Assembly (NCBI RefSeq): GCF_017656375.1
Contig: NZ_JACDOB010000001.1
Span: 124,001 to 188,000 of the forward strand
DNA from: Thermovirga sp.
GTDB lineage: Bacteria > Synergistota > Synergistia > Synergistales > Thermovirgaceae
DNA: 64,000 nucleotides
Reading direction: 5' to 3'
Positions 1 to 64,000 of the stretch are shown piece after piece. Every line of letters begins with the position of its first letter. The stretch's first letter is position 1. Both the position numbers and the translations under genes were made by a program. The notes beneath the pieces were generated by a model. The model worked only from the letters and a program-made list of their open reading frames with translations. It ran no database searches and had not been told where the DNA came from.

Positions 1-1167
1 AATTATTTCTATCTTACCTTCTTTTACTGCCCTAATTCCCTCTTCCGCTAAAGGCTTGGTTTTCACAAACCACTGTTCTGAGAGATACGGCTCAATTACT
101 GTTCCACAACGATAACAATGACCTACTGAATGTTCATACTCAATGACATCAACTAGAAGGCCTTTATCCTTAAGCATTTCTGTTATTTTGTCTCTTGCTT
201 CAAACCTATCTAGACCCATAAAGTAATTTCCGGCTTGCTCATTCATCCTACCGTTTTCATCAATTACCTGGATTTGAGGCAAATTATGCCTTTGTCCTAC
301 TAAAAAGTCGTTAGGGTCATGAGCTGGAGTAATTTTAACCAAGCCTGTCCCAAATTCTGGATCTACCATGTTGTCCTCTATTATCGGTATGACCCTATCA
401 CATAGTGGAACCATTACCTTTTTGCCAATATAAACAGAATTTTTTTCATCTCTGGGATGAACAGCTATAGCCACGTCCCCTAAAATAGTTTCAGGCCTAG
501 TTGTGGCCACCACAACCCCACCTTCTGAATTATCTGCAAATGGATACAATACGTAATATAGTTTTCCTTTTTTAGGGTCATGTTCTACCTCTAAATCTGA
601 CAGTGCTGTGTGACATCTGGGGCACCAATTTATAATGTACTTCCCTTTGTATATAAGTCCCTCTTTATAAAGCCTTACAAATACGGCACGCACTGCTTTG
701 GACAGCCCCTCATCCATAGTGAAGCGCTCTCTCTCCCAATCGCATGAGGCCCCCAATTTTTTTAATTGGTTTATTATTCTGCTTCCATATTCTTCTTTCC
801 ACTGCCAAATTCTCTGCACAAAAGCATCTCTTCCAAGATCATGTCTGGTTTTACCTTCCTCATGAAGTTTTCTTTCTACCACATTCTGAGTTGCTATCCC
901 TGCATGATCTGTTCCTGGTAGCCACATGACATTGTATCCAGCCATGCGTTTATACCTACACGATATATCTTGCAAGGTGTTGTTAAGAGCATGTCCCATA
1001 TGAAGAGAACCAGTTACATTAGGAGGAGGAATAACGACGCTAAAGGGTTTTCTCTGATCATCAGGTTCAGAATGAAATGCGCCTGATTCCAACCATCTTT
1101 CATACCACTTATCTTCCAAAGGTGTCGGGTCATAGCTTTTCCCTATTTCTCTTGAATTTTGAGCCAT
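1..1167 (-). CDS. valS: Valyl-tRNA synthetase, N-terminal part (runs off left edge)
   Basis: Class I aminoacyl-tRNA synthetase that charges tRNA-Val. The first 389 codons are present. The protein starts MAQNSREIGKSYDPTPLEDK, a typical ValRS opening, and carries the HIGH-type signature as HMGHALNNT shortly after. The segment nearest the window edge reads SVGHCYRCGTVIEPYLSEQW, a Cys pair in the region after the start of the CP1 editing insertion. The KMSKS loop and anticodon-binding domain lie outside the window. The ATG at 1167 is preceded by AGGAGG. It follows ysxC by 36 nt and is probably the last gene of the tig-clpP-clpX-lon-ysxC run. Confidence 0.96.
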   Translation of the reverse strand, partial: MAQNSREIGKSYDPTPLEDKWYERWLESGAFHSEPDDQRKPFSVVIPPPNVTGSLHMGHALNNTLQDISCRYKRMAGYNVMWLPGTDHAGIATQNVVERKLHEEGKTRHDLGRDAFVQRIWQWKEEYGSRIINQLKKLGASCDWERERFTMDEGLSKAVRAVFVRLYKEGLIYKGKYIINWCPRCHTALSDLEVEHDPKKGKLYYVLYPFADNSEGGVVVATTRPETILGDVAIAVHPRDEKNSVYIGKKVMVPLCDRVIPIIEDNMVDPEFGTGLVKITPAHDPNDFLVGQRHNLPQIQVIDENGRMNEQAGNYFMGLDRFEARDKITEMLKDKGLLVDVIEYEHSVGHCYRCGTVIEPYLSEQWFVKTKPLAEEGIRAVKEGKIEII

Positions 1168-1203
1168 ACTATGTCCTCCTCCGCAACTTTTGATTTTTGC
1201 TAT

Positions 1204-1824
1204 TTAGTTTATATTTTCTTTCTGTGTTTTATCGAGTTTCATGTCAATGTAACTCATCAAAAAACCTTTCAGTTCGTCAAGTCCTGTTTTGTCTACGGAT
1301 GAAACGCATAAAGGACCAAGCACTTCTGGAAACATTTTACCTGCATACTTCTTCAAATAATTGAGTCTTTTTGTAGTCGGTACCTTGTCAACTTTTGTAA
1401 AAACCACCAGGCTCTGTAGTCCCTGAGTTTTCATCCAATTTTGGAGTAGTATATCATTTTCCAAGAATCCATGACGAAAATCAACTAAATGTACTACTAG
1501 AATAAGAGATGATCTTTGTTTTGAATAAAAATCAATAAGCTTAGCCCACTTATTTCTTTCTGCTTTATCTCTTCTAGCATAGCCAAATCCAGGCAAGTCT
1601 ACTAGGCAAAACTTATTTTTTGCCTCCACCATGTAAAAATTTATGCTTCTAGTCTTTCCCGGACTACCACTAACTTTGGCTATCTTAGTACCTAGCAATA
1701 AGTTTATTAGCGACGATTTCCCTACATTAGATCTCCCCGCAAAAGCAATTTCAGGATATTTTTCAGGAGGAAATTGGTCTTTTGCAAAAGATGTAGCTAT
1801 CAATTTTCCATGCCACTTTTTCAT
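1204..1824 (-). CDS. ysxC: Ribosome biogenesis GTPase YsxC/EngB
   Basis: TrmE-Era-like GTPase needed for late assembly of the 50S subunit. The 206-residue length is normal for the family. G1 is GRSNVGKSS (about 30-38), G3 is DLPGFG (about 76-81), G4 is TKVD (about 143-146) and the G5 serines follow in CVSSVD. The C-terminus after LMSYI is Lys-rich. The start lies 2 nt after the lon stop codon, so the gene is very likely translated from the lon message. The gene order lon-ysxC is conserved in many Gram-positives. Confidence 0.96.
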   Translation of the reverse strand: MKKWHGKLIATSFAKDQFPPEKYPEIAFAGRSNVGKSSLINLLLGTKIAKVSGSPGKTRSINFYMVEAKNKFCLVDLPGFGYARRDKAERNKWAKLIDFYSKQRSSLILVVHLVDFRHGFLENDILLQNWMKTQGLQSLVVFTKVDKVPTTKRLNYLKKYAGKMFPEVLGPLCVSSVDKTGLDELKGFLMSYIDMKLDKTQKENIN

Positions 1825-1826
1825 CT

Positions 1827-4214
1827 TTAATTACCACTCACACATCTAATTATTGCTTCCCTTACTTCACTTACAAAAGTTATTTTTAAACCCTTAATTA
1901 ACCACTGGGGTATTTCTTCTACATCTATCTTGTTACCTTCAGGAAGAATTACCTCTTTCATTCCATACCGTCTCGCTGCTAAAATTTTTTCTTTTATGCC
2001 TCCAACAGGTAGCACCATTCCACGTAAGGTTGTTTCTCCAGTTATAGCAATATCGTTGCGAATCTTGCGCCTTGAGGCCACTGAGTAAATCACTGTAGCT
2101 AAAGCTACACCAGCAGAAGGGCCATCTTTGGGAATCGCTCCCTCAGGAACATGTATATGTATATCCAGTTCATCCCACTTCACGTCATTTATGCCTAATT
2201 CTTCTGAATGAGCTTTCAAATAGCTTAACGCTGCCCTGGCAGATTCTTGCATAACTTCCCCCAGGTTGCCCGTCAATATTATGTTCCCTTTCCCTTTCAT
2301 GGTTACAGCCTCTATTATCAACACATCTCCGCCAGCTTGAGTCCAAGCCAAGCCCACGATAGCTCCTATCTGAGGCTCTTTAGGCAAGCCAGCATCATAG
2401 TGCCTTGGCACCCCTAGATACCTTCGGAGGTCTTTTACTCCGATCTTTTCGGCTACCACTTCAGATTTTTTTTGTTGTTCTTCCACAATGCGTTTTGTTA
2501 CCTTTCTAGCGATTTTGGCTAATTGGCGCTCAAGTTCTCTAACCCCTGCTTCATGGGTATAATCGGAAATAATTTTCTTTGTGGCAGTTGGTAATATTGT
2601 CAGTTCCTTGTTGCTTAAGCCGTGTTCCTTAAGGACTTTGGGTATGAGGTGTTTTTTGGCTATTTGATATTTCTCTTCCAATACATATCCTGACAATTTT
2701 ATAACTTCCATCCTATCCAATAATGGTTTAGGAATTGTGTGTACCACGTTGGCTGTAGTTATGAACATAACATTGCTTAAATCAAAAGGCACTTCAAGGA
2801 AATGGTCTGTGAAAGTACTATTTTGTTCAGGATCCAATACCTCGAGGAGAGCAGCAGCAGGATCCCCTCTAAAATCTGCTCCAATCTTATCTATTTCATC
2901 CAACAAGATCACTGGATTTTTAGTTCCTGCCTGACGAACTTTTTGAATTATCCTACCTGGCAAGGAACCAATGTAGGTTCTTCTGTGTCCCCTTATTTCT
3001 GCCTCATCTCTAATACCACCAAGGGACATATTTACAAATCTCCTGCCAGTAGCTTTAGCAATAGACCTACCCAAGGACGTTTTACCTACCCCTGGAGGGC
3101 CCACAAAACATAAAACTTGGGATTTTACTTTCCCTGATGCTTTCTTTCGAACAGCCAGAAATTCTAATATTCTCTCTTTTGCCTTTTCCAAACCATAATG
3201 GTCTTCGTCTAACACTTTTTGGGCTAATTTAATATCTACAGTGTCTCTAGTGCGCTTTTCCCAAGGCATGTTTATGAGCCAATCAATGTATGTACGTACA
3301 ACTGTGGCCTCAGCAGAAAGTGGAGGCATCTTGGACATCCGCTCAAGTTCATGTAGGGCTTTCTCTTGGGCCTCAGGAGACATTTTGGCTTCTATTACGT
3401 TCTTTCTAAGCATTTCTATCTCTGAAAATTCTTCATTTTGCCCTAACTCACTTTGTATAACCCGAAGCTGCTCTCTGAGATAATATTCTTTCTGGCTTTT
3501 CTCAAGCTGTTGCTTAACCTTCTCTTGGATAGATAGCTCAAGCTGCAAAAGTTCGATTTCCCGAAACAAAACCTTCAATATCTTTTCCATTCTTTCTTTT
3601 ACGTCAATAGTTTCCAGTATGTTCTGCCGATCTTTTATTTTTATCATCAAATGAGATGCCACTAGATCCGCCAATTGCGAAGGATCTTCCGCATCCGTCA
3701 CAGTCATTAAAATCTCTGGAGGTATCCTGGGGTGTAGAGAAACATATTTCTCAAATTGACTCAAAACTGATCTTTTCAATGGTTCCAAAGACCAGTGATC
3801 ACTTTTCTCATGTTCCTCTTCTTTTACATTCTTATAGACACACATGTAGAAATCATCAGAAAAAATCAATTCTTTTACATAAACCCTTTTAGTTCCCTCT
3901 ATTAGCACTTTCGTCGTGCCATCTGGCAACCTCACCATTTGCAACACATTTGCTAATACTCCTACTTCATATAAATCATCTAGGGTAGGCTCCTCAATTT
4001 CCATGTCCTTTTGGGTTACAATACAAATTCTCCTATCTCCATTATTTAAGGCCCACTCGAGAGCTTTTTTAGAGCGCACCCTACCCACAAAAAGAGGCGT
4101 AACTACTCCAGGGAAAAGCACTATATCTCTTACTGGTAAAAGAGGAAGGATATCTTTTTCTTTTCCGGTTTCTATATCATAATTCAAACTATTTTCCAGC
4201 TTGTCCTTTGTCAA
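1827..4214 (-). CDS. lon: ATP-dependent protease La (Lon, LonA type)
   Basis: Cytosolic AAA+ serine protease that degrades misfolded and regulatory proteins. The 795 residues comprise an N-terminal substrate domain (about 20-215), a coiled linker (about 215-300), an AAA+ module with Walker A GPPGVGKT (372-379) and Walker B LLDEID (about 437-442), and a C-terminal protease domain with the PKDGPSAG motif (Ser700) and GGIKEK (Lys743), the Ser-Lys dyad of LonA. The start is TTG, supported by GGAGGT eight bases upstream. It follows clpX by one base, so the chaperone/protease genes tig, clpP, clpX and lon form one unit. A second, Lon-like protease is encoded at 11346-13844. Confidence 0.98.
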   Translation of the reverse strand: MTKDKLENSLNYDIETGKEKDILPLLPVRDIVLFPGVVTPLFVGRVRSKKALEWALNNGDRRICIVTQKDMEIEEPTLDDLYEVGVLANVLQMVRLPDGTTKVLIEGTKRVYVKELIFSDDFYMCVYKNVKEEEHEKSDHWSLEPLKRSVLSQFEKYVSLHPRIPPEILMTVTDAEDPSQLADLVASHLMIKIKDRQNILETIDVKERMEKILKVLFREIELLQLELSIQEKVKQQLEKSQKEYYLREQLRVIQSELGQNEEFSEIEMLRKNVIEAKMSPEAQEKALHELERMSKMPPLSAEATVVRTYIDWLINMPWEKRTRDTVDIKLAQKVLDEDHYGLEKAKERILEFLAVRKKASGKVKSQVLCFVGPPGVGKTSLGRSIAKATGRRFVNMSLGGIRDEAEIRGHRRTYIGSLPGRIIQKVRQAGTKNPVILLDEIDKIGADFRGDPAAALLEVLDPEQNSTFTDHFLEVPFDLSNVMFITTANVVHTIPKPLLDRMEVIKLSGYVLEEKYQIAKKHLIPKVLKEHGLSNKELTILPTATKKIISDYTHEAGVRELERQLAKIARKVTKRIVEEQQKKSEVVAEKIGVKDLRRYLGVPRHYDAGLPKEPQIGAIVGLAWTQAGGDVLIIEAVTMKGKGNIILTGNLGEVMQESARAALSYLKAHSEELGINDVKWDELDIHIHVPEGAIPKDGPSAGVALATVIYSVASRRKIRNDIAITGETTLRGMVLPVGGIKEKILAARRYGMKEVILPEGNKIDVEEIPQWLIKGLKITFVSEVREAIIRCVSGN

Positions 4215-4215
4215 T

Positions 4216-5541
4216 CTATGCTACCTCCTCATTTCCACTCTTATCCTTATACTCAATTATGGGACCTTTCTTATCTTTTACGTATTCTTCGTCAATTATA
4301 ACTTTCCGCAAGCTTTTAGCTTTAGCCGGAAATTCGTACATTAAATCAAGCATCAATGTTTCAAGTATAGATCTCAAGCCTCTTGCTCCTGTATCTCGTT
4401 TTTTCGCTTCTTCAGCTATACTCAAAAGGGCTTTTTCCGTCACTTCAAGCTCTATCCCTTCCATCGCGAAAGCTTTCTTATACTGTTTAATGAGGGCATT
4501 CTTGGGTTCTACAAGAATCTTGACTAAATCTTCCGTATCCAAAGCATCCATTGGAGCTATGACAGGAAGCCTACCTACAAATTCAGGAATAAAACCATAT
4601 ACAAGAAGATCTTCTGGCATAACATGTCTCAGAATTTTGCCAGCATTCTCATCTTCTGACGCAAGTTTTCCTCCAAAACCTATGATTTTTTTATTGAGTC
4701 GCCTTTCTATTATTTCTTCCAGACCGTCAAATGCTCCTCCACAGATAAAAAGGATATTCTTAGTGTTTACCTGTATAAAATCTTGATGAGGGTGCTTACG
4801 CCCTCCTTTTGGTGGCACATTAGCTACGGTTCCTTCTATTATCCTAAGTAGCGCTTGTTGTACTCCTTCTCCAGACACGTCTCTTGTGATTGACACAGAT
4901 TGGGACTTCCTGGTGATTTTATCAATCTCGTCAATGTAGATAATACCCCTTTCGGCCAAAGCCACATCATAATCTGCTGCCTGCAAAAGTCTAACTAAAA
5001 TGTTTTCTACATCTTCTCCAACGTAGCCTGCCTCTGTAAGTGTTGTTGCATCGGCTATTGCAAAAGGCACCTCAAGCATCTTCGCCAGAGTCTCCGCCAA
5101 GAGCGTTTTTCCACATCCTGTTGGCCCTATCAAGAGCACATTGCTCTTAGCCATTTCCACCTCATCATCTTTACTTTTACCAAGCTCGAAAATTCTTTTA
5201 TAGTGATTGTATACCGCTACAGCCAAGACTTTTTTAGCGTACTCTTGGCCTATTACGTATTGATCGAGAAACTCCTTTATCTCCGTTGGCTTTGGTAAAT
5301 TTTTGCTACTTTCCCTACTAACCCCAGGCCTTTCATTATAGTGATCTTTGCCTAGCATCTCTCCTTGAGGATCTACAAGGTCATTCCTCAAGATAATATT
5401 GCAAAGATTTATACATTCATCACAAATATAAACCCCTGGTCCTGCCACAAGCTTCTTGACTTCTTTCTGTGATTTTCCACAAAAAGAGCACCTGTGCTCT
5501 ATTTCCCTTCTCCCATCTTTACCCTTTGAAATATTACTCAT
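4216..5541 (-). CDS. clpX: ATP-dependent Clp protease ATP-binding subunit ClpX
   Basis: Hexameric AAA+ unfoldase that feeds substrates to ClpP. The N-terminal zinc-binding domain has CSFCGKS and CDEC cysteines. Walker A is GPTGCGKT and Walker B is IIYIDEID, followed by the usual sensor and C-terminal regions ending in a short acidic-basic tail. I place the start at the ATG at 5541 (441 residues) because GAGAGGTG lies seven bases upstream; an ATG eight codons further upstream has no good SD sequence. It lies downstream of clpP, separated by 150 nt that include a hairpin, and one base upstream of lon. Confidence 0.97.
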
Positions 5542-5599
5542 TTGAGTGCACCTCTCAATTCGCATCGCTCTTTCGATTTCTATATTTATTCATGTTATT

Positions 5600-5638
5600 T
5601 TACAAGAAACAAAGGGAGGCCGCTATTGGACTCCCTTT
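5600..5638 (-). terminator. Hairpin between clpP and clpX, likely partial terminator
   Basis: Perfect 8-bp inverted repeat AAAGGGAG / CTCCCTTT (5611-5618 and 5631-5638) with a 12-nt loop, followed on the minus strand by a moderately T-rich GTTTCTTG. It lies between two genes of one operon, so it probably reduces rather than stops transcription into clpX, giving more ClpP than ClpX. The T tract is imperfect. Confidence 0.5.
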
Positions 5639-5691
5639 TATTTTACGTCCGTTTTTATCATACACATATCCTTAACAACAAGCTTAGGTTT

Positions 5692-6270
5692 TTATCTTTT
5701 CTCTATCACTTGATCTATAATACCATATTTTTTTGCTTCCTCAGCAGACATAAAGAAATCTCTGTCGGTATCAGCTTCTATCTTCTCCCTTGGTTGTTTG
5801 GTATGATATGTAAGTATGTCATTCAATCTCTCTTTCAGTCTAAGAATTTCCTTGGCATGAATTTCTATATCCACAGCCTGCCCTTGTGCGCCTCCTAATG
5901 GTTGGTGCAACATTATTCTGGCACTTGGAAGAGCTACTCTCTTGCCAGGTTCTCCGCCCGCCAGAAGAACCGCTGCCATACTAGCAGCTTGACCAATACA
6001 AATAGTAGAAACGGGACATTTTATATACTGCATAGTGTCATATATAGCTAATCCAGAAGTTATTACACCCCCAGGACTGTTAATATATACATAAACATCC
6101 TTCTCTGGATCCTCGCTTTCGAGGAAGAGCAACTGGGCAACCACTAGGTTAGCCAAATGATCATCAATGGCTTCCCCTATAAACACTATTCGGTCTTTTA
6201 AAAGGCGACTATATATGTCGTATGCCCTTTCGCCCCTCCCGGTTTGCTCTATGACCATAGGTACGAGCAT
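5692..6270 (-). CDS. clpP: ATP-dependent Clp protease proteolytic subunit ClpP
   Basis: Serine peptidase that forms the tetradecameric barrel of the Clp protease with ClpX. I choose the ATG at 6270 (192 residues, beginning [18 protein letters not shown]) because GGGAGG lies exactly seven bases upstream and because ClpP proteins normally begin at this point. Longer frames back to a GTG at 6330 overlap the end of tig. With this start the catalytic triad falls at Ser97 (GQAASMAA), His122 (MLHQPLGG) and Asp171 (DRDFF), the numbering of mature E. coli ClpP. The gene sits between tig and clpX, the classical arrangement. Confidence 0.98.
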
Positions 6271-6313
6271 AGACATACCTCCCAACGCTAAATTATTTTT
6301 GCTAGACATTAGA

Positions 6314-7684
6314 TTAATTCTCTTCTGCACTATTCCCCTCGTTTTCCTTCTTGCTTACAGACACTTCCTTAATCTTTATACGGTTCATCAAATTATTCAC
6401 TGTTTTCTCAAACCTAATTTTCCCTATTATGTTCGATAACCTTTCTTTGTCATGAGCAAGCACCTGTTGTACCCTTTCAGGGTCAGCATTTACAGACTGG
6501 GCAAGTTTAGCTATCTCTTGCTGTAGATCTTCTCTTTCCACCGATATACCCTCTTTTTCTGCCATTGCTTCCAGCACTAGAGTTCTCTTGACTAACTTTT
6601 CCGCATATTTCCTGAGGTTCTCATTATATTCTTCTTCGTTTAAATTTACTTCCTTAGCATATTCTTCCCACGATTTCCCGAAACGTTTCTGGACCATATT
6701 TACGTCCTCGTTTCTGAGCTCTTCCATTTGACGCTTTATTAAGGTTTCAGGCAACTCTACAGAACTTTTGTCACATATTAATTCGACAGCTCTCTCTTTA
6801 GCCGCTTCCCAGCTTTCATCGCTGAACCTCTTTTCCAAAGTTTCTTTTATTTTCTGCCTGAAAGTGTCTTCATCCTGTACATCTTCCCCAAAGACTTTCG
6901 CAAAAAGGTCCGCTCCCACCTCTGGTAATTTTTTCTCGAATATAGATAGTATCTCTATACTGTAACCAACTCTCTCAGTTTCTTCAGCATTAGAAACTTC
7001 ATCGCCTGATTTATTTTCCTTTTCTTTAGGCACTTCCAATTCGACGTCAACTTTATCTCCAACCTCTTTGCCCAGCAGAGCATCTAAAAACTCTTTTCGC
7101 AAAGTGCTAGGGGAAAGCTCTACTGTTGTCTTTTGAGGTTCCTGAGATTCATCATTCCCCTCAACTTTTACGGTATAATTAATTTCAACTATGTCTCCTT
7201 CTTTGGCAGGTCTTCCTTCCACCTGCTCTTTTTCAGAGAAAGAAAATCGTATCTCCTCCACAGCTTTGTCTATCAACTCATCGTTTACTTCCACTACTTC
7301 TCTTTCAACCTCAAGCTCTTCAATCTCTGGAAGCTCAACCTCAGGGCGGGTTTCAAACGTAAAAGTTAGATTGAGAGGCTCGCCATCCTTTATTTCATCA
7401 ATCTCCACTTTTGGCCTGTCGATTAGATCAAGCCCATAATCTTCTACAATCTTATCCAGCATCTCCGGTATCAATTTCTCCAAAGCTTCGGACTGAATAG
7501 CCTCTTTGCCCAAGTGTAGAAGCAAGACGTTTCTAGGCACTCTTCCTTTTCGAAAGCCTTTTATGTTAGCTTTTTTTCTTAGCTCGTTTATAGCCTCTTC
7601 GAAGGATTTTTTAAAATCCTCCTGTGACACCTGAGCCTGTATTTTTACTACATTTTTCTCCTGGGATATTATTTCCGAACGCAA
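6314..7684 (-). CDS. tig: Trigger factor (ribosome-associated chaperone)
   Basis: Ribosome-bound chaperone and peptidyl-prolyl isomerase that meets nascent chains at the tunnel exit. The N-terminal ribosome-binding domain carries the [10 protein letters not shown] signature (about 43-52). An FKBP-like segment begins near [16 protein letters not shown] (about 158-173), and a long helical C-terminal domain follows. The length of 456 is slightly above the usual 430-450, with an acidic C-terminal tail. The start is TTG with GGAGGGAG upstream at a slightly long spacing. It is the first gene of the tig-clpP-clpX-lon-ysxC-valS run. Confidence 0.97.
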
Positions 7685-7743
7685 TTGCTACAACTCCCTC
7701 CAAAAATTCTTATATTTTTGTTTCTCAACTATACCTACCAGTC

Positions 7744-7759
7744 ATAAGCTTTAGCTTAT
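7744..7759. promoter_or_regulatory. Palindrome upstream of the tig-clp-lon operon, candidate operator
   Basis: ATAAGCT-TT-AGCTTAT, a perfect 7-bp inverted repeat with a 2-nt centre, about 60 bp upstream of the tig start. A weak promoter-like pair on the minus strand (TTGTTT, 18 nt, TATGAC) would place the palindrome in its spacer and overlapping its -10. It resembles neither the CIRCE nor the CtsR consensus that I know. The function is inferred only from position and symmetry. Confidence 0.3.
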
Positions 7760-7842
7760 TACAAAAACAATACAGCTTGAAAATATTAACACAAATGGCA
7801 ACTTATAGAAAGATAAGAAACAGAGCATAATCAAAATCTTCA

Positions 7843-7882
7843 AACAAAAGAAACCCCTCCATAATGGAAAAGAAGGGGTTTC
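7843..7882 (-). terminator. Intrinsic terminator of the tRNA-Lys/tRNA-Leu unit
   Basis: Inverted repeat GAAACCCCT / AGGGGTTTC (7850-7858 and 7874-7882), followed on the minus strand by CTTTTGTTTG. It lies just downstream of the tRNA-Leu gene, the last gene of this tRNA unit. Confidence 0.8.
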
Positions 7883-7895
7883 GTTACTTCACTCT

Positions 7896-7980
7896 TGGTG
7901 CGAGAGAGGGGACTCGAACCCCTACGCCCGAAGGCACTGGATCCTAAGTCCAGCGCGTATACCAATTCCGCCACTCTCGC
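7896..7980 (-). tRNA. tRNA-Leu (anticodon TAG)
   Basis: An 85-nt class II tRNA with the long variable arm expected of tRNA-Leu. The acceptor stem is GCGAGAG/CTCTCGC, the anticodon loop CTTAGGA is closed by CTGGA/TCCAG, the T arm contains GTTCGAGTC, and CCA is encoded. It lies 8 nt downstream of the first tRNA-Lys gene in the same transcript. Confidence 0.95.
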
Positions 7981-7988
7981 AAAACCTT

Positions 7989-8064
7989 TGGTGGGTCATA
8001 CAGGAATCGAACCTGTAACCCCCTGATTAAGAGTCAGGTGCTCTGCCAGTTGAGCTAATGACCC
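7989..8064 (-). tRNA. tRNA-Lys (anticodon CTT), copy 1
   Basis: A 76-nt tRNA with encoded CCA. The acceptor stem is GGGTCAT/ATGACCC, the anticodon loop is CTCTTAA closed by CTGA/TCAG, and the T arm contains GTTCGATTC. It is identical to the copy at 8218-8293 except for one acceptor-stem base pair (T-A here, C-G there). It is the first gene of a two-tRNA unit with its own promoter at 8099-8127. Confidence 0.95.
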
Positions 8065-8098
8065 AAAATAAAACCGCCACTTACACAGAACAGAGAAC

Positions 8099-8127
8099 AT
8101 TCTAAATAGGGCAAGCTATATTGTCAA
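8099..8127 (-). promoter_or_regulatory. Promoter of the tRNA-Lys/tRNA-Leu unit
   Basis: On the minus strand a perfect -35 TTGACA (8122-8127), a 17-nt spacer and -10 TAGAAT (8099-8104), about 34 bp before the tRNA-Lys 5' end. It sits between the terminator of the upstream tRNA cluster and this unit. Confidence 0.88.
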
Positions 8128-8172
8128 CATACTGCCATAGCAATCCAAAAATGCACAACAGCGGTCAGGGTA

Positions 8173-8203
8173 TACAAAAAAGGTTCCAGACTCCTCTGGA
8201 ACC
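8173..8203 (-). terminator. Intrinsic terminator of the seven-tRNA cluster
   Basis: GGTTCCAG / CTGGAACC, a perfect 8-bp stem with a 6-nt loop (8182-8203), followed on the minus strand by TTTTTTGTATA. It lies 15 nt downstream of the second tRNA-Lys gene. Confidence 0.9.
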
Positions 8204-8217
8204 ACAACCTACAACTT

Positions 8218-8293
8218 TGGTGGGCCATACAGGAATCGAACCTGTAACCCCCTGATTAAGAGTCAGGTGCTCTGCCAGTTGAGCTAATGGCCC
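8218..8293 (-). tRNA. tRNA-Lys (anticodon CTT), copy 2
   Basis: A 76-nt tRNA with encoded CCA, acceptor stem GGGCCAT/ATGGCCC and anticodon loop CTCTTAA. It differs from copy 1 only by a compensated acceptor-stem base pair. Flanking bases are also similar, which indicates a local duplication. It is the last gene of the seven-tRNA cluster. Confidence 0.95.
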
Positions 8294-8314
8294 AAAAAAC
8301 AAAACCGCAAACCT

Positions 8315-8391
8315 TGGCGCGCCCGGCAGGATTTGAACCCGCGACCTACGGATCCGAAGTCCGCCGCTCTATCCAGCTGAGCTACGGGCGC
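8315..8391 (-). tRNA. tRNA-Arg (anticodon TCG)
   Basis: A 77-nt tRNA with acceptor stem GCGCCCG/CGGGCGC, G discriminator and encoded CCA. The anticodon loop CTTCGGA is closed by GCGGA/TCCGT, giving anticodon TCG. Confidence 0.93.
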
Positions 8392-8399
8392 TTGTAACA

Positions 8400-8477
8400 T
8401 GGGGTGAGCGAGGGGAATCGAACCCCCAACCTCTGGAGCCACAGTCCAGCGCTCTGACCAATTGAGCTACGCCCACC
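8400..8477 (-). tRNA. tRNA-His (anticodon GTG)
   Basis: Acceptor stem GTGGGCG/CGCTCAC with an extra 5' G at position -1 opposite discriminator C73, the hallmark of tRNA-His. The anticodon loop CTGTGGC is closed by CTGGA/TCCAG. CCA is encoded. Confidence 0.95.
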
Positions 8478-8491
8478 ATAAGTTTACAATA

Positions 8492-8568
<77 letters not shown>

Positions 8569-8577
8569 GTTTTAAGC

Positions 8578-8653
8578 TGGAGCGGGAAACGGGATTCGAA
8601 CCCGCGACCTACGGCTTGGAAGGCCGTCGCTCTGCCAACTGAGCTATTCCCGC
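8578..8653 (-). tRNA. tRNA-Gly (anticodon TCC)
   Basis: A 76-nt tRNA with acceptor stem GCGGGAA/TTCCCGC and encoded CCA. The anticodon loop CTTCCAA is closed by ACGGC/GCCGT. Confidence 0.94.
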
Positions 8654-8660
8654 CTTTGCT

Positions 8661-8738
8661 TGGTCGGGGCGAAAGGATTCGAACCTTCGACCCCCTGCTC
8701 CCAAAGCAGGTGCGCTAACCAGACTGCGCTACGCCCCG
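8661..8738 (-). tRNA. tRNA-Pro (anticodon TGG)
   Basis: A 78-nt tRNA with acceptor stem CGGGGCG/CGCCCCG, the C1-G72 pair typical of bacterial tRNA-Pro, and encoded CCA. The anticodon loop TTTGGGA is closed by CCTGC/GCAGG. A second tRNA-Pro with anticodon GGG is at 54614. Confidence 0.94.
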
Positions 8739-8781
8739 ATATTCTACACAAAAGTAACACCCTTTACAACCCTTTGCCCTT

Positions 8782-8856
8782 TGGTGGAGCTGGGGGGACT
8801 CGAACCCCCGACCTCTTCCGTGCGAAGGAAGCGCGCTCCCTCTGCGCTACAGCCCC
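8782..8856 (-). tRNA. tRNA-Ala (anticodon CGC)
   Basis: A 75-nt tRNA with acceptor 5' GGGGCTG and 3' CAGCTCC, giving the G3-U70 wobble pair that is the alanine identity element. The anticodon loop TTCGCAC is closed by CTTCC/GGAAG. CCA is encoded. It is the first gene of the seven-tRNA cluster, directly downstream of the promoter at 8885-8913. Confidence 0.94.
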
Positions 8857-8884
8857 TGGTAACAATTCCCAAGTGCCGGCGACA

Positions 8885-8913
8885 ATTCTAGATTCCAACA
8901 GGTACATTGTCAA
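8885..8913 (-). promoter_or_regulatory. Promoter of the seven-tRNA cluster
   Basis: Minus-strand -35 TTGACA (8908-8913), 17-nt spacer and -10 TAGAAT (8885-8890), 28 bp before the tRNA-Ala gene. The hexamers are identical to those of the second tRNA unit. Confidence 0.9.
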
Positions 8914-9090
8914 GTCCTTTGCATCTTTGTATTTTAGATTCCTACAAAGTCCCTAAATTATAAAAATTTACTCTATTTAGCAATTTCACGCAGCAACACT
9001 TGTGTATTGTAAAACATGTTGATAAAATAAAGTAGACCATATCATTTTAGTTACTTAATTAACACAATTTGTGAAGGAGGAAGACAAATT

Positions 9091-9378
9091 ATGACAGAAA
9101 AATGGAAAGACAGACTAACAGACCAGCTTTGTAAGGCCATTCTTTCGTTAGAAACTCCGGAAGAAGTATATGCCCTGTTAGAAGACATAGCAACAATCGG
9201 TGAAATCAGGGCATTGGCACAAAGATTGGAAGTTGCGAGGCTATTAAGCGAGGGTTACACGTATCCTCAGATAGCCCAACAGACAGGAGCCAGCACAGCT
9301 ACCATAAGCAGAGTTAAGAAATTCTTAGAATATGGAGCTGACGGTTATAAGACAGTACTTGAAAGAATAAAAGAGTAA
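9091..9378 (+). CDS. TrpR-like HTH protein, YerC/YecD family
   Basis: A small DNA-binding protein of 95 residues related to the Trp repressor. The C-terminal half contains a helix-turn-helix region, LSEGYTYPQIAQQTGASTAT followed by ISRVKKFLEYG. The N-terminal half, with TPEEVYALLEDIATIGEIRALAQR, matches the TrpR-type dimer helices. AAGGAGGAAGACAAATT precedes the ATG. It is a lone gene between the tRNA cluster (minus) and the DUF362 gene (minus). Regulatory targets are unknown; family members are generally not tryptophan repressors. Confidence 0.85.
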   Translation: MTEKWKDRLTDQLCKAILSLETPEEVYALLEDIATIGEIRALAQRLEVARLLSEGYTYPQIAQQTGASTATISRVKKFLEYGADGYKTVLERIKE

Positions 9379-9404
9379 CCTCCATTTGTAATATTTAAGA
9401 AGTA

Positions 9405-9458
9405 GCGGGAGGGACAGAATATTGGCAGCGTAAAGTTTTGTTATACGTCCCTCCTCGC
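9405..9458. repeat. Imperfect inverted repeat between convergent genes
   Basis: GCGGGAGGGAC (9405-9415) is nearly complementary to GTCCCTCCTCGC (9447-9458), with one bulged base and a 31-nt loop. It sits between the convergent yerC and DUF362 genes, where a terminator is expected, but neither side has a T run. It could be a factor-independent terminator of unusual form or simply a transcript-end hairpin. Confidence 0.35.
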
Positions 9459-9490
9459 ATTCTGCCTGTAAGTCATTGTTTATAGTTCAG

Positions 9491-10627
9491 TTACCTGCCA
9501 ATTATTTTTTTAAGCATACTGTCTCTTAATTCCATCGAGCCATTGGGACACATCTCGTGGCAACAGAGGCATTTCACACATTTGGATCTATCTATAATTG
9601 GAAAGGGTTCCATTTTTATAGCATTTACAGGACAGACTTTTTTGCAGATACCACATTTAAGACAATTATTCTTGTTCAGAACAGGATAGAAATACACCAA
9701 ACTATGTGCGAACCCCCTCAGAAAGGAAGGAATTTTTGGTATAAATGTTGTTATTTTTTTGAAATCTTCGATTACCAGATCTTCAAAGGTTGCACCCACC
9801 AACTCAATTTCATTCAGAGAAGAGGGTCCACATCTTCTTCCTGCGGCTACATTGAGAAGTGGGACATCTAAGGGGTTTCTGTACCCCATCATATAAGCTG
9901 AGACCATATCCACAGCCAAGGCATTGTGAGAAGCTAAAATCCAACCTCCCCTCTTAGGTGTACCACGGGAAGGCCCGTTACCTTCCATAACAGTTATTGC
10001 ATCCATAATGTGAAAATGCGGTTCTCTGAGAGTGTAAATATCTAAAATAGCTTCCAAAAACTGCCTTTGGTTGGTTGCAGCGTGAGCCTCTTTTCTTGTC
10101 TTTCTGTCGGCGATACCAAATATATTTTTTATACAACCCGTGATTAGCGTCTCCACGTGTGTCTTCAATTTGGCAACGTTGATTATAGAATACTCGTCAT
10201 CCAGCCATATTTTTGAGACCCTGAGATACCGCAAATTAGTAGCAGTCTTATTTTCCACAGCAATAAGACCTCTGTCAGAAAGAAGCTCTACTTCCGCCAA
10301 GCCCTCCCGGGACAACTCTGCCATGCCCGTGACCTCAAAAAGGAGGTCCCTTTGTTCCGTAAAAATATATCCAGGATTATCTGCAACTATGAATTTTTTG
10401 TTGTCGCCAAGGGCATTTGAGATCACCTTGATTAATCCTTTAACAACTTCAGGGTGGGTGGTAACCGCATCCTCGGGATGCCGCGGTGCAAGCACATTAG
10501 GCTTTACTATAATTTGTTCCTTTAGCTCAGGCACTCCCCCAGCCCTCTCAATGGCCTCTGCTAAAGCTTTTTGGACCTTGTCAGGCTTATATTGGTAACA
10601 TCTTGCACAACCAACTTTAAACTTCAT
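9491..10627 (-). CDS. DUF362 protein with C-terminal 2x[4Fe-4S] ferredoxin domain
   Basis: A 378-residue protein with an N-terminal DUF362 domain (about 1-300; KPNVLAPRHPEDAVTTHPEV near the start, THVETLITGCIKNIFG near 156-171) and a bacterial ferredoxin module whose cysteines are at 322/325/328/332 and 350/353/356/360 (CxxCxxCxxxCP twice). The domain pairing is common in anaerobes but its biochemical role is not established. It starts directly after the stop of the endonuclease III gene and is probably the last gene of the cobO-mnmA-lon-like-nth run. It is likely a cytosolic electron-transfer or iron-sulfur protein. Confidence 0.85.
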   Translation of the reverse strand: MKFKVGCARCYQYKPDKVQKALAEAIERAGGVPELKEQIIVKPNVLAPRHPEDAVTTHPEVVKGLIKVISNALGDNKKFIVADNPGYIFTEQRDLLFEVTGMAELSREGLAEVELLSDRGLIAVENKTATNLRYLRVSKIWLDDEYSIINVAKLKTHVETLITGCIKNIFGIADRKTRKEAHAATNQRQFLEAILDIYTLREPHFHIMDAITVMEGNGPSRGTPKRGGWILASHNALAVDMVSAYMMGYRNPLDVPLLNVAAGRRCGPSSLNEIELVGATFEDLVIEDFKKITTFIPKIPSFLRGFAHSLVYFYPVLNKNNCLKCGICKKVCPVNAIKMEPFPIIDRSKCVKCLCCHEMCPNGSMELRDSMLKKIIGR

Positions 10628-11377
10628 TTAGGAACTATCTCCTCTGGATTTCGTCAATTCGCATAAATTCGCCAGAGGACATGTGGTGCATTTAGGTTTA
10701 ACAGCCTTGCAAATGGCTCTGCCATGAGCAATCATGTTAAGGTGACCTCCTAAAAATCTTTCCTCTGGCACCACATTTTCTAAAAAACGCTCAATTTCTA
10801 TAGGGGAAGTCTTTTCTTCTATAAAACCCAGTCTTTTTGAAATTCTCGCAACATGAGTATCCACGGGAAATGCAGGGATTCCTATATCAAATAACAAAAC
10901 GCAAGCCACAGTTTTTGGGCCTACACCTGGAAGGGAGCCCAAAAATTCTTTTATATCTTCCTTATGCCAATCTCTAAGTTTTTTAAGACTGCACTCTCCT
11001 AATGAGTTATTTATCTTGGTTAAAATTGTTTTTATCCTTTGAGCCTTGACATTAGCTATCCCTGCGCTCCTTATAGCAGTAGCAACCTCTCCTACTTCTG
11101 CAGACATAACCTTATCCCACGATGGGAACCTATGTTTTAATGATTGCCAGGCATTATCCCTGTTTGCGTCATTGGTATTTTGAGATAGTACAGTTTTTAT
11201 TAACCCATCAATAGGATCTTCAAAAGATTCATAAATAGGTTTTTTTTCATTGCCCCACGTTTCCTCTAGCAAGTCAAGGCTCGCAATTACCTTTTCGCTT
11301 GTACAGTTCCCATAAACATCTGTTGTTCTATTGATTTTTTTAGTTTTATTTTTCAGCCCCATTCTCATTTCCATCAC
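10628..11377 (-). CDS. nth: Endonuclease III-type DNA glycosylase/AP lyase
   Basis: HhH-GPD superfamily base-excision repair enzyme. The helix-hairpin-helix is LPGVGPKTVACV, with the Schiff-base lysine at about 155, and the catalytic Asp lies in PVDTHVAR at about 173. The C-terminal iron-sulfur loop has Cys 223, 230, 233 and 239 in the C-x6-C-x2-C-x5-C spacing of Nth. The N-terminus is about 20-30 residues longer than in E. coli Nth. The start is uncertain: GTG at 11377 or one of three closely spaced ATGs after it; none has a strong SD, and the frame overlaps the end of the upstream gene by up to 32 nt. Confidence 0.9.
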   Translation of the reverse strand: MMEMRMGLKNKTKKINRTTDVYGNCTSEKVIASLDLLEETWGNEKKPIYESFEDPIDGLIKTVLSQNTNDANRDNAWQSLKHRFPSWDKVMSAEVGEVATAIRSAGIANVKAQRIKTILTKINNSLGECSLKKLRDWHKEDIKEFLGSLPGVGPKTVACVLLFDIGIPAFPVDTHVARISKRLGFIEEKTSPIEIERFLENVVPEERFLGGHLNMIAHGRAICKAVKPKCTTCPLANLCELTKSRGDSS

Positions 11378-13844
11378 TTCTATTTTTTTTAACAGGACGA
11401 TTCTCTTTCTCTATATCTTTTTTTAACTTTATGGCTTTTTCCATCCACCCTCTAAGCTTTGCCATGACTTTGCCGTGAATGCTTTCCGGAGGGAAGCAAC
11501 CATTTCCATCTGGAATCCCAGCCTCTACTCCAGTGAGCAGTTCAATTCCTTCGTCTATGCTCTTCACTGCCCAAATATGAAATTTTCCCAACGCAACGGC
11601 TTCAACGACCTCATGGTCTAACATTAAGTGTTGTACATTCTGCTCCGGAATAATCACACCTTGCTCTCCTGTAAGCCCATTGGCCTTACAATATTTGAAG
11701 AATCCTTCTATTTTCTCATTTACCCCACCAATAGGTTGAATATTGCCATGTTGATCCACAGAACCGGTGACTGCTATCCCTTGTTTTAGTGGTACTTCGG
11801 AGAGGGAAGAGAGCAAGCAATATAGCTCAGTGGAGGAAGCGCTGTCACCCTCTATGCCTGAATAAGTCTGCTCAAAAGTTATTCTAGCGGATAGAGACAA
11901 AGGAAAATCTTGGGCATATTTTTGCCCCAAATAGCTTTCCAATATCATTAGGCCTTTGTTGTGGATAGGCCCTGTCATCTTCACTTCTCTTTCTATGTTT
12001 ACAATCCCTTCTGATCCCATATATGTGTTGGCAGTTATTCTAACAGGATGGCCGAAAGAGTAATCCCCCATATCCACAACCGTCAAACCATTTATCTGCC
12101 CAACTACTTCTCCATCTGTCTGAATTTTTATAGTTCCATCTCTATAAGCACTAAAAACTCTTTCTTCAACTAAATTAGCCCTAAATTTCTTTTCTTGCAG
12201 TGCCTTTATCACATGCTCTCTTTCAACTATTTCTGCATCTTTTGCCCATGCAGAAGCTTCTACTATGACCTCACAAATCTTATTAAATTGAGTAGACATC
12301 TTTTTGGAATGTCCAGCCAATCTAGAAGACCATTCTATGAGCTCTGCTAGGGCATCTACAGAAAAGTGCTTAAGGCCTTCCTTTTGCACAAACCCTCCTA
12401 CAAAAAGGGCCATTTGTTTTTCGTTCTCTAAATCTCGGGGCATATCTACATCAAAGTCCGCTTTTATCTTGAATAACTTTTGGAACTCAGGATCATAAAT
12501 ATTCAGAAGATGATATAGTAAGCGGCTGCCTATAAGTATTACTTTAAGCTTGATATCTATAGGCTCAGGCCGCAAAGAAGATACAGGTATAATTCCCAAT
12601 TGCTCACCAAGATTTTCTACCCTGATTTGTTGGGTTCTTATAACCCTCTTTAGAGTCTCCCATGACATAAAATTCCTTAATAGTTCCTCTGCCTGAAGTA
12701 TCAAATATCCACCATTAGCCTTTTGAATAGCTCCAGATATGATTTTCCTGAAATCAGTAGCTAAAACTCCTTGGCGACTTTCGTATTCAATCTTCCCTGC
12801 CATGTTATAGTATGAAGGGTTAGTTTCCCATATGACAGGAGCACCGTTTTCTGGATTGTTGGTCACAAAGATATTCAAATCATACCGACCAAAATCTTGC
12901 TCATTTACAGAATCATCCCTGGCTGCTGCAACAAAGATACTAAAATTACTTATGATATCTTCTTGCAATGCGTCAAACCAATCTCCGAGTTTACCCTCAT
13001 AGCCAAATTTTTCCTTTAATTCTTGCATATATGGCATTATCGCTGTTCGACATATTTCAGATTCTAATTCCTTGATTTCTTCCTTAAGCTTCTTTTCTTT
13101 ATCCCTTATGAGCCTTAAAACCTCCAAAGTTTTCTGGGAAACAGCCTCTGATCTTTCTTGAAGGTCCTTTTGTTCCTCTTCTGAAAGAGCTTCAAAATCT
13201 TCTTGTTGCATCTCCTTATATTTAGGCTTTGTATTTTTGCCATTAGAAGGAGCGCCATCTTCCTGCTCTTCCGAGTCAGAGTCTGAGTTTTCATCTAAAA
13301 TTACAGGAATGTTTACAAAACCTTGAGGCGTCCTTTTGATAGCAAAACCCTTTGCAAGAGCCCATTCTCTTAACTCTTCCATTAAGCCGTTAACTTCTTC
13401 CTGAAAATTCTTCACCAATTGAGCTTTTGCATCTTCATACTGATTATTTTCAAAAGTTTTACTGAGAACATTCTTAAGTTCTTCTATCATATCCGACATG
13501 TGTTTGGCGAGTTCAGGACCCTTACCTGCAGGCAAACTTAGAGCAACTGGCTCTTCAGGATTTTTAAAATTATATGCATATAAATAATCATCAGGGGCTT
13601 TCTCTCTTTTTGCCCTTTCTTTAACTCTTTCTAGAGTATATGTTGTTCTGCCACTTCCTTGACTGCCAACCACAAAAATGTTGTATCCTTTATTTGGAAC
13701 GCTAAGGCCAAAAGAAATGGCCTCTACTGCTCTTTTCTGCCCAATTATCGTCTCTAATCCTCCTATGTCTCTGGTTGTCTCAAAACCCAAATCTGCAGGA
13801 TTTGTCCTCTTGCGAAGTTTTTCTATACTTAATGGTTTAATCAT
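11346..13844 (-). CDS. Lon-like protease with AAA_32 domain
   Basis: A predicted Ser-Lys protease of the Lon-like AAA_32 family, 832 residues. The N-terminus has a P-loop-like segment GSQGSGRT (about 60-67) in which the usual Walker A lysine is arginine. A long helical insertion (about 130-290) includes an acidic low-complexity stretch. The C-terminal protease domain has EGDSASSTELYCLLSSLS for the serine and GGVNEKIEGFF for the lysine. I place the start at the ATG at 13844, preceded by AGGGGG, which overlaps the mnmA stop by 8 nt. It is distinct from the LonA at 1827. Because of the altered P-loop it may depend weakly or not at all on ATP. Confidence 0.88.
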   Translation of the reverse strand: MIKPLSIEKLRKRTNPADLGFETTRDIGGLETIIGQKRAVEAISFGLSVPNKGYNIFVVGSQGSGRTTYTLERVKERAKREKAPDDYLYAYNFKNPEEPVALSLPAGKGPELAKHMSDMIEELKNVLSKTFENNQYEDAKAQLVKNFQEEVNGLMEELREWALAKGFAIKRTPQGFVNIPVILDENSDSDSEEQEDGAPSNGKNTKPKYKEMQQEDFEALSEEEQKDLQERSEAVSQKTLEVLRLIRDKEKKLKEEIKELESEICRTAIMPYMQELKEKFGYEGKLGDWFDALQEDIISNFSIFVAAARDDSVNEQDFGRYDLNIFVTNNPENGAPVIWETNPSYYNMAGKIEYESRQGVLATDFRKIISGAIQKANGGYLILQAEELLRNFMSWETLKRVIRTQQIRVENLGEQLGIIPVSSLRPEPIDIKLKVILIGSRLLYHLLNIYDPEFQKLFKIKADFDVDMPRDLENEKQMALFVGGFVQKEGLKHFSVDALAELIEWSSRLAGHSKKMSTQFNKICEVIVEASAWAKDAEIVEREHVIKALQEKKFRANLVEERVFSAYRDGTIKIQTDGEVVGQINGLTVVDMGDYSFGHPVRITANTYMGSEGIVNIEREVKMTGPIHNKGLMILESYLGQKYAQDFPLSLSARITFEQTYSGIEGDSASSTELYCLLSSLSEVPLKQGIAVTGSVDQHGNIQPIGGVNEKIEGFFKYCKANGLTGEQGVIIPEQNVQHLMLDHEVVEAVALGKFHIWAVKSIDEGIELLTGVEAGIPDGNGCFPPESIHGKVMAKLRGWMEKAIKLKKDIEKENRPVKKNRSDGNENGAEK

Positions 13845-14895
13845 TTTTATTCCCCCTAACACTTTTTTCGATAATGCCTCCACCAACAACTCTTGAGCCT
13901 GAATATAAAACTAAAGATTGTCCAGGCGCAACACTATAAACAGGTTTTATAGGTTTTATCATAAACCCTTTTTTGTTTATATTGAAAAAAATGCCCATTG
14001 TTGGTTTCGCTCTATAGCGATGTTTAAAAGCCAACAATGTTCCATCTATTATTTTCTCGTGCATTACAGCATTGCTGCAATATATTACGTTCGCTGACAG
14101 ATCTTCCTTTCTCCCCACTACTATTACGTTCTCGTCTTTTCGTTTATCCACCACATACCAAGGGCCACCAGCTAGTCCCAATCCCTGCCTTTGCCCTATA
14201 GTATACTTATATATGCCATTATGGCGACCTAAAATTTCACCAGATACGCTAACAATTGCTCCTCTCTTGGTACTATCTATATTTTTCTCAAGAAAATTGT
14301 ATAGTTCGCCTTTCTTCAAAAAACATAAATCCTCGCTCTCCTTCATGCCTTTTGTAATATCTGGAAAAACCTGAAGGGCTTTTTCCCAAATTTCATATTT
14401 AGTCTTTGTTCCATTAGGAAAGAGCAAATACGAATAAAATGTTTTTGGCAACCTATACAGCATATAACTTTGGTCCTTGGCTGGATCTATACCCCTGCAC
14501 AGCTTAACATCCCTAGAAGCAGTTGATATTCTTGCATAATGTCCCGTAGCGATTTTATTGCAACCTTCTGTGTTAGCAATCTCCATTAAAACCTTGAATT
14601 TCACTCTTTCGTTGCATATTACGCATGGATTGGGAGTGAAACCTTTTTCGTAATTTCCTAAAAAATCGCAAAGAACTTCTCTTTTAAATAGTTCTTTGCT
14701 TTCATAAACTAAATGTTTATTTTTTACGCCCAAAGCCTCAGCAACCATCCTGGCTTTTTTGATGTTTGCTTCGGAATGAAACCCCTTAAAGAACAAAGTT
14801 ACTGGCACTACGTCATAGCCGCTTTGCAACAGCTCAAGACATGCCATGGTGCTATCTACTCCGCCACTAAATCCAAGCAGGACTCTCTCGACCAA
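13837..14895 (-). CDS. mnmA: tRNA-specific 2-thiouridylase MnmA
   Basis: ATP-pyrophosphatase that makes the 2-thio group of U34 in tRNA-Lys, -Glu and -Gln, using sulfur relayed as a persulfide. The PP-loop is SGGVDST (about 10-16). The two catalytic cysteines lie in NPCVICN and ESEDLCFL, and the tRNA-binding DQSYMLYRLP motif is present. The length of 352 is typical. It starts with TTG, with GAGGTG six bases upstream. It is followed by the Lon-like protease gene with an 8-nt overlap. Confidence 0.95.
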   Translation of the reverse strand: MVERVLLGFSGGVDSTMACLELLQSGYDVVPVTLFFKGFHSEANIKKARMVAEALGVKNKHLVYESKELFKREVLCDFLGNYEKGFTPNPCVICNERVKFKVLMEIANTEGCNKIATGHYARISTASRDVKLCRGIDPAKDQSYMLYRLPKTFYSYLLFPNGTKTKYEIWEKALQVFPDITKGMKESEDLCFLKKGELYNFLEKNIDSTKRGAIVSVSGEILGRHNGIYKYTIGQRQGLGLAGGPWYVVDKRKDENVIVVGRKEDLSANVIYCSNAVMHEKIIDGTLLAFKHRYRAKPTMGIFFNINKKGFMIKPIKPVYSVAPGQSLVLYSGSRVVGGGIIEKSVRGNKND

Positions 14896-14964
14896 TTTTT
14901 ACACCTCATCCAAATTTTTACACTGCAAAATTCCACTAAGTCTATAAGCTTATTGATATAAGCA

Positions 14965-15495
14965 TTAATATTCTATGCATTTCCGGCCAGAACATCCCTT
15001 AGCATATGGATGTTTTACTTCTACCATTTCTGTTACATAATCTGCCTCATCGATAAGTTGCTTAGGAGCATTTCTTCCTGTTAGGACAATTTCTACATTT
15101 GTTGGGCGTTTTTTGATGATTTCCAAAACCTCTTCGAGCTTAAGAAGGCCATAATCAAGAACAACATTTATTTCATCCAATACGACCAAATCATACTCTC
15201 CAGAAGTTATCGCTTCTTTTGCCAATCTAAGTCCCTCTTCTGCGCCTTTGTAATCCTCTGGATCAGGGTTTGCACGATCAACAAAATCCGGTCTCCCAGT
15301 TAAGTAATGAGTTATATTACTAAATTTCTTAAGCCCTTCTATTTCTCCATAATAGGGCCAGCCTTTCATAAATTGAATTATAGATACCTTGGCTCCATGT
15401 CCAGCAGCTCTAAGCGCCAAGCCCAAGGCTGCCGTAGTTTTTCCTTTCCCATTGCCTGTATAAACATGAATCAACCCTTTTTCTAGATAAGACAT
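14965..15495 (-). CDS. cobO: Cob(I)yrinic acid a,c-diamide adenosyltransferase
   Basis: CobA/CobO-type enzyme that transfers adenosyl from ATP to reduced corrinoid in B12 synthesis or salvage. The P-loop is GNGKGKTT close to the N-terminus, followed by IIQFMKGWPYYGE and the Walker B-like VVLDEINVVLDYGLL, then the C-terminal LTGRNAPKQLIDEADYVTEM motif. The start at 15495 (176 residues) is preferred because GAGGTGGG lies just upstream; a frame from 15522 has no SD. No other cobalamin genes are in the window, and I see no cobalamin riboswitch upstream. Confidence 0.93.
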   Translation of the reverse strand: MSYLEKGLIHVYTGNGKGKTTAALGLALRAAGHGAKVSIIQFMKGWPYYGEIEGLKKFSNITHYLTGRPDFVDRANPDPEDYKGAEEGLRLAKEAITSGEYDLVVLDEINVVLDYGLLKLEEVLEIIKKRPTNVEIVLTGRNAPKQLIDEADYVTEMVEVKHPYAKGCSGRKCIEY

Positions 15496-15541
15496 ATTTC
15501 CCACCTCACCTGTCAAAATCATCTATATCTTAAATGCCATC

Positions 15542-15570
15542 TTGAGTAGATTCTTTATACACATTACAAT
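15542..15570 (+). promoter_or_regulatory. Promoter of hypF
   Basis: -35 TTGAGT (15542-15547), 17-nt spacer, -10 TACAAT (15565-15570), 23 bp before the hypF start codon in the divergent cobO-hypF gap. Confidence 0.75.
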
Positions 15571-15593
15571 GCCTTCAGATTGGGGGTTTGTCA

Positions 15594-17867
15594 ATGTACA
15601 TAAAAGTAATTTTACTTGTAAGTGGAATAGTACAAGGAATTGGCTTTAGGCCCTTCTGTGCCAAACTGGCCCAAGAGATTGGTGTAACAGGGTCTGTCTC
15701 AAATACGTCAGAAGGTGTTTTCCTCGAAATATTTGGAACCAAAGAACAAATAGAAAGTTACCAACAAAAGCTTCTAACTGACGCTCCTCCTCTTTCATAC
15801 ATACAAAGCATTCAAGTAATGGAGGAAAAAGCTGTTAACTCTTTGCCCGAAAGTTTTCAAATATTGCCGAGCACTGAGAAAGTGGAAACTAAAGCTTTAA
15901 TACCACCGGACATAGCCACTTGCGAAGATTGTCTGGCGGAAATGACCGACCCCTCTGACCGTCGCTTCGAGTACCCTTTTATAAACTGCACAAACTGCGG
16001 GCCTCGCTTCACGATAATTGAAAGCCTGCCCTATGACAGGCCCAAAACCACTATGGCGAAGTTCAAAATGTGTCCAGATTGTAAAAAAGAATACGAAGAT
16101 TGTAATGACAGAAGATATCATGCGCAGCCGGTTGCCTGTCCACACTGTGGACCTCACGTTTGGCTTGAAAGCACAACATCTGATTCAGCTTTAGCCAAAA
16201 ACAAAGATGCTATAGATAAGGCCATTCGCCTCTTAAAAGAAAACCACATAGTTGCCATTAAAGGACTTGGAGGCTTTCACCTTTCGTGTTTGCCTTCAAA
16301 TGAAGCACTATCAAAATTAAGGGCCCGAAAAAAACGCCCCTACAAAGCTCTTGCACTCATGGTTAAAGACATTACCGTTGCAGAAAAACTGGTGCATCTA
16401 ACTGACAAAGCTAGAAGTTTGCTCAATTCACCAAGAAAACCCATAGTAGTCTGCAGAAAGAAAGACAATAGTGAAATTAGCGAACTTGTGGCACCAAAGT
16501 TAGATACTTTAGGAGTGATGTTGCCATACACCCCATTGCATTTTCTCCTGTTAAGGGAGATCCCCATATTAGTGATGACTAGCGCAAACGTATCAGAAAC
16601 TCCTATTGTGTCTTCCAACGATGAGGCCAAAAGTAAGCTTTCTGGAATTGTAGATTATTTTTTGATGCATAACAGAGATATAAGAATGAAAATTGATGAT
16701 TCAGTCGTGGCATCTGCTGGTAAAAGGCATATCTTCTACAGGCGAGCAAGGGGATATGTACCACATCCTATCTTGGTCAAAAAAAATATGCCTCGCATCC
16801 TTGCAGCAGGTGCCGAAATGAAATCTACTTTTGCCATAACAATCGACAAATACATAATTCCAAGTCAGTATTTGGGTGACCTCAAATCTTTGGATACTGC
16901 AACTTATTATGAGGAAGCATTAAAACACTTTTTTAAGCTTTACAAGTTTACACCAACAGCGATCGTTAAGGATTTGCATCCTCAATACGTATCAAGTCAA
17001 ATAGTAGATAAAATCGTAAAAAATGGCACCTTAGCGGAGTTTAAAGTTCAGCATCACCACGCTCACATGGTTTCCTGTATGGTAGAAAATGGAATAAATC
17101 ATCCAGTCATAGGACTAATACTGGATGGTACAGGCTTAGGGACCGATGGGAATATATGGGGTGGAGAAATTCTTGTAGGAGACTTAAAAAGCTTCACTAG
17201 GAAAGGGTTCTTTCATGAAGCCTACCTACCTGGAGGCGAAAAAGCTATATTAGAGCCTTGGAGATTCGCATATTCTCTTCTTTATGAGACCTTTGGCAAA
17301 AATGAAGCAAAGCAGCTAGCAAATTTAATATGGCCCAATCGTTCCAAACTAATTCCTTTAATGGAAGGAGCTTTACGCTTTTCGCTCAAAACATCTTCAT
17401 GCGGCAGACTTTTCGATGGTGTTGCCGCACTTATAGGTTTAGAAGAACTAATAACCTATGACGGTCAAGCTGCAATGGAGCTAGAAGCTATAAGCTCAGG
17501 AGCGAAAGAAGAGGCTCCCTTCTCCATAATACATACAGAAGGAAACTTAGTTTTAGATTGGAGACCAGCAATAAAATGGATAACACAAGCTAAGGATAAA
17601 TTACCTATACCTAGAATTGCTGCGGCCTTTCACAAAGGACTCGCAAAAAACCTTGCAAATATGTGTTACGAGGTAGCAAGTGAAACGGGTATAAAAGAAG
17701 TTGTTTTGTCTGGAGGGGTATGGCAGAACAAAAGGCTTTTTACACTGATAATACCTTACCTTAAACAAAGAGGCTTGCGGCCCCATTGGCATACCTCCTT
17801 ATCTCCTAACGATGAATCTATATCGGTCGGACAGGCTGTCATAGGAGCCGCACTTATAGCAGAATAG
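15594..17867 (+). CDS. hypF: Carbamoyltransferase HypF ([NiFe]-hydrogenase maturation)
   Basis: HypF converts carbamoyl phosphate and ATP to the carbamoyl adenylate from which HypE forms the cyanide ligands of [NiFe]-hydrogenase. Of 757 residues, an acylphosphatase domain comes first (SGIVQGIGFRPF near the start), then two zinc-finger-like motifs (CEDC...CTNC and CPDC...CPHC, about 105-185), a YrdC-like domain (about 190-380) and a Kae1-like C-terminal domain with HHHAH and LDGTGLGTDG. The ATG at 15594 with GGGGG seven bases upstream is preferred over a TTG two codons earlier. It stands alone; the other hyp genes and the hydrogenase must be elsewhere. Confidence 0.96.
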   Translation: MYIKVILLVSGIVQGIGFRPFCAKLAQEIGVTGSVSNTSEGVFLEIFGTKEQIESYQQKLLTDAPPLSYIQSIQVMEEKAVNSLPESFQILPSTEKVETKALIPPDIATCEDCLAEMTDPSDRRFEYPFINCTNCGPRFTIIESLPYDRPKTTMAKFKMCPDCKKEYEDCNDRRYHAQPVACPHCGPHVWLESTTSDSALAKNKDAIDKAIRLLKENHIVAIKGLGGFHLSCLPSNEALSKLRARKKRPYKALALMVKDITVAEKLVHLTDKARSLLNSPRKPIVVCRKKDNSEISELVAPKLDTLGVMLPYTPLHFLLLREIPILVMTSANVSETPIVSSNDEAKSKLSGIVDYFLMHNRDIRMKIDDSVVASAGKRHIFYRRARGYVPHPILVKKNMPRILAAGAEMKSTFAITIDKYIIPSQYLGDLKSLDTATYYEEALKHFFKLYKFTPTAIVKDLHPQYVSSQIVDKIVKNGTLAEFKVQHHHAHMVSCMVENGINHPVIGLILDGTGLGTDGNIWGGEILVGDLKSFTRKGFFHEAYLPGGEKAILEPWRFAYSLLYETFGKNEAKQLANLIWPNRSKLIPLMEGALRFSLKTSSCGRLFDGVAALIGLEELITYDGQAAMELEAISSGAKEEAPFSIIHTEGNLVLDWRPAIKWITQAKDKLPIPRIAAAFHKGLAKNLANMCYEVASETGIKEVVLSGGVWQNKRLFTLIIPYLKQRGLRPHWHTSLSPNDESISVGQAVIGAALIAE

Positions 17868-17891
17868 GTCACATTCCACACAATTAGGGCA

Positions 17892-18887
17892 TTACTCGTA
17901 GCGAGGGCTGTAGTTAATATCGCTATAACGCTCTAGCTTTTTCAAGCTATGCACTGCATCTATGTACCTGATGGTACCACTTTTGGACCTCATCACTAAA
18001 GAGCTAGTCCTTATTTTCTCGCCTTGATAACGCACTCCTCTAAGAAGTTCTCCATCCGTTATGCCTGTAGCCGCAAAAAACACATTATCTGAGCTGACCA
18101 AGTCATCTAACTCCAATACTTTGTTGAGATCCATGCCATAATCTTTGCATTTTGAAGCCTCTTCCTGATTTCTGGGCCATAACTTACAATGCATGTTGCC
18201 TCCTACACATTTCAATGCACATGCAGTGATAACTGCTTCAGGAGATCCGCCTATACCTACTAGCATATCTATGCCACTGTCTTCCTTGCAGGTCATTAAA
18301 GCTCCAGCTATGTCCCCATCAGGTATAAGTCTTATCCTTGCTCCTACTTCTCTTATTTCCTTTATGATATGCTCATGCCTTGGCCTATCTAATACAACAA
18401 CTGTTACATCTTCTACGCTTTTATTAAGAGCTGATGCCACTTTACGAATATTTTCTGCAATTGGTGCCTCTATATCTATCGCATCCGCTGATCCTGGCCC
18501 TGTAGCTATTTTATTCATATAAAAAATATGTTTTGGATTATACATGGTGCCCTTTTCAGAAATAGCCACCACACTGATAGCGTTAGGTCTGCCTAAAGAG
18601 AGGAGCCTTGTTCCGTCAATGGGATCAACAGCGATGTCTACTTCTGGCAAAGTCCCAGTGCCTAGAACCTCCCCATTGAAGAGCATAGGAGCTTTATCCT
18701 TTTCCCCTTCCCCTATGACAACAGTTCCTTTCATGTTTATCGTGTTGAGCATGTAACGCATGGCATTTACGGCTGCTGCGTCAGATGCTATTTTATCTCC
18801 TCTACCCATCCATCGACCTGCAGCCATAGCAGCAGCTTCAGTTACTCTCACCAGCTCAAGTGCCATATTCCGCTCAGGTTTACTCAT
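17892..18887 (-). CDS. glpX: Fructose-1,6-bisphosphatase class II (GlpX)
   Basis: Gluconeogenic phosphatase of the lithium-sensitive superfamily. The metal-binding motif is DPIDGT, preceded by GEGEKDKAP, with the GlpX-specific GIGGSPEAVITACALK later. The length of 331 is normal. The start ATG at 18887 has AAGGAGGTG six bases upstream; a frame three codons longer lacks this spacing. It lies 23 nt downstream of purB and ends the long minus-strand gene run, converging with hypF across only 24 nt. Confidence 0.95.
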   Translation of the reverse strand: MSKPERNMALELVRVTEAAAMAAGRWMGRGDKIASDAAAVNAMRYMLNTINMKGTVVIGEGEKDKAPMLFNGEVLGTGTLPEVDIAVDPIDGTRLLSLGRPNAISVVAISEKGTMYNPKHIFYMNKIATGPGSADAIDIEAPIAENIRKVASALNKSVEDVTVVVLDRPRHEHIIKEIREVGARIRLIPDGDIAGALMTCKEDSGIDMLVGIGGSPEAVITACALKCVGGNMHCKLWPRNQEEASKCKDYGMDLNKVLELDDLVSSDNVFFAATGITDGELLRGVRYQGEKIRTSSLVMRSKSGTIRYIDAVHSLKKLERYSDINYSPRYE

Positions 18888-18910
18888 ACTTGGCACCTCC
18901 TTAATTAAAA

Positions 18911-20221
18911 TTAAATATTTTTATATGATTTTTCGGCAAATCTATCAAAAATAGAATCTACATGTCTTAGATAATACCCTATATCAAAAAGGGAATCTAA
19001 AGTCTCAACAGACAGGTGACTTGTTATTCTTTCATCATTTTTGCACAATACCCTAAAATCTTCACCTGTCTTCCATGTCCTTTTTGCGTTGGACTGAATT
19101 ATTTCATAGGCAGAGTTTCTATCCATTCCTGCATCTACAAGGGCTAATAGCACTCTCTGGCTAAAAATCAACCCGCATGTTATTTCTAAATTATTTTTCA
19201 TATTTTTTTCAAACACATCAATACTATCAATTATTCTGAACATTGTTAAAATCATATAATGAGCTAAATTGAACCCATCAGGCCAAATAACTCTCTCGAC
19301 AGAAGAATGGCTTATGTCCCTCTCATGCCACAATGCCATATTCTCCATGGCCGAAATAGCATATCCTCTTAGCAATCTTGCCATGCCACATATTCTTTCA
19401 CACAGTATAGGATTTCGCTTATGTGGCATAGCAGAGGACCCCTTTTGCTTTGAAGAGAATGGCTCGGCCGCCTCAAGAACCTCCGTCCTTTGAAGATGCC
19501 TAATCTCCAATGCTATTCTCTCTAAAGTGCCTCCCAGTATGGCCAGGTTCGTCATAACTGAAGCGTGCTTATCCCGCTGGAGAATTTGTGTGGATATGGG
19601 GGCTGGCTTAAGATCCAATATGGCACAAACCCTTTTCTCTATTTCTGGGGGGCAATGGGCATACGTTCCGACCGCACCAGATATTTTCCCTACTTTTACC
19701 ATTTCCCTAACTTCTTCCAATCGGATTTTATTCCTCAAAAGTTCATCAAACCAATTCAAAATTTTTAAGCCAAAAGTCATAGGTTCGGCATGTACACCGT
19801 GAGTTCTACCGATGCAGGGAATGTATTTAAACTTATTGGCCTTCTCATGAACAACATCAATCAAGGAAACTAAAGCACCAATTAAAATATCTAAGGCTCT
19901 TGAGATCAACAAAGAAGAAGCAGTATCAATTACATCACTGCTAGTAAGCCCTAGATGGATATATCTCCCCTCAGGCCCAATTTTCTCTGCAACAGACGTT
20001 ACGAACGCTATGACATCGTGATGAACCTCTTTCTCTATCTCTTTAATTCTATCGATGTCAAAACCTGCCCTTTGTCGTATAATATCCATAGCCTCGAAAG
20101 GGATAACGCCTTTTTCAGTCCACGCCTCACAAACGGCCATCTCTACTTCTAACCAAGTTTTAAACTTATTCTCGTCAGACCACAATTCACTCATTTCTTT
20201 TGTCATATATCTCTCTATCAA
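18911..20221 (-). CDS. purB: Adenylosuccinate lyase
   Basis: Fumarase-superfamily enzyme of purine synthesis (SAICAR to AICAR and adenylosuccinate to AMP). The signature loop is GSSAMPHKRNP, with the active-site region GRTHGVHAEPMTFG earlier. I choose a TTG at 20221 giving MIERYMTKEMSELW (436 residues), which matches the usual PurB opening and has AAGGAGG nine bases upstream. The ATG three codons earlier abuts the SD with no spacing. It follows the DUF4416 stop by one base. No other pur genes are nearby. Confidence 0.95.
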   Translation of the reverse strand: MIERYMTKEMSELWSDENKFKTWLEVEMAVCEAWTEKGVIPFEAMDIIRQRAGFDIDRIKEIEKEVHHDVIAFVTSVAEKIGPEGRYIHLGLTSSDVIDTASSLLISRALDILIGALVSLIDVVHEKANKFKYIPCIGRTHGVHAEPMTFGLKILNWFDELLRNKIRLEEVREMVKVGKISGAVGTYAHCPPEIEKRVCAILDLKPAPISTQILQRDKHASVMTNLAILGGTLERIALEIRHLQRTEVLEAAEPFSSKQKGSSAMPHKRNPILCERICGMARLLRGYAISAMENMALWHERDISHSSVERVIWPDGFNLAHYMILTMFRIIDSIDVFEKNMKNNLEITCGLIFSQRVLLALVDAGMDRNSAYEIIQSNAKRTWKTGEDFRVLCKNDERITSHLSVETLDSLFDIGYYLRHVDSIFDRFAEKSYKNI

Positions 20222-20222
20222 C

Positions 20223-20738
20223 CTATTCATCCTCCTTGTATGCTTTCATTTCTTTCAGCCAATCAGCTCTAACTATTGATAAAAAGCCATCATATAAACC
20301 GCTTCTAAAATCTGGAAAGGTATAATCAAACGGAACCCATTTTTTACCTTTATATCTCAACGTGACTTCTGCAAAAATTCCATCTCTTAAGTAAATTCTG
20401 TGAGCATGATCTTTTGTAGAAGCTAAAACTAATCTAGCTCCATTAAGATATCCAGGATCAATGTTTATCCTTCTTGATTCCCCTGACATTGCCTCTATAT
20501 CACACGTAAGGATCTTCCAATCGGCTAGCTTTTCTGCAGACCTAAGTCCCACAAAAGAAAAAAATGCTTTAAATAAGTTGGGAGATATATCCTTATAATA
20601 ATCTGTATATGTAAAAGGTATGCCTTTTATAGTTCTTTCTACTTTCCCAAGTTTTTTCTCCAAATTACATTTAGTCCAATCTAGCCATTCTTCGTCGGGA
20701 TACAACACACCTATAATAAGTTTCACGAGATATGACAT
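20223..20738 (-). CDS. DUF4416 family protein
   Basis: A 171-residue soluble protein without signal or membrane segments. The opening, with KLIIGVLYP, and the internal features YTDYYKD, INIDPGYLNGARLVLASTKD and DFRSGLYDGFLSIVR match the DUF4416 family as I remember it. No biochemical function is known to me. It sits between ftsY and purB in the long operon. The ATG is certain by frame, but its SD (GGAGAAGG) is rather far, about 12 bases. Confidence 0.75.
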   Translation of the reverse strand: MSYLVKLIIGVLYPDEEWLDWTKCNLEKKLGKVERTIKGIPFTYTDYYKDISPNLFKAFFSFVGLRSAEKLADWKILTCDIEAMSGESRRINIDPGYLNGARLVLASTKDHAHRIYLRDGIFAEVTLRYKGKKWVPFDYTFPDFRSGLYDGFLSIVRADWLKEMKAYKEDE

Positions 20739-20768
20739 CTCAGCACACTACCTTCTCCTTTAGGATTT

Positions 20769-21680
20769 TTATTCCAACAGGCCACTTACAAATTCGTCTA
20801 CAGAAAAAGGAACTAAATCTTCTGCGCTTTCACCCAAACCGACATATTTTATAGGTAAGTTAAGTTGCTCAGCAATCGCTAATAATATACCGCCTTTGGC
20901 GGTATTGTCATATTTTGTAAGTGTTACACCGGTAAGCGGCAAAGCTTCTCCAAAAGTCTTGGCTTGAATGAGGCCATTTTGCCCCGTAACAGCGTCCACT
21001 ACTAACCAAACTTCTTTGTTCCAAGAAGGAGTTCGGTTGTAAGCTATTCTTATAATTTTGCCCAGTTCATCCATTAGATTTTTCTTGGTATGAATCCTAC
21101 CTGCCGTATCAACTATCAAGAAATCCTCACCGCCCGCCTCAGCGGACTTAATCGCATCAAAAACCACAGAAGCTGGGTCACTTCCCGGTTCTCTAGCTAT
21201 CACCTTAACATTTAACCTCTCACCCCAGCTTTTCAGCTGTTCTATAGCTGCGGCTCTGAAAGTATCGGCAGCTACCAATATAGGGCGCCTACCTTTCTCT
21301 CTAGCTATCTTTGCCAACTTCGCCGCAGTTGTGGTTTTCCCTGTCCCATTAACTCCTATTAAAATTATCAGCTTCTTAGCTTCATCCTCAACTATTACAT
21401 CCTCTCCCATACCTTCAATTCTTTCTAGTCTTTCTTTTAACACTTCTCTTACTACATCCTTTATGTCGTTTTGTTTCTGAGTTTTCCTTGCTTTTACTCT
21501 ACTTTTTACTTCTTTCAAAAGATTTTCTGCATATTCTACACCTACGTCACCCTGTATCAGCAAATCCTCCAACTCTTCCCAAAAATTTTCATCCCATACT
21601 TTACTTTTAGAAATCAGATTGGCTACACCTAGACGATTTCGCACTTTTGCTAGTTTTTCTCTTATACTGCCTAAAACCAT
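20769..21680 (-). CDS. ftsY: Signal recognition particle receptor FtsY
   Basis: SRP receptor GTPase that docks ribosome-SRP complexes at the membrane translocon. The NG domain starts almost at the N-terminus, so the acidic A domain is absent. GVNGTGKTTTAAKLA is the P-loop, DTAGR is G3, TKYD is G4, and the C-terminus has GLGESAEDLVPF. I prefer the ATG at 21680 (303 residues) with GAGGTG six bases upstream over the GTG three codons earlier. Confidence 0.96.
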   Translation of the reverse strand: MVLGSIREKLAKVRNRLGVANLISKSKVWDENFWEELEDLLIQGDVGVEYAENLLKEVKSRVKARKTQKQNDIKDVVREVLKERLERIEGMGEDVIVEDEAKKLIILIGVNGTGKTTTAAKLAKIAREKGRRPILVAADTFRAAAIEQLKSWGERLNVKVIAREPGSDPASVVFDAIKSAEAGGEDFLIVDTAGRIHTKKNLMDELGKIIRIAYNRTPSWNKEVWLVVDAVTGQNGLIQAKTFGEALPLTGVTLTKYDNTAKGGILLAIAEQLNLPIKYVGLGESAEDLVPFSVDEFVSGLLE

Positions 21681-21708
21681 GACTTTCACCTCTATTTAGT
21701 CTATCGCC

Positions 21709-23007
21709 CTATTGAGATTTATTATTCCGACCTTTAGCGTGGGGTTTTGCCACCTTTTTCTCTTTACCTTTTAATTCTTTCCTCGCACCTTTTGATTTCC
21801 CTTCTGTTCTTTTAGGTGCTTCTTGCTTGTTTTTTTTCTTTTTAGATTTTTTTCGTTTCAATTTTTGTTTATCTTTAAATTGTAAATCTTCATTAGTATC
21901 ACTTTTGAGATTATTATTTTTCTCATTTAAACTTTCTTTTCCACTGCCTTCATCTTTATAACATATGCCGTTATCTACCTTGTCGTCACAAGCATAAGTT
22001 AAAAATTTATCTGTTTTGGCTTCTATTTCGGTCATTTCAGCATTTCCTTCGAACATGCCATCCATATCGCCTGTATCTAATGTTTCATCAACATCCTCCA
22101 GAATAAGCGGCTTGATTTGAAAATCAGACCAAGGTTCTCCCTTTTCAACGCATTCCCTGAAAGCTTCAAACTTATCCACGTGTACTAAAATTTCTCCTTT
22201 GCCAGGTTCTATTATTCTCACAGAATCAGAAATTATATCTACTCCAGAAATAACATATGTTGCATCCGGTCCCTTTATTTTTGAGCCTGGGTTGGGCAAT
22301 TTTTCCCACAACTTGGAATAATTCTCCCGCTCATAAGCAATACAACACATTAGGCGGCCACATATTCCTGAAGTTTTGGCAGGATTTAACGAAAGATTTT
22401 GTTCCTTCACCATTCGTATGCAAATTGGCTCAAAGCTGTTGAGCCAATATCCACAACAACACGGTCTCCCGCAAGGTCCTAACCCTTTAACAACTTTAGC
22501 CTCATCTCTCACTCCGATTTGTCTTAGTTCTATTCTTGTCTTGAATTTTCTGGCCAAATCTTTGACAAATGCCCTAAAATCTATTCTTTGTTCAGAAGTA
22601 AAAAAGAAAAACAACTTTTTCCGATCCAACAAATATTCGGCCTCTACTAATTTCATCGGCAGTTTGTGATCTTTGAGTATTTCTCTGGCTTCTAATAAAA
22701 CTTTTTCCTCTTCCTCTCTTTGTAAAGAACTTTCACTCAGGTCAGACCCCTCAGCTTCTCTAATATAGACTAATTCCTGAAAAGAAGGTTCGCCCCCCTT
22801 TAACTGAGGTGACTCTTCTTGTGAAGAATCGCAAAATTTTTTCTTGTACTGCTCAATTTTTTCATGGTTAGTTTCCCCTAGAATCAACGCCAGTTCTAAC
22901 CCTCTGGCGCTTTCTACCACAAGATAATTACCCTTTTGGAGCTTTTTATCTATTTTTACTACTCCTAGAAACCTAGGTTTACCAAAGGACATCAGATAGA
23001 AACTCAA
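21709..23007 (-). CDS. PSP1-domain protein, RicT/YaaT-like
   Basis: In Bacillus the RicT-type protein is part of a Y-complex that binds iron-sulfur clusters and affects RNase Y. The cysteine-rich core is GPCGRPCCCGYWL followed by ICGRLMCCIAYE, the PSP1/RicT pattern. The C-terminal ~100 residues are a low-complexity Lys/Glu/Asp-rich tail not expected in RicT. A TTG start at 23007 (432 residues) is best supported, with GGGAGGGG exactly seven bases upstream; it overlaps the end of holB by 29 nt. The order tmk-holB-ricT is the same as in many Firmicutes. Confidence 0.88.
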   Translation of the reverse strand: MSFYLMSFGKPRFLGVVKIDKKLQKGNYLVVESARGLELALILGETNHEKIEQYKKKFCDSSQEESPQLKGGEPSFQELVYIREAEGSDLSESSLQREEEEKVLLEAREILKDHKLPMKLVEAEYLLDRKKLFFFFTSEQRIDFRAFVKDLARKFKTRIELRQIGVRDEAKVVKGLGPCGRPCCCGYWLNSFEPICIRMVKEQNLSLNPAKTSGICGRLMCCIAYERENYSKLWEKLPNPGSKIKGPDATYVISGVDIISDSVRIIEPGKGEILVHVDKFEAFRECVEKGEPWSDFQIKPLILEDVDETLDTGDMDGMFEGNAEMTEIEAKTDKFLTYACDDKVDNGICYKDEGSGKESLNEKNNNLKSDTNEDLQFKDKQKLKRKKSKKKKNKQEAPKRTEGKSKGARKELKGKEKKVAKPHAKGRNNKSQ

Positions 23008-23764
23008 GACTATACCCCTCCCATAACTCTGCATAAAGTAAATCTTCCAGCATTTCCTTAGGCACATTGTACTTTTCCACTAAGACTCTTACAGCCTCCA
23101 AGTTAGCAGCTTTTCTAAATTCACCATTACCCATTAAGGCGGAAACCCAGCCAGACAGAACCAACAAAATTTCATTATTCTCCATCTTTGATGCAGATTT
23201 GAGCCACTTTAAAAAATCCTCTTTACTTTTAGGGATATTTTCAAAGGCCTTAGGCAAAGGTGATTTAAATCGGAATATATGCAACCTGCTCCTTAATGTA
23301 GGGAGTATTTTTTCTTCCTCCATTAAAAGGGCCACAACTCCTTCTCCAGGAGTCTCTTCAGTAAGTTTCAACAAGCTATTGGCGGCAGGAAGGGAAAGTT
23401 TATCGCATCCCAACAAAAAAGCTACCCTTCTATTTGAAACAACTGGGGACAAAGATATTTCCTCCCATAGGCTCATGCACTCTTTAATCCCTGGGGCCTT
23501 ATCAGGGGAACCTATAACTATGAAATCAGGATGGCTTTCTCCTACCCAAGAAGTACAAGATTCGCACGAATCTCCACCAATTCTATTTTCACATAATAGA
23601 TATTTCCCCAGTTCTACCGCCAGCTTTTTCTGCAAAAAACCTGGAATTATACAGGCAAAATTAGTATCTCTTATATTATGCTTGACTTCAGCCACTATGG
23701 AAATAAAAGATTCCTGAAGATAAGATTGCTCTTCTTCACTGGCAGCTACATTTTCCTTTGACAT
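22979..23764 (-). CDS. holB: DNA polymerase III subunit delta'
   Basis: Clamp-loader subunit. The 261 residues include a zinc-binding Cys cluster (CENR...CESC), the RVAFLLGCDKLSLPAANSLLK region that corresponds to the Walker B/sensor area, then LTEETPGEGVVALL and TLRSRLHIFRF (the SRC-like region read as SRL). As in other delta' proteins the P-loop is degenerate. It overlaps tmk by 29 nt and ricT by 29 nt, so the three genes are translated together. Confidence 0.88.
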   Translation of the reverse strand: MSKENVAASEEEQSYLQESFISIVAEVKHNIRDTNFACIIPGFLQKKLAVELGKYLLCENRIGGDSCESCTSWVGESHPDFIVIGSPDKAPGIKECMSLWEEISLSPVVSNRRVAFLLGCDKLSLPAANSLLKLTEETPGEGVVALLMEEEKILPTLRSRLHIFRFKSPLPKAFENIPKSKEDFLKWLKSASKMENNEILLVLSGWVSALMGNGEFRKAANLEAVRVLVEKYNVPKEMLEDLLYAELWEGYSLEFLSDVLW

Positions 23765-24359
23765 ATTTTCTTAGCTCCTCCATAAGCTGCAATTGCACAA
23801 ACTTTTCATCTCCATTTGCATCTATTCTTCTTATTCGTTCCGGGTTCTTCTCCCAAAGCATTCTGTAACCTTCAGCTATGCGCTTTAATAATTCCAAGTC
23901 CTGTTCAATTCTATCCATGTTTCCTCTTTTCGAAAGCCTTTTTACGGCTGTCTCAATCGATACATCAAACCAAAAAGTTAAATCAGGTTCTGGCAACTTT
24001 GCTACATTTATAATTGTCCTTACATCCTTTTCAGGCAAACATCTGCCCCATACTTGATATGCTAACGTAGAATCATTATATCTTTCTGAAATAACTATTC
24101 CGCCATTCTTCAGGATGGGAGAAATTACTCTAGCTACATGCTCACATCTGTCAGATATAAAAAGAAACAATTCTGTCCACGGATTCTCAAAGTGGCTTTT
24201 TATTATAGTGCTTCGCAAAGACGCGCCGCCAGGCCACCCTCCAGGCTCATGGGTAAGTATGACATTATCTGTCTTCCAAATACCTCTTACCATTCTTGCA
24301 ATATGCTTAGCTTGCGAACTTTTTCCAGATCCATCAATTCCTTCCAACGTAATAAACAT
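23736..24359 (-). CDS. tmk: Thymidylate kinase
   Basis: Phosphorylates dTMP to dTDP. The P-loop is EGIDGSGKSSQ near the N-terminus, and the DRY-type motif reads SERYNDSTLAYQ. The C-terminal part is shorter in the LID region, and the total of 207 residues is usual. It lies between mlaD and holB and overlaps holB. Confidence 0.93.
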   Translation of the reverse strand: MFITLEGIDGSGKSSQAKHIARMVRGIWKTDNVILTHEPGGWPGGASLRSTIIKSHFENPWTELFLFISDRCEHVARVISPILKNGGIVISERYNDSTLAYQVWGRCLPEKDVRTIINVAKLPEPDLTFWFDVSIETAVKRLSKRGNMDRIEQDLELLKRIAEGYRMLWEKNPERIRRIDANGDEKFVQLQLMEELRKYVKGKCSCQ

Positions 24360-24394
24360 AACTTACTCAATGCCACCTTATCGTTATAAGCTTG

Positions 24395-24429
24395 CTTGGA
24401 TTGTTTCAAAACTTGTAAAACAATCCAAG
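24395..24429 (-). repeat. Hairpin overlapping the mlaD 3' end
   Basis: 12-bp inverted repeat CTTGGATTGTTT / AAACAATCCAAG (24395-24406 and 24418-24429) with an 11-nt loop that includes the mlaD stop codon. There is no T run after the stem on the minus strand, so it is more likely a message-stabilising or processing hairpin between mlaD and tmk than a full terminator. Confidence 0.55.
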
Positions 24430-25698
24430 AGAATCCCTTACATCTGAATCTCTTTCTTGATGTTTAAAAAACAATCCCCAATCTTCGTCCAGAGCATATT
24501 TGCCCTCTACAGAGAAACTACCACCTGCTTCGTCCCACCATTCCGAGCTTATTACGAAATTACCCCTGGAGAAATTAGGGTTATAAGATAGTCCAAAACC
24601 AAAATAGTCATTTATAGCCCCAGAAACAAATCTCCAATTTCCATAGTCATATCCCACAACCCCTGTAAATCCGGGTTCATCACCTATATTTGCCATCCCC
24701 ATAATTAAAGAGTATGGAGATCCTACCTTGCTCAAGCGAACATAAGTATCAAATATGGGATCTTTCCTATCCAAATCCTCATGTAGATATAAATCTCCTT
24801 CAAGATTTATAGATTCTATAAAAGAAAGGGTTTTATTTGCCCTATCCGCTAACTCAGACAATTTTTTCAAGTTTAAGCCGCTACCTGAGTTATTATCATT
24901 TAAACCTAAGACAAATTCTTTTATTGAAATCGCCATCTCTTGTGTAGATTCTGCAGCTTCCTTAATTTTTAGGACAGTCTGCCTTATATCTTTTCCTGCC
25001 TTTCTATCGTTATCAAAGTCCGAGACTATAAAATTCAATCTCCTAGATAACTCTTCAACATTCTTAACAAGCTTTGCAACATCCTCCTTATTCTCTTCTA
25101 CCATCATATTCATATTCACAGATAACTCCTCAAAAGAGTTAGCCGCTTCTCCCACAGAACTAGCAGCATTGATAATTGCAGGTTTGGCCTCTTTTATAAA
25201 GCTATCCATATTATCTGCCGCCTGCGAAAGGTTCTCTAAAAAATTGTTTACCTTTAAAAATGTTGCTTTTATATCTCCAAGTCCTTCCTCTATATCTTCA
25301 AGTATTTCATCAAAGGACGGAGGCAAAACTCCTCTTACTCTAACTCCAGGTTGTAATAATTTTTTGGAAGTTCCCCTTATTATTTTTACCCTAGGCTCCC
25401 CTAATAACCCTCCAGTATCTATAGTAAATTTACTATCTACAGGCACTGGCACTTCCTCTTTCAGGCCCACTCTAACTAATACTCCTCTATCCAATAATTT
25501 CATTGCATTCACTTGACCAGATTCTATTCCTGAGACCAAAACTGGCGAGCCAATGTTCAACCCCATGGCATCTTCGAACACTATATCTAGCTGGTATCCA
25601 CTTTCTCCAAAACGTAAACCCCCACTAAAAGACACTAACACACTGAGCAAGATTATCGCCATAAGAGCAAAAGTCCCTATTTTTATCTCTCTGGTCAT
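24406..25698 (-). CDS. mlaD: MCE/MlaD-type lipid transport protein with beta-rich C-terminus
   Basis: Periplasmic substrate-binding component of an Mla-type phospholipid transporter. An N-terminal membrane anchor (about 5-25) precedes the MCE domain (about 33-110, with GSPVLVSGIESGQV). Residues 130-300 are a long helical, coiled-coil-like region. Residues 300-430 alternate polar and aromatic residues and end in GLFYKF with a terminal Phe, as outer-membrane beta-barrel proteins do. The start at 25698 overlaps the mlaF stop as ATGA and has GGAGGAG seven bases upstream (430 residues). The helical part probably spans the periplasm. The C-terminal interpretation is an inference. Confidence 0.88.
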   Translation of the reverse strand: MTREIKIGTFALMAIILLSVLVSFSGGLRFGESGYQLDIVFEDAMGLNIGSPVLVSGIESGQVNAMKLLDRGVLVRVGLKEEVPVPVDSKFTIDTGGLLGEPRVKIIRGTSKKLLQPGVRVRGVLPPSFDEILEDIEEGLGDIKATFLKVNNFLENLSQAADNMDSFIKEAKPAIINAASSVGEAANSFEELSVNMNMMVEENKEDVAKLVKNVEELSRRLNFIVSDFDNDRKAGKDIRQTVLKIKEAAESTQEMAISIKEFVLGLNDNNSGSGLNLKKLSELADRANKTLSFIESINLEGDLYLHEDLDRKDPIFDTYVRLSKVGSPYSLIMGMANIGDEPGFTGVVGYDYGNWRFVSGAINDYFGFGLSYNPNFSRGNFVISSEWWDEAGGSFSVEGKYALDEDWGLFFKHQERDSDVRDSLGLFYKF

Positions 25699-26462
25699 AG
25701 TAATTCTCCTCCACGCACTGAAACAAGCCCCGACGAAAAACGCTTTACCGCCGTGTTGCTCGTTTCCCTCCACTCTTCACAAGTTCCACGCCAAACAACT
25801 CGTCCATTTTCCATCAAAACTAATCTGTCAGCTATGCCTAGTGCTGACACCATGTCGTGGGTTACAACTAAAACCGCTACTCCAAACTTCCTACACAAAT
25901 TTACAATCAAGGCATCTATATGTCTCGCAGTCAAGGGATCCAATCCAGTTGTAGGTTCATCTAACAACAAAACCTCCGGTTCGTGAACTAAGGCTCTTGC
26001 TATCGCAACTCGCTTCCTCATGCCACCGGAAAGCTCAGAGGGGTACAAATTACTTACATTTCCTAGTTCTACATGTTTTAATATTTCCTTCGTCTTCTCT
26101 TCTATAGTTTCCCTATCCGCTATTCCTTTACAATACTTTAACGGAAATGCAATATTTTCCCCTACAGTTAAGGAGTCAAACAAAGCTCCACCTTGAAAAA
26201 CCACACCTAGTCTCTTCCTAAAAGCAGTTATTTCCCTTTCATCTGTAGCAGATGTTATCTGAGCCTCAAAAAACTTAATTCGTCCCTTTTGTATCTTCTG
26301 CAGGCCAGCAACAACCCTGAGTGTCGTAGTCTTACCACACCCAGAGGGCCCTAATATACACTTCACCTCTCCCATGCTTAAAGATAAGTTTACTTCTTTT
26401 AATGCTCTCTTTTCTCCAAAAAACACTGATACTTCTTCAAGCATTACGATGGGAGTACTCAA
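25695..26462 (-). CDS. mlaF: ABC transporter ATPase, MlaF-type
   Basis: Cytosolic ATPase of the MlaEFD lipid transporter. Walker A is GPSGCGKTTT, the signature motif is LSGGMRKRVAIARAL, Walker B is EVLLLDEPTTGLDP and the H-loop is VVTHD. I prefer a TTG at 26462 (255 residues): it overlaps the mlaE stop in a TTGA arrangement and has GGGGGG eight bases upstream, whereas the ATG at 26444 has no SD. This predicts translational coupling with mlaE. Confidence 0.92.
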   Translation of the reverse strand: MSTPIVMLEEVSVFFGEKRALKEVNLSLSMGEVKCILGPSGCGKTTTLRVVAGLQKIQKGRIKFFEAQITSATDEREITAFRKRLGVVFQGGALFDSLTVGENIAFPLKYCKGIADRETIEEKTKEILKHVELGNVSNLYPSELSGGMRKRVAIARALVHEPEVLLLDEPTTGLDPLTARHIDALIVNLCRKFGVAVLVVTHDMVSALGIADRLVLMENGRVVWRGTCEEWRETSNTAVKRFSSGLVSVRGGELL

Positions 26463-27238
26463 CCAGTTATCCCCCCAAACAGAAGGCTTGAAAGGATATA
26501 GTTCGTGGCTAATATCAGCATATTGCTCCACACAACGGCTCTCGTAGTAGCCACTCCTACTCCTTTAGCCCCTTGTCCTGCTCTGAACCCCTGAGTGCAA
26601 GCAGAAGTAGCTATCAAGAGTCCAAACACAGCAGCCTTAAAAATTCCCCCCCATATATCGTAGGGATCCAAAAGAACTTCCAAAGATTTCTTAAAAATAT
26701 GAGAGTTTACACCATGAGATAATACATACAAAAAAGCTCCCCCTATACCTACAAAATCAGAGAAGATAGTCAAAGCTGGTAACATTATAAAACTCGCTAG
26801 CAACCTTGGTGCACCAACAAAGACCACGTCATCTAAACCGAAGGCCTTAAGGGCATCTAATTGCTCAGTGACTTTCATGGAACTTATTTCTGCAGCCATT
26901 GACGCTCCTACTCTTCCGCTAACCACCAATCCTGTAAGCACCGGTGAAAGCTCCCTCGTTATACTTAAACCTATTACGCCTCCTATATAACCAGTTGCCC
27001 CAAACTTTATAAATTGATCTATAGTTTGAACCGCAATGACCATTCCAGTAAAAGCGCTTGTGATAGCTACCATAAATACTGAGCTAACACCTATACGCTC
27101 CATTTGCTCCGAAAAATCCTGCAAACTCCAGGTCTTTGAAACTAGCCCACTTATGATTTTGAAGAAAATAATAAAAAATACGCCGAGGCTTTCAACCGTT
27201 ACTATAATCTCGTGCCCCAGCCAACTGATAAACTGCAA
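26459..27238 (-). CDS. mlaE: ABC transporter permease, MlaE family
   Basis: Inner-membrane permease of the lipid transporter. Family hallmarks are TSAFTGMVIAVQ, SITRELSPVLTGLVVSGRVG, AAEISSMKVTEQLDALKAFG and ACTQGFRAGQGAKGVGVATT. Five or six hydrophobic segments are visible. The TTG at 27238 is chosen because GGAAGGGGG lies seven bases upstream (259 residues); an in-frame TTG seven codons earlier lacks an SD. It is followed by mlaF and mlaD; no mlaB or mlaC is present here. Confidence 0.92.
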   Translation of the reverse strand: MQFISWLGHEIIVTVESLGVFFIIFFKIISGLVSKTWSLQDFSEQMERIGVSSVFMVAITSAFTGMVIAVQTIDQFIKFGATGYIGGVIGLSITRELSPVLTGLVVSGRVGASMAAEISSMKVTEQLDALKAFGLDDVVFVGAPRLLASFIMLPALTIFSDFVGIGGAFLYVLSHGVNSHIFKKSLEVLLDPYDIWGGIFKAAVFGLLIATSACTQGFRAGQGAKGVGVATTRAVVWSNMLILATNYILSSLLFGGITG

Positions 27239-27268
27239 ACCTCGGCCCCCTTCCAGCAAAGCAAAAAT

Positions 27269-29038
27269 CTAATTATTTCTTTGCTTACCTGATACCTTGA
27301 CCAACTTCCTCAAAAGACCATCTACGTAATAATTGGATTTATAAACTTTCAAAAGCCCCTTTTCCATCTTTTCCTTTTTTATTTCACTTAAAAGCCTTTT
27401 ATCCTGCTCCTCTGCTTTTGCTTCCCATGGGGCCCTATTGGGTGATCCATCATATCTAAGTTCTACAACAAGCTCATTATTAGCTTCCATGGAATCCAAC
27501 TCACGCAAGAGTTCCTTTAAATCCGTAATGGCCCTCCAGCCTTGCAATAACGACTCCTGAGAAGGTTCTTCTATACCTCCACCCCTTACCACTACTTCGT
27601 AAGTTCCTACAGCATCTTCAGGCATATTTAATACGAATTTCTTTTCTACTGCTCTTCCTCTGAACGGACGCATTTTTACAGTTATCTCAAAAGGTTCACC
27701 TGGTTTTAAAGGCTCTTTTGGCACAGTCAACCCTTCTATGAGGAGAATTCTAGGTTCTTGCGTTACTTCTACATCAATATGAACTCCGAAAGGATTTATT
27801 TCATAATAAGGGTTTAACATGATAGCTTTAGTAATATCTATGGCCTCAGAGAACATGTCCTTTCCCAAATCCTTATCTGAATAAAAGATGTTTGATCTCC
27901 TCCAACCATCAACCAGAGATCCACCTTCTATTTCCAAGTCAACTTTTGCTGTCCCTTCCCCTTTCCTCTCCCAAATATTATCCCATAATCCAACTAAAAT
28001 GTTATCAAGAAGATTACTTAAGAGAAAAGGGTCGTTAACGAATTGAAACCGTTTCTTGACAACCTTACCGGTATCTTTGTCTTTCATACTGAGGGAGAAA
28101 TCAAACGCTGGAGGAATCTTTCCCAAATATCCCCCAATAGCCTGAGGCCTGTCCTGCGTTACTACACCTACAATTTCGGTGGGAGTTCCTATTTTAAAAG
28201 GGGCCTCTAGGCTCGGTATAACATCATGTATCCAAGCTTTTGCTACAGGATAATAAACGGCACCACGGTTCAAAAATGGATGAGCAAAAGCCAGGAAACG
28301 TCCGTCGGTAGATAAAGCTGTTAATGTTCCTGTAGCAGCAACGGAGACATCTCCCCAAGCTAATAGAACACTAACAGCATCTCCCGGAATGAGTTTTGCA
28401 TTTAGGTTAACTGGTAAAGAAGAAACATTAAAAGAGCCTGGCAACATGGAGTAGCTGACATTTAGCTTTTGGCCTATCCCACTAGCACCACGATCACTGA
28501 GTCCATATATAGTCATGGGGGTCGACAGATTACCCGCTTTTTTAGCGTTGCTTTCTTTTTTTTCATCACTGCTTTCAATAGATATTTTAATTGGTCCCTT
28601 CAACTCGACAGCTCTATCAGGCCAGTTCCAAATTGATGCCATTTCAGATATAGGGGTCACAAGCCCTTTGTTATGCTCGCTGAAGTGCCAACCATACCCT
28701 ATAGCGCCAACAAGTTTGCCGTTTATGAAAACAGGACTTCCACTCATCCCTGCCGCAATTCCCCCTGTTTTCTCTATGACTGGGCCATAGGCTTGAATTA
28801 ATATCAATTTGTGCGGCAAATCAGCTGATGGTAGCACGCTTAAAACTTTCACAGGAAATGCAACTACCTTTTGACCTTTAATGACCGTGTAGGCAACTCC
28901 TTCCATGCCTGCCTTAATATCTTCAACGGGCATTACTGGAACCTTTGAGTTGAATATTTTTGGCTGTGCAAAGGATGGTGACGAACAAAAGATAATAAGC
29001 AGCAGAGAGATCAAGATCCTTAATAGAAACCTATCCAT
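27269..29038 (-). CDS. Exported SpoIVB-type (S55) peptidase domain protein
   Basis: A 589-residue exported protein. A signal peptide ends near SFA-QPK (residue 24). MPVEDIKAGMEGVAYTV precedes GMSGSPVFINGKLVGAIGYGW (about 97-117), the serine-bearing S55 signature. DGRFLAFAHPFLNRG (His253) resembles the histidine segment of SpoIVB but comes after the serine motif rather than before it. The remainder contains beta-rich domains and a charged C-terminus. The ATG at 29038 has GGAGG eight bases upstream. It lies between prfB and mlaE, so a role in envelope or Mla protein processing is plausible. No sporulation genes are seen. Catalysis is unproven. Confidence 0.8.
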   Translation of the reverse strand: MDRFLLRILISLLLIIFCSSPSFAQPKIFNSKVPVMPVEDIKAGMEGVAYTVIKGQKVVAFPVKVLSVLPSADLPHKLILIQAYGPVIEKTGGIAAGMSGSPVFINGKLVGAIGYGWHFSEHNKGLVTPISEMASIWNWPDRAVELKGPIKISIESSDEKKESNAKKAGNLSTPMTIYGLSDRGASGIGQKLNVSYSMLPGSFNVSSLPVNLNAKLIPGDAVSVLLAWGDVSVAATGTLTALSTDGRFLAFAHPFLNRGAVYYPVAKAWIHDVIPSLEAPFKIGTPTEIVGVVTQDRPQAIGGYLGKIPPAFDFSLSMKDKDTGKVVKKRFQFVNDPFLLSNLLDNILVGLWDNIWERKGEGTAKVDLEIEGGSLVDGWRRSNIFYSDKDLGKDMFSEAIDITKAIMLNPYYEINPFGVHIDVEVTQEPRILLIEGLTVPKEPLKPGEPFEITVKMRPFRGRAVEKKFVLNMPEDAVGTYEVVVRGGGIEEPSQESLLQGWRAITDLKELLRELDSMEANNELVVELRYDGSPNRAPWEAKAEEQDKRLLSEIKKEKMEKGLLKVYKSNYYVDGLLRKLVKVSGKQRNN

Positions 29039-29072
29039 ACTCTTTTCCTCCGTAAATAAGATAAAAAACAAA

Positions 29073-30192
29073 CTAGTCTTCTTTCACTTTGTTGCTTCTC
29101 TTTCGCCTTTTCAACTCTGCGAAAATAAAATCATCTAAATCCCCATCTATTACAGCTTGAATATTGCCCTTTTCCAGCCCGGTACGATGGTCTTTTACCA
29201 AAGTGTAAGGGTGAAAAACATAGGAACGTATTTGGCTCCCCCAACCTATCTCCTTTTTCTCTCCTTGGATTTGTTCGAGCTGTTCCTGTCTTTCCTGCAA
29301 CATCCGTTCATACAAACGGCTCTTCAACACTTTCATTGCCACTTGCCTATTCATGTGCTGAGATCTCTCATTCTGGCAGCTAACCACTATCCCTGTAGGT
29401 ATATGAGTTATTCTAACCGCAGAATCTGTCATATTAACATATTGTCCTCCCGCTCCCCCGGCCCTAAAGGTATCTATTTTTAAATCTTCAGGGTTGATAT
29501 TAATCTCCACGTCCTCCGGGAGCTCTGGAGAAACGTTAATTGAAGCAAAACTAGTATGTCTTCTTTTTGCCGTGTCAAAAGGTGAAATCCTTACAAGCCT
29601 ATGGACACCTCTCTCGCATTTCAGGAATCCATAAGCAAAGGAGCCAAAAACATGAAAGGTTACAGATTTTATCCCTGCTTCCTCACCTTGAGATATTTCA
29701 AGGATTTTAGTTTTAAATCCCTTGTTTTCAGACCATCTAAGGTACATTCTATAAAGGATTTCTGCCCAATCTTGAGAATCAAGCCCACCTGCTCCAGGAT
29801 GAATGCTAACTATTGCATTAGAATCATCATATTCCTCGTCAAGCAACAGCATAACCTGTTCCTCGTCTATCCTCTTGTTAAGCTTTTCTGCTCTTTCGTA
29901 AAACTCTCTCTCTAAAGCTTCATCTTGTTCCATTGTCAATAACTCAGCTATGGTCTCCAAATCCTTGAACTCATTCATCATCTCTTGCCATTTGTTATAA
30001 CGATCCTGGAGCAAAGCCAACTTTTTAGTTAGTTCCTGAGCATCATCTCTGTCCCAGAATCCTTGTTCTGTTGTTTTATCGGTAATTTTTTCTATTTCTG
30101 CTTTCAACGAATTCGGGTCAAAGGCTGTCCTGCAGCTCTATTACCGAAGAGCGCAGTTCCTCCAATATTGTAGATATAGGCAGCAGTGTCAT
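29073..30192 (-). CDS. prfB: Peptide chain release factor 2, with programmed +1 frameshift
   Basis: RF2 terminates translation at UGA and UAA. The gene is read in two frames: the ATG at 30192 (AAGGAGGAG upstream) opens 24 codons beginning MTLLPISTILEELRSSVIEL and ending CTT TGA; skipping one T at 30120 continues DPNSLKAEIEKI and onward to 29073, giving 372 residues. The stop-recognition SPF motif is in ISPFDT and the catalytic GGQ in RAGGAGGQYVN. This is the well-known autoregulatory frameshift of prfB, not a pseudogene. It is the first gene of the long run toward glpX. Confidence 0.96.
30117..30134 (-). promoter_or_regulatory. prfB +1 frameshift site
   Basis: The sequence CAGGACAGCCTTTGAC contains the slippery CTT, the in-frame UGA (30120-30118) and the following C, as in other prfB genes. 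The stimulatory internal SD is weak here, CAGGAC instead of AGGGGG, but is placed similarly, three bases before CTT. Low RF2 is expected to favour frameshifting. Confidence 0.88.
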
Positions 30193-30251
30193 TTGAACTC
30201 CTCCTTAACTAACCCTTTCATTATATAATGTGTCTTGTTCTTATGTGACTT

Positions 30252-30280
30252 TTGCTATTAATGGACTATCATTATATCAT
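30252..30280 (+). promoter_or_regulatory. Promoter of birA
   Basis: -35 TTGCTA (30252-30257), 17-nt spacer, -10 TATCAT (30275-30280), about 37 bp before the birA start. No classical biotin operator palindrome is evident around it. Confidence 0.55.
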
Positions 30281-30316
30281 CACTCACAGAGGAAGGATGA
30301 ATTAGGAGGCCGCAAA

Positions 30317-31321
30317 ATGCTTAAATCTAACACGACGAAAAAAAAGGTATTAAAGATTCTTCTAGAAAGAGAAGGCGATATAGTTTCTGGCTCAGAATTG
30401 AGCTCTTTATTGAAAGTATCAAGACAAACTATATGGAAAGCCATAGAATCTTTAAGGGAAGAAGGGTTTTACATCGAGTCAATACCTCATCAAGGATATA
30501 GATTGTTGAACAAAAGCAGTGCCGACCTTAGCCCCACCTGGATAGAGCTTTCCCTTGACGATATATCATGGGGACATCCTGTTTTGTACTGGGATTCTTT
30601 AGATTCCACTCAAGAACCTGCCAAATCCCTAGCACGCCAGGGAGCAAATGAAGGAATTGTTATCCTAGCAGGAGAACAAAAAGCAGGCAGAGGAAGACTT
30701 GGACGAGAATGGCTATCGCCTGAAGAAGGGAGTATAAGCCTTTCCGTGATATCTCGCCCTAATATAGACCCCAGTTTTTTGCAGCTTTTGAGTTTATCAA
30801 CGGCTATAGCAGCACACGACTGCTTAGAGGAACTATTCAATATAGATCTTGAACTTAAATGGCCCAACGATATTTTATGGAAAGGAGCTAAGATTTGCGG
30901 AATCTTGATTGAAGCTTCGAGCGAACCTGGCAAAGTACACTATGCCATCATAGGAATAGGTTTAAATGCCAACCTAAATCCAAAAACCTTAAGTGCAGTA
31001 AATAAACCGGCTACATCTCTTAAGGCCATACTGGGACGCAAGGTTCATAGAGGAGAAATAGTAGCAGCATTGGTAAGACAACTTCAGAAAAAAATTAATA
31101 ACTTGGAAAAACCAGAAGGAATTACGGAATGTATAAGAAAGTACTCAAAGTTGTGTTCGACTTTGGGAATGCAAGTAAAAATAGAACAAGACAATCAAGT
31201 TATTAAGGGTATTGCAGAAGGCATTTCACCACTGGGTAACCTCATAGTGAGGTCTGAAAAAGGAACGCTGATGTCTTTCTCCGCTGCCGACGTAACTCAT
31301 TTGAAAGCCACAAAACCTTAA
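30317..31321 (+). CDS. birA: Bifunctional biotin-protein ligase / biotin operon repressor
   Basis: Attaches biotin to carboxyl carrier proteins and, through an N-terminal winged helix, may repress biotin genes. The HTH is in SGSELSSLLKVSRQTIWKAI (about 25-44). The ligase domain has the biotinyl-AMP loop GRGRLGREW, followed by KWPNDILWKGAKICGILIE and a C-terminal SH3-like domain. The ATG at 30317 has AGGAGG seven bases upstream (334 residues); longer frames are unsupported. It is divergent from prfB. Confidence 0.94.
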   Translation: MLKSNTTKKKVLKILLEREGDIVSGSELSSLLKVSRQTIWKAIESLREEGFYIESIPHQGYRLLNKSSADLSPTWIELSLDDISWGHPVLYWDSLDSTQEPAKSLARQGANEGIVILAGEQKAGRGRLGREWLSPEEGSISLSVISRPNIDPSFLQLLSLSTAIAAHDCLEELFNIDLELKWPNDILWKGAKICGILIEASSEPGKVHYAIIGIGLNANLNPKTLSAVNKPATSLKAILGRKVHRGEIVAALVRQLQKKINNLEKPEGITECIRKYSKLCSTLGMQVKIEQDNQVIKGIAEGISPLGNLIVRSEKGTLMSFSAADVTHLKATKP

Positions 31322-31335
31322 CTACTAACTTGCTT

Positions 31336-32202
31336 TCAAGATGTTGCCAAACGAAAGGCATTCCATACTGATAAGTTGAGTTCATACAGGTAAACAAAAA
31401 AGTCCTGATTTTCGGAAGGATAGCCAAATTTTACCTTAAGAGGCACTTTCTTAAGTACAGAGAGTATCTCTTTGGGTAAGTTGGAGCTGTATACTATTAT
31501 ACCTTTTCGCGCCTTAATAGATAAAATCCTTTTAGTTAATTCTTCTAAAGTTATCTTGCTTGTCTTTTTATTATACCCATTAGTACACTCAAAAAACTGC
31601 CTGCTTTTGCCACTAACAGCCTTGAACCATCCCCCTAAGTAATCCGTAAAATCGTAAATCTCCACGTCCCACAAAAGTTGTCGACCAACTCTCACAACAC
31701 TGTCCAAGCGAGTCTGAAATTCGGCCAATCTTCTTTGGTAATATGAATAATGTTCAGTATCAATAGCAGAGATGGAACGCATTGCACCTAAAGCAACGAA
31801 AGGAAGCACAGAAGGATCCAAGAAATAACAATCATTATCTAGGCCAGAAGGCTTATTTTCATATATTGGAACTATTCTACTGTGCTTAACTGATATGCCC
31901 AATTTTTTACTTTTTTCCTGCCCCCTATAAAGAACAAAGACATAAGAACCTCTTGGGACATTTGACACTTTTACTATATCCCCATTTTCATCCCAAAAAG
32001 AAACAGGGTGCACATCACAGTACACCCCTCCTATAAATTTTACTATGACATACAGCCAAGGATCAGAAACCCATATCTGGGTCCTATGCTCCTCAGCAAG
32101 AACCTTAGTAGAGAAAATCGTTAGGCAAAAAACTATCATGAAGAAAACATTAAATAATCGCATGTTTTTAAATTTAATTTTTTGAAAGACGCTTTTTAAC
32201 AC
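31336..32202 (-). CDS. Exported protein of unknown function, faintly TroA/ZnuA-like
   Basis: Not confidently recognised. The 288 residues begin with a basic stretch and a hydrophobic signal segment (NVFFMIVFCLTIFSTKVLA), predicting export. The region CYFLDPSVLPFVALGAMRSI followed by SAIDTEHYSYYQRRLAEFQTRL resembles the stretch of metal-ABC substrate-binding proteins (HxWLDP...DP..Y..N...F...L), but the metal-ligand histidines are not conserved. The GTG start overlaps the pyrE stop by one base (TAGTG) with an AGG nearby, so it is co-translated with pyrE and is the last gene of the pyr operon. No transporter genes are adjacent. The homology is a weak inference. Confidence 0.55.
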   Translation of the reverse strand: MLKSVFQKIKFKNMRLFNVFFMIVFCLTIFSTKVLAEEHRTQIWVSDPWLYVIVKFIGGVYCDVHPVSFWDENGDIVKVSNVPRGSYVFVLYRGQEKSKKLGISVKHSRIVPIYENKPSGLDNDCYFLDPSVLPFVALGAMRSISAIDTEHYSYYQRRLAEFQTRLDSVVRVGRQLLWDVEIYDFTDYLGGWFKAVSGKSRQFFECTNGYNKKTSKITLEELTKRILSIKARKGIIVYSSNLPKEILSVLKKVPLKVKFGYPSENQDFFVYLYELNLSVWNAFRLATS

Positions 32203-32801
32203 TAAGACCTACTCCCCGGTTTAACTAGTGGAATAGAAGAATTCTTGCACAAAGGGCAGTCCTCTGGCGAATACACCGGAAAATCAACTTGCCACAATGA
32301 AATGGGGGTTGGGAGATCATGAAGTTTTCCTGAGCTTCTGTCAACTATGCAAGCAACTCCCCCTAGCTCCGCCTCACTTTTAAGCTTTACGGCCTCAATG
32401 GTCTCAAGAGTAGATTTACCTGTAGTTATCACATCTTCAACCACTATATATTTGCCTTCTATGGGCGGCTCGAATCTTCTCATTTTCATTATGCCACCTT
32501 CCCTCTCACAGAACAAGAAAGGCACATCTAAAGCTTTAGCCACCTCATGTCCTATAATTAATCCACCGAGAGCAGGAGACACAACAAAATCAGGTTTAAC
32601 AAGCTTTTGTACCTTCTCTGCTATGAGTTTACCTGCAAACTCGGCATTTTTAGGGAATCTCAAAAAAAGGGCGCACTGCAAATAATATGGGCTATGTAAC
32701 CCTGAAGAAAGCAAAAAGTGTCCCTCAAGCAAAGCTTTTGAATCCCTCATAAGCTTTGCTATGTATTGGGAATCCATTCTATCCTTTGGCGTTTTACTCA
32801 T
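32202..32801 (-). CDS. pyrE: Orotate phosphoribosyltransferase
   Basis: Joins orotate and PRPP to give OMP. The PRPP-binding loop is YIVVEDVITTGKST (about 118-131). EREGGIMKMRRFEPP holds the family lysine region. A C-terminal CPLC pair is present. The length of 199 is normal. It overlaps pyrF by 8 nt and the next gene by 1 nt. Confidence 0.95.
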   Translation of the reverse strand: MSKTPKDRMDSQYIAKLMRDSKALLEGHFLLSSGLHSPYYLQCALFLRFPKNAEFAGKLIAEKVQKLVKPDFVVSPALGGLIIGHEVAKALDVPFLFCEREGGIMKMRRFEPPIEGKYIVVEDVITTGKSTLETIEAVKLKSEAELGGVACIVDRSSGKLHDLPTPISLWQVDFPVYSPEDCPLCKNSSIPLVKPGSRS

Positions 32802-33498
32802 TTTCTAAATCCTCCAATATATTATCTATAACCTTATCTGGGTTATCCGAGTTTAAAACAGGTCTTCCCACCACAATATAATCAGCTCCACTTCTTGCTG
32901 CCTCAGCTGGAGTTGCCACTCTTTTTTGGTCATCTTTAGATAAAAAGTCTTTTGGCCGAATTCCGGGAACAACTTTTAACAACCCCCCATATTCTTCTTC
33001 ATTGAATAACTTTAAATCTTTTGCTGAACAAACTACACCATCCATTCCTGCCACCAATGCAGCTTTGGCTCTAATTTTAAGGCATTCGCCCATGGAGCTT
33101 CCAGGGTTTACATCTTTCCATACAAGTTCATCCATGCTTGTTAAAACAGTCACTCCAAACAGAAGTGGTTTCTCACAAGAACCTCGAGCATTGAATGCCG
33201 CTTCCATCATATTCTTGCCGCCTGCAGTATGCACTGTAAGAGCCCATAAACCTAATTCTGAAGCAGCTTCGACTGCACCCTTTACAGTATTGGGGATATC
33301 ATGAAGTTTTACGTCCAAAAAAATCTCCCATCCACCCTCTATTATAGAGCTTAAAAAATCCTTCCCACCTTTAATAAACAATCTAGGTCCAATCTTTATA
33401 TATTTCAGCTTGCTACAATGCATGGAAAGAAATTTTTTTGCTTCCTCCGGTGAATCCAAATCTAATGCCAAGATAAGCTCTGTTTTCTTCCCTTTCAA
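32794..33498 (-). CDS. pyrF: Orotidine 5'-phosphate decarboxylase
   Basis: Last step of UMP synthesis. The catalytic Lys-Asp array is FLDVKLHDIPNT (about 58-69), LILALDLDSPEEA is the N-terminal strand and the C-terminal phosphate motif is VVPGIRP...GADYIVVGRPV. The start is TTG with GGGGG eight bases upstream. It lies 13 nt after pyrD. Confidence 0.96.
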   Translation of the reverse strand: MKGKKTELILALDLDSPEEAKKFLSMHCSKLKYIKIGPRLFIKGGKDFLSSIIEGGWEIFLDVKLHDIPNTVKGAVEAASELGLWALTVHTAGGKNMMEAAFNARGSCEKPLLFGVTVLTSMDELVWKDVNPGSSMGECLKIRAKAALVAGMDGVVCSAKDLKLFNEEEYGGLLKVVPGIRPKDFLSKDDQKRVATPAEAARSGADYIVVGRPVLNSDNPDKVIDNILEDLENE

Positions 33499-33511
33499 AA
33501 AGACTACCCCC

Positions 33512-34450
33512 TTATCCCCTTATATTATGATTCTTTTTAGCAAGACCTACCAATTGCTTCACGCTATCTATTTCATTTTCTTCCATATATCCTTCTATTC
33601 CCCCACAAATTTTATTGATAACTTCAAAATCCCTCAAAAGGCCAGTTCCAATTTGAATAGCTGAAGCACCTGCCATAAGCATACCTAAAGCGCTTTCAGT
33701 ATCTGTTATTCCGCCACACCCTATAACAGGGATTTTCACTACATTTGTTGCCTCCCAAACCAATCTTAGAGAAAGAGGCAATATCGCAGGACCCGATAGC
33801 CCTGCAAAAATGCGTTCAAATACTGGTTTCTTCTTTTTTATGTCTATAGCGAGACCCAACCAAGTATTAGCCACTACAATAGCGTCTGCACCACAGTTTT
33901 CAGCCACAATAGCGCTATCATAAATGTCAGGAACATTAGGGGATAGCTTTACCCATATATCTCCCTTCCATTTGGCTCTTGCCTTCTTGAGCACCATTTC
34001 AAGAGACATCAAATCTACCGCCCATGCCATACCTCCTCCAGACACATTGGGACAAGAAACATTGATTTCAACTGTCCCATCAAATCCAGAAGATGACAAT
34101 TTGTCCAATAGTAAATCTAGCTCATCTTCCCTATGAAAAGCTAAGTTGAAAATTAATGGGCAGCCGCAATTTTTTAGCATTTGAAACTCATTTTTTAAAA
34201 AGGACTCCAATCCAGGGTTTTGCAAGCCTATGCTATTTAATAACCCACAAGGTGTCTCCCACAACCTAATGCCCTTATTCCCTTCTTTGGGTGAAAAAGT
34301 CAATCCTTTGGTACAGATTGCTCCTACCTTATCCACAATTCCCGATGGCCATCTTTCTGGCTCCATCGGCCATACCCCAGAAGCAATTATTATTGGAGAG
34401 CGCAGCATCAACTTACCTATACTTACACCAAGAATATCGCTAAAGCTCAT
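33512..34450 (-). CDS. pyrD: Dihydroorotate dehydrogenase B, catalytic subunit
   Basis: FMN enzyme that oxidises dihydroorotate to orotate; together with PyrK it forms the NAD-dependent class 1B enzyme. Family features are EINVSCPNVSGGG with the active-site Cys, VKLSPNVPD, and GCGGITDTESALGMLMAGASAIQIGT for FMN phosphate. The ATG at 34450 has GGAGGTG seven bases upstream and overlaps pyrK by 11 nt. Confidence 0.95.
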   Translation of the reverse strand: MSFSDILGVSIGKLMLRSPIIIASGVWPMEPERWPSGIVDKVGAICTKGLTFSPKEGNKGIRLWETPCGLLNSIGLQNPGLESFLKNEFQMLKNCGCPLIFNLAFHREDELDLLLDKLSSSGFDGTVEINVSCPNVSGGGMAWAVDLMSLEMVLKKARAKWKGDIWVKLSPNVPDIYDSAIVAENCGADAIVVANTWLGLAIDIKKKKPVFERIFAGLSGPAILPLSLRLVWEATNVVKIPVIGCGGITDTESALGMLMAGASAIQIGTGLLRDFEVINKICGGIEGYMEENEIDSVKQLVGLAKKNHNIRG

Positions 34451-35219
34451 TCCAGCTCACCTCCGCCCACTTAAAGACCGGACCATCTGCACACACTCTC
34501 CTTGGGCCCCACTTGGTAGGTATGGTGCAGCCCAAACATCCGCCTATGCCACAAGCCATTCGAGCTTCTAGGCTGACATAAATTTGGTTTTCCTTTACGG
34601 CATCTATAGCAGTCCCTAAAGCTTTAAGCATTCCTATAGGACCACAAGCCCAAATTTCGTCACCTTCCCCAATCTCCCCTTTTTCAAAAAGAGTCAGTGG
34701 TGTACCTTTTCTTCCAATGCTGCCATCGTCAGAAAAAATCTCCAAATCTAAGTTGCTAAAAATGTCGCTTTCGCAAAAATCATCCCAGCCTGCTCCAGGC
34801 ACTCCAAGAATCAATTTTACGGGCAGTTTTTTTTCATAATTCATATAAGAGAAAACCATGGGAGCTATGCCTACAGCCCCCCCTATAAGGATCAGTCTTT
34901 GACCTGCTGGATCGGGAAAAGAATTCCCACAAGGGCCTCTCAATTTCACTTTAGCCCCTTCCATGCACGATCTTATAATTTGGGTACCTTTACCCACCAC
35001 TTTTATAAGAAAATCTAAAGAGCCATCTTCGTGTGCCAAAACAGGAGCAAACGGCCTAAAAAGGAGGGGATCAAGCCCCTCCCACGACTTCAACAAGAAA
35101 AATTGTCCAGGGTTAGGCTGTTTTATTCTTTCTTCTGGTAAAACTCTAAGCATAAACAGCTCATCGCTGAACGCCGTTTTTTTAAGGACTATAGCACTAA
35201 AATCTTTGATATTGCCCAT
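34440..35219 (-). CDS. pyrK: Dihydroorotate dehydrogenase B, electron-transfer subunit
   Basis: FAD and [2Fe-2S] subunit that passes electrons from PyrD to NAD+. The FAD-binding motif is LLFRPFAPV, the NAD-binding region is LIGGAVGIAPMVFSYM, and the cluster-binding cysteines are in MACGIGGCLGCTIP with a fourth in RRVCADGPVF. The ATG at 35219 has TAGGAGATG eight bases upstream (259 residues); the longer frame overlapping pyrC is unlikely. Confidence 0.94.
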   Translation of the reverse strand: MGNIKDFSAIVLKKTAFSDELFMLRVLPEERIKQPNPGQFFLLKSWEGLDPLLFRPFAPVLAHEDGSLDFLIKVVGKGTQIIRSCMEGAKVKLRGPCGNSFPDPAGQRLILIGGAVGIAPMVFSYMNYEKKLPVKLILGVPGAGWDDFCESDIFSNLDLEIFSDDGSIGRKGTPLTLFEKGEIGEGDEIWACGPIGMLKALGTAIDAVKENQIYVSLEARMACGIGGCLGCTIPTKWGPRRVCADGPVFKWAEVSWNEL

Positions 35220-35223
35220 GTTG

Positions 35224-36540
35224 TTAACATCTCCTATCTGTATCGCAGAACAAAACTTTCCCTTCAAGAAAAGTCATAACTGGCCAACCCTTCAAAGATG
35301 CATCTTCCCATGGAGTCAAACGAGCCTTGCTAGCCCATTCTTCAACTTTGACTTGTTTGTTTTTATCCAAATCTAATACTGTCAAATCTGCAGGAGCTCC
35401 CTCCTTTATTACGCCCAAATCCGACCATTGCCTTGGCAAAAGCCCTGCAGGATTACTTGTCCATAAGGATAGAAGCCTTTCCAAGGGACAAATTTTACCT
35501 CGACTGGACCATTCATTGAGGACTGCCGCTATCGCGCATTCCAAAGAAGCAATTCCGAATGCCGCTTCTTGAAAAGGTAAGTCTTTCTCGTCCATGTGAT
35601 AAGGAGCATGATCTGTAGCGATAGCATCTACCACTCCATCAGCTATAGCCTGCCATAGGGCTTCCACATCTTCCTTATTTCTAAGTGGCGGGTTTACCTT
35701 ATAAGTTGCATCAAATCCGCTTTTTACTACCATGGTTTCATCCAAAGTAAGATGATGCGGAGTCACATCACATGTTATTGGCAGCCCCTCACTTTTAGCT
35801 CTCTTTATCTCCTCAATTCCCTCTTTCGTGCTCACATGGGTAAAATGAATTGCCCCGCCAGTTTCTTTGGCCAACGCAACACATTTTTTAATATCAACAA
35901 CCTCTGAAGATGGGGGATTTCCTTTTAAGCCCGAGATAGAGGAACACCAGCCATAATTTACTTGCCCACCTTTGGAAAGTTCATTATCTTCAGGATGTTC
36001 CATTATACGAACATCTAGATGACTGCTATATAAAAGGGCTTTTTGAAGTAAACTGCTATTTTTTACGGGAGACCCATCATCGGTAAAAAACACAGCTCCT
36101 TCTTCCACCATCTTCCCCATCTCGGCCATAACACAGCCTTCTCTATTTTTACTCACTGTACCTGCGGGTAAAACCCTTGCCCCACCGCTGGATCTTCCTT
36201 TTTCGATTACGTACCGAACCAAAAAGGGGTTATCCACTGGGGGATCAGTGTTAGGCATGGCAACAATGGTGGTATAACCTCCCCTAGCTGCTGCTCTAGC
36301 TCCTGATAAAATGTCCTCTCTCCACTCCTGTCCAGGATCTCTCAAGTGTGCATGAATATCTATAAAACCGGGGCACACAATAAGCCCTTTGAGATTGTAA
36401 ATCTTTAGATTTTCCGAAACAGAGGGCTTTTCCGCTGCTATCTTTGCTATTTTTCCATCCTCTATTAAAATATGCTTTTCTCCATCAAGAAGCTCTTTCC
36501 CGTCATACACTTTGCAATTTGTGAGTAAAATACTTTCCAT
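35224..36540 (-). CDS. pyrC: Dihydroorotase
   Basis: Zinc amidohydrolase that cyclises carbamoyl-aspartate. The metal site starts with GFIDIHAHLRDPGQ, with the bridging-residue region ARGGYTTIVAMPNTDPPVDN, and ATDHAPYHMDEKD near the C-terminal half. The 438 residues match the PyrC type I group. The ATG at 36540 overlaps the pyrB stop as TGATG and has GGAGGTG seven bases upstream. Confidence 0.95.
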   Translation of the reverse strand: MESILLTNCKVYDGKELLDGEKHILIEDGKIAKIAAEKPSVSENLKIYNLKGLIVCPGFIDIHAHLRDPGQEWREDILSGARAAARGGYTTIVAMPNTDPPVDNPFLVRYVIEKGRSSGGARVLPAGTVSKNREGCVMAEMGKMVEEGAVFFTDDGSPVKNSSLLQKALLYSSHLDVRIMEHPEDNELSKGGQVNYGWCSSISGLKGNPPSSEVVDIKKCVALAKETGGAIHFTHVSTKEGIEEIKRAKSEGLPITCDVTPHHLTLDETMVVKSGFDATYKVNPPLRNKEDVEALWQAIADGVVDAIATDHAPYHMDEKDLPFQEAAFGIASLECAIAAVLNEWSSRGKICPLERLLSLWTSNPAGLLPRQWSDLGVIKEGAPADLTVLDLDKNKQVKVEEWASKARLTPWEDASLKGWPVMTFLEGKVLFCDTDRRC

Positions 36541-37466
36541 CACCTTGCACCTCCAAGACATAGATACAACAAAGCCATCCTGACAGCTACTCCACTTCTA
36601 ACTTGTTCGAGGATGACACTTTGCGGCCCATCTGCTACCAAACTGTCTATTTCAACTCTTCGATTAATGGGCCCAGGATGCATGATGAGGGCATCTTTTT
36701 CTGCCAGAGAAATTAACTCTTCATCAGCACCAAAAAGCTTGAAATATTCATCTAGTGAAGGGAAAAGCCCTTGTTCTTGTCTTTCCCTCTGTATCCTCAG
36801 AAGATACACTATGTTAGCTCCCTTCACAGCTTCCCTGGGATCTTTAAAATACCTCACTCCGTAATAATCTAATTCTGGCGGCATAAGGGTTTTTGGACCT
36901 GAAACAACTACATCGCATCCCATGGTTCTGAACCCAATCATGTTGCTCCGAGCAACTCTGCTATGAACTATATCCCCTACTATGGCTATTCTTAATCCTT
37001 CTAAAGAACTATAGTGTTTCGAAGCAGTGTAAATATCTAAAAGAGCTTGCGTGGGATGAGCATGCGCTCCGTCTCCCGCGTTGAAAACAGCTGCGTGCTT
37101 GAGTTTTCTCTGTAAATATGAGGCAGCCCCTACTGCTCCATGCCTTACTACTATTGCATCGGCACCCATCGATTCCAAGGTCCAAGCCGTATCTCGCAAA
37201 GTCTCACCCTTTGCCGTACTAGATCCAGAAGCAGACCAATTTACTACGTCTGCGCTGAGCATTTTTTCCGCTAATTCAAAAGAGACTCTTGTTCTAGTAG
37301 ACGGTTCGAAAAAAAGATTTACTATCAACTTACCTCGAAGGGCAGGAACTTTCTTAATGGGCCTATTTAACAAATCTTCCATATTGCCAGCTTGATCTAT
37401 CAAATGCAGTATCTCCTCTTTTTCCCAGCAGTCAAGATCAATGAGATTCTTATGTTTCCATTCCAT
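36540..37466 (-). CDS. pyrB: Aspartate carbamoyltransferase, catalytic subunit
   Basis: First committed step of pyrimidine synthesis. The carbamoyl-phosphate site is FFEPSTRTRVSFELA (about 53-67), followed by SSTAKGETLRDTA, GDGAHAHPTQALLDIYT and MHPGPINRRVEI. No pyrI regulatory subunit gene is present, so regulation is probably by PyrR. It lies 3 nt after pyrR. Confidence 0.96.
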   Translation of the reverse strand: MEWKHKNLIDLDCWEKEEILHLIDQAGNMEDLLNRPIKKVPALRGKLIVNLFFEPSTRTRVSFELAEKMLSADVVNWSASGSSTAKGETLRDTAWTLESMGADAIVVRHGAVGAASYLQRKLKHAAVFNAGDGAHAHPTQALLDIYTASKHYSSLEGLRIAIVGDIVHSRVARSNMIGFRTMGCDVVVSGPKTLMPPELDYYGVRYFKDPREAVKGANIVYLLRIQRERQEQGLFPSLDEYFKLFGADEELISLAEKDALIMHPGPINRRVEIDSLVADGPQSVILEQVRSGVAVRMALLYLCLGGAR

Positions 37467-37469
37467 TAC

Positions 37470-38012
37470 TTACTCCCCCCGTTCGCAGATAACTACCTCA
37501 TCCACTCCATCTAACTCCACTACTCTTACTTCCACTATTTCATTCTTGGAAGTAGGAATTTTTTTCCCTACAAAATCAGGATGGATAGGCAACTCTCTAT
37601 GACCTCTATCTATAAGCACACAAAGTTGAACCGACGAAGGCCTTCCAAGGTCCATTAGCGCATCCAACGCTGCCCGAACCGTTCTGCCAGTGTATAAAAC
37701 ATCATCAACTAAGATCACATTTTTACCGGTTATATCCACGGGTATACCTGTACTATGAACTACGGGTTGATCATGTAAAAGTGAAAGATCATCTCTATAT
37801 AAAGTAATATCTAAAACCCCTGTTATAACCTTTTCTTGCTCCATCTCTCTCATATACTGTTTCAACCTATTAGCCAGGTAATTCCCTCTTCTCTGTATAC
37901 CGACAAGTAAGCTATTGCTCATTCCCTTGTTTTTCTCCAATATTTCCAATGCTAATCGCTTCAAGACTCTTTCCATTTCATCATCACTCATAATTTTTGC
38001 CTTTTCCTTCAT
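37470..38012 (-). CDS. pyrR: Pyrimidine operon attenuator / uracil phosphoribosyltransferase PyrR
   Basis: RNA-binding regulator that in Bacillus promotes termination in pyr leaders when UMP is high; it also has UPRTase activity. The PRPP motif is NVILVDDVLYTGRTVRAALD. The ATG at 38012 (180 residues) has GGGAGG eight bases upstream; the GTG at 38021 directly abuts the SD and is unlikely. The SD lies just beyond the T run of a leader terminator, so attenuation of the whole pyr operon is plausible. Confidence 0.94.
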   Translation of the reverse strand: MKEKAKIMSDDEMERVLKRLALEILEKNKGMSNSLLVGIQRRGNYLANRLKQYMREMEQEKVITGVLDITLYRDDLSLLHDQPVVHSTGIPVDITGKNVILVDDVLYTGRTVRAALDALMDLGRPSSVQLCVLIDRGHRELPIHPDFVGKKIPTSKNEIVEVRVVELDGVDEVVICERGE

Positions 38013-38028
38013 TTCTCGCACCTCCCAT

Positions 38029-38070
38029 AAAAAACAGGGGACAGAACTCCAATGTTGTCTGCCCCCTGTT
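38029..38070 (-). terminator. Leader terminator upstream of pyrR (likely attenuator)
   Basis: On the minus strand AACAGGGG...CCCCTGTT forms the outer stem (38033-38040 and 38063-38070), extended inward to about 13 bp with one G-T pair, and is followed immediately by TTTTTT (38034-38029). The SD of pyrR begins 3 nt later. A terminator in front of the first gene of its own operon is the arrangement of pyr attenuators. A PyrR-binding loop matching the Bacillus consensus was not recognised. Confidence 0.75.
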
Positions 38071-38120
38071 CTAAAACTATTTCGGATATTTTATTTAAAT
38101 TGAAAGTAATACTTAACATC

Positions 38121-38162
38121 GGTAGACTCCCCTCATTTTCAATTTTCTAAGAGGATTCTACC
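38121..38162. repeat. Long imperfect inverted repeat at the pyr promoter
   Basis: GGTAGA-A-TCCTC and GAGGGGA-G-TCTACC (minus-strand sense) pair over about 14 positions with one mismatch. The left arm contains the -10 element TAGAAT of the pyr promoter. Because the transcript would start inside it, it may be a DNA operator rather than an RNA hairpin. Confidence 0.45.
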
Positions 38163-38183
38163 AAAAAAAATTATTTTATGCAA
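38155..38183 (-). promoter_or_regulatory. Promoter of the pyr operon
   Basis: Minus-strand -35 TTGCAT (38178-38183), 17-nt spacer rich in T, -10 TAGAAT (38155-38160). The -35 lies inside the last codons of rnc. The predicted leader before pyrR is about 135 nt and contains the 38029-38070 terminator. Confidence 0.65.
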
Positions 38184-38859
38184 ACGGTTGCATATTATTT
38201 AAGGCAGCTTTTGCTGCTCTTTTTTTGGCTTCCTTTATAGTCTTACCTTCTCCTACTCCAACAACCTCTCCATTTAACAGGACTCTGACTTTATGCAACG
38301 GGTCATGAGGCGGTCCTTTTGTTTCAATAAGCTCATAAGTAATTTCTCCCTTATCTGAGAACAACTTCTGCAACTTGCCGTTAATGTCATAAACTTTTTG
38401 TTCTAAAGTCAGAGCCTTTCTTTCGCAATAACTTTTAATAAGCTTATATGCGACCTCATATCCACTGTCTAAAAAATAAGCTCCTATTATAGCCTCCATC
38501 GCATCAGATAGGATAGAGCTGTTCTTTCTGCCACCTTCTTTTTCCAGGCCTTTACCTAAACATAACAGTTTGTCCAATCCAACTTCTAAAGCCCATTCGG
38601 ATAAAGACTTCTCACATACCAGGGCGGCCTTCTTACAAGACATCTGTCCTTCATCATCATCAGGAAAAGACTCGTACAAAAAGGAAGAAACAACCAGTCC
38701 TATTACTGCATCGCCCAAAAACTCCAACCTCTCGTTGGAGATTCCAAGGCCTTTTTCATTAGAATAGGACATATGGCATAGGGCCTCTTCAAAAAGGGCC
38801 CTATTCTTGAGTGGATATCCAAAAATTGACTCTATTTTTTCAAAACTATCTTTTTCCAT
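38176..38859 (-). CDS. rnc: Ribonuclease III
   Basis: Double-strand-specific endoribonuclease for rRNA and mRNA processing. The signature is NERLEFLGDAVIGLVV, with the second metal-binding stretch SDAMEAIIGAYFLDSG. The C-terminal double-stranded RNA-binding domain runs from about DINGKLQKLF to AKKRAAKAAL. I chose the ATG at 38859 (227 residues, the usual length), but it lacks a convincing SD; the longest frame overlaps fabF by 53 nt. Linkage to acpP and fab genes is common in bacteria. Confidence 0.93.
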   Translation of the reverse strand: MEKDSFEKIESIFGYPLKNRALFEEALCHMSYSNEKGLGISNERLEFLGDAVIGLVVSSFLYESFPDDDEGQMSCKKAALVCEKSLSEWALEVGLDKLLCLGKGLEKEGGRKNSSILSDAMEAIIGAYFLDSGYEVAYKLIKSYCERKALTLEQKVYDINGKLQKLFSDKGEITYELIETKGPPHDPLHKVRVLLNGEVVGVGEGKTIKEAKKRAAKAALNNMQPFA

Positions 38860-38887
38860 GTATTTTGCTTGATAAATTTCCTTTAAA

Positions 38888-40132
38888 TTACTTTTTATAC
38901 CTCTCCACAGCCAAAACAGCATTATGGCCGCCAAATCCAAAACTATTCACAAGTAATTTGTCCACCGATTTTTCCAAAGGCTTTCCATGAGGAACTATGT
39001 TTATTGCGGAACATTCAGGATCAATGTTGACACAATTTACTGTGGGATGAATCACCCCTTCTACAATAGATTGTAAAGCAGCTATAAGCTCCAAAGCCCC
39101 AGCAGCCCCAAGACAATGGCCTATCATAGACTTAGTAGAGTTGACAAGAACATCTTTTGCGTGATCACCAAAAGCATTGGCTATTGCTTGAGCTTCCATT
39201 TTATCGTTCAGAGGCGTAGAAGTGCCATGAGCATTAATTAACTCAACTTCTCCTTTTTCCCATCCTGCCATCTCAACCGCTTGAGACATGGCTCTAGCTG
39301 GAGTAATCGCTTCTGGGTCAGGTGCAGTTATGTGATAAGCATCACAATTAGAGCCAAAACCTCTTACTTCAGCGTAAATTTTTGCTCCTCGTTTTATAGC
39401 GTGTTCCAACTCTTCAAAGACAAGAATCCCTGCACCTTCGCCCATGACAAATCCATCCCTATCAACGTCGAAAGGCCTGGAAGCTTTAGCAGGGTCATCA
39501 TTTCTGGTCGATAGAGCTTTCATGGCACCAAAGCCCGCCACGGCAACAGGCGTAATAGCCGCCTCAGCTCCACCGGCTATAATAATATCAGCTTCTCCTC
39601 TTCTAATAGCATGAAATGCCTCGCCCATGGTATGAGTTGCCGTCGCACAAGCCGTTACTACGCATATATTTGGACCTTTTGCTTTATATCGCATTGCCAC
39701 ATAAGCAGCAGGCATATTACTTAACATCATAGGAACGCAAAAAGGGCTAACCCTCGATGGCCCCTTCTCTAGTAAAACCTTTATTCCTTCATAGTTAGTT
39801 GAAATACCCCCTTCACCGCTACCTATATACACACCAACTCTATAGGGGTCAAAATTAGAGAAGTCTAAAGAAGCATCTTTTATGGCTAAATCTGATGCAG
39901 CCACCGCGAACTGAATTACCCTATCTGCTCGCCTAGCTTCCTTCCTGTCCATCCAATCTTCAGGTTTAAAATCCTTAACTTGTGCTGCTATACGAACATC
40001 ATAACCTGTCGGATCGAATAAAGTGATCTCTCCTACTCCATTACGCCCTTCCTTAAGAGCATCCCAGTAGTTTCTAACACCTGTCGCTATAGGGCTCACT
40101 ACACCTGCGCCAGTGATTACGACTCTCTTCAC
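38888..40132 (-). CDS. fabF: 3-oxoacyl-ACP synthase II
   Basis: Chain-elongating condensing enzyme of fatty acid synthesis. The active-site cysteine lies in VVTACATATH, and the two histidines in NAHGTSTPLND and KSMIGHCLGAAG. The 414 residues fit FabF. It starts with GTG, with AGGAG upstream. It is separated from acpP by 92 nt with a hairpin. Confidence 0.96.
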   Translation of the reverse strand: MKRVVITGAGVVSPIATGVRNYWDALKEGRNGVGEITLFDPTGYDVRIAAQVKDFKPEDWMDRKEARRADRVIQFAVAASDLAIKDASLDFSNFDPYRVGVYIGSGEGGISTNYEGIKVLLEKGPSRVSPFCVPMMLSNMPAAYVAMRYKAKGPNICVVTACATATHTMGEAFHAIRRGEADIIIAGGAEAAITPVAVAGFGAMKALSTRNDDPAKASRPFDVDRDGFVMGEGAGILVFEELEHAIKRGAKIYAEVRGFGSNCDAYHITAPDPEAITPARAMSQAVEMAGWEKGEVELINAHGTSTPLNDKMEAQAIANAFGDHAKDVLVNSTKSMIGHCLGAAGALELIAALQSIVEGVIHPTVNCVNIDPECSAINIVPHGKPLEKSVDKLLVNSFGFGGHNAVLAVERYKK

Positions 40133-40178
40133 GCCGATTCACTCCTTTATCTTCCCGGGGATTTAAAAAAGCCCAGGT

Positions 40179-40208
40179 AAGGCACAGGGGAATAAATCCC
40201 TGTGCCTT
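40179..40208 (-). terminator. Hairpin between acpP and fabF
   Basis: AAGGCACAGGG / CCCTGTGCCTT, an 11-bp perfect stem with an 8-nt loop. On the minus strand a T run (TTTTTT) appears only 10 nt beyond the stem, so it is probably a partial terminator or a 3' end stabiliser that lets acpP be expressed above fabF. On the plus strand TTTTATTATT follows at once, but no plus-strand gene precedes it. Confidence 0.55.
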
Positions 40209-40224
40209 TTATTATTAGAGGATA

Positions 40225-40476
40225 CTATTCATCAACACCAAGCTTATTTTTGATGTACTCCATTGCTTCTCCAACTGTCGTTAATTTCTCTGCATCCTCA
40301 TCGGGAATCTCTATATCGAACTCCTCTTCGATCCCCATTATCAATTCCACGATATCCAGAGAATCTGCACCAAGATCTTCAACAAAGGATGCCTCTGGTT
40401 TTATCTGGTCTTCTTCAACATCCAACCTATCCATAACTATCTCTTTCAAACGAGCTGTTATCTCTTCCATTCTCAT
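40225..40476 (-). CDS. acpP: Acyl carrier protein
   Basis: Small acidic carrier that bears the growing acyl chain on 4'-phosphopantetheine attached at Ser39 in [10 protein letters not shown]. The ATG at 40476 (83 residues) has GGAGGTG eight bases upstream; the longer frame is unsupported. It sits between fabG and fabF. Confidence 0.97.
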
Positions 40477-40506
40477 TTCCACTTCACCTCCTTCCAAGGA
40501 ACGTAT

Positions 40507-41253
40507 CTATACCATAGTCATTCCGCCATCTACTGCTATTACCTGTCCTGTAATGTAAGATGCGTAATCCGTACACAAAAATCTAACCAGATTGGCCACA
40601 TCTTCAGTTTTACCAAATCTACCTGCTGGTATTTGTGCTAGCATCCCGTTTTTGATCTCCTCTGGCAACACCGCTGTCATATCGGTCTCAATGAAACCTG
40701 GAGCAATAGCGTTAACCGTTATTCCTCTACTGGCCAACTCCCTTGCTGAGCTTTTTGTGAAGCCAATAATTCCCGCTTTGGCCGCAGCATAATTTGCCTG
40801 TCCCTTGTTACCGATTAAACCTATAACTGAGGACACATTGACTATTCTTCCCCATTTTGTTTTGAGCATTGGCCTTATAGCTCGCTTAGTGGTAAAGAAA
40901 ACAGAATAAAGATCCGCCTTAATAACATCATCCCACTCTTCATTCTTCATGCGCATAAGTAAATTATCCTTGGTTATACCAGCGTTGTTAACTAAAACCT
41001 GCACTACACCAAGAGTCTTTTCAACGTTGATAAACATCTCTTCCACTTCATCAGCGTTGGATACATCTGCTTTTACCGCTATAGCCTCGACTTTCTTTTG
41101 TCTTAGGGTCTCTACAACTTCTTCAGCATATTTAGCGTTACTTCTATAATTAACCGCTATCTTAAATCCCTCTTCACCCAAGGCTAACGCTATAGCCTTA
41201 CCTATACCTCTACTAGCTCCAGTTACTAAGGCAACTTTTTCTTGAGTTCCCAT
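40507..41253 (-). CDS. fabG: 3-oxoacyl-ACP reductase
   Basis: NADPH-dependent short-chain dehydrogenase. The cofactor motif is TGASRGIGKAIA, NNAG is at about 89-92, and the catalytic Ser, Tyr and Lys are in VNVSSVIGLIGNKGQANYAAAK. The length of 248 is typical. GGAGG precedes the ATG. It lies 2 nt after fabD. Confidence 0.97.
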   Translation of the reverse strand: MGTQEKVALVTGASRGIGKAIALALGEEGFKIAVNYRSNAKYAEEVVETLRQKKVEAIAVKADVSNADEVEEMFINVEKTLGVVQVLVNNAGITKDNLLMRMKNEEWDDVIKADLYSVFFTTKRAIRPMLKTKWGRIVNVSSVIGLIGNKGQANYAAAKAGIIGFTKSSARELASRGITVNAIAPGFIETDMTAVLPEEIKNGMLAQIPAGRFGKTEDVANLVRFLCTDYASYITGQVIAVDGGMTMV

Positions 41254-41255
41254 AA

Positions 41256-42203
41256 CTATTCCTCCAAAGATATGAATTCCTTGAGCATTGGGACATCATC
41301 CGGAGTTCTTATCGCTACAGTTTTTGCCCCTTTAATAGTCCTTTTCACAAGACCACTAAGGACAGCTCCTGGTCCTATTTCTACAAAAGAGTTGACTCCC
41401 ATTTCTGCCATTTTTTTGACAGAAGCGCTCCACAAAACTGGCATAAAAGTTTGTTTGTACAAGGAATCCTGGATTTTTTCCACATCATCTTCTGTCTCCG
41501 CAGACACATTTGCGACCAGAGGCCATTTAGGGCTTAACCATGTGTATTTTTCAAACTCTTTCCTGAGCTTTTCAGCAACAGGCTTCATCAATGAACAATG
41601 AAAAGGTGCACTTACTTTGAGGAGGATAGCCCGCCTAGCACCCCGCTCCTTGGCAATTTTTATAGCCTTTTCTATAGCCTCTTTTTCTCCTGAAATCACT
41701 ATCTGGCCTGGATCGTTGTAATTAGCTGCTTCACAGACACCAACACTAGAGATATCCTTACATATATCATTAATTGTTTCCTTATCCAGGCCTAATATAG
41801 CAGCCATAGCCCCTCTACCAAGAGGTACAGCTTCCTGCATCAGTTTCCCTCTCACATGGACTAATCTTACACCATCTCCCAAAGTCAAGGTACCTGCAGC
41901 TACAAGAGCTGTGTATTCCCCCAAGCTGTGACCTGCAACACATTTAGGTTCAAGTTTAATTCCCATTTCTTTCCTTAATGTTTCAAATATTGCAATGCTA
42001 AGCGTCATTATAGCGGGTTGGGCATTCTCCGTTTTTTTCAACTCTTCCTCAGGTCCCTCTAGGATTATTTTGCTCAATTTGTATCCTAAAGATTCATCAA
42101 CAAGGTCAAAAACTTCCCTAGCTACACCAAATTTGTCCAAAAACTCTTTACCCATTCCCACTTCTTGAGAACCCTGTCCTGGGAAAATAACGCTATATGC
42201 CAT
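41256..42203 (-). CDS. fabD: Malonyl-CoA:ACP transacylase
   Basis: Loads malonyl onto ACP. The nucleophile elbow is GHSLGEYTAL, FPGQGSQ is the N-terminal signature and APFHCSLM holds the catalytic histidine. The ATG at 42203 (315 residues) has GAGGTG six bases upstream; the eight extra codons upstream overlap fabK. Confidence 0.97.
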   Translation of the reverse strand: MAYSVIFPGQGSQEVGMGKEFLDKFGVAREVFDLVDESLGYKLSKIILEGPEEELKKTENAQPAIMTLSIAIFETLRKEMGIKLEPKCVAGHSLGEYTALVAAGTLTLGDGVRLVHVRGKLMQEAVPLGRGAMAAILGLDKETINDICKDISSVGVCEAANYNDPGQIVISGEKEAIEKAIKIAKERGARRAILLKVSAPFHCSLMKPVAEKLRKEFEKYTWLSPKWPLVANVSAETEDDVEKIQDSLYKQTFMPVLWSASVKKMAEMGVNSFVEIGPGAVLSGLVKRTIKGAKTVAIRTPDDVPMLKEFISLEE

Positions 42204-42219
42204 TTGACTCACCTCAAAT

Positions 42220-43170
42220 TTACTCAAAAAGATTCTTTTTTATCTGACCCAAAACTCCTTCAGCACCGTCAAGCATTTCTTTTATTATCTCCCTAGCAGT
42301 CTTGACTTCTTTAATTAAAGCAGCAGACTGCCCGGCCATCACAGAACCCCATTCAGTATCTCCATCCACAACTGCGGCCCTAAGTTTTCCGGCCCCAAGT
42401 TTCTCCAATTCTTCAGCCGATACATTAACTCTTTCCATTTCCTCGAAGCGCTTTGTTAGCTTATTGCGTATGCACCTGACTGGATGGCCCGTGGGTCTTC
42501 CTGTTACAACTGTATCCCTGTCTTTAGCCCCTAAAATTTCCATTTTATATTTATTATGAGCATTAGATTCTGCACATACCGCAAAACGGGTCCCAACCTG
42601 GACACCTTCTGCGCCTAGCGCAAAAGCAGCGACAAGCCCCCGAGAATCAGCAATTCCTCCTGCGGCTATGACAGGAATTTTAACCGAATCAGCAATTACA
42701 GGGATTAGCACCATGGTTGTAATATCCCCTATGTGCCCTCCTGCCTCCATGCCTTCTGCTATAACTGCATCGGCTCCTTGCTTTTCTACTCTCCTTGCAT
42801 GGGCTGAAGAAGCAATTACAGGTATCACTTTTATGCCAAGGGGCTTAAGGCGATCTATAACCTTACCGGGGCTACCTGCTCCTGTAGTCACAACAGGCAC
42901 TTTATTTTCAGCCACAACCTCTATGGCGTCTTCTGCTGTCGAGGACATTAGCATTATATTCACACCAAAGGGCTTATTCGTCTTTTCTTTTATTTTTTTT
43001 ATCTCCTTGTCCAGCAGCTCTGGGGGCATACTTCCTGCTGCTATCACGCCAAGACCACCAGCATTACTTACAGCTGCTGCCAAATCTGCATCTGCCACCC
43101 AGGCCATTCCTCCTTGAATTATTGGAAACTCTGTCCCTAGGATCTTCTTTACTCTATTTTTTTCAAACAT
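42220..43170 (-). CDS. fabK: Enoyl-ACP reductase II (FMN-dependent)
   Basis: FMN enoyl reductase that replaces FabI in some bacteria. Hallmarks are PIIQGGMAWVADADLAAAVS near the start, GADAVIAEGMEAGGHIG, PVIAAGGIADSRGLVAAFAL and GAEGVQVGTRFAV. The ATG at 43170 has GAGGTG six bases upstream (316 residues). Its place between fabH and fabD supports the fatty-acid role over a 2-nitropropane dioxygenase-like one. Confidence 0.95.
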   Translation of the reverse strand: MFEKNRVKKILGTEFPIIQGGMAWVADADLAAAVSNAGGLGVIAAGSMPPELLDKEIKKIKEKTNKPFGVNIMLMSSTAEDAIEVVAENKVPVVTTGAGSPGKVIDRLKPLGIKVIPVIASSAHARRVEKQGADAVIAEGMEAGGHIGDITTMVLIPVIADSVKIPVIAAGGIADSRGLVAAFALGAEGVQVGTRFAVCAESNAHNKYKMEILGAKDRDTVVTGRPTGHPVRCIRNKLTKRFEEMERVNVSAEELEKLGAGKLRAAVVDGDTEWGSVMAGQSAALIKEVKTAREIIKEMLDGAEGVLGQIKKNLFE

Positions 43171-43180
43171 GCATGTCACC

Positions 43181-44173
43181 TCACAGGCTAAAGATCACCG
43201 CTCCATATGTCATCCCTGCACCAAAGCTCGTAATAAGGACTTTATCACCCTTTTTAATCCTTCCATCCTTTATTGCATCGTGGAACGCCAAAAAAACGGA
43301 AGCAGCAGATGTATTACCGTATTTATCCAGATTTATAACCGCCTTTTCTTTTGGCTGTTTTGTCCTCTTTAATACCCCTTCTATGATCCTCATATTTGCC
43401 TGATGAAAAATCCACCAATCAATTTCTTCCGATGACAGTTGGGCTTTTTCGCAAACTTCATCTAAAAAAGACGGCAGCACTTTGTTAACAAACTTAAACA
43501 CTTCGTTACCTTTCATTTGCACAAAATGCTCTCTGTTATCTACGGTCTCATGCGACGCCGGCCTTTCTACCAATCCAGCTGGCAACTTGATAAAATCAGA
43601 TTTACTTCCATCAGCTCTAAGTTCCGCTGCAAAAAGACAACCTCCACCTTTTCCGGCCGATATAACCATTGCACCGGCTCCGTCCCCAAAAAGCACGCAA
43701 GTGTTACGATCTGACCAATCTATGATCCTAGAAAGAACTTCCGCTCCTATTACCAGAACGTTCTTCCACATGCCACTTCCGATACCGGCAAAAGCCATAC
43801 TTAAAGCATATACACAACCTGTGCATCCAGCCTGAATATCACAAGCTCCAGCATTTACAGCACCCAACAAATTTTGCACCTTTGGCGCTACCCCAGGGAA
43901 AATAGTGTCAGGAGAATTGGTGGCAACTAGTATCATATCAATTTCTTCCGCTTTTAGCCCAGCATCTTCAATAGCTTCCAACCCGGCTTTATAAGCCAAA
44001 TCACTAGTCAATTCCCCTTCAGAAATTCTTCTTTCCTTTATACCTGTTCGGGTGGTAATCCACTCATCGGTAGTATCAACCACTTTTTCTAAATCAAAGT
44101 TACTCAATACCCTTTCAGGCACATATTTCCCTGTTCCCAGGATCCTAACAGGTATTCCCAATCTATCAGACAA
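43181..44173 (-). CDS. fabH: 3-oxoacyl-ACP synthase III
   Basis: Initiates fatty acid synthesis by condensing acetyl-CoA with malonyl-ACP. The active-site cysteine is in QAGCTGCVYAL, the histidine in WWIFHQANMRI and the asparagine in KYGNTSAAS. The length is 330. The start is TTG with GAGGGGGG eight bases upstream. It lies one base after plsX. Confidence 0.96.
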   Translation of the reverse strand: MSDRLGIPVRILGTGKYVPERVLSNFDLEKVVDTTDEWITTRTGIKERRISEGELTSDLAYKAGLEAIEDAGLKAEEIDMILVATNSPDTIFPGVAPKVQNLLGAVNAGACDIQAGCTGCVYALSMAFAGIGSGMWKNVLVIGAEVLSRIIDWSDRNTCVLFGDGAGAMVISAGKGGGCLFAAELRADGSKSDFIKLPAGLVERPASHETVDNREHFVQMKGNEVFKFVNKVLPSFLDEVCEKAQLSSEEIDWWIFHQANMRIIEGVLKRTKQPKEKAVINLDKYGNTSAASVFLAFHDAIKDGRIKKGDKVLITSFGAGMTYGAVIFSL

Positions 44174-44174
44174 T

Positions 44175-45173
44175 TTACATACCCCCCTCGGAGAGCTCCT
44201 CCACTATCTTTCCTACACCATTTTTGACCACAAAGTTCCTTGCAACTCCTATAGCACTTTTTATAGCTTCTGACTTGGATCTCCCATGGGCTTTTATAAT
44301 TGCCCCATTCACTCCAAGCAGCGGAGTCCCTCCTGTTTTTTCATAATTAAATCTTGCCCATAAATCTTTCAGCATGGGTATCATAAAGGCCATTCCCACC
44401 TTCGACCAAAACCGCTTCTCAAGTTCCTCCTTAAACAGCGAATATATAGCACCACCCGTACCCTCTATAAACTTAAGAAGCACGTTACCTGTAAGGCCTT
44501 CACAAACTACAACATCAACACTGCCAATTGGTATGTCATGCCCTTCCACATTGCCCACAAAATTCACCGGAGCATTTTTAATCAGTTTTCGCGCTTCCTG
44601 TATCAACTCATCTCCTTTACTCTCTTCCTCTCCGTTAGAGAGAAGAGCAACAGAAGGTTCAACAACCCCCTGTATAGTCCTCATATAGACATCTCCCATT
44701 AATGCAAATTGATAAAGGTTTATAGGCTTGCATCTCACTGTGGCACCGACATCTATCAACATAGTTACCCTGTTTAGGGCTGGGAGTGGAACCCCCAACC
44801 CAGGCCTATCAATACCCTGAATTCGACCTACTATAAGGACCCCGCCTGCTACTATAGCTCCAGTGTTACCTGCAGATACACAACCTACTGCTTCTTTAGA
44901 CTTAACCATCTGCATGGCTACATGCAAACTAGATTTTTTTCGCTTTCTTATAGATAAAGCAGGAGATTCACCCATGCTGATTACTTCTTCTGCGGGCACT
45001 ATGTGCAACTTTGTGCCAACCAGGCCTGAATTTTCCACATATGGCAATATGGCCTCTGGAATTCCAACCAAAGCCAATTCTAAGTCATCATGCTCATGAC
45101 AAGCTTCTATCGCCCCTTTACATATTTCTTCAGGGGCATGGTCTCCTCCCATTGCATCTATTGCTATTAACAC
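44175..45173 (-). CDS. plsX: Phosphate acyltransferase PlsX
   Basis: Makes acyl-phosphate from acyl-ACP for glycerolipid synthesis. The N-terminal IAIDAMGGDHAP and the internal GCVSAGNTGAIVAGG, DVGATVRCKP and VVCEGLTGNVLLKFIEG motifs are diagnostic. It has a GTG start, 2 nt after fapR. Confidence 0.96.
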   Translation of the reverse strand: MLIAIDAMGGDHAPEEICKGAIEACHEHDDLELALVGIPEAILPYVENSGLVGTKLHIVPAEEVISMGESPALSIRKRKKSSLHVAMQMVKSKEAVGCVSAGNTGAIVAGGVLIVGRIQGIDRPGLGVPLPALNRVTMLIDVGATVRCKPINLYQFALMGDVYMRTIQGVVEPSVALLSNGEEESKGDELIQEARKLIKNAPVNFVGNVEGHDIPIGSVDVVVCEGLTGNVLLKFIEGTGGAIYSLFKEELEKRFWSKVGMAFMIPMLKDLWARFNYEKTGGTPLLGVNGAIIKAHGRSKSEAIKSAIGVARNFVVKNGVGKIVEELSEGGM

Positions 45174-45175
45174 CT

Positions 45176-45784
45176 TTACCCGCTCCTTCTCTCCGTCATC
45201 AAATCTAAGTCTTTATTGTCCTTGCCCACTACTGTAATAAACCGCCCCACAAATATTTCTTTTTCTCCAACCCTGGTTCTCACACTTACTAAATATTTGT
45301 TTCCTTTCCTGGTTCCGACTTTTGCCCTTGCTACTAATCTTTCGCCAACTTGCGCAGGTTGTTTATATTTAACCCGTGCTGCACCTGTAAAAACCATATC
45401 TTCATCTATTACCGCAATAGCTAATGAACTAGCTTGTGAATATATGTAATGATCCGAAACTAATTCTGTATGCCTAAAAGCCATCTCTCTAGTAGTTATT
45501 AAGGTAGATACAGCAAACTTATTGGGCTCCAGCTCAACAAGTTCCCCTATAACTTCCTCTCTCTTTAACGACCTCAGTTTGGATACGGCACGCTGCGCCA
45601 TGGTTTTAATCCTTTCTCTTACTTCCGGAATCCCAAGTAGCGCCCTATCCAACCTTACTGTACTTATACTAACTCCTAAGAGTTTGGCTAACTCCTCATC
45701 TGTAAGCATGGGGTCCATCTCAAGTTCTGTCTTTATTCTTTTGTGCCTTGCTTCTCTATTTAATCTTGCTTGTTTTCTCCCCAT
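45176..45784 (-). CDS. fapR: Fatty acid/phospholipid synthesis regulator FapR
   Basis: Malonyl-CoA-sensing repressor. The N-terminal HTH is LTDEELAKLLGVSISTVRLDR (about 27-47) followed by a linker helix, and the C-terminal half is a hot-dog domain (FVDV-type strand here VSDHYIYSQASSLAIAV, then YKQPAQVGERLVARAKVG). The 202 residues match Bacillus FapR. It heads its own target operon (plsX-fab), and a palindrome lies between its promoter and start codon, which suggests autoregulation. Confidence 0.93.
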   Translation of the reverse strand: MGRKQARLNREARHKRIKTELEMDPMLTDEELAKLLGVSISTVRLDRALLGIPEVRERIKTMAQRAVSKLRSLKREEVIGELVELEPNKFAVSTLITTREMAFRHTELVSDHYIYSQASSLAIAVIDEDMVFTGAARVKYKQPAQVGERLVARAKVGTRKGNKYLVSVRTRVGEKEIFVGRFITVVGKDNKDLDLMTERRSG

Positions 45785-45798
45785 GGCACCTTCCTCGT

Positions 45799-45813
45799 TA
45801 ACACCAAGTGTTA
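45799..45813. promoter_or_regulatory. Candidate FapR operator
   Basis: TAACAC-N3-GTGTTA, a perfect 6-bp inverted repeat located between the -10 element (45837-45842) and the fapR start codon. It does not match the Bacillus FapR consensus that I recall, but the position is right for an autoregulatory site. A related GTGTT-GACCTG half also overlaps the -35 region in the opposite orientation. Confidence 0.45.
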
Positions 45814-45836
45814 TGACCTGCTATTATCATGAGGTA

Positions 45837-45865
45837 AGTATAACGTAGAGGAAGACTCAGGTCAA
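45837..45865 (-). promoter_or_regulatory. Promoter of the fapR-plsX-fab operon
   Basis: Minus-strand -35 TTGACC (45860-45865), 17-nt spacer, -10 TATACT (45837-45842), directly downstream of the rpmF terminator. Confidence 0.85.
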
Positions 45866-45870
45866 CACAT

Positions 45871-45900
45871 AAAAAAAGGGGCCTACGGCCCCCTTTTTTT
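45871..45900 (-). terminator. Terminator after rpmF
   Basis: GGGGCC-TAC-GGCCCC flanked by A7 on one side and T7 on the other, a compact and strong intrinsic terminator that would work in both directions. It closes the ackA-yceD-rpmF unit. Confidence 0.92.
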
Positions 45901-45915
45901 ATGTTTATCCAAAAA

Positions 45916-46122
45916 TTATTCGCTAGTCTCTTCATTTTCTCCTTTTACTTTTGCCACCTTGCGCCCCTTGTAATATCCACATTCCGGACACGCTCTATGA
46001 GTTTGAATCATCTCTCCACATTGAGAACAAACGGCTACGGAAGGTTCTTTCATTGCTCCAAGCCATTGAGCCTTTCTTTTATGTGTCCTTGCATGTGAAG
46101 TTTTCCTTTTAGGTACGGCCAT
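45916..46122 (-). CDS. rpmF: Ribosomal protein L32
   Basis: Zinc-ribbon protein of the 50S subunit. It opens MAVPKRKTSHARTHKRK and has CSQCGE and CPECG zinc ligands. The ATG at 46122 gives 68 residues, slightly longer than the usual 57-60 because of a C-terminal charged tail; GGGAGGG precedes it. It follows yceD, the standard pairing. Confidence 0.97.
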   Translation of the reverse strand: MAVPKRKTSHARTHKRKAQWLGAMKEPSVAVCSQCGEMIQTHRACPECGYYKGRKVAKVKGENEETSE

Positions 46123-46144
46123 CTCTTTTCCCTCCCTCCCTGAA

Positions 46145-46711
46145 TTATTCTTCCATATCTTTCCATAACTTTGAAAGAGGAGATAGGCGAGGATCAACTT
46201 GTTTTTTGAAACAGTCACAATTCCCTTTGTTCAAGTTCATACCACAATAAGGACACAAACCCTTACAAGCTTCATCGCACAAAACTTTCTCGGGCAATGC
46301 CATCACTAAGCACTCCCAAACTTGATCCCCTAAATCAAGCAGACCTAAATCTTCTTCAATGACAACCACATGTTCATCCGATTCTATCGCGATCCGCTCC
46401 TCCTCCGAGACACACGGAGTATAAAAATACCTGAAATTTTGTTTCAAATCAAGTGCTACTGTCTCCAAACATCTAGAGCATGGGGCTTCACACCTTGCAA
46501 CAAGACCTATGTCAGCAATAATCTGATTCTTATTTCTCTGTACTTCGACAAATATCTCTATATTGTTTGAAAACTCAAAGCACACACCATCATAAACGAC
46601 TACCCCTTCGAAGTAGACACACCAATCATAATGATATATTTTTCCACTCTCTAATTGAGCCGAATGAAGCACAAAACTCCACTCTTTAGGTTTTTCTTCA
46701 ATGATCGCCAA
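46145..46711 (-). CDS. YceD/DUF177 family protein
   Basis: Family commonly linked to rpmF and implicated in 23S rRNA accumulation. The core CEAPCSRCLETVALDL and the C-terminal zinc-like CDEACKGLCPYCG...CDC are typical. The start is TTG with GAGGGG six bases upstream. It lies between ackA and rpmF. Confidence 0.88.
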   Translation of the reverse strand: MAIIEEKPKEWSFVLHSAQLESGKIYHYDWCVYFEGVVVYDGVCFEFSNNIEIFVEVQRNKNQIIADIGLVARCEAPCSRCLETVALDLKQNFRYFYTPCVSEEERIAIESDEHVVVIEEDLGLLDLGDQVWECLVMALPEKVLCDEACKGLCPYCGMNLNKGNCDCFKKQVDPRLSPLSKLWKDMEE

Positions 46712-46731
46712 GCTGTTCCCCTCTTTTATGC

Positions 46732-47925
46732 TTATTTTGTCAGCTCCAATGTATCCTTGGCTATCACTAATTCTTCATTTGTCGGAACCACCATAGCCAC
46801 AATTTTGGAGTCCTCTGTAGAAACAACAACTTCCTTACCTCTTGATTTGTTCTTTTCATGATCAATCTTGATTCCAAGGAAATTTAATCCTTCGAGAACC
46901 TTTTCTCTTATTATTGAACTATTCTCTCCTATTCCAGCAGTGAAAACCACAACATCTAAGCCATTCATTGCCGCAGCATAAGCCCCTATATGTTTTCTTA
47001 TGCCATAACAAAGCATATCCAAGGCTAATTTTGCCCTTTCGTTACCTTCCTCTGCAGCCATCTCAACATCCCTTAGGTCACTGCTAATACCGGAAATGCC
47101 TAAAATACCGCTTTCTTTATGAAGGATATGGCTCATAAGCTTTGTATCCAATTTCTCTTTTTCCATCAAATATAAAACTACTGTGGGATCAAGTTCACCG
47201 CAGCGGGTTCCCATTATGACTCCTGGAACAGTTCCAAAACCTAAGCTGGTGTCCACAGATTTTCCGCGATCCACGGCAGTTATAGAACTTCCGTTACCAA
47301 GATGGCAAGTCACTATCTTGAGATCTTCTACAGGCTTACCAAGAATTTCAGCAGCACGGTACGCAACATAATAATGGCTTGTTCCATGGAAACCGTATCT
47401 TCTTGTTTTATATTCTTCATAATAATGATAAGGGATACCATACATGTATGCGTGCTTAGGCATAGTTTGGTGGAAAGCAGTGTCGAAAACTGCAACCTGT
47501 GGAGTCTCAGGCAATAGATCCATCATGGCCTTTATGCCCATCAAATTTGCTGGGTTGTGCAAGGGAGCCAAAGGAACACATTCTTCAATTGCATCCAAAA
47601 CTTCCTTGTTCACTACAACCGAGCTGGAAAACTTCTCTCCGCCATGAACAACACGGTGTCCAACAGCATGCAATTCTTCAAGGCTGTCAAGCACCCCGTG
47701 ATCTTTATCTAGGAGGGCATCCAATGTAACTTTTATGCCCACTTTGTGGTCTGGTATAGGAACATTCTTGACAACTGCTTCCTGGCCTGTCTTGGTATGT
47801 TTTATTCTTGAGCCATCTATGCCTATTCTTTCCACCAATCCCTTAGCTAAAACAGCTTCAGTAGTCATATCAAAAAGTTGATACTTAAGAGAAGAACTGC
47901 CGCAATTGATAACAAGAACTTTCAT
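46732..47925 (-). CDS. ackA: Acetate kinase
   Basis: Interconverts acetyl phosphate and acetate, the ATP-yielding step of acetate fermentation. ASKHA-fold motifs are VINCGSSSLKYQL, CHLGNGSSITAV, GFGTVPGVIMGTRCGELDP and FTAGIGENS. The length of 397 is standard. GGAGG precedes the ATG. Phosphotransacetylase is not in the window. Together with por at 51529 it suggests pyruvate to acetyl-CoA to acetate. Confidence 0.97.
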   Translation of the reverse strand: MKVLVINCGSSSLKYQLFDMTTEAVLAKGLVERIGIDGSRIKHTKTGQEAVVKNVPIPDHKVGIKVTLDALLDKDHGVLDSLEELHAVGHRVVHGGEKFSSSVVVNKEVLDAIEECVPLAPLHNPANLMGIKAMMDLLPETPQVAVFDTAFHQTMPKHAYMYGIPYHYYEEYKTRRYGFHGTSHYYVAYRAAEILGKPVEDLKIVTCHLGNGSSITAVDRGKSVDTSLGFGTVPGVIMGTRCGELDPTVVLYLMEKEKLDTKLMSHILHKESGILGISGISSDLRDVEMAAEEGNERAKLALDMLCYGIRKHIGAYAAAMNGLDVVVFTAGIGENSSIIREKVLEGLNFLGIKIDHEKNKSRGKEVVVSTEDSKIVAMVVPTNEELVIAKDTLELTK

Positions 47926-48018
47926 ATTATCATCCTCCTTAAAAATAAGTGCTAGTATAGTATAAACGTTTTATTTGTTTCTGTGCTTATTATGATTCTA
48001 CACAGAAAGGGGCAAATT

Positions 48019-49230
48019 ATGAGTTTTAATCATATCTTAGGTATCATTGCCGAATACAATCCCTTTCATAATGGTCATTTATATCATATCCAAGAAGCTA
48101 TACGCCAATCTTCTGCAAGCGCAATAATAATAGCTCTTTCTTCTCATTTTGTACAAAGGGGAGAACCTTCTTTTATAGATAAATGGAGCCGCACTGAAGC
48201 TGCCCTAAAAGCCGGAGTTGACCTTGTCATTGAAATACCATCGGCATTTTCTTGCCAAAATGCTGGAATATTCGCTTCTTCAGGTGTTGACATCCTGTGG
48301 AAAACAGGGATAGTTACTCATATTTCTTTTGGAATGGAAAATCCCAAAACTGAACTAAAAAAATTAGCCACCCTACTAGTAGAAGAACCAGCAATATTTA
48401 AAGAAACTCTACAAAGAAAACTAAAAGAAGGCTTTTCTTTTGTAGAATCAATGGCATTTGCTTTTGAAAAAACCTTACCAGGCTCTTACAACATCATAAG
48501 AAATCCTAACAACATATTGGCTCTAAACTACATGAAGCGCATTTTAGAAAAAAAATACCCCTTAACAATCGTTCCAATACAAAGAATAGGGAACCCTTAT
48601 CACAGCAAAGAGATTTCCTTTTTTGCAAGCGCTACTGCAATTCGGGATTCTATCCACAAGGGAGACAGCCACATATTAAAACTGCTGCCCCAGTTTAGCT
48701 CAGACATAATAGCCAGAGAAATAGAGAAAGGAAGATGCTTTAACTCATATGAATATTACTGGAGAATATTAAGAGCCACCATATTAAGAACTCCTCCTGA
48801 AGAATTACTCCAATTTTCAGACATATCCGAGGGAGCGGAAAATCTCATATATGAATCTGCCAAAAAAGCAAAAACTTTTCGGGAAATGTTGAATTTGTGC
48901 ACCAGCAAAAGATACCCAAGAAGCAGGATACAAAGGCAATTACTCCATGTCCTTCTTGGCTTCAAAAGAAAAATATACAAACAAACACAAAAAGAAGGAA
49001 TACCATATCTGAGAGTTTTAGGCATGAACAAAAAAGGCAGGCTGCTTCTACGAAAAATGCGCAACACTGCCAAGCTTCCTATAGTTTTCAGGCCCAGATA
49101 TTTCGAAGACGATTACTCTAGGTCGATAGCCAACTTTGAGTTTAGTGCCTCAGAATTATGGGAGACTCTTATACCTAATCAAGGCAACCTTAAAGAAAAA
49201 AACACTCCTCCGGTCAGGATCCTTGAATAA
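48019..49230 (+). CDS. tmcAL: tRNA(Met) cytidine acetate ligase
   Basis: YlbM-type enzyme that uses acetate and ATP to acetylate C34 of elongator tRNA-Met. GIIAEYNPFHNGHLYHI near the N-terminus holds the nucleotidyltransferase HxGH. SSHFVQRGEPSFIDKWSR and ALKAGVDLVIEIP follow, with ASATAIRDSI in the middle. The ATG at 48019 (403 residues) has AAAGGGG six bases upstream. It is divergent from ackA and its last 17 nt overlap the 3' end of coaD. Confidence 0.92.
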   Translation: MSFNHILGIIAEYNPFHNGHLYHIQEAIRQSSASAIIIALSSHFVQRGEPSFIDKWSRTEAALKAGVDLVIEIPSAFSCQNAGIFASSGVDILWKTGIVTHISFGMENPKTELKKLATLLVEEPAIFKETLQRKLKEGFSFVESMAFAFEKTLPGSYNIIRNPNNILALNYMKRILEKKYPLTIVPIQRIGNPYHSKEISFFASATAIRDSIHKGDSHILKLLPQFSSDIIAREIEKGRCFNSYEYYWRILRATILRTPPEELLQFSDISEGAENLIYESAKKAKTFREMLNLCTSKRYPRSRIQRQLLHVLLGFKRKIYKQTQKEGIPYLRVLGMNKKGRLLLRKMRNTAKLPIVFRPRYFEDDYSRSIANFEFSASELWETLIPNQGNLKEKNTPPVRILE

Positions 49231-49717
49231 TGTCCTTTGGAGGGAACCTCTCTCTCAATCTCCTAAAGACACCAGGAGGCACCATATCTTTTATAGAGCC
49301 GCCAAAATGGAATACTTCTTTAACAACCCGACTGGATAAATAAGAGTACTTAGCATCCGTCACTATAAAAAAGGTTTCTATTTCCGGAGCTAGCTGCCTA
49401 TTCATCAATGCTAATTGAAATTCATATTCAAAATCCGACAAAGCCCTCAAACCTCTTATAATTACTCTACTTCTCTCTGCCCTCATGAAATCCACAAGCA
49501 AACCGTCAAAAGACTTTACCTTAACGTTCGGCAAATGACTCAATGCCTCTCTTGTCATTGATTCTCTTTCTTCAATGCTAAAGGTATACTTCTTGTTTTT
49601 ATTTATCAAAACTCCAACAACTAACTCATCGAAAATTGATGCAGCCCTTTCTGCAATATAGATATGGCCGTTTGTTATAGGATCAAAAGATCCTGGATAC
49701 ATTGCCTTTATAGCCAT
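49214..49717 (-). CDS. coaD: Phosphopantetheine adenylyltransferase
   Basis: Fourth step of coenzyme A synthesis. YPGSFDPITNGH carries the TxGH motif, and YLSSRVVKEV is the C-terminal ISSTxVKE-type motif. The length of 167 is typical. The start overlaps the rsmD stop as TAATG. The order rsmD-coaD is conserved in many bacteria. Confidence 0.96.
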   Translation of the reverse strand: MAIKAMYPGSFDPITNGHIYIAERAASIFDELVVGVLINKNKKYTFSIEERESMTREALSHLPNVKVKSFDGLLVDFMRAERSRVIIRGLRALSDFEYEFQLALMNRQLAPEIETFFIVTDAKYSYLSSRVVKEVFHFGGSIKDMVPPGVFRRLRERFPPKDIIQGS

Positions 49718-50241
49718 TAATCCAACACCTCGTTCTTTTTAAAAAAAGATATGCACGTTTCCCCGTACCGCCTGGTGCTCTCTAAAACCAAGCCACCACT
49801 CATTGCAGGGACAAGTTCTCTTGAAGAATGCTCTACAACCAAATACCCATCCTTTCTCAATAATTTATCCAAAGAAGCAGACAAATCAACAAGCAAGACT
49901 CTCAACCACCCTTTATTATACGGCGGATCTGCAAAAATGATGTCAAATGCATATCCCTCTCTAGCTAGCCTTGGCAGTGCTCTTCTCACGTCCATGCCTA
50001 TAATTTCGACTTCGTCTTGGTTGATATCACACAAATCATCTCTTAGTTTTCTAAGGGCTGATTTGTGATTCTCGACCAGAAAAACTTTATTTGCTCCTCG
50101 TTTAAGTGCTTCTTTGGATACTTTACCAGTCCCAGCGAATAAATCTAGAAAATCAGCGTCCACGATAAAGGGCCCAAGTATATTAAACATACCCTGCATG
50201 ACTTTATCAGATGTTGGCCTTACATTCATGTTTTTTCCCAT
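49717..50241 (-). CDS. rsmD: 16S rRNA guanine-N2 methyltransferase RsmD, short N-terminus
   Basis: Methylates G966 of 16S rRNA. FLDLFAGTGKVSKEAL is motif I and IIFADPPYNKGW the catalytic motif. The N-terminus begins only a few residues before the conserved NVRPTSDKV, so the usual first ~20 residues with the RIIGGxxRGR hairpin are missing; an in-frame stop lies just upstream. The start is uncertain (ATG at 50241, or ATG at 50229). Confidence 0.9.
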   Translation of the reverse strand: MGKNMNVRPTSDKVMQGMFNILGPFIVDADFLDLFAGTGKVSKEALKRGANKVFLVENHKSALRKLRDDLCDINQDEVEIIGMDVRRALPRLAREGYAFDIIFADPPYNKGWLRVLLVDLSASLDKLLRKDGYLVVEHSSRELVPAMSGGLVLESTRRYGETCISFFKKNEVLD

Positions 50242-50324
50242 ATGCAACTAAAACCCTATTTCGCAATTTTTATATAGCATGTTACAGTACCCACTGCATA
50301 ATAATTTATTCAAAAGCTCAAAAT

Positions 50325-51260
50325 TTACTTCAAAGTACTATTACTTTTCAAGAAACCACATAAATCCTCCAAAGCTCCTTTAACAGATGGAGTCGCAAAA
50401 GCCTTGACAGCCGGGTCGACCTTGACCAGTAAATCATCTTTCCTAGGTATAAGCCTAAAGTAAATTTGCTGATAGAAATCTCCATCACTTACGGCAACCT
50501 CCAAAAGCAATATTCTATCACTACTCTCGAAACAATCACCGAAGCGCCATCGTGATGGCCCATTTGCCCCACAAATGCCTTTTATTTTAGATAAAACATC
50601 ACGAGTAAGCCCATTTATTTTGATTACAGCATGCACCTCGTTGCCCTCCTCTATCATTCTATATGTTGTACTCTTTTGCGTTTTTATAAACCTTAACGTA
50701 TGTATGGTCTTACCTTCTTTTTTCCACTTTCTCTCGTATTTAGTAGATATCTTTCTTGGTTCGTTCAGATTGTGGCACAAGCAATCAAAAATTTTATGGC
50801 TCGAAAAAATTTCTTTTATTTCTATAGCATAATTCTCATCGTCTGTTACAACCTCAAAAATTCCCCCAATCTTTAACACAGAAGCTAAAACGTCAGGGAA
50901 ATCCCCAGAAGTAACTCTTCTTTTCTCATGCTTCGTCTTGGGCCAAGGACACGGAAAATTCATGTAAATATGATCTATAGTTTCATCTAAAAAACACTCT
51001 CTTAACAAAAACTTTGCGTCTCCTAGCATCAAATAAACTTTTTCCCCTTTATTTTTCAACTTCTTTGAAGCTTTTTGGATACACTTCTTGGAAACTTCTA
51101 TACCAAAACACACAAAATCCATATGCTCATCTGCAAGAAAAGCTAAAAATTCTCCATTGCCAAAACCTATCTCCACCATTATTTTTTTGTCTTCATTTTC
51201 CCTTAATACCATAGAAACATCGCTATATGGATCAAGAAGCACATGATCTGCAAGCATCAT
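50325..51260 (-). CDS. trmB: tRNA (guanine-N7-)-methyltransferase with C-terminal extension
   Basis: Makes m7G46 in tRNA. IMVEIGFGNGEFLAFLA is the SAM site, IYMNFPCPWPKTKHEKRRV the catalytic region and STKYERKW the C-terminal motif (about 172-179). TrmB usually ends near residue 215, but this protein continues to 311 with an extra ~115-residue part of mixed secondary structure. The ATG at 51260 has AGAGGAGG upstream; the longer frame back to 51404 is not supported. Confidence 0.9.
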   Translation of the reverse strand: MMLADHVLLDPYSDVSMVLRENEDKKIMVEIGFGNGEFLAFLADEHMDFVCFGIEVSKKCIQKASKKLKNKGEKVYLMLGDAKFLLRECFLDETIDHIYMNFPCPWPKTKHEKRRVTSGDFPDVLASVLKIGGIFEVVTDDENYAIEIKEIFSSHKIFDCLCHNLNEPRKISTKYERKWKKEGKTIHTLRFIKTQKSTTYRMIEEGNEVHAVIKINGLTRDVLSKIKGICGANGPSRWRFGDCFESSDRILLLEVAVSDGDFYQQIYFRLIPRKDDLLVKVDPAVKAFATPSVKGALEDLCGFLKSNSTLK

Positions 51261-51312
51261 AAAATACTTCCTCCTCTTATGTACCCTATAAGCTACAGTA
51301 AGTATAAATAAC

Positions 51313-51340
51313 TTGACTAATATAGGTTTGTCCATACAAT
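51313..51340 (+). promoter_or_regulatory. Candidate promoter of the por operon
   Basis: -35 TTGACT (51313-51318), 16-nt spacer, -10 TACAAT (51335-51340). This predicts a leader of about 180 nt before porC. Apart from a small TGGGT/ACCCA stem close to the SD I saw no clear structured element in it. Confidence 0.6.
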
Positions 51341-51528
51341 ATACAGTGTGACACATCAGAAGTTTCGTACTTATATACATCATTGCATGCACATGGTACG
51401 CCATACGTTAAGTAAAAAATTAGAGATTCTCATCACGCTATGTTTTTACCATATTTGTACTATGCTTGGAAGTTTCCTAGAGAAAGAGAAAAATTCTGGG
51501 TGTCTACAGAAAAACCCAAGGAGGCGAT

Positions 51529-52107
51529 ATGCGGATGTCGAAAGTTATAGAAATAAGATGGCACGGCCGAGGTGGCCAAGGCGCAAAAACTGGTTCAGCC
51601 CTCCTGTCAGAAGTTCTATTCGAATCTGGGAAATATACGCAAGCATTCCCTGAATATGGAGCGGAAAGACAAGGAGCACCTATGAAGGCCTACAACCGAA
51701 TATCTGACAGTAAAATACGCATTAGGTCCGGAGTCCTTAACCCAGATATAGTAGTGGTCATTGATCCTACCTTGCTTGATGTCTCGAATCCAACCGAAGG
51801 AGCCAAAGAAGATACGGTTTTCGTTATAAACACCCCCGACAAACCGGAAGAAATGAAGGAAAAGCTTAATCTGCCTGAAACGACAAAGGTTTTAACGGTG
51901 GACGCAACAAAAATAACTTTGGAAGAATTTGGCCAAAACAGACCCAATACGCCAATACTTGGAGCTTTGGCTAGACTTTTTGAAGAAGTGCCCATTGAAA
52001 TGTTCCTGGAACATTTCAAGACTAAAATGGCAAAACTACCTGAAAACGTACTAAGCGCAAACTTAAAAGCCATCAAAAGAGGTTATGAGGAGGTGCAAAT
52101 AGGATGA
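51529..52107 (+). CDS. porC: Pyruvate/2-oxoacid:ferredoxin oxidoreductase, gamma subunit
   Basis: Subunit of the oxygen-sensitive enzyme that decarboxylates pyruvate to acetyl-CoA and reduces ferredoxin. The opening WHGRGGQGAKTGSALLSEV and EYGAERQGAPMKAY are family hallmarks. The start is either the ATG at 51529 (four bases after AAGGAGG) or at 51535 (ten bases). The stop overlaps porD as ATGA. Confidence 0.93.
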   Translation: MRMSKVIEIRWHGRGGQGAKTGSALLSEVLFESGKYTQAFPEYGAERQGAPMKAYNRISDSKIRIRSGVLNPDIVVVIDPTLLDVSNPTEGAKEDTVFVINTPDKPEEMKEKLNLPETTKVLTVDATKITLEEFGQNRPNTPILGALARLFEEVPIEMFLEHFKTKMAKLPENVLSANLKAIKRGYEEVQIG

Positions 52108-52391
52108 AACTCAAAGGATGGAAGGACCTACCTCCGGCAACAGTTGTTCCAGCTTCTACAGCTGAAGAAGTAGAAACGGGACAGTGGAGAAGCATGCGTC
52201 CTGTATGGGATGAAAGCAAGTGCATCCACTGTCTTCAGTGCTGGATCCAGTGCCCAGACAGATCAATAAAAACAGACGAAGAAGGTAAAGTCACGGGAAT
52301 AGATTATTTCTATTGTAAGGGCTGTGGAATTTGTGCAAAAGTTTGCCCAAAAGACGCTATCGAAATGCGTCCTGAAGCCGATTTTATCTAA
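52104..52391 (+). CDS. porD: Pyruvate/2-oxoacid:ferredoxin oxidoreductase, delta subunit
   Basis: A 2x[4Fe-4S] ferredoxin-like subunit with CIHCLQCWIQCP and CKGCGICAKVCP. The 95 residues are normal. GAGGAGG precedes the ATG, and it is co-translated with porC. Confidence 0.94.
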   Translation: MKLKGWKDLPPATVVPASTAEEVETGQWRSMRPVWDESKCIHCLQCWIQCPDRSIKTDEEGKVTGIDYFYCKGCGICAKVCPKDAIEMRPEADFI

Positions 52392-52420
52392 CTGCGGCGC
52401 AGAAAAGGAGTGAGTATAAG

Positions 52421-53587
52421 ATGGCACGAAGAGATATAACTAGCGGCAATTGGGCTGCAGCAGAGGCAATGAGGCAAATAAACCCCGATGTGGTTGCTGC
52501 TTATCCCATTACCCCATCTACAGATATCCCTATGAAATTCTCCGAATTTGTCGCTGATGGTTTAGTGGACACCAATTTAGTAACCGTCGAAAGTGAGCAT
52601 TCCGCCATAAGTGCATGTTTGGCTGCTTCAATCTCGGGAGCAAGAGTTATGACAGCATCAAGTGCTAATGGCGTAGCTTTGATGCATGAAATATTTCCCA
52701 TTGCAGCGGCTTATAGGGCCCCTATAGTTTTTGCTTTGGTAAACCGAAGCATTGGAGCCCCTATCAACATCCACTGTGATCATAGCGACAGCATGGCCGA
52801 AAGAGATATGGGCTGGATACATTTGTATTGTGAGGACGCACAAGAAGTCTACGATTCCATGATAATGAGTGTAAGGATAGCTGAGCATAAAGACGTACTT
52901 CTCCCCGTCTTCGTATGCCAAGATGGATTCATAACCAGTCACTGTTTTGAGCCAATAGAATTTTTGGAAGACGAGGAAGTCAAAAACTTTATTGGGGAAA
53001 GAGACCCAATGTTCCCATTGCTAGATGTGGACAACCCTGTAGCATATGGTTCATTGGCTTTGACCGATTACTACTTTGAGATTAAACGTCAGCAAATTGA
53101 GGCAATGAAAAACGTAAGAAAAGTGTACGAAGAAATTTCAGAAGAATTCTACAAGTTGACAGGACGCAAATATCCTATTGTCGAAGCCTACAAGACAGAA
53201 GATGCAGAATACGTGGCAGTAATAATGTCTTCCGCTACGGGTGCTGTAAAAGAAGCCGTAGACAAATTGAGAGCTGAAGGACACAAGGTCGGGTGTTTGA
53301 GAGTTAGAATGTTTAGGCCTTTCCCCTGGAAAGATATCGCGGAAATTCTAACGGGCAAGAAAGGCATTGCCGTTTTGGACAGGGCCGCCAGTATCGGAGC
53401 TGGAGCTCCTCTATTTACCGAAGTGAAGGGAGCACTTTACGACAGTGGAACTATAGTCCCCACAAACAGCTATGTTTATGGCCTAGGTGGAAGGGACTTC
53501 TTCCTTCACGATGCTGAGAAGGCATTCACAGATCTAATAAACGGCGATTTTAGCCCCGAGGAACGTTACCTCGGTTTGAGGGAATAA
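52421..53587 (+). CDS. porA: Pyruvate/2-oxoacid:ferredoxin oxidoreductase, alpha subunit
   Basis: Thiamine-diphosphate pyrimidine-binding domain plus transketolase C-terminal domain. GNWAAAEAMRQINPDVVAAYPITPST opens the protein (two overlapping motifs), ESEHSAISACLAASISGARV follows, and VLDRAASIGAGAPLFTEV is near the C-terminus. The 388 residues agree with PorA of the four-subunit form. AAAAGGAG precedes the ATG. Confidence 0.93.
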   Translation: MARRDITSGNWAAAEAMRQINPDVVAAYPITPSTDIPMKFSEFVADGLVDTNLVTVESEHSAISACLAASISGARVMTASSANGVALMHEIFPIAAAYRAPIVFALVNRSIGAPINIHCDHSDSMAERDMGWIHLYCEDAQEVYDSMIMSVRIAEHKDVLLPVFVCQDGFITSHCFEPIEFLEDEEVKNFIGERDPMFPLLDVDNPVAYGSLALTDYYFEIKRQQIEAMKNVRKVYEEISEEFYKLTGRKYPIVEAYKTEDAEYVAVIMSSATGAVKEAVDKLRAEGHKVGCLRVRMFRPFPWKDIAEILTGKKGIAVLDRAASIGAGAPLFTEVKGALYDSGTIVPTNSYVYGLGGRDFFLHDAEKAFTDLINGDFSPEERYLGLRE

Positions 53588-53605
53588 TCAGGAGGTGCCG
53601 TAGCT

Positions 53606-54547
53606 ATGGCTGTCAGATTAAAAGATTTAACCACCAAAGATACACCAATGACCAGAGGACATAGAATGTGTCCTGGATGTGGAGCGCCTACAGCAGTTCG
53701 TCAGGGCCTCCTGGCAGTGGACAAACCAGTTGTAATCACTTGTGCTACTGGTTGCTTAGAAGTTTCCACCACTATTTACCCCTACAACGCTTGGAATGTT
53801 CCTTTCTTGCATTGTGCTTTTGAAAACGCCGGAGCCAATATCTCAGGCATCGAAGCAGCATATGTAGCCTTAAAAAAGAAAGGCAAAATAAACAAAGACA
53901 TTAAATTTGTTGCCTTCGGTGGAGATGGAGGCACTTATGATATTGGCCTACAGGCATTATCTGGAGCCGCTGAGCGCGGACACGATTTCACTTATATCTG
54001 TTACAACAACCAAGCATATATGAACACCGGGGCCCAAAGAAGTAGCGCTACTCCTACAGGTGCAAGTGCCACAACTGCCCCGGCTGGAAAGAAAATTCCG
54101 GGTAAAGTACAGCGCGCAAAGGATTTAACAGACATAATGGCTGCACATCATATTCCCTACGTGGCACAAACAACATTGCACAACCCTCAAGATGTCATAG
54201 AAAAGGTTAAAAAGGCTATAGAGACACCTGGACCATCTTTCGTGAATATATTGGTTCCTTGTGTTCTTTTCTGGCGTATAGATCCAGCTATACAAAGAGA
54301 TATATGTAAATTAGCTGCGGATACAAGAATTTGGCCTATCTACGAGGTAATAGATGGACAATGGAAGTTGTCATACAAACCCAAAAGCTTTGTGCCAGTT
54401 GAAGAGTTTTTGAAACCTCAGGGGAGATTTAGGCACTTATTTAAGGGAGATGCGTGGAAACATGTGGTAGAACAGCTCCAGCAAGAAGTAGAAGAAAAGT
54501 GGGCCTATGTGCTGGAACGCTGCAAAGAAACCTGGGAGCCTAAATAA
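53606..54547 (+). CDS. porB: Pyruvate/2-oxoacid:ferredoxin oxidoreductase, beta subunit
   Basis: Binds thiamine diphosphate and one iron-sulfur cluster. RMCPGCGAPTAV and CATGCLEV provide cluster cysteines, AFGGDGGTYDIGLQAL is the ThDP-Mg motif, and YMNTGAQRSSATPTGA is typical of pyruvate-specific rather than branched-chain enzymes. A further Cys is in LVPCVLFW. It ends the operon, just before the tRNA-Pro promoter. Confidence 0.93.
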   Translation: MAVRLKDLTTKDTPMTRGHRMCPGCGAPTAVRQGLLAVDKPVVITCATGCLEVSTTIYPYNAWNVPFLHCAFENAGANISGIEAAYVALKKKGKINKDIKFVAFGGDGGTYDIGLQALSGAAERGHDFTYICYNNQAYMNTGAQRSSATPTGASATTAPAGKKIPGKVQRAKDLTDIMAAHHIPYVAQTTLHNPQDVIEKVKKAIETPGPSFVNILVPCVLFWRIDPAIQRDICKLAADTRIWPIYEVIDGQWKLSYKPKSFVPVEEFLKPQGRFRHLFKGDAWKHVVEQLQQEVEEKWAYVLERCKETWEPK

Positions 54548-54572
54548 AACCTAGAAATTTAAAGATTGAGTC

Positions 54573-54601
54573 TTGACCAACACTCAAAACAAAGATACAA
54601 T
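54573..54601 (+). promoter_or_regulatory. Promoter of tRNA-Pro
   Basis: -35 TTGACC (54573-54578), 17-nt spacer, -10 TACAAT (54596-54601), 12 bp before the tRNA 5' end. Confidence 0.85.
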
Positions 54602-54613
54602 GTTCGTCGCTGA

Positions 54614-54691
54614 CGGGACGTAGCGCAGTCTGGTAAGCGCACTTGACTGGGGGTCAAGGGGTCGGAGGTTCAAATCCTCTCGTCCCGACCA
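54614..54691 (+). tRNA. tRNA-Pro (anticodon GGG)
   Basis: A 78-nt tRNA with acceptor stem CGGGACG/CGTCCCG and encoded CCA. The anticodon loop CTGGGGG is closed by CTTGA/TCAAG, giving GGG, and the T arm is GTTCAAATC. Confidence 0.95.
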
Positions 54692-54697
54692 GAAATC

Positions 54698-54725
54698 AAA
54701 GCGGGAGATATTTCTCCCGCTTTTT
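54698..54725 (+). terminator. Terminator after tRNA-Pro
   Basis: GCGGGAGA / TCTCCCGC (54701-54708 and 54713-54720) with a 4-nt loop, followed by TTTTTG. It ends the tRNA-Pro unit and probably also por read-through; rsmA begins 42 nt later and needs read-through or its own promoter (an AT-rich TATAAA lies at about 54750). Confidence 0.92.
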
Positions 54726-54766
54726 GTTTATGAACCAGCAAAACTAAAATATAAAGAAGGACGCAG

Positions 54767-55588
54767 GTGCAACAAACAAGCATGTGGGAACATAAAGCAA
54801 ACACTAATATAGGTCAAAATTTTCTGATTGATAAAAATATCGTTCAAGCCATATGCGAGGCCTCTGATATAGAATCAAAAGATACTATATTGGAGATAGG
54901 CCCTGGGAAGGGCATTTTGACTTTAGCTCTCGCAAGCTCTACGGCTAAACAAATATACGCTATAGAAATTGACGAAAGGCTAAAAGACTTTCTTATACCA
55001 TTGGAGCAACAATATAACCACCTAAGAATCTTCTGGCAAGACGCGCTGAAATTCGATTATAATGATACTAAGCGAATGTGCCCATACCCTAACAAACTTA
55101 TAGCCAATATCCCCTATCATATAACGACTCCTCTAATCTGGAAATTACTGGAGGAAGCGGCACCAAACGGATTGAATTTTATGATTCTAATGATTCAGAA
55201 AGAAGTAGCAGAACGATTGACAGCTAACATTAGCAGCAAGGAACGTTGCCCTCTAGGTATAACTTTAGAAAAGATGGGACAAGTTAAAATCCTACGAAAA
55301 GTATCTCCAAACGTATTTAGGCCTAAACCCAAAGTAGATTCTGTGATAATAAAAATAGAGCTTGTAGAACAGGATTTTCTTCCTAAAAACCCGTCATGGA
55401 AAAATCTACTAAAAGCTGCTTTCCACAAAAGACGAAAAACACTCCTAAATAACCTTATTTCTTCTAATTTATTGAAAAAAGAGGAAGTCTTAGCATTGAT
55501 AAAAGAACTTAATATGAAACCCACCATTAGAGCTGAGGAACTTTCACTTTCTCAATGGTTATCTCTATACGAAAAGGCACGAAGATAG
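54767..55588 (+). CDS. rsmA: 16S rRNA dimethyladenosine transferase
   Basis: KsgA-type enzyme that dimethylates A1518 and A1519. GQNFLIDKNIVQAI is near the N-terminus, LEIGPGKGILTLAL is the SAM motif and NIPYHITTPLI the catalytic motif IV. The length is 273. It starts with GTG, with GAAGG six bases upstream. Its stop lies in a GGCACGA/TCGTGCC inverted repeat (55574-55613) that may serve as a weak terminator. Confidence 0.95.
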   Translation: MQQTSMWEHKANTNIGQNFLIDKNIVQAICEASDIESKDTILEIGPGKGILTLALASSTAKQIYAIEIDERLKDFLIPLEQQYNHLRIFWQDALKFDYNDTKRMCPYPNKLIANIPYHITTPLIWKLLEEAAPNGLNFMILMIQKEVAERLTANISSKERCPLGITLEKMGQVKILRKVSPNVFRPKPKVDSVIIKIELVEQDFLPKNPSWKNLLKAAFHKRRKTLLNNLISSNLLKKEEVLALIKELNMKPTIRAEELSLSQWLSLYEKARR

Positions 55589-55654
55589 CACCCCTCTGCT
55601 TTCCTCGTGCCTTCATTCGACTGCTAACCAATTACAAGCTAGTTATTATAAATG

Positions 55655-55930
55655 CTATTGAACCTTATCTTTCAGTGCTTTGCCAGGCCTAAAAGCAGGT
55701 ACCTTCTTGCTCGGTATTTCTATAACCTTCGAAGGATCCTGAGGATTGCGTCCCGTCCTGGCAGCCCTAGTCCTAACCTCAAAAGTTCCAAATCCTACGA
55801 GTTGAACTTTGTCACCTTTGGCAAGAGCATCTCCTATTGTTTCAAAAATGGCGTTTACCGCTTCTGCAGCCTGTTTCTTGCTTATTCCAGCGCCTTTAGC
55901 CACCGCACTAACCAGTTCCATTTTTGTCAC
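55655..55930 (-). CDS. hup: DNA-binding protein HU
   Basis: Histone-like nucleoid protein. The opening MTKMELVSAVAKGAGISKKQ and the DNA-binding arm GFGTFEVRTRAARTGRNPQ are diagnostic. A GTG start at 55930 gives 91 residues, the usual size, with GGGGAG upstream; the ATG of the longest frame is unlikely. It converges with rsmA. Confidence 0.95.
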   Translation of the reverse strand: MTKMELVSAVAKGAGISKKQAAEAVNAIFETIGDALAKGDKVQLVGFGTFEVRTRAARTGRNPQDPSKVIEIPSKKVPAFRPGKALKDKVQ

Positions 55931-56022
55931 TCTTAGCCACTCCCCTCGAATTTTGTATAAAACCATTTAACTACCATTTATTATTAACACTACAGCCCAA
56001 TAACGTCAAGTTATCAGCCATT

Positions 56023-57342
56023 TTATCCCTTCTTCCAAACAACTCTCAAAGGGCTCCCTTCAAAATCGTCCATTTTTCTTAAAATATTAATGATATGTCT
56101 AGCGAAGGATTGATTAACTATGCCGGGGTCGTTAACAAAAAAACAAAACTTTGGCGGCTTCACGCCCACTTGCTTGCATTTACGAATCTCAAGTTTCCTC
56201 CCCTTTGAATTGCTGGGCAGTCGCTCGAAAGCCAACAAATCATGAACCAAAGTAAACAACTTTTCTTCGCTTAGGACTCTTTCTCTGTTTTTCTTAACCT
56301 TTAATACTAATTCTGGCAACTTAGATATACCCCTACCGGTCCTTGCTGAGGTAAACAGAATAGGAGCGAAATTACAAAAAGCCATTTCTTCCCGGATTTT
56401 TCTTTTTACTATATCCCCTATTTTTTCATCCTTTGGTATTTTATCCCACTTGTTAACGACTAAAATGAGCCCCTTACCTCTTTCTATAACATGATTGGCT
56501 ATTTTTTTGTCCTGGTCAGTACATATAGCCGAATCTTCCATTATCAACACAGCTACATCACATCTATCAACAGCTTGCAACGTGCGAACCATAGAATAAA
56601 ATTCAATGCTACCATCCATTCGCGATTTCCGTCGTAACCCAGCAGTATCTATGACCCTAAAATTAATACCATTAATCTCAACTAAAGTATCCACAGAATC
56701 CCTGGTAGTACCAGGAATGTCACTAACTAGAGATCTTTTTTCCTTCGACAAATAGTTTAAAAGGCTTGATTTTCCAACGTTGGGTCTTCCTACTAATGCC
56801 AGATTGATTACACTATCATCCTCCTCTTCCCTCCCTTGTTGTACTTCAGTGGGAAGAAATTCCCACACTCTATCCATCAGTTCATCTATATTTCTCCCAT
56901 GCTCAGCACTAACACCTATAACATTGTCAAATCCCAAGGTGTAAAGCTCATGTATTCTATCTTCATGAACCACATCGTCTACCTTATTGCCTACAACGAT
57001 GATCGGTTTTTTCGTTTTTCGCATTTCCAAGGCTATTTCTTCATCCAAAGGAGTAACTCCTACCTTCGTGTCTATTACCAATAGCAACACATCACTCTCA
57101 TCTATAGCGTATTTAACTTGCTCGTGAATAGAATTATCAAAATCTTTCCCAGTTTTCGACAAGCCACCTGTATCTACAATATAAAACGACCGTCCCTTCC
57201 ACTCCACTTCAGTATAAATCCTGTCTCTAGTTACACCAGGTTGGTCATCAACTATTGCATGTCTACGTCCCACCATCCGGTTAAATAATGAAGATTTGCC
57301 CACATTGGGCCTCCCCACTATAGTTACTATAGCCACTTCCAT
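56023..57342 (-). CDS. der: Ribosome-associated double GTPase Der (EngA)
   Basis: 50S assembly factor with two GTPase domains and a C-terminal KH-like domain. GRPNVGKSSLFN and GRPNVGKSSLLN are the two P-loops (about 9-20 and 185-196), with DTGGL and DTAGL as G3 and NKVD and NKWD as G4. The length is 439. The start may also be the GTG three codons on (MAIVTIVGRPN). It follows priA by 13 nt. Confidence 0.96.
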   Translation of the reverse strand: MEVAIVTIVGRPNVGKSSLFNRMVGRRHAIVDDQPGVTRDRIYTEVEWKGRSFYIVDTGGLSKTGKDFDNSIHEQVKYAIDESDVLLLVIDTKVGVTPLDEEIALEMRKTKKPIIVVGNKVDDVVHEDRIHELYTLGFDNVIGVSAEHGRNIDELMDRVWEFLPTEVQQGREEEDDSVINLALVGRPNVGKSSLLNYLSKEKRSLVSDIPGTTRDSVDTLVEINGINFRVIDTAGLRRKSRMDGSIEFYSMVRTLQAVDRCDVAVLIMEDSAICTDQDKKIANHVIERGKGLILVVNKWDKIPKDEKIGDIVKRKIREEMAFCNFAPILFTSARTGRGISKLPELVLKVKKNRERVLSEEKLFTLVHDLLAFERLPSNSKGRKLEIRKCKQVGVKPPKFCFFVNDPGIVNQSFARHIINILRKMDDFEGSPLRVVWKKG

Positions 57343-57355
57343 CACCCGCTTTCCA

Positions 57356-59173
57356 TTAATCCATCCATATTCTTATTTGAGGATATCCCTTTCTAGATCT
57401 GGAAACGTGAAAAAAAGGTCCCAGTACTTGCCTAAGTTTTTCCAAAGCAGATTCTTTATCTATCTTAATCCAAAACATCCTTGATTCAGGCTCTGGATCC
57501 ATACACTCAAATCTTTGCCTCCTAACCACATCAAGTAGCTCCTTTTTAAGAGAAATCTTTCCACTTGCCTCCACCAGATATATCCAAGGAGGCAACTCCA
57601 GATCCATCCGTTCTTCTAACTCACTCTTCCAGAAAACATCCCAGCCCGCTTTTAAACCCTTTTGCCAACCAACACCTGGCCTTTTGCTTTGTAGAATTAC
57701 CGTTCTTTCATCAACATTCCTTCCGCACCATAAAGAATCCCACACCATTTTTATTGCTCTAAAGCGAGCGTCATACACGGGTCTTGCTGTTTCTGTATCT
57801 GCATCTAGCCAACATATTAACGAGACAGTAATTTCATCGCAAATAGCCAAGACCTTTCTTGACCCCGCTACTATTCCTCCACTCTTCTTTAGATTAGATA
57901 TAATTTTCTTTAATGAAGATTTTTCTTTCTCTACTCCTCCGTGCCACAAATGAATTTTCTCTGGAAACCCTATAAGAGATTTAGCAATTTCCACAGACGC
58001 CTCTACTCCTGGTCTCTCGCCCATCATCATTGGTGCTCCACACCTAGGGCAATAAATGGGTTTCTCTTCCTTTTCTTTACAAAAGGGGCATACTAGGGCT
58101 GATTTTGACTCTTCCCATCTTAAAGGTGTGTTACACCTTTTACATAAAGGTTTATAGTCACATTCGCTACATAAAATGGCATTAGCATATCCCAATCTAT
58201 CAAGAATCCATAAGGTTACACCCATTCCATTAACTACTTCTTGTGTTTTTCGCAATATAACATCACTAATGGCCAATGGAGATGTAACTCCTTGTATAGT
58301 GAACATTCTGGCTCTTTTTTTATCCACCATAATAAGTCTATCGGAGGGATTTTGTGAACAAACAGGCTTTGCGAATTTATATACTCTGGAAGATGGGAAA
58401 GTGCCACCTAAAATCAGCTCAGCTCCTGATGTTTGTGATCTTATGCCTGCAAAAGTTCTAATATGAACATAAGGGTACCTTGCACTCATATAAACTGGGT
58501 TGCTTTCGTCATCAACTATTATCCTTTTAATATCCGGAAAAGGTAAGAATACGGCGGGCCCTGTACCTACGGCAAATTTAATCTTACCTTGCCTTATTTG
58601 TTCCCATTTCTCCCATTTTTTCTTACTGGTGCTTGTAAGCCATAAAATTCCTTTTTCTTTAAGTTCCTCCGGAAGGCCCTCCCAAAAAAGCTCTGCTTTC
58701 CGCCTTTCTGGGAAAATCACAATAGAATGTAAGTTCTCGCACTGCAGTTTTTCATAATACAGTCGTTTCCTTTTCTCCTCTGGAAGTTCATAACAAAAAT
58801 TCACATTTCCACTTCTTGGTCTTGCCTTTTCGAAACAGGTTTCCTTAACGCCTTCTCCTTTTAAATACTGGGGAGGAAAAGCAACCTTCAATAACTCTCC
58901 TGGACCACAACAAAAAAACTTCCCTGCCCGGATTATAGAATCTAAAAGTTCTTCTGGGACAGAAGGACTTTTATCAATGGTGTTATATATTTCTTTGATC
59001 TCAATTTTTTCTAAGCATAGATTCGAATCGTTCTTTCCTAAAACGATACCTATTCGTTGGCCGTTCCCCACAGGGATTGATACTCTCTGACCTTTTTTTA
59101 GCCCAGGTAATCCTTTATATGTAAGGGGATGCCACCATGGAGAAGGTAAAATAACATCATAAAGAACTTCCAT
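57356..59173 (-). CDS. priA: Primosomal protein PriA with degenerate helicase motifs
   Basis: PriA normally reloads the replisome at stalled forks through a DNA-dependent ATPase/helicase. The N-terminal domain (VLYDVILPSPWWHPLTYKG) and the complete eight-cysteine zinc region (about 335-378) are present. The Walker A GxTGSGKT is absent, Walker B reads RIIVDDES (about 217-224) in place of DEEH, and the motif VI QVaGRAGR region is lost (FRAIKMVWDSLWCG). The protein has 605 residues against the usual ~730. The reading frame is intact and the C-terminal DLELPPW is conserved, so it is probably functional without ATPase activity. The start overlaps the coaBC stop as TAATG. Confidence 0.88.
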   Translation of the reverse strand: MEVLYDVILPSPWWHPLTYKGLPGLKKGQRVSIPVGNGQRIGIVLGKNDSNLCLEKIEIKEIYNTIDKSPSVPEELLDSIIRAGKFFCCGPGELLKVAFPPQYLKGEGVKETCFEKARPRSGNVNFCYELPEEKRKRLYYEKLQCENLHSIVIFPERRKAELFWEGLPEELKEKGILWLTSTSKKKWEKWEQIRQGKIKFAVGTGPAVFLPFPDIKRIIVDDESNPVYMSARYPYVHIRTFAGIRSQTSGAELILGGTFPSSRVYKFAKPVCSQNPSDRLIMVDKKRARMFTIQGVTSPLAISDVILRKTQEVVNGMGVTLWILDRLGYANAILCSECDYKPLCKRCNTPLRWEESKSALVCPFCKEKEEKPIYCPRCGAPMMMGERPGVEASVEIAKSLIGFPEKIHLWHGGVEKEKSSLKKIISNLKKSGGIVAGSRKVLAICDEITVSLICWLDADTETARPVYDARFRAIKMVWDSLWCGRNVDERTVILQSKRPGVGWQKGLKAGWDVFWKSELEERMDLELPPWIYLVEASGKISLKKELLDVVRRQRFECMDPEPESRMFWIKIDKESALEKLRQVLGPFFHVSRSRKGYPQIRIWMD

Positions 59174-60399
59174 TACTTTACACTGAGGAATTTGTCCCGT
59201 ATTACGTCCCATATCTTCTCTGCCACAATATCTTTGGAACCTGAAATTTCCGATAAAACGCCCTCTTTTGATAATAAAGTAACCGTATTGCTGTCAGAGC
59301 GGAATCCAGCGTTCGGCGCAGTAACATCATTAATAACAATCATGTCCAAGTTCTTGTTTTGTAGCTTTTTCTTGGCATTCTCAACAGGTTCATTGGTTTC
59401 AGCTGCAAATCCTATAATCAACTGCCCTGATTTTTTCCTCTTTCCTAGTTCAGCAGCTATATCTTTATTTGATATTAACTCAATAGTAAGCTTGTCTTTA
59501 CCTTCTCTCTTCATTTTTTGATGCTGCTTTTCTTTTACTCTATAATCCCCAACCGCAGCAGCCTTTACAATTATGTCAACATTCTTAGCATTATTCATTA
59601 CTACTTCATACATCTCTTCTGCAGATATGATAGGAACAACATTGACCCCATAGGGGTAAGGCTCCGATACGGGTCCAGATACCACAGTTACATCCGCTCC
59701 TCTATACCAAGCCTCTTTGGCAATAGCAAATCCCATTTTGCCTGAACTCGGATTTCCTATATATCGTACGGGATCAATGTATTCATAAGTCGGCCCTGCA
59801 GTTACCAATACTTTTTTACCCAACAAGTCCTTTACAGGGCATACTGCTCGCAATATTTCGTCCACCACGATATTTAACGAAGGTAATCTTCCCTTCCCTT
59901 CATATCCACATGCCAATTTGCCTTTTTCGGGTTCTACTACAATATAGCCTAGATCTCTGCACAACTGAACGTTCCTCTGAGTAGCCTTATTTTCCCACAT
60001 GTTCGAGTTCATCGAGGGAAAAATTACTACAGGACACTTGGAAGCAAGCACTGTAGCAGAAACAAGGGTTGACCCATCACCATGAGCGAGCTTATGCAGC
60101 GTTGAAGCAGAACATGGTGCAATGACAATTACATCTGCAATATCGGAAAGGGATATGTGAGGGATTTTCCAGCCTCTTTCGTCAGAAAGAAAATCCTTTT
60201 CCAAGAATACCTTGTTCCCAGAAATTACAGAAAACGTTAGAGGCGCCACAAATCTTTCTGCGCCCTCTGTCATCATAACATTTACTTTCCATTCTCTCTT
60301 TACAAACTCTCTAATTATATCCGCTGTCTTATAGGCTGCAATGGCTCCTGTAATTCCCAAGACTAAGGTCTTTTTCCCTTTCCAAGTAGATGTATTCAT
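59173..60399 (-). CDS. coaBC: Bifunctional PPC decarboxylase / phosphopantothenate-cysteine ligase
   Basis: Two successive steps of coenzyme A synthesis. The flavoprotein CoaC half has GITGAIAAYK, KIPHISLSD with the catalytic His, and KLACGYEGKGR with the Cys. The CoaB half has AGPTYEYIDPVRYIGNPSSGKMG and NDVTAPNAGFRSDSN. The ATG at 60399 (408 residues) has GGAGGG six bases upstream. Confidence 0.95.
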   Translation of the reverse strand: MNTSTWKGKKTLVLGITGAIAAYKTADIIREFVKREWKVNVMMTEGAERFVAPLTFSVISGNKVFLEKDFLSDERGWKIPHISLSDIADVIVIAPCSASTLHKLAHGDGSTLVSATVLASKCPVVIFPSMNSNMWENKATQRNVQLCRDLGYIVVEPEKGKLACGYEGKGRLPSLNIVVDEILRAVCPVKDLLGKKVLVTAGPTYEYIDPVRYIGNPSSGKMGFAIAKEAWYRGADVTVVSGPVSEPYPYGVNVVPIISAEEMYEVVMNNAKNVDIIVKAAAVGDYRVKEKQHQKMKREGKDKLTIELISNKDIAAELGKRKKSGQLIIGFAAETNEPVENAKKKLQNKNLDMIVINDVTAPNAGFRSDSNTVTLLSKEGVLSEISGSKDIVAEKIWDVIRDKFLSVK

Positions 60400-60447
60400 T
60401 AAACACCCTCCGCTTCCAGTCAAACGCTCCAACCTAGTTCATTTTTG

Positions 60448-60660
60448 CTATTCTTTTTCTTCCTTTTTAGAAACTGAGATTTTATAATCCAGCTTTCCCT
60501 CAAGAAATTCATCCAAAGCCAATAAAACAGGGTTTGCCCATCCCGCTTCAAAAAGCCTTGCACCCTTATCCTCGCTTATTCGTCTTGCCCTTTTAGCTAC
60601 AATCATGGCTGCTAAGTATTTATTTATTTCTTTGCCTTCGCTGTCTTTTTGAAAAAGCAT
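60448..60660 (-). CDS. rpoZ: RNA polymerase omega subunit
   Basis: A small protein of 70 residues with the omega signature INKYLAAMIVAKRARRISE and the KPVLLALDEFLEGKL-like segment (here NPVLLALDEFLEGKLDY). It stands between gmk and coaBC, the conserved position of rpoZ. Confidence 0.9.
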   Translation of the reverse strand: MLFQKDSEGKEINKYLAAMIVAKRARRISEDKGARLFEAGWANPVLLALDEFLEGKLDYKISVSKKEEKE

Positions 60661-60679
60661 AATCTGTATTTCCCCCCAA

Positions 60680-61270
60680 TCAACATCTATTATTTTCTGG
60701 CTTTTTTGTTTTTACATCTTTAAAAATTTGCTCCAATTCTTTTACAGCACTTTCTAAGTCGTCGTTAACGACTATAAAATCATATCTCTTTGATTCTAAA
60801 ATTTCCCTCTTCGCGTTTCTTATTCTCTCTTCCAGCTCCCTATCACTTTCAGTTCCCCTTCGGTCTAAGCGTCTAACAAGCTCTTCCTCACTTGGAGGCA
60901 TTATAAAAACAAGGATCGCTTCTGGCATTTTATTTTTTACCTGAAGGGCTCCCTGAACATCTATTTCAAGTACCACATCATGCCCTTCATCCAGCAGTTT
61001 ACGCACATCTGATTCTAAAGTTCCATAATAGTTACCATGAACCTTAGCCCACTCTAAAAATTTATTTTCTTCCACATAACTCATGAAAGTTTCCAAGTTT
61101 ATGAATTTGTAATCTACTCCGTCTTGTTCACCCGCTCGCGGTTGTCTTGTAGTACAAGAAACGGAATATGTCAATCCCTCAATACGTTTAAAAAGCTCTT
61201 TCCGAAGGGTTCCCTTTCCTACTCCGCTAGGACCTGAAATAACGAAAAGAATTCCTTTTTCATTCGGCAT
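60680..61270 (-). CDS. gmk: Guanylate kinase
   Basis: Phosphorylates GMP. The P-loop is [31 protein letters not shown] and EVDVQGA-type (here [11 protein letters not shown]) motifs follow, with RRGTESD in the lid. The ATG at 61270 (196 residues) has GAAGGG seven bases upstream and overlaps remA by 11 nt. Confidence 0.96.
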
Positions 61271-61520
61271 CGTCTTTCCCTTCTCCTTCAAAACGCATGG
61301 TTATAGTCTCAGGTTGAAGAGCCGACAACACAACATGGTTGCTATCAGTTATTATGATTGCTCTCGTCTTCCGGCCCTCAGTAGCATCTATTAATCTTCC
61401 CTGGGATCTAGCCTCATCCTTCAGCCTTCTTATGGGAGCCGAATTAGGATGAATTATTGAAACAATCCTCTCAGCAACTACCATATTTCCAAAGCCGATA
61501 TGTAATAATTTATTCTTCAA
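61260..61520 (-). CDS. remA: RemA/DUF370 family DNA-binding regulator
   Basis: In Bacillus RemA forms ring-shaped DNA-binding oligomers that activate matrix and osmoprotection genes. [44 protein letters not shown] and [19 protein letters not shown] are diagnostic. The 86 residues match. It is located between yicC and gmk as in Firmicutes. Its targets here are unknown. Confidence 0.92.
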
Positions 61521-61526
61521 AACCCA

Positions 61527-62417
61527 TCACTCCACATTTTGTATTTGCTCTCGCATGCTCTCAATGGAAGCCTTGGCTTCAACTATTTCCCACCTTATAT
61601 TTGAATCGCACACCTTAGATCCAATCGTATTAATTTCCCTATTTATTTCCTGCAATAGAAAATCTATTTTTTTGCCTGAGACATAACTCTCTCCACGTAA
61701 TAATTCTTTAAACTTTTTCATGTGGCTGTCTAACCGGGCTAATTCTTCTGAAATATCCCATTTATCGCTAATGATAACTATCTCCTGAATTATTCTAGAC
61801 TCTTCAAGTTCCACTCCTTGTTGAGACAGAATGGTTTCTATCCTATCTTTGAAATTAGCAATGGCATTATCCCTTACGGCATTCCACGTTGCTGCAATGC
61901 TAGTCAGTCTTTCTTCTAGCTTCCCTAAATGATTTAATATATCTTCTAAAAGATGGGTCCCTTCCGTTTCCCTCATCTCATTCCAGTTTACTAAAGCCAG
62001 CTCTACTTGCTCTACCAACGCCAGGGCTACTTCATCAAGTATTGTTTCTTTGTTCTCTATTGGTTGTTCCAAAACACCAGGAAGCGTCAAAAGATGCTCC
62101 AATTTTATTTCATGCCCTAAAGATAGATCTTCCGCTATTTGAACAAGATTTCTCACGTATTCTTCCAATACTATTCTATTAACCTTTGGGACCTTGTATT
62201 GTTCAGACCAACGAACATCTAACCTTACCAGTATTTTCCCTCTACTAGATTTAGATTTAATTATTGAGTTAAGTTGAGGTTCTAATCTAGCCAACTCTTT
62301 AGGTAAACGAATGGAAATTTCGCTATATCTATGATTCACGCTTGAAATCTCAACTACAACCGTGCCCCATTCATAATCTTTCTCGGATCTTCCAAAACCT
62401 GTCATACTTCGAAACAA
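61527..62417 (-). CDS. yicC: YicC family endoribonuclease
   Basis: The opening MFRSMTGFGRSE and the C-terminal DFLLQEINREINTIGSK are signatures of YicC/YloC proteins, which have been shown in some bacteria to be RNases. The length of 296 is normal. The start is TTG with GGGGAG six bases upstream. Only 6 nt separate it from remA. Confidence 0.92.
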   Translation of the reverse strand: MFRSMTGFGRSEKDYEWGTVVVEISSVNHRYSEISIRLPKELARLEPQLNSIIKSKSSRGKILVRLDVRWSEQYKVPKVNRIVLEEYVRNLVQIAEDLSLGHEIKLEHLLTLPGVLEQPIENKETILDEVALALVEQVELALVNWNEMRETEGTHLLEDILNHLGKLEERLTSIAATWNAVRDNAIANFKDRIETILSQQGVELEESRIIQEIVIISDKWDISEELARLDSHMKKFKELLRGESYVSGKKIDFLLQEINREINTIGSKVCDSNIRWEIVEAKASIESMREQIQNVE

Positions 62418-62490
62418 GAATATCTCCCCTTCCAGCTAAAAGCCACACACTCACGTTTCCCCTAATATTTGCTATTTACATACATTACAC

Positions 62491-63141
62491 TCAGTAGTTT
62501 TCTACTTCTTCTCTCAGCGCTGAAAGCCTTTTTGCAACTTCTTCTGTAATCAGCCTTCTTAATTCCTTAGAAGAAGATGATTTTCCCTTGAAATCTTTGG
62601 GGTCCAAGGCTTCCCCAAAATCAACTATAATTTTATAAGGCTTGAAAACCTTTGCATACTTAGGTAAAGCTTTAAAGGTTCCCTCGACCCATACCGGAAC
62701 AATCGCTGCTCCAGTTTTGGCCGACAGCATAGCTACACCTTCTTCCAAAGGTTGCAGCTTCCCATCTGAGGATCTGCTCCCTTCTGGAAAAACTAACACA
62801 CTCTCCCCAGCCTCAAGAATAGATATTAATTGTTTTAATGCAGAAGCTGCCCCCTGAACGTCTTCTCTTTTGGCTGGGATAGCACCTAGCCATTTAATCA
62901 AAGTCCCCAATAAGGGAATTTTAAACAAACTAGATTTTGCTAGATATCTAAGCCTTCTGGGATAAGCACATCCTATAATTATTGGATCCAAGTTACTACA
63001 ATGATTAGCAGCTATTATAACTGGCCCATCATTCTTAAGAGCCCGCTTTAACCCCATCACAGCCATCCTGTTATAAAAGGTAAAAATTATTCTACATAAA
63101 ATCCATGCTGACCAATATAAAAACTTATCGCTAAGACTCAT
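62491..63141 (-). CDS. plsC: 1-acyl-sn-glycerol-3-phosphate acyltransferase
   Basis: Membrane-associated acyltransferase making phosphatidate. NHCSNLDPIIIG holds the HxxxxD motif and VFPEGSRSSDGKLQP the second motif. An N-terminal hydrophobic segment (about 8-22) is present. The ATG overlaps the end of cmk by 11 nt and is preceded by GAGGAAAG. Confidence 0.93.
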   Translation of the reverse strand: MSLSDKFLYWSAWILCRIIFTFYNRMAVMGLKRALKNDGPVIIAANHCSNLDPIIIGCAYPRRLRYLAKSSLFKIPLLGTLIKWLGAIPAKREDVQGAASALKQLISILEAGESVLVFPEGSRSSDGKLQPLEEGVAMLSAKTGAAIVPVWVEGTFKALPKYAKVFKPYKIIVDFGEALDPKDFKGKSSSSKELRRLITEEVAKRLSALREEVENY

Positions 63142-63832
63142 TTGTTCTTTCCTCTGTGCGTAATAATTTTTCTGCTAGCCCTACCACTTTCTCCGCTATT
63201 TGATCTGCCGAAAAGCCAGTGCTATCTATCACAAATGCTCCATCAGGCACCCTGAGAGGGCAATTTTCCCTCTTAGTATCTTCTTCGTCCCTTTTTTTAA
63301 GCTGAGCTTCCACTTCCGCCAATGAAAGATCCCTTCCATTGGCCCTCAAATCTTTCCAGCGCCTTTTGGCCCTTTCTTTAAGCTCCGCCACAAGGTATAT
63401 TTTCAAAACCGCATTCGGGAAAACTACCGTTCCCATGTCTCTACCATCAGCAACAATGTTGCCTAATGTGCCAATTTTCCTTTGAATTTCCAGGAGTTTC
63501 CTTCTCACTGCGCCCAACTTTGCATATGCTGAAACTGTTGTTTCAATCTCAACTGTCCTTATTTCTGCTGAGACATCTCGGTCACCCAAGTATATTCTTT
63601 CATTATCAAAGAAGATTTCTACGTTTGATAATGCTTCTCTCATCTCTTCTGATTCAACAGGGGGAATTTTTCTTCCAATCAAGTATAGGGCTATTGCACG
63701 GTACAAGGCCCCTGTATCCAAATATTCATATCCTAAAATATTGGCAACTTTCTTTGCTACCGTACTTTTACCTGCTCCAGCAGGCCCATCAATAGTTATA
63801 ATCGTAAATGCTCCATTTTTTTCATTACACAT
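63131..63832 (-). CDS. cmk: Cytidylate kinase
   Basis: Phosphorylates CMP and dCMP. The P-loop is IDGPAGAGKSTVAK, YLDTGALYRAIAL follows, and VADGRDMGTVVFP and RRWKDLRANGRDLS are further signatures. The length is 233. It lies 18 nt after the partial pseudouridine synthase gene and overlaps plsC. Confidence 0.95.
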   Translation of the reverse strand: MCNEKNGAFTIITIDGPAGAGKSTVAKKVANILGYEYLDTGALYRAIALYLIGRKIPPVESEEMREALSNVEIFFDNERIYLGDRDVSAEIRTVEIETTVSAYAKLGAVRRKLLEIQRKIGTLGNIVADGRDMGTVVFPNAVLKIYLVAELKERAKRRWKDLRANGRDLSLAEVEAQLKKRDEEDTKRENCPLRVPDGAFVIDSTGFSADQIAEKVVGLAEKLLRTEERTNES

Positions 63833-63850
63833 ATTTCCCTTTCTATCCTC

Positions 63851-64000
63851 CTATACGTATCCCCCTGATTTTATAAGCAGTAAGAGGCTTCTTAATGAAA
63901 CTTCTTTAAATGCTCCACATGGAAGGTCCTTTAGAACCATTTCCCCTATGGATCTCCTAACCAATCTTACCACCCTAAGATCAGCATGTTGGGCTATAAC
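63851..64000 (-). CDS. C-terminus of an RsuA/RluB-family pseudouridine synthase (partial)
   Basis: The last 49 codons of a minus-strand gene cut by the right edge. The translation includes ADLRVVRLVRRSIGEMVLKD followed by LPCGAFKEVSL, the typical end of RsuA/RluB-type enzymes (RLVR.RIG...L.DLPPGxxREL). Linkage to cmk is common for rluB. The exact target cannot be told from this fragment. Confidence 0.78.
   Translation of the reverse strand, partial: VIAQHADLRVVRLVRRSIGEMVLKDLPCGAFKEVSLRSLLLLIKSGGYV

Follow-up and report, generated by a model that had tools for sequence, protein, structure and literature searches.

SpoIVB is the peptidase of MEROPS family S55. In the abstract of its crystal paper, a PDZ domain is described as inserted within the His barrel of SpoIVB (PMC12502668); excerpts of the same paper place Asp363 approximately 24 Å from His236 in the crystal and propose Thr393 as the third residue of the triad. 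According to an extract of another study, SpoIVB peptidase S55 is widely detected in acidobacteria (PMC8841776). The periplasmic proteases HtrA, DegP, DegQ and DegS have a trypsin-type double barrel. With regard to lipid transport, Veillonella parvula possesses an mlaEFD locus with a long MlaD; according to the same report, Halanaerobiales lack Mla, and the mlaEFD-tolC-tamB arrangement is kept throughout the Negativicutes (PMC10665443). Two papers speak of the Negativicutes locus as a large cluster of outer-membrane genes (PMC10665443, PMC5007114). The main text of the former makes no mention of S55, peptidase, protease or SpoIVB.

We analyzed a window of 64,000 nucleotides of DNA from Thermovirga sp., in which one gene resembles SpoIVB and the HtrA-type proteases and neighbors an mlaEFD locus that, like that of V. 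parvula, encodes a long MlaD. The gene lies on the minus strand, with an ATG at 29038 and a stop codon ending at 27269, and encodes a protein of 589 aa (P0001); GGAGG is present just 5' of the ATG. The features of the locus were as follows.

27269..29038, minus strand: predicted permuted S55-type protein P0001, 589 aa plus stop
28964..29038, minus strand: N-terminal hydrophobic helix, residues 1-25, by eye a Sec-type signal peptide; helix 2-19 in the model
28604..28960, minus strand: predicted first beta-barrel, residues 27-145, corresponding by hhalign and VIA to the Ser barrel that is C-terminal in SpoIVB, HtrA and trypsin
28733..28750, minus strand: GMSGSP, residues 97-102, containing the predicted nucleophile Ser99, which aligns with SpoIVB Ser378
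28004..28426, minus strand: predicted second beta-barrel, residues 205-345, equivalent by hhalign to SpoIVB's N-terminal His barrel
28280..28282, minus strand: His253 in FAHPF, the predicted general base; the alignment places it opposite the histidine of the SpoIVB GH motif
28151..28153, minus strand: Asp296 (TQDR), predicted third triad residue, in 153/153 rows
28349..28351, minus strand: Asp230 (WGDV), the other Asp that is invariant in the His barrel
27272..28003, minus strand: C-terminal region, residues 346-589, mixed alpha/beta and part strand-rich in the model, with no SpoIVB match
26459..27259, minus strand: mlaE permease (PF02405, 1.9e-70)
25695..26531, minus strand: ABC ATPase in the mlaF position (PF00005, 2.1e-35; NCBIfam MlaF equivalog below cut-off)
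24406..25773, minus strand: long MlaD (MCE) protein, 455 aa (PF02470, 4.3e-14; TIGR00996, 8.1e-20, below cut-off)
29073..30192, minus strand: prfB, the gene preceding P0001 (PF03462 and PF00472; CTT TGA C frameshift site)

The genes prfB, P0001, mlaE, mlaF and mlaD follow one another on one strand, and mlaE, taken with a TTG start, begins 9 bp past the P0001 stop; the initial annotation had placed the P0001 gene directly upstream of mlaE-mlaF-mlaD. Three observations were made on the surrounding genes. The canonical RF2 frameshift site in prfB, a site well known in bacteria, is at 30123-30117, so that the coding sequence begins at 30192 and changes frame by +1. The C-terminus of MlaD (24406-25773) appeared by eye to contain outer-membrane barrel strands ending in Phe, resembling the trans-envelope MlaD described for V. 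parvula (PMC10665443). A 288-aa protein with a hydrophobic start, encoded at 31336-32202 on the minus strand, resembled by eye a metal-binding ABC substrate protein.

P0001 was the only match to Pfam Peptidase_S55 (PF05580) in the host genome, which has 3 other matches to the trypsin-type model PF13365. The match covered residues 27-127 against positions 104-203 of the 210-position profile (E 2e-12; 48 bits against a gathering cut-off of 25), and therefore only the C-terminal half of the profile. A match of that half to the N-terminus of P0001 hinted at a swap. The NCBIfam SpoIVB equivalog TIGR02860 (spore_IV_B) gave 50.8 bits, far below its cut-off of 305.25. When P0001 was searched against PDB sequences, SpoIVB was the sole significant match, and HtrA was not among the matches listed. 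The names that Pfam and NCBIfam give to P0001 come from SpoIVB, via one half of the protein. Both proteins have the GMSGSP and GH/AH motifs and 2 barrels homologous by profile. P0001 differs from SpoIVB in its reversed barrels, its long C-terminal region, the lack of any PDZ domain in Pfam at E 0.001, and the lack of Spo0A in its genome. With HtrA, DegP, DegQ and DegS it shares a predicted trypsin-type double barrel and a likely periplasmic location; it differs from them likewise in barrel order and in that no PDZ was found. The absence of visible sporulation genes noted in the initial annotation held for Spo0A, which was looked for in the host genome (99% complete) and not found.

The motifs of P0001 had been reported as GMSGSP near residue 100 and a candidate His at 253, and they are at residues 97-102 and in FAHPF, respectively; the collinear S55 order of His motif followed by GMSGSP is therefore absent. 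The motif order that the initial annotation gave for SpoIVB proved correct. The GH motif preceded GMSGSP in all 10 aligned SpoIVB sequences, so the reversal in P0001 is real.

Profiles were built from 64 sequences for the regions of the P0001 family and from 10 for SpoIVB, and were compared with hhalign. Region 27-145 of P0001 matched the Ser half of SpoIVB with an E-value of 7.5e-23, versus 0.22 for the His half. Conversely, region 205-345 matched the His half with an E-value of 3.5e-5 (probability 72%), versus 0.14 for the Ser half. The His-barrel score of 33.9 was reached by none of 150 column shuffles, the largest of which was 26.2; compared with the whole of SpoIVB, the His barrel was a modest match (probability 41%). 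Duplicating the SpoIVB domain allowed one alignment to span both barrels, at a local score that was not raised (131.4 versus 131.8). Region 346-589 had no match to the SpoIVB profile (hhalign E 0.25), so a second Ser barrel was not detected beyond the His barrel. The Ser-barrel HMM matched the 10 SpoIVB sequences at their C-terminal end only. As a separate observation, the first strands of the His barrel gave a weak match (E 0.003) to the beginning of the PDZ region of SpoIVB (profile 100-217, reference L152), which would fit a PDZ inserted in the SpoIVB His barrel.

Relatives were collected by protein searches, in which the best-scoring 30 loci each were kept, and by a motif scan that fixed GMSGSP and fetched at least 119 loci (L033-L151). 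Alignment A1 contained P0001 and sequences from 20 of the 29 loci of relatives (L003-L031); alignment A2 contained P0001 and 63 of 77 full-length ORFs picked from L033-L151. Scoring with HMMs for both barrels placed the Ser barrel before the His barrel in 197 of 197 ORFs outside the SpoIVB and duplicate sets, a number that includes repeats of one gene from overlapping loci, and none was reversed. A further 21 ORFs from the duplicate set were likewise in the order Ser then His. Four ORFs had a single barrel; those in L040 and L086 were cut by the locus end, and the others were in L131 and L081. The order Ser then His is the rule among the family members seen, which come from many phyla, and is not peculiar to the host. 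A permuted S55 protein was not found described in the open-licence literature, as judged by titles and the opening of abstracts.

The full model of P0001 had a pLDDT of 88.3 and a pTM of 0.85, with 6 main strands in each barrel and 2 extra strands after the second. In the first barrel, Ser99 comes after strand 3; in the second, His253 comes after strand 3 and Asp296 is at the end of strand 5, just ahead of strand 6. These are the places that Ser195, His57 and Asp102 occupy in chymotrypsin. The model therefore has the 2 six-stranded barrels of the PA clan, with Ser, His and Asp at the canonical strand positions, but not the PA-clan barrel order of His then Ser. A Foldseek search against solved structures returned SpoIVB 9lnf in the first row (E 9.8e-4, 118 columns); later rows, including Rv3671c, MucD and DegS, covered approximately 112 columns, which corresponds to one barrel. 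In VIA, the second barrel of DegP and DegQ was matched by residues 32-142 with Z of 8-9; the value was 8.6 for residues 149-258 of 3mh6 and 8.2 for 9lnf. With the whole model, 9lnf was at rank 15 and tied with HtrA rows; in VIA, a Z below 8 may mean a common arrangement only. Residues 168-345 were predicted to fold alone (pLDDT 89.8). For the His barrel alone, Foldseek gave weak and mixed trypsin-fold rows with E of 0.1 or worse, SpoIVB was not among the best 50 rows listed, and VIA placed the barrel on the second rather than the first barrel of DegS with Z below 6. Taken together, the profile comparisons and the predicted model give good support to the fold of P0001 and to its barrel swap. 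The suggestion of circular permutation in the initial annotation was thus borne out, both by the 2x2 profile test with its shuffles and by the strand order in the model.

Ser99, Asp230, His253 and Asp296 were present in 90 of 90 sequences that had not been fetched by motif, and Ser101 in 89 of them. These sequences were the best-scoring 30 each from the host's order (P0001 included), Negativicutes and Halanaerobiales, and distant members may differ. The same 4 residues were invariant in the 63 motif-scan sequences. Conservation of Ser is circular in that set, since the scan motif fixes GMSGSP; His253, Asp230 and Asp296 were not selected by the motif. The residue alignment had 154 rows including P0001, which represent 149 different sequences. 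At the position of Asp296, SpoIVB has Asn in 9 of the 10 sequences and Ser in one, in contrast to the invariant Asp of the P0001 family. SpoIVB Asp363 was considered and rejected as a shared acid, since it is aligned with a column that varies in alignment A1 and is far from His236 in the SpoIVB crystal. Thr393 of SpoIVB is opposite Gly114 of P0001, also in a variable column. We infer from the aligned columns that the permuted family may have kept an ordinary acid that SpoIVB lost.

Genes next to the permuted gene were compared across groups, within each of which counts share descent and are not independent. The permuted gene was carried by 55 of 61 genomes of the host's order, in one of which (G023) it was split over 2 frames. 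MlaE was found in 26 of the 61 genomes (27 hits), and by eye all 27 hits were directly downstream of the permuted gene; the MlaE search gave no hit in the other 29 carriers. Weak matches to Pfam TamB were found in 21 of the 61 genomes (5 of 26 with MlaE and 16 of 35 without, a comparison confounded by descent), and in none of the 20 genomes of the order with both TamB and the permuted gene were these two side by side. With 29 carriers lacking an MlaE hit and TamB never adjacent, a role of the permuted protein for MlaE only, or for TamB only, does not fit. Among Negativicutes, all 60 sampled genomes had a match, and the gene is directly before mlaE, as in the host, in 28 of the best-scoring 30 loci; of the other 2, one locus ends and one has an epimerase-like gene. 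In Sporomusa ovata, the permuted gene is followed by mlaE, mlaF, mlaD and genes for a TolC-type protein and an AsmA/YhdP-like protein, the last cut by the locus end, and a TamB domain is encoded further along the same contig.

Halanaerobiales carried the permuted gene in 35 of 38 genomes. The next gene was TamB-like in 29 of the 29 readable loci among the best-scoring 30, as determined by direct search in 21 and, in the other 8, with an HMM derived from the 21; the 30th locus ends too soon. In L127, from the same group, the next gene is complete and has a Pfam TamB domain. One scanned Halanaerobiales locus and an Atribacteria locus have mreB preceding the permuted gene, and a Mur ligase is its neighbor in one Bipolaricaulota locus. 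TamB was found in 17 of 21 hand-picked genomes, 12 of which had both genes on one contig within approximately 10 kb. A propeller-type family of approximately 730 aa was next to the permuted gene in 51 of the 81 motif-scan loci listed with a same-strand next ORF, including loci from Acidobacteriota, Gemmatimonadota, Latescibacterota, Aminicenantes and Poribacteria. Pfam propeller repeats were detected in 3 of 5 scanned members (for example, L134:2164-4380), and for 11 of the 51 partner genes there is a 4-bp overlap with the permuted gene. In one further locus (L098:1651-5561, minus strand), the permuted gene is in 2 tandem copies, and TamB is on the same contig. The link with mla genes, on which the initial annotation had staked its idea beforehand, is therefore kept in a second phylum. 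It is not exclusive, since TamB-like and propeller-type partners occur and 29 of 61 genomes of the host's order have the gene without MlaE, which rules out Mla as the sole partner.

A tree of 97 rows was built by a quick method with a midpoint root, and 34 rows were flagged for odd composition. Synergistota, Bacillota, Atribacterota and Bipolaricaulota were split from Acidobacteriota and others with 100% SH-aLRT; mla and tamB neighbors are on the Synergistota/Bacillota side, and the propeller partner is on the Acidobacteriota side. Given the midpoint root and the varying composition, this tree suggests, rather than shows, a great age for the permuted family. Full SpoIVB was present alongside the permuted protein in 9 of 20 hand-picked genomes. 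A plasmid search returned one record, which is a SpoIVB.

We favor the reading, at a probability of roughly 0.55, that P0001 is an exported serine endopeptidase of trypsin fold with swapped barrels that acts on envelope proteins, the lipid bridge being the prime candidate substrate. After export, the protein would adopt the trypsin (PA clan) fold with the Ser99 barrel first, followed by the barrel of His253 and Asp296. Packing of the barrels as in HtrA and SpoIVB would then form a Ser-His-Asp triad across the domain interface, and the C-terminal region probably binds partners. Encoded with MlaEFD, or with TamB in relatives, P0001 would most likely cut, mature or clear envelope proteins, among which the trans-envelope lipid bridge (long MlaD, TamB) is the foremost candidate. 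The packing of the triad, catalysis, the periplasmic location and the substrate are predictions, and gene order suggests that P0001 may control envelope lipid traffic.

The main rival is that P0001 is a general periplasmic quality-control protease like HtrA/DegP, whose lipid-gene neighbors reflect an old outer-membrane gene cluster and not its substrate. We regard this as possible, if somewhat doubtful. The strongest evidence against the lipid-bridge reading, and in favor of an HtrA-like role, is the persistence of the gene without MlaE in 29 genomes of the host's order together with its other partners elsewhere. The kinds of neighbor differ between phyla, the closest folds to the model are SpoIVB and HtrA, and the Negativicutes locus has been described, in the parts of the papers cited above, as a large outer-membrane cluster. 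However, the host genome already has its 3 other PF13365 matches, P0001 has no PDZ in Pfam, and the next gene is nearly constant within each group among the best-scoring loci (28/30 in Negativicutes and 29/29 in Halanaerobiales). Moreover, MlaE in the host's order was seen only beside the permuted gene (27/27).

Alternatively, P0001 could serve the lipid bridge as a scaffold or chaperone without catalysis, retaining the protease fold alone. Its 244-residue C-terminal region after the barrels would suit such a role, and catalysis is a prediction, but in a dead enzyme some of the catalytic residues should have been lost, whereas Ser99, His253 and Asp296 are in 90 of 90 best-scoring sequences of 3 groups. 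Invariance of the predicted catalytic residues argues against a dead chaperone, which we consider improbable. The non-catalytic PDZ-like chaperone offered in the initial annotation fared no better, with no Pfam PDZ and the same 3 residues invariant in 153 rows (63 motif-fetched, with a few repeats). It is very improbable that P0001 is simply a SpoIVB of the usual kind, or the product of an assembly or reading error. The matching Pfam and NCBIfam models are named after SpoIVB; however, the TIGR02860 score, the barrel order and the 9 genomes with both proteins rule out an ordinary SpoIVB, Spo0A was also not found in the host genome, and the identical order in all 197 two-barrel ORFs rules out an assembly artefact.

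The swapped halves, the full likely catalytic set and the lipid-transport neighbors in several two-membraned groups lead us to regard P0001 as probably a little-studied protease of outer-membrane upkeep. A bolder account, which we put forward tentatively and think rather unlikely, is that the family is a natural permutation of the trypsin fold as old as the split of the 2 great bacterial divisions, inherited with the outer membrane as a dedicated protease of lipid bridges (MlaEFD, TamB). On this account, SpoIVB would be a descendant or sister that was rewired, interrupted by a PDZ and put to use in sporulation.

If the fold is as predicted, P0001 would be a naturally occurring example of swapped barrels in one of the best-studied enzyme folds. 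Its invariant Asp296 is relevant to the acid reported to be missing from the SpoIVB triad (PMC12502668). For the assembly and regulation of inter-membrane lipid bridges, a conserved, putatively exported protease encoded beside MlaEFD or a TamB-like gene would be a directly testable regulator.
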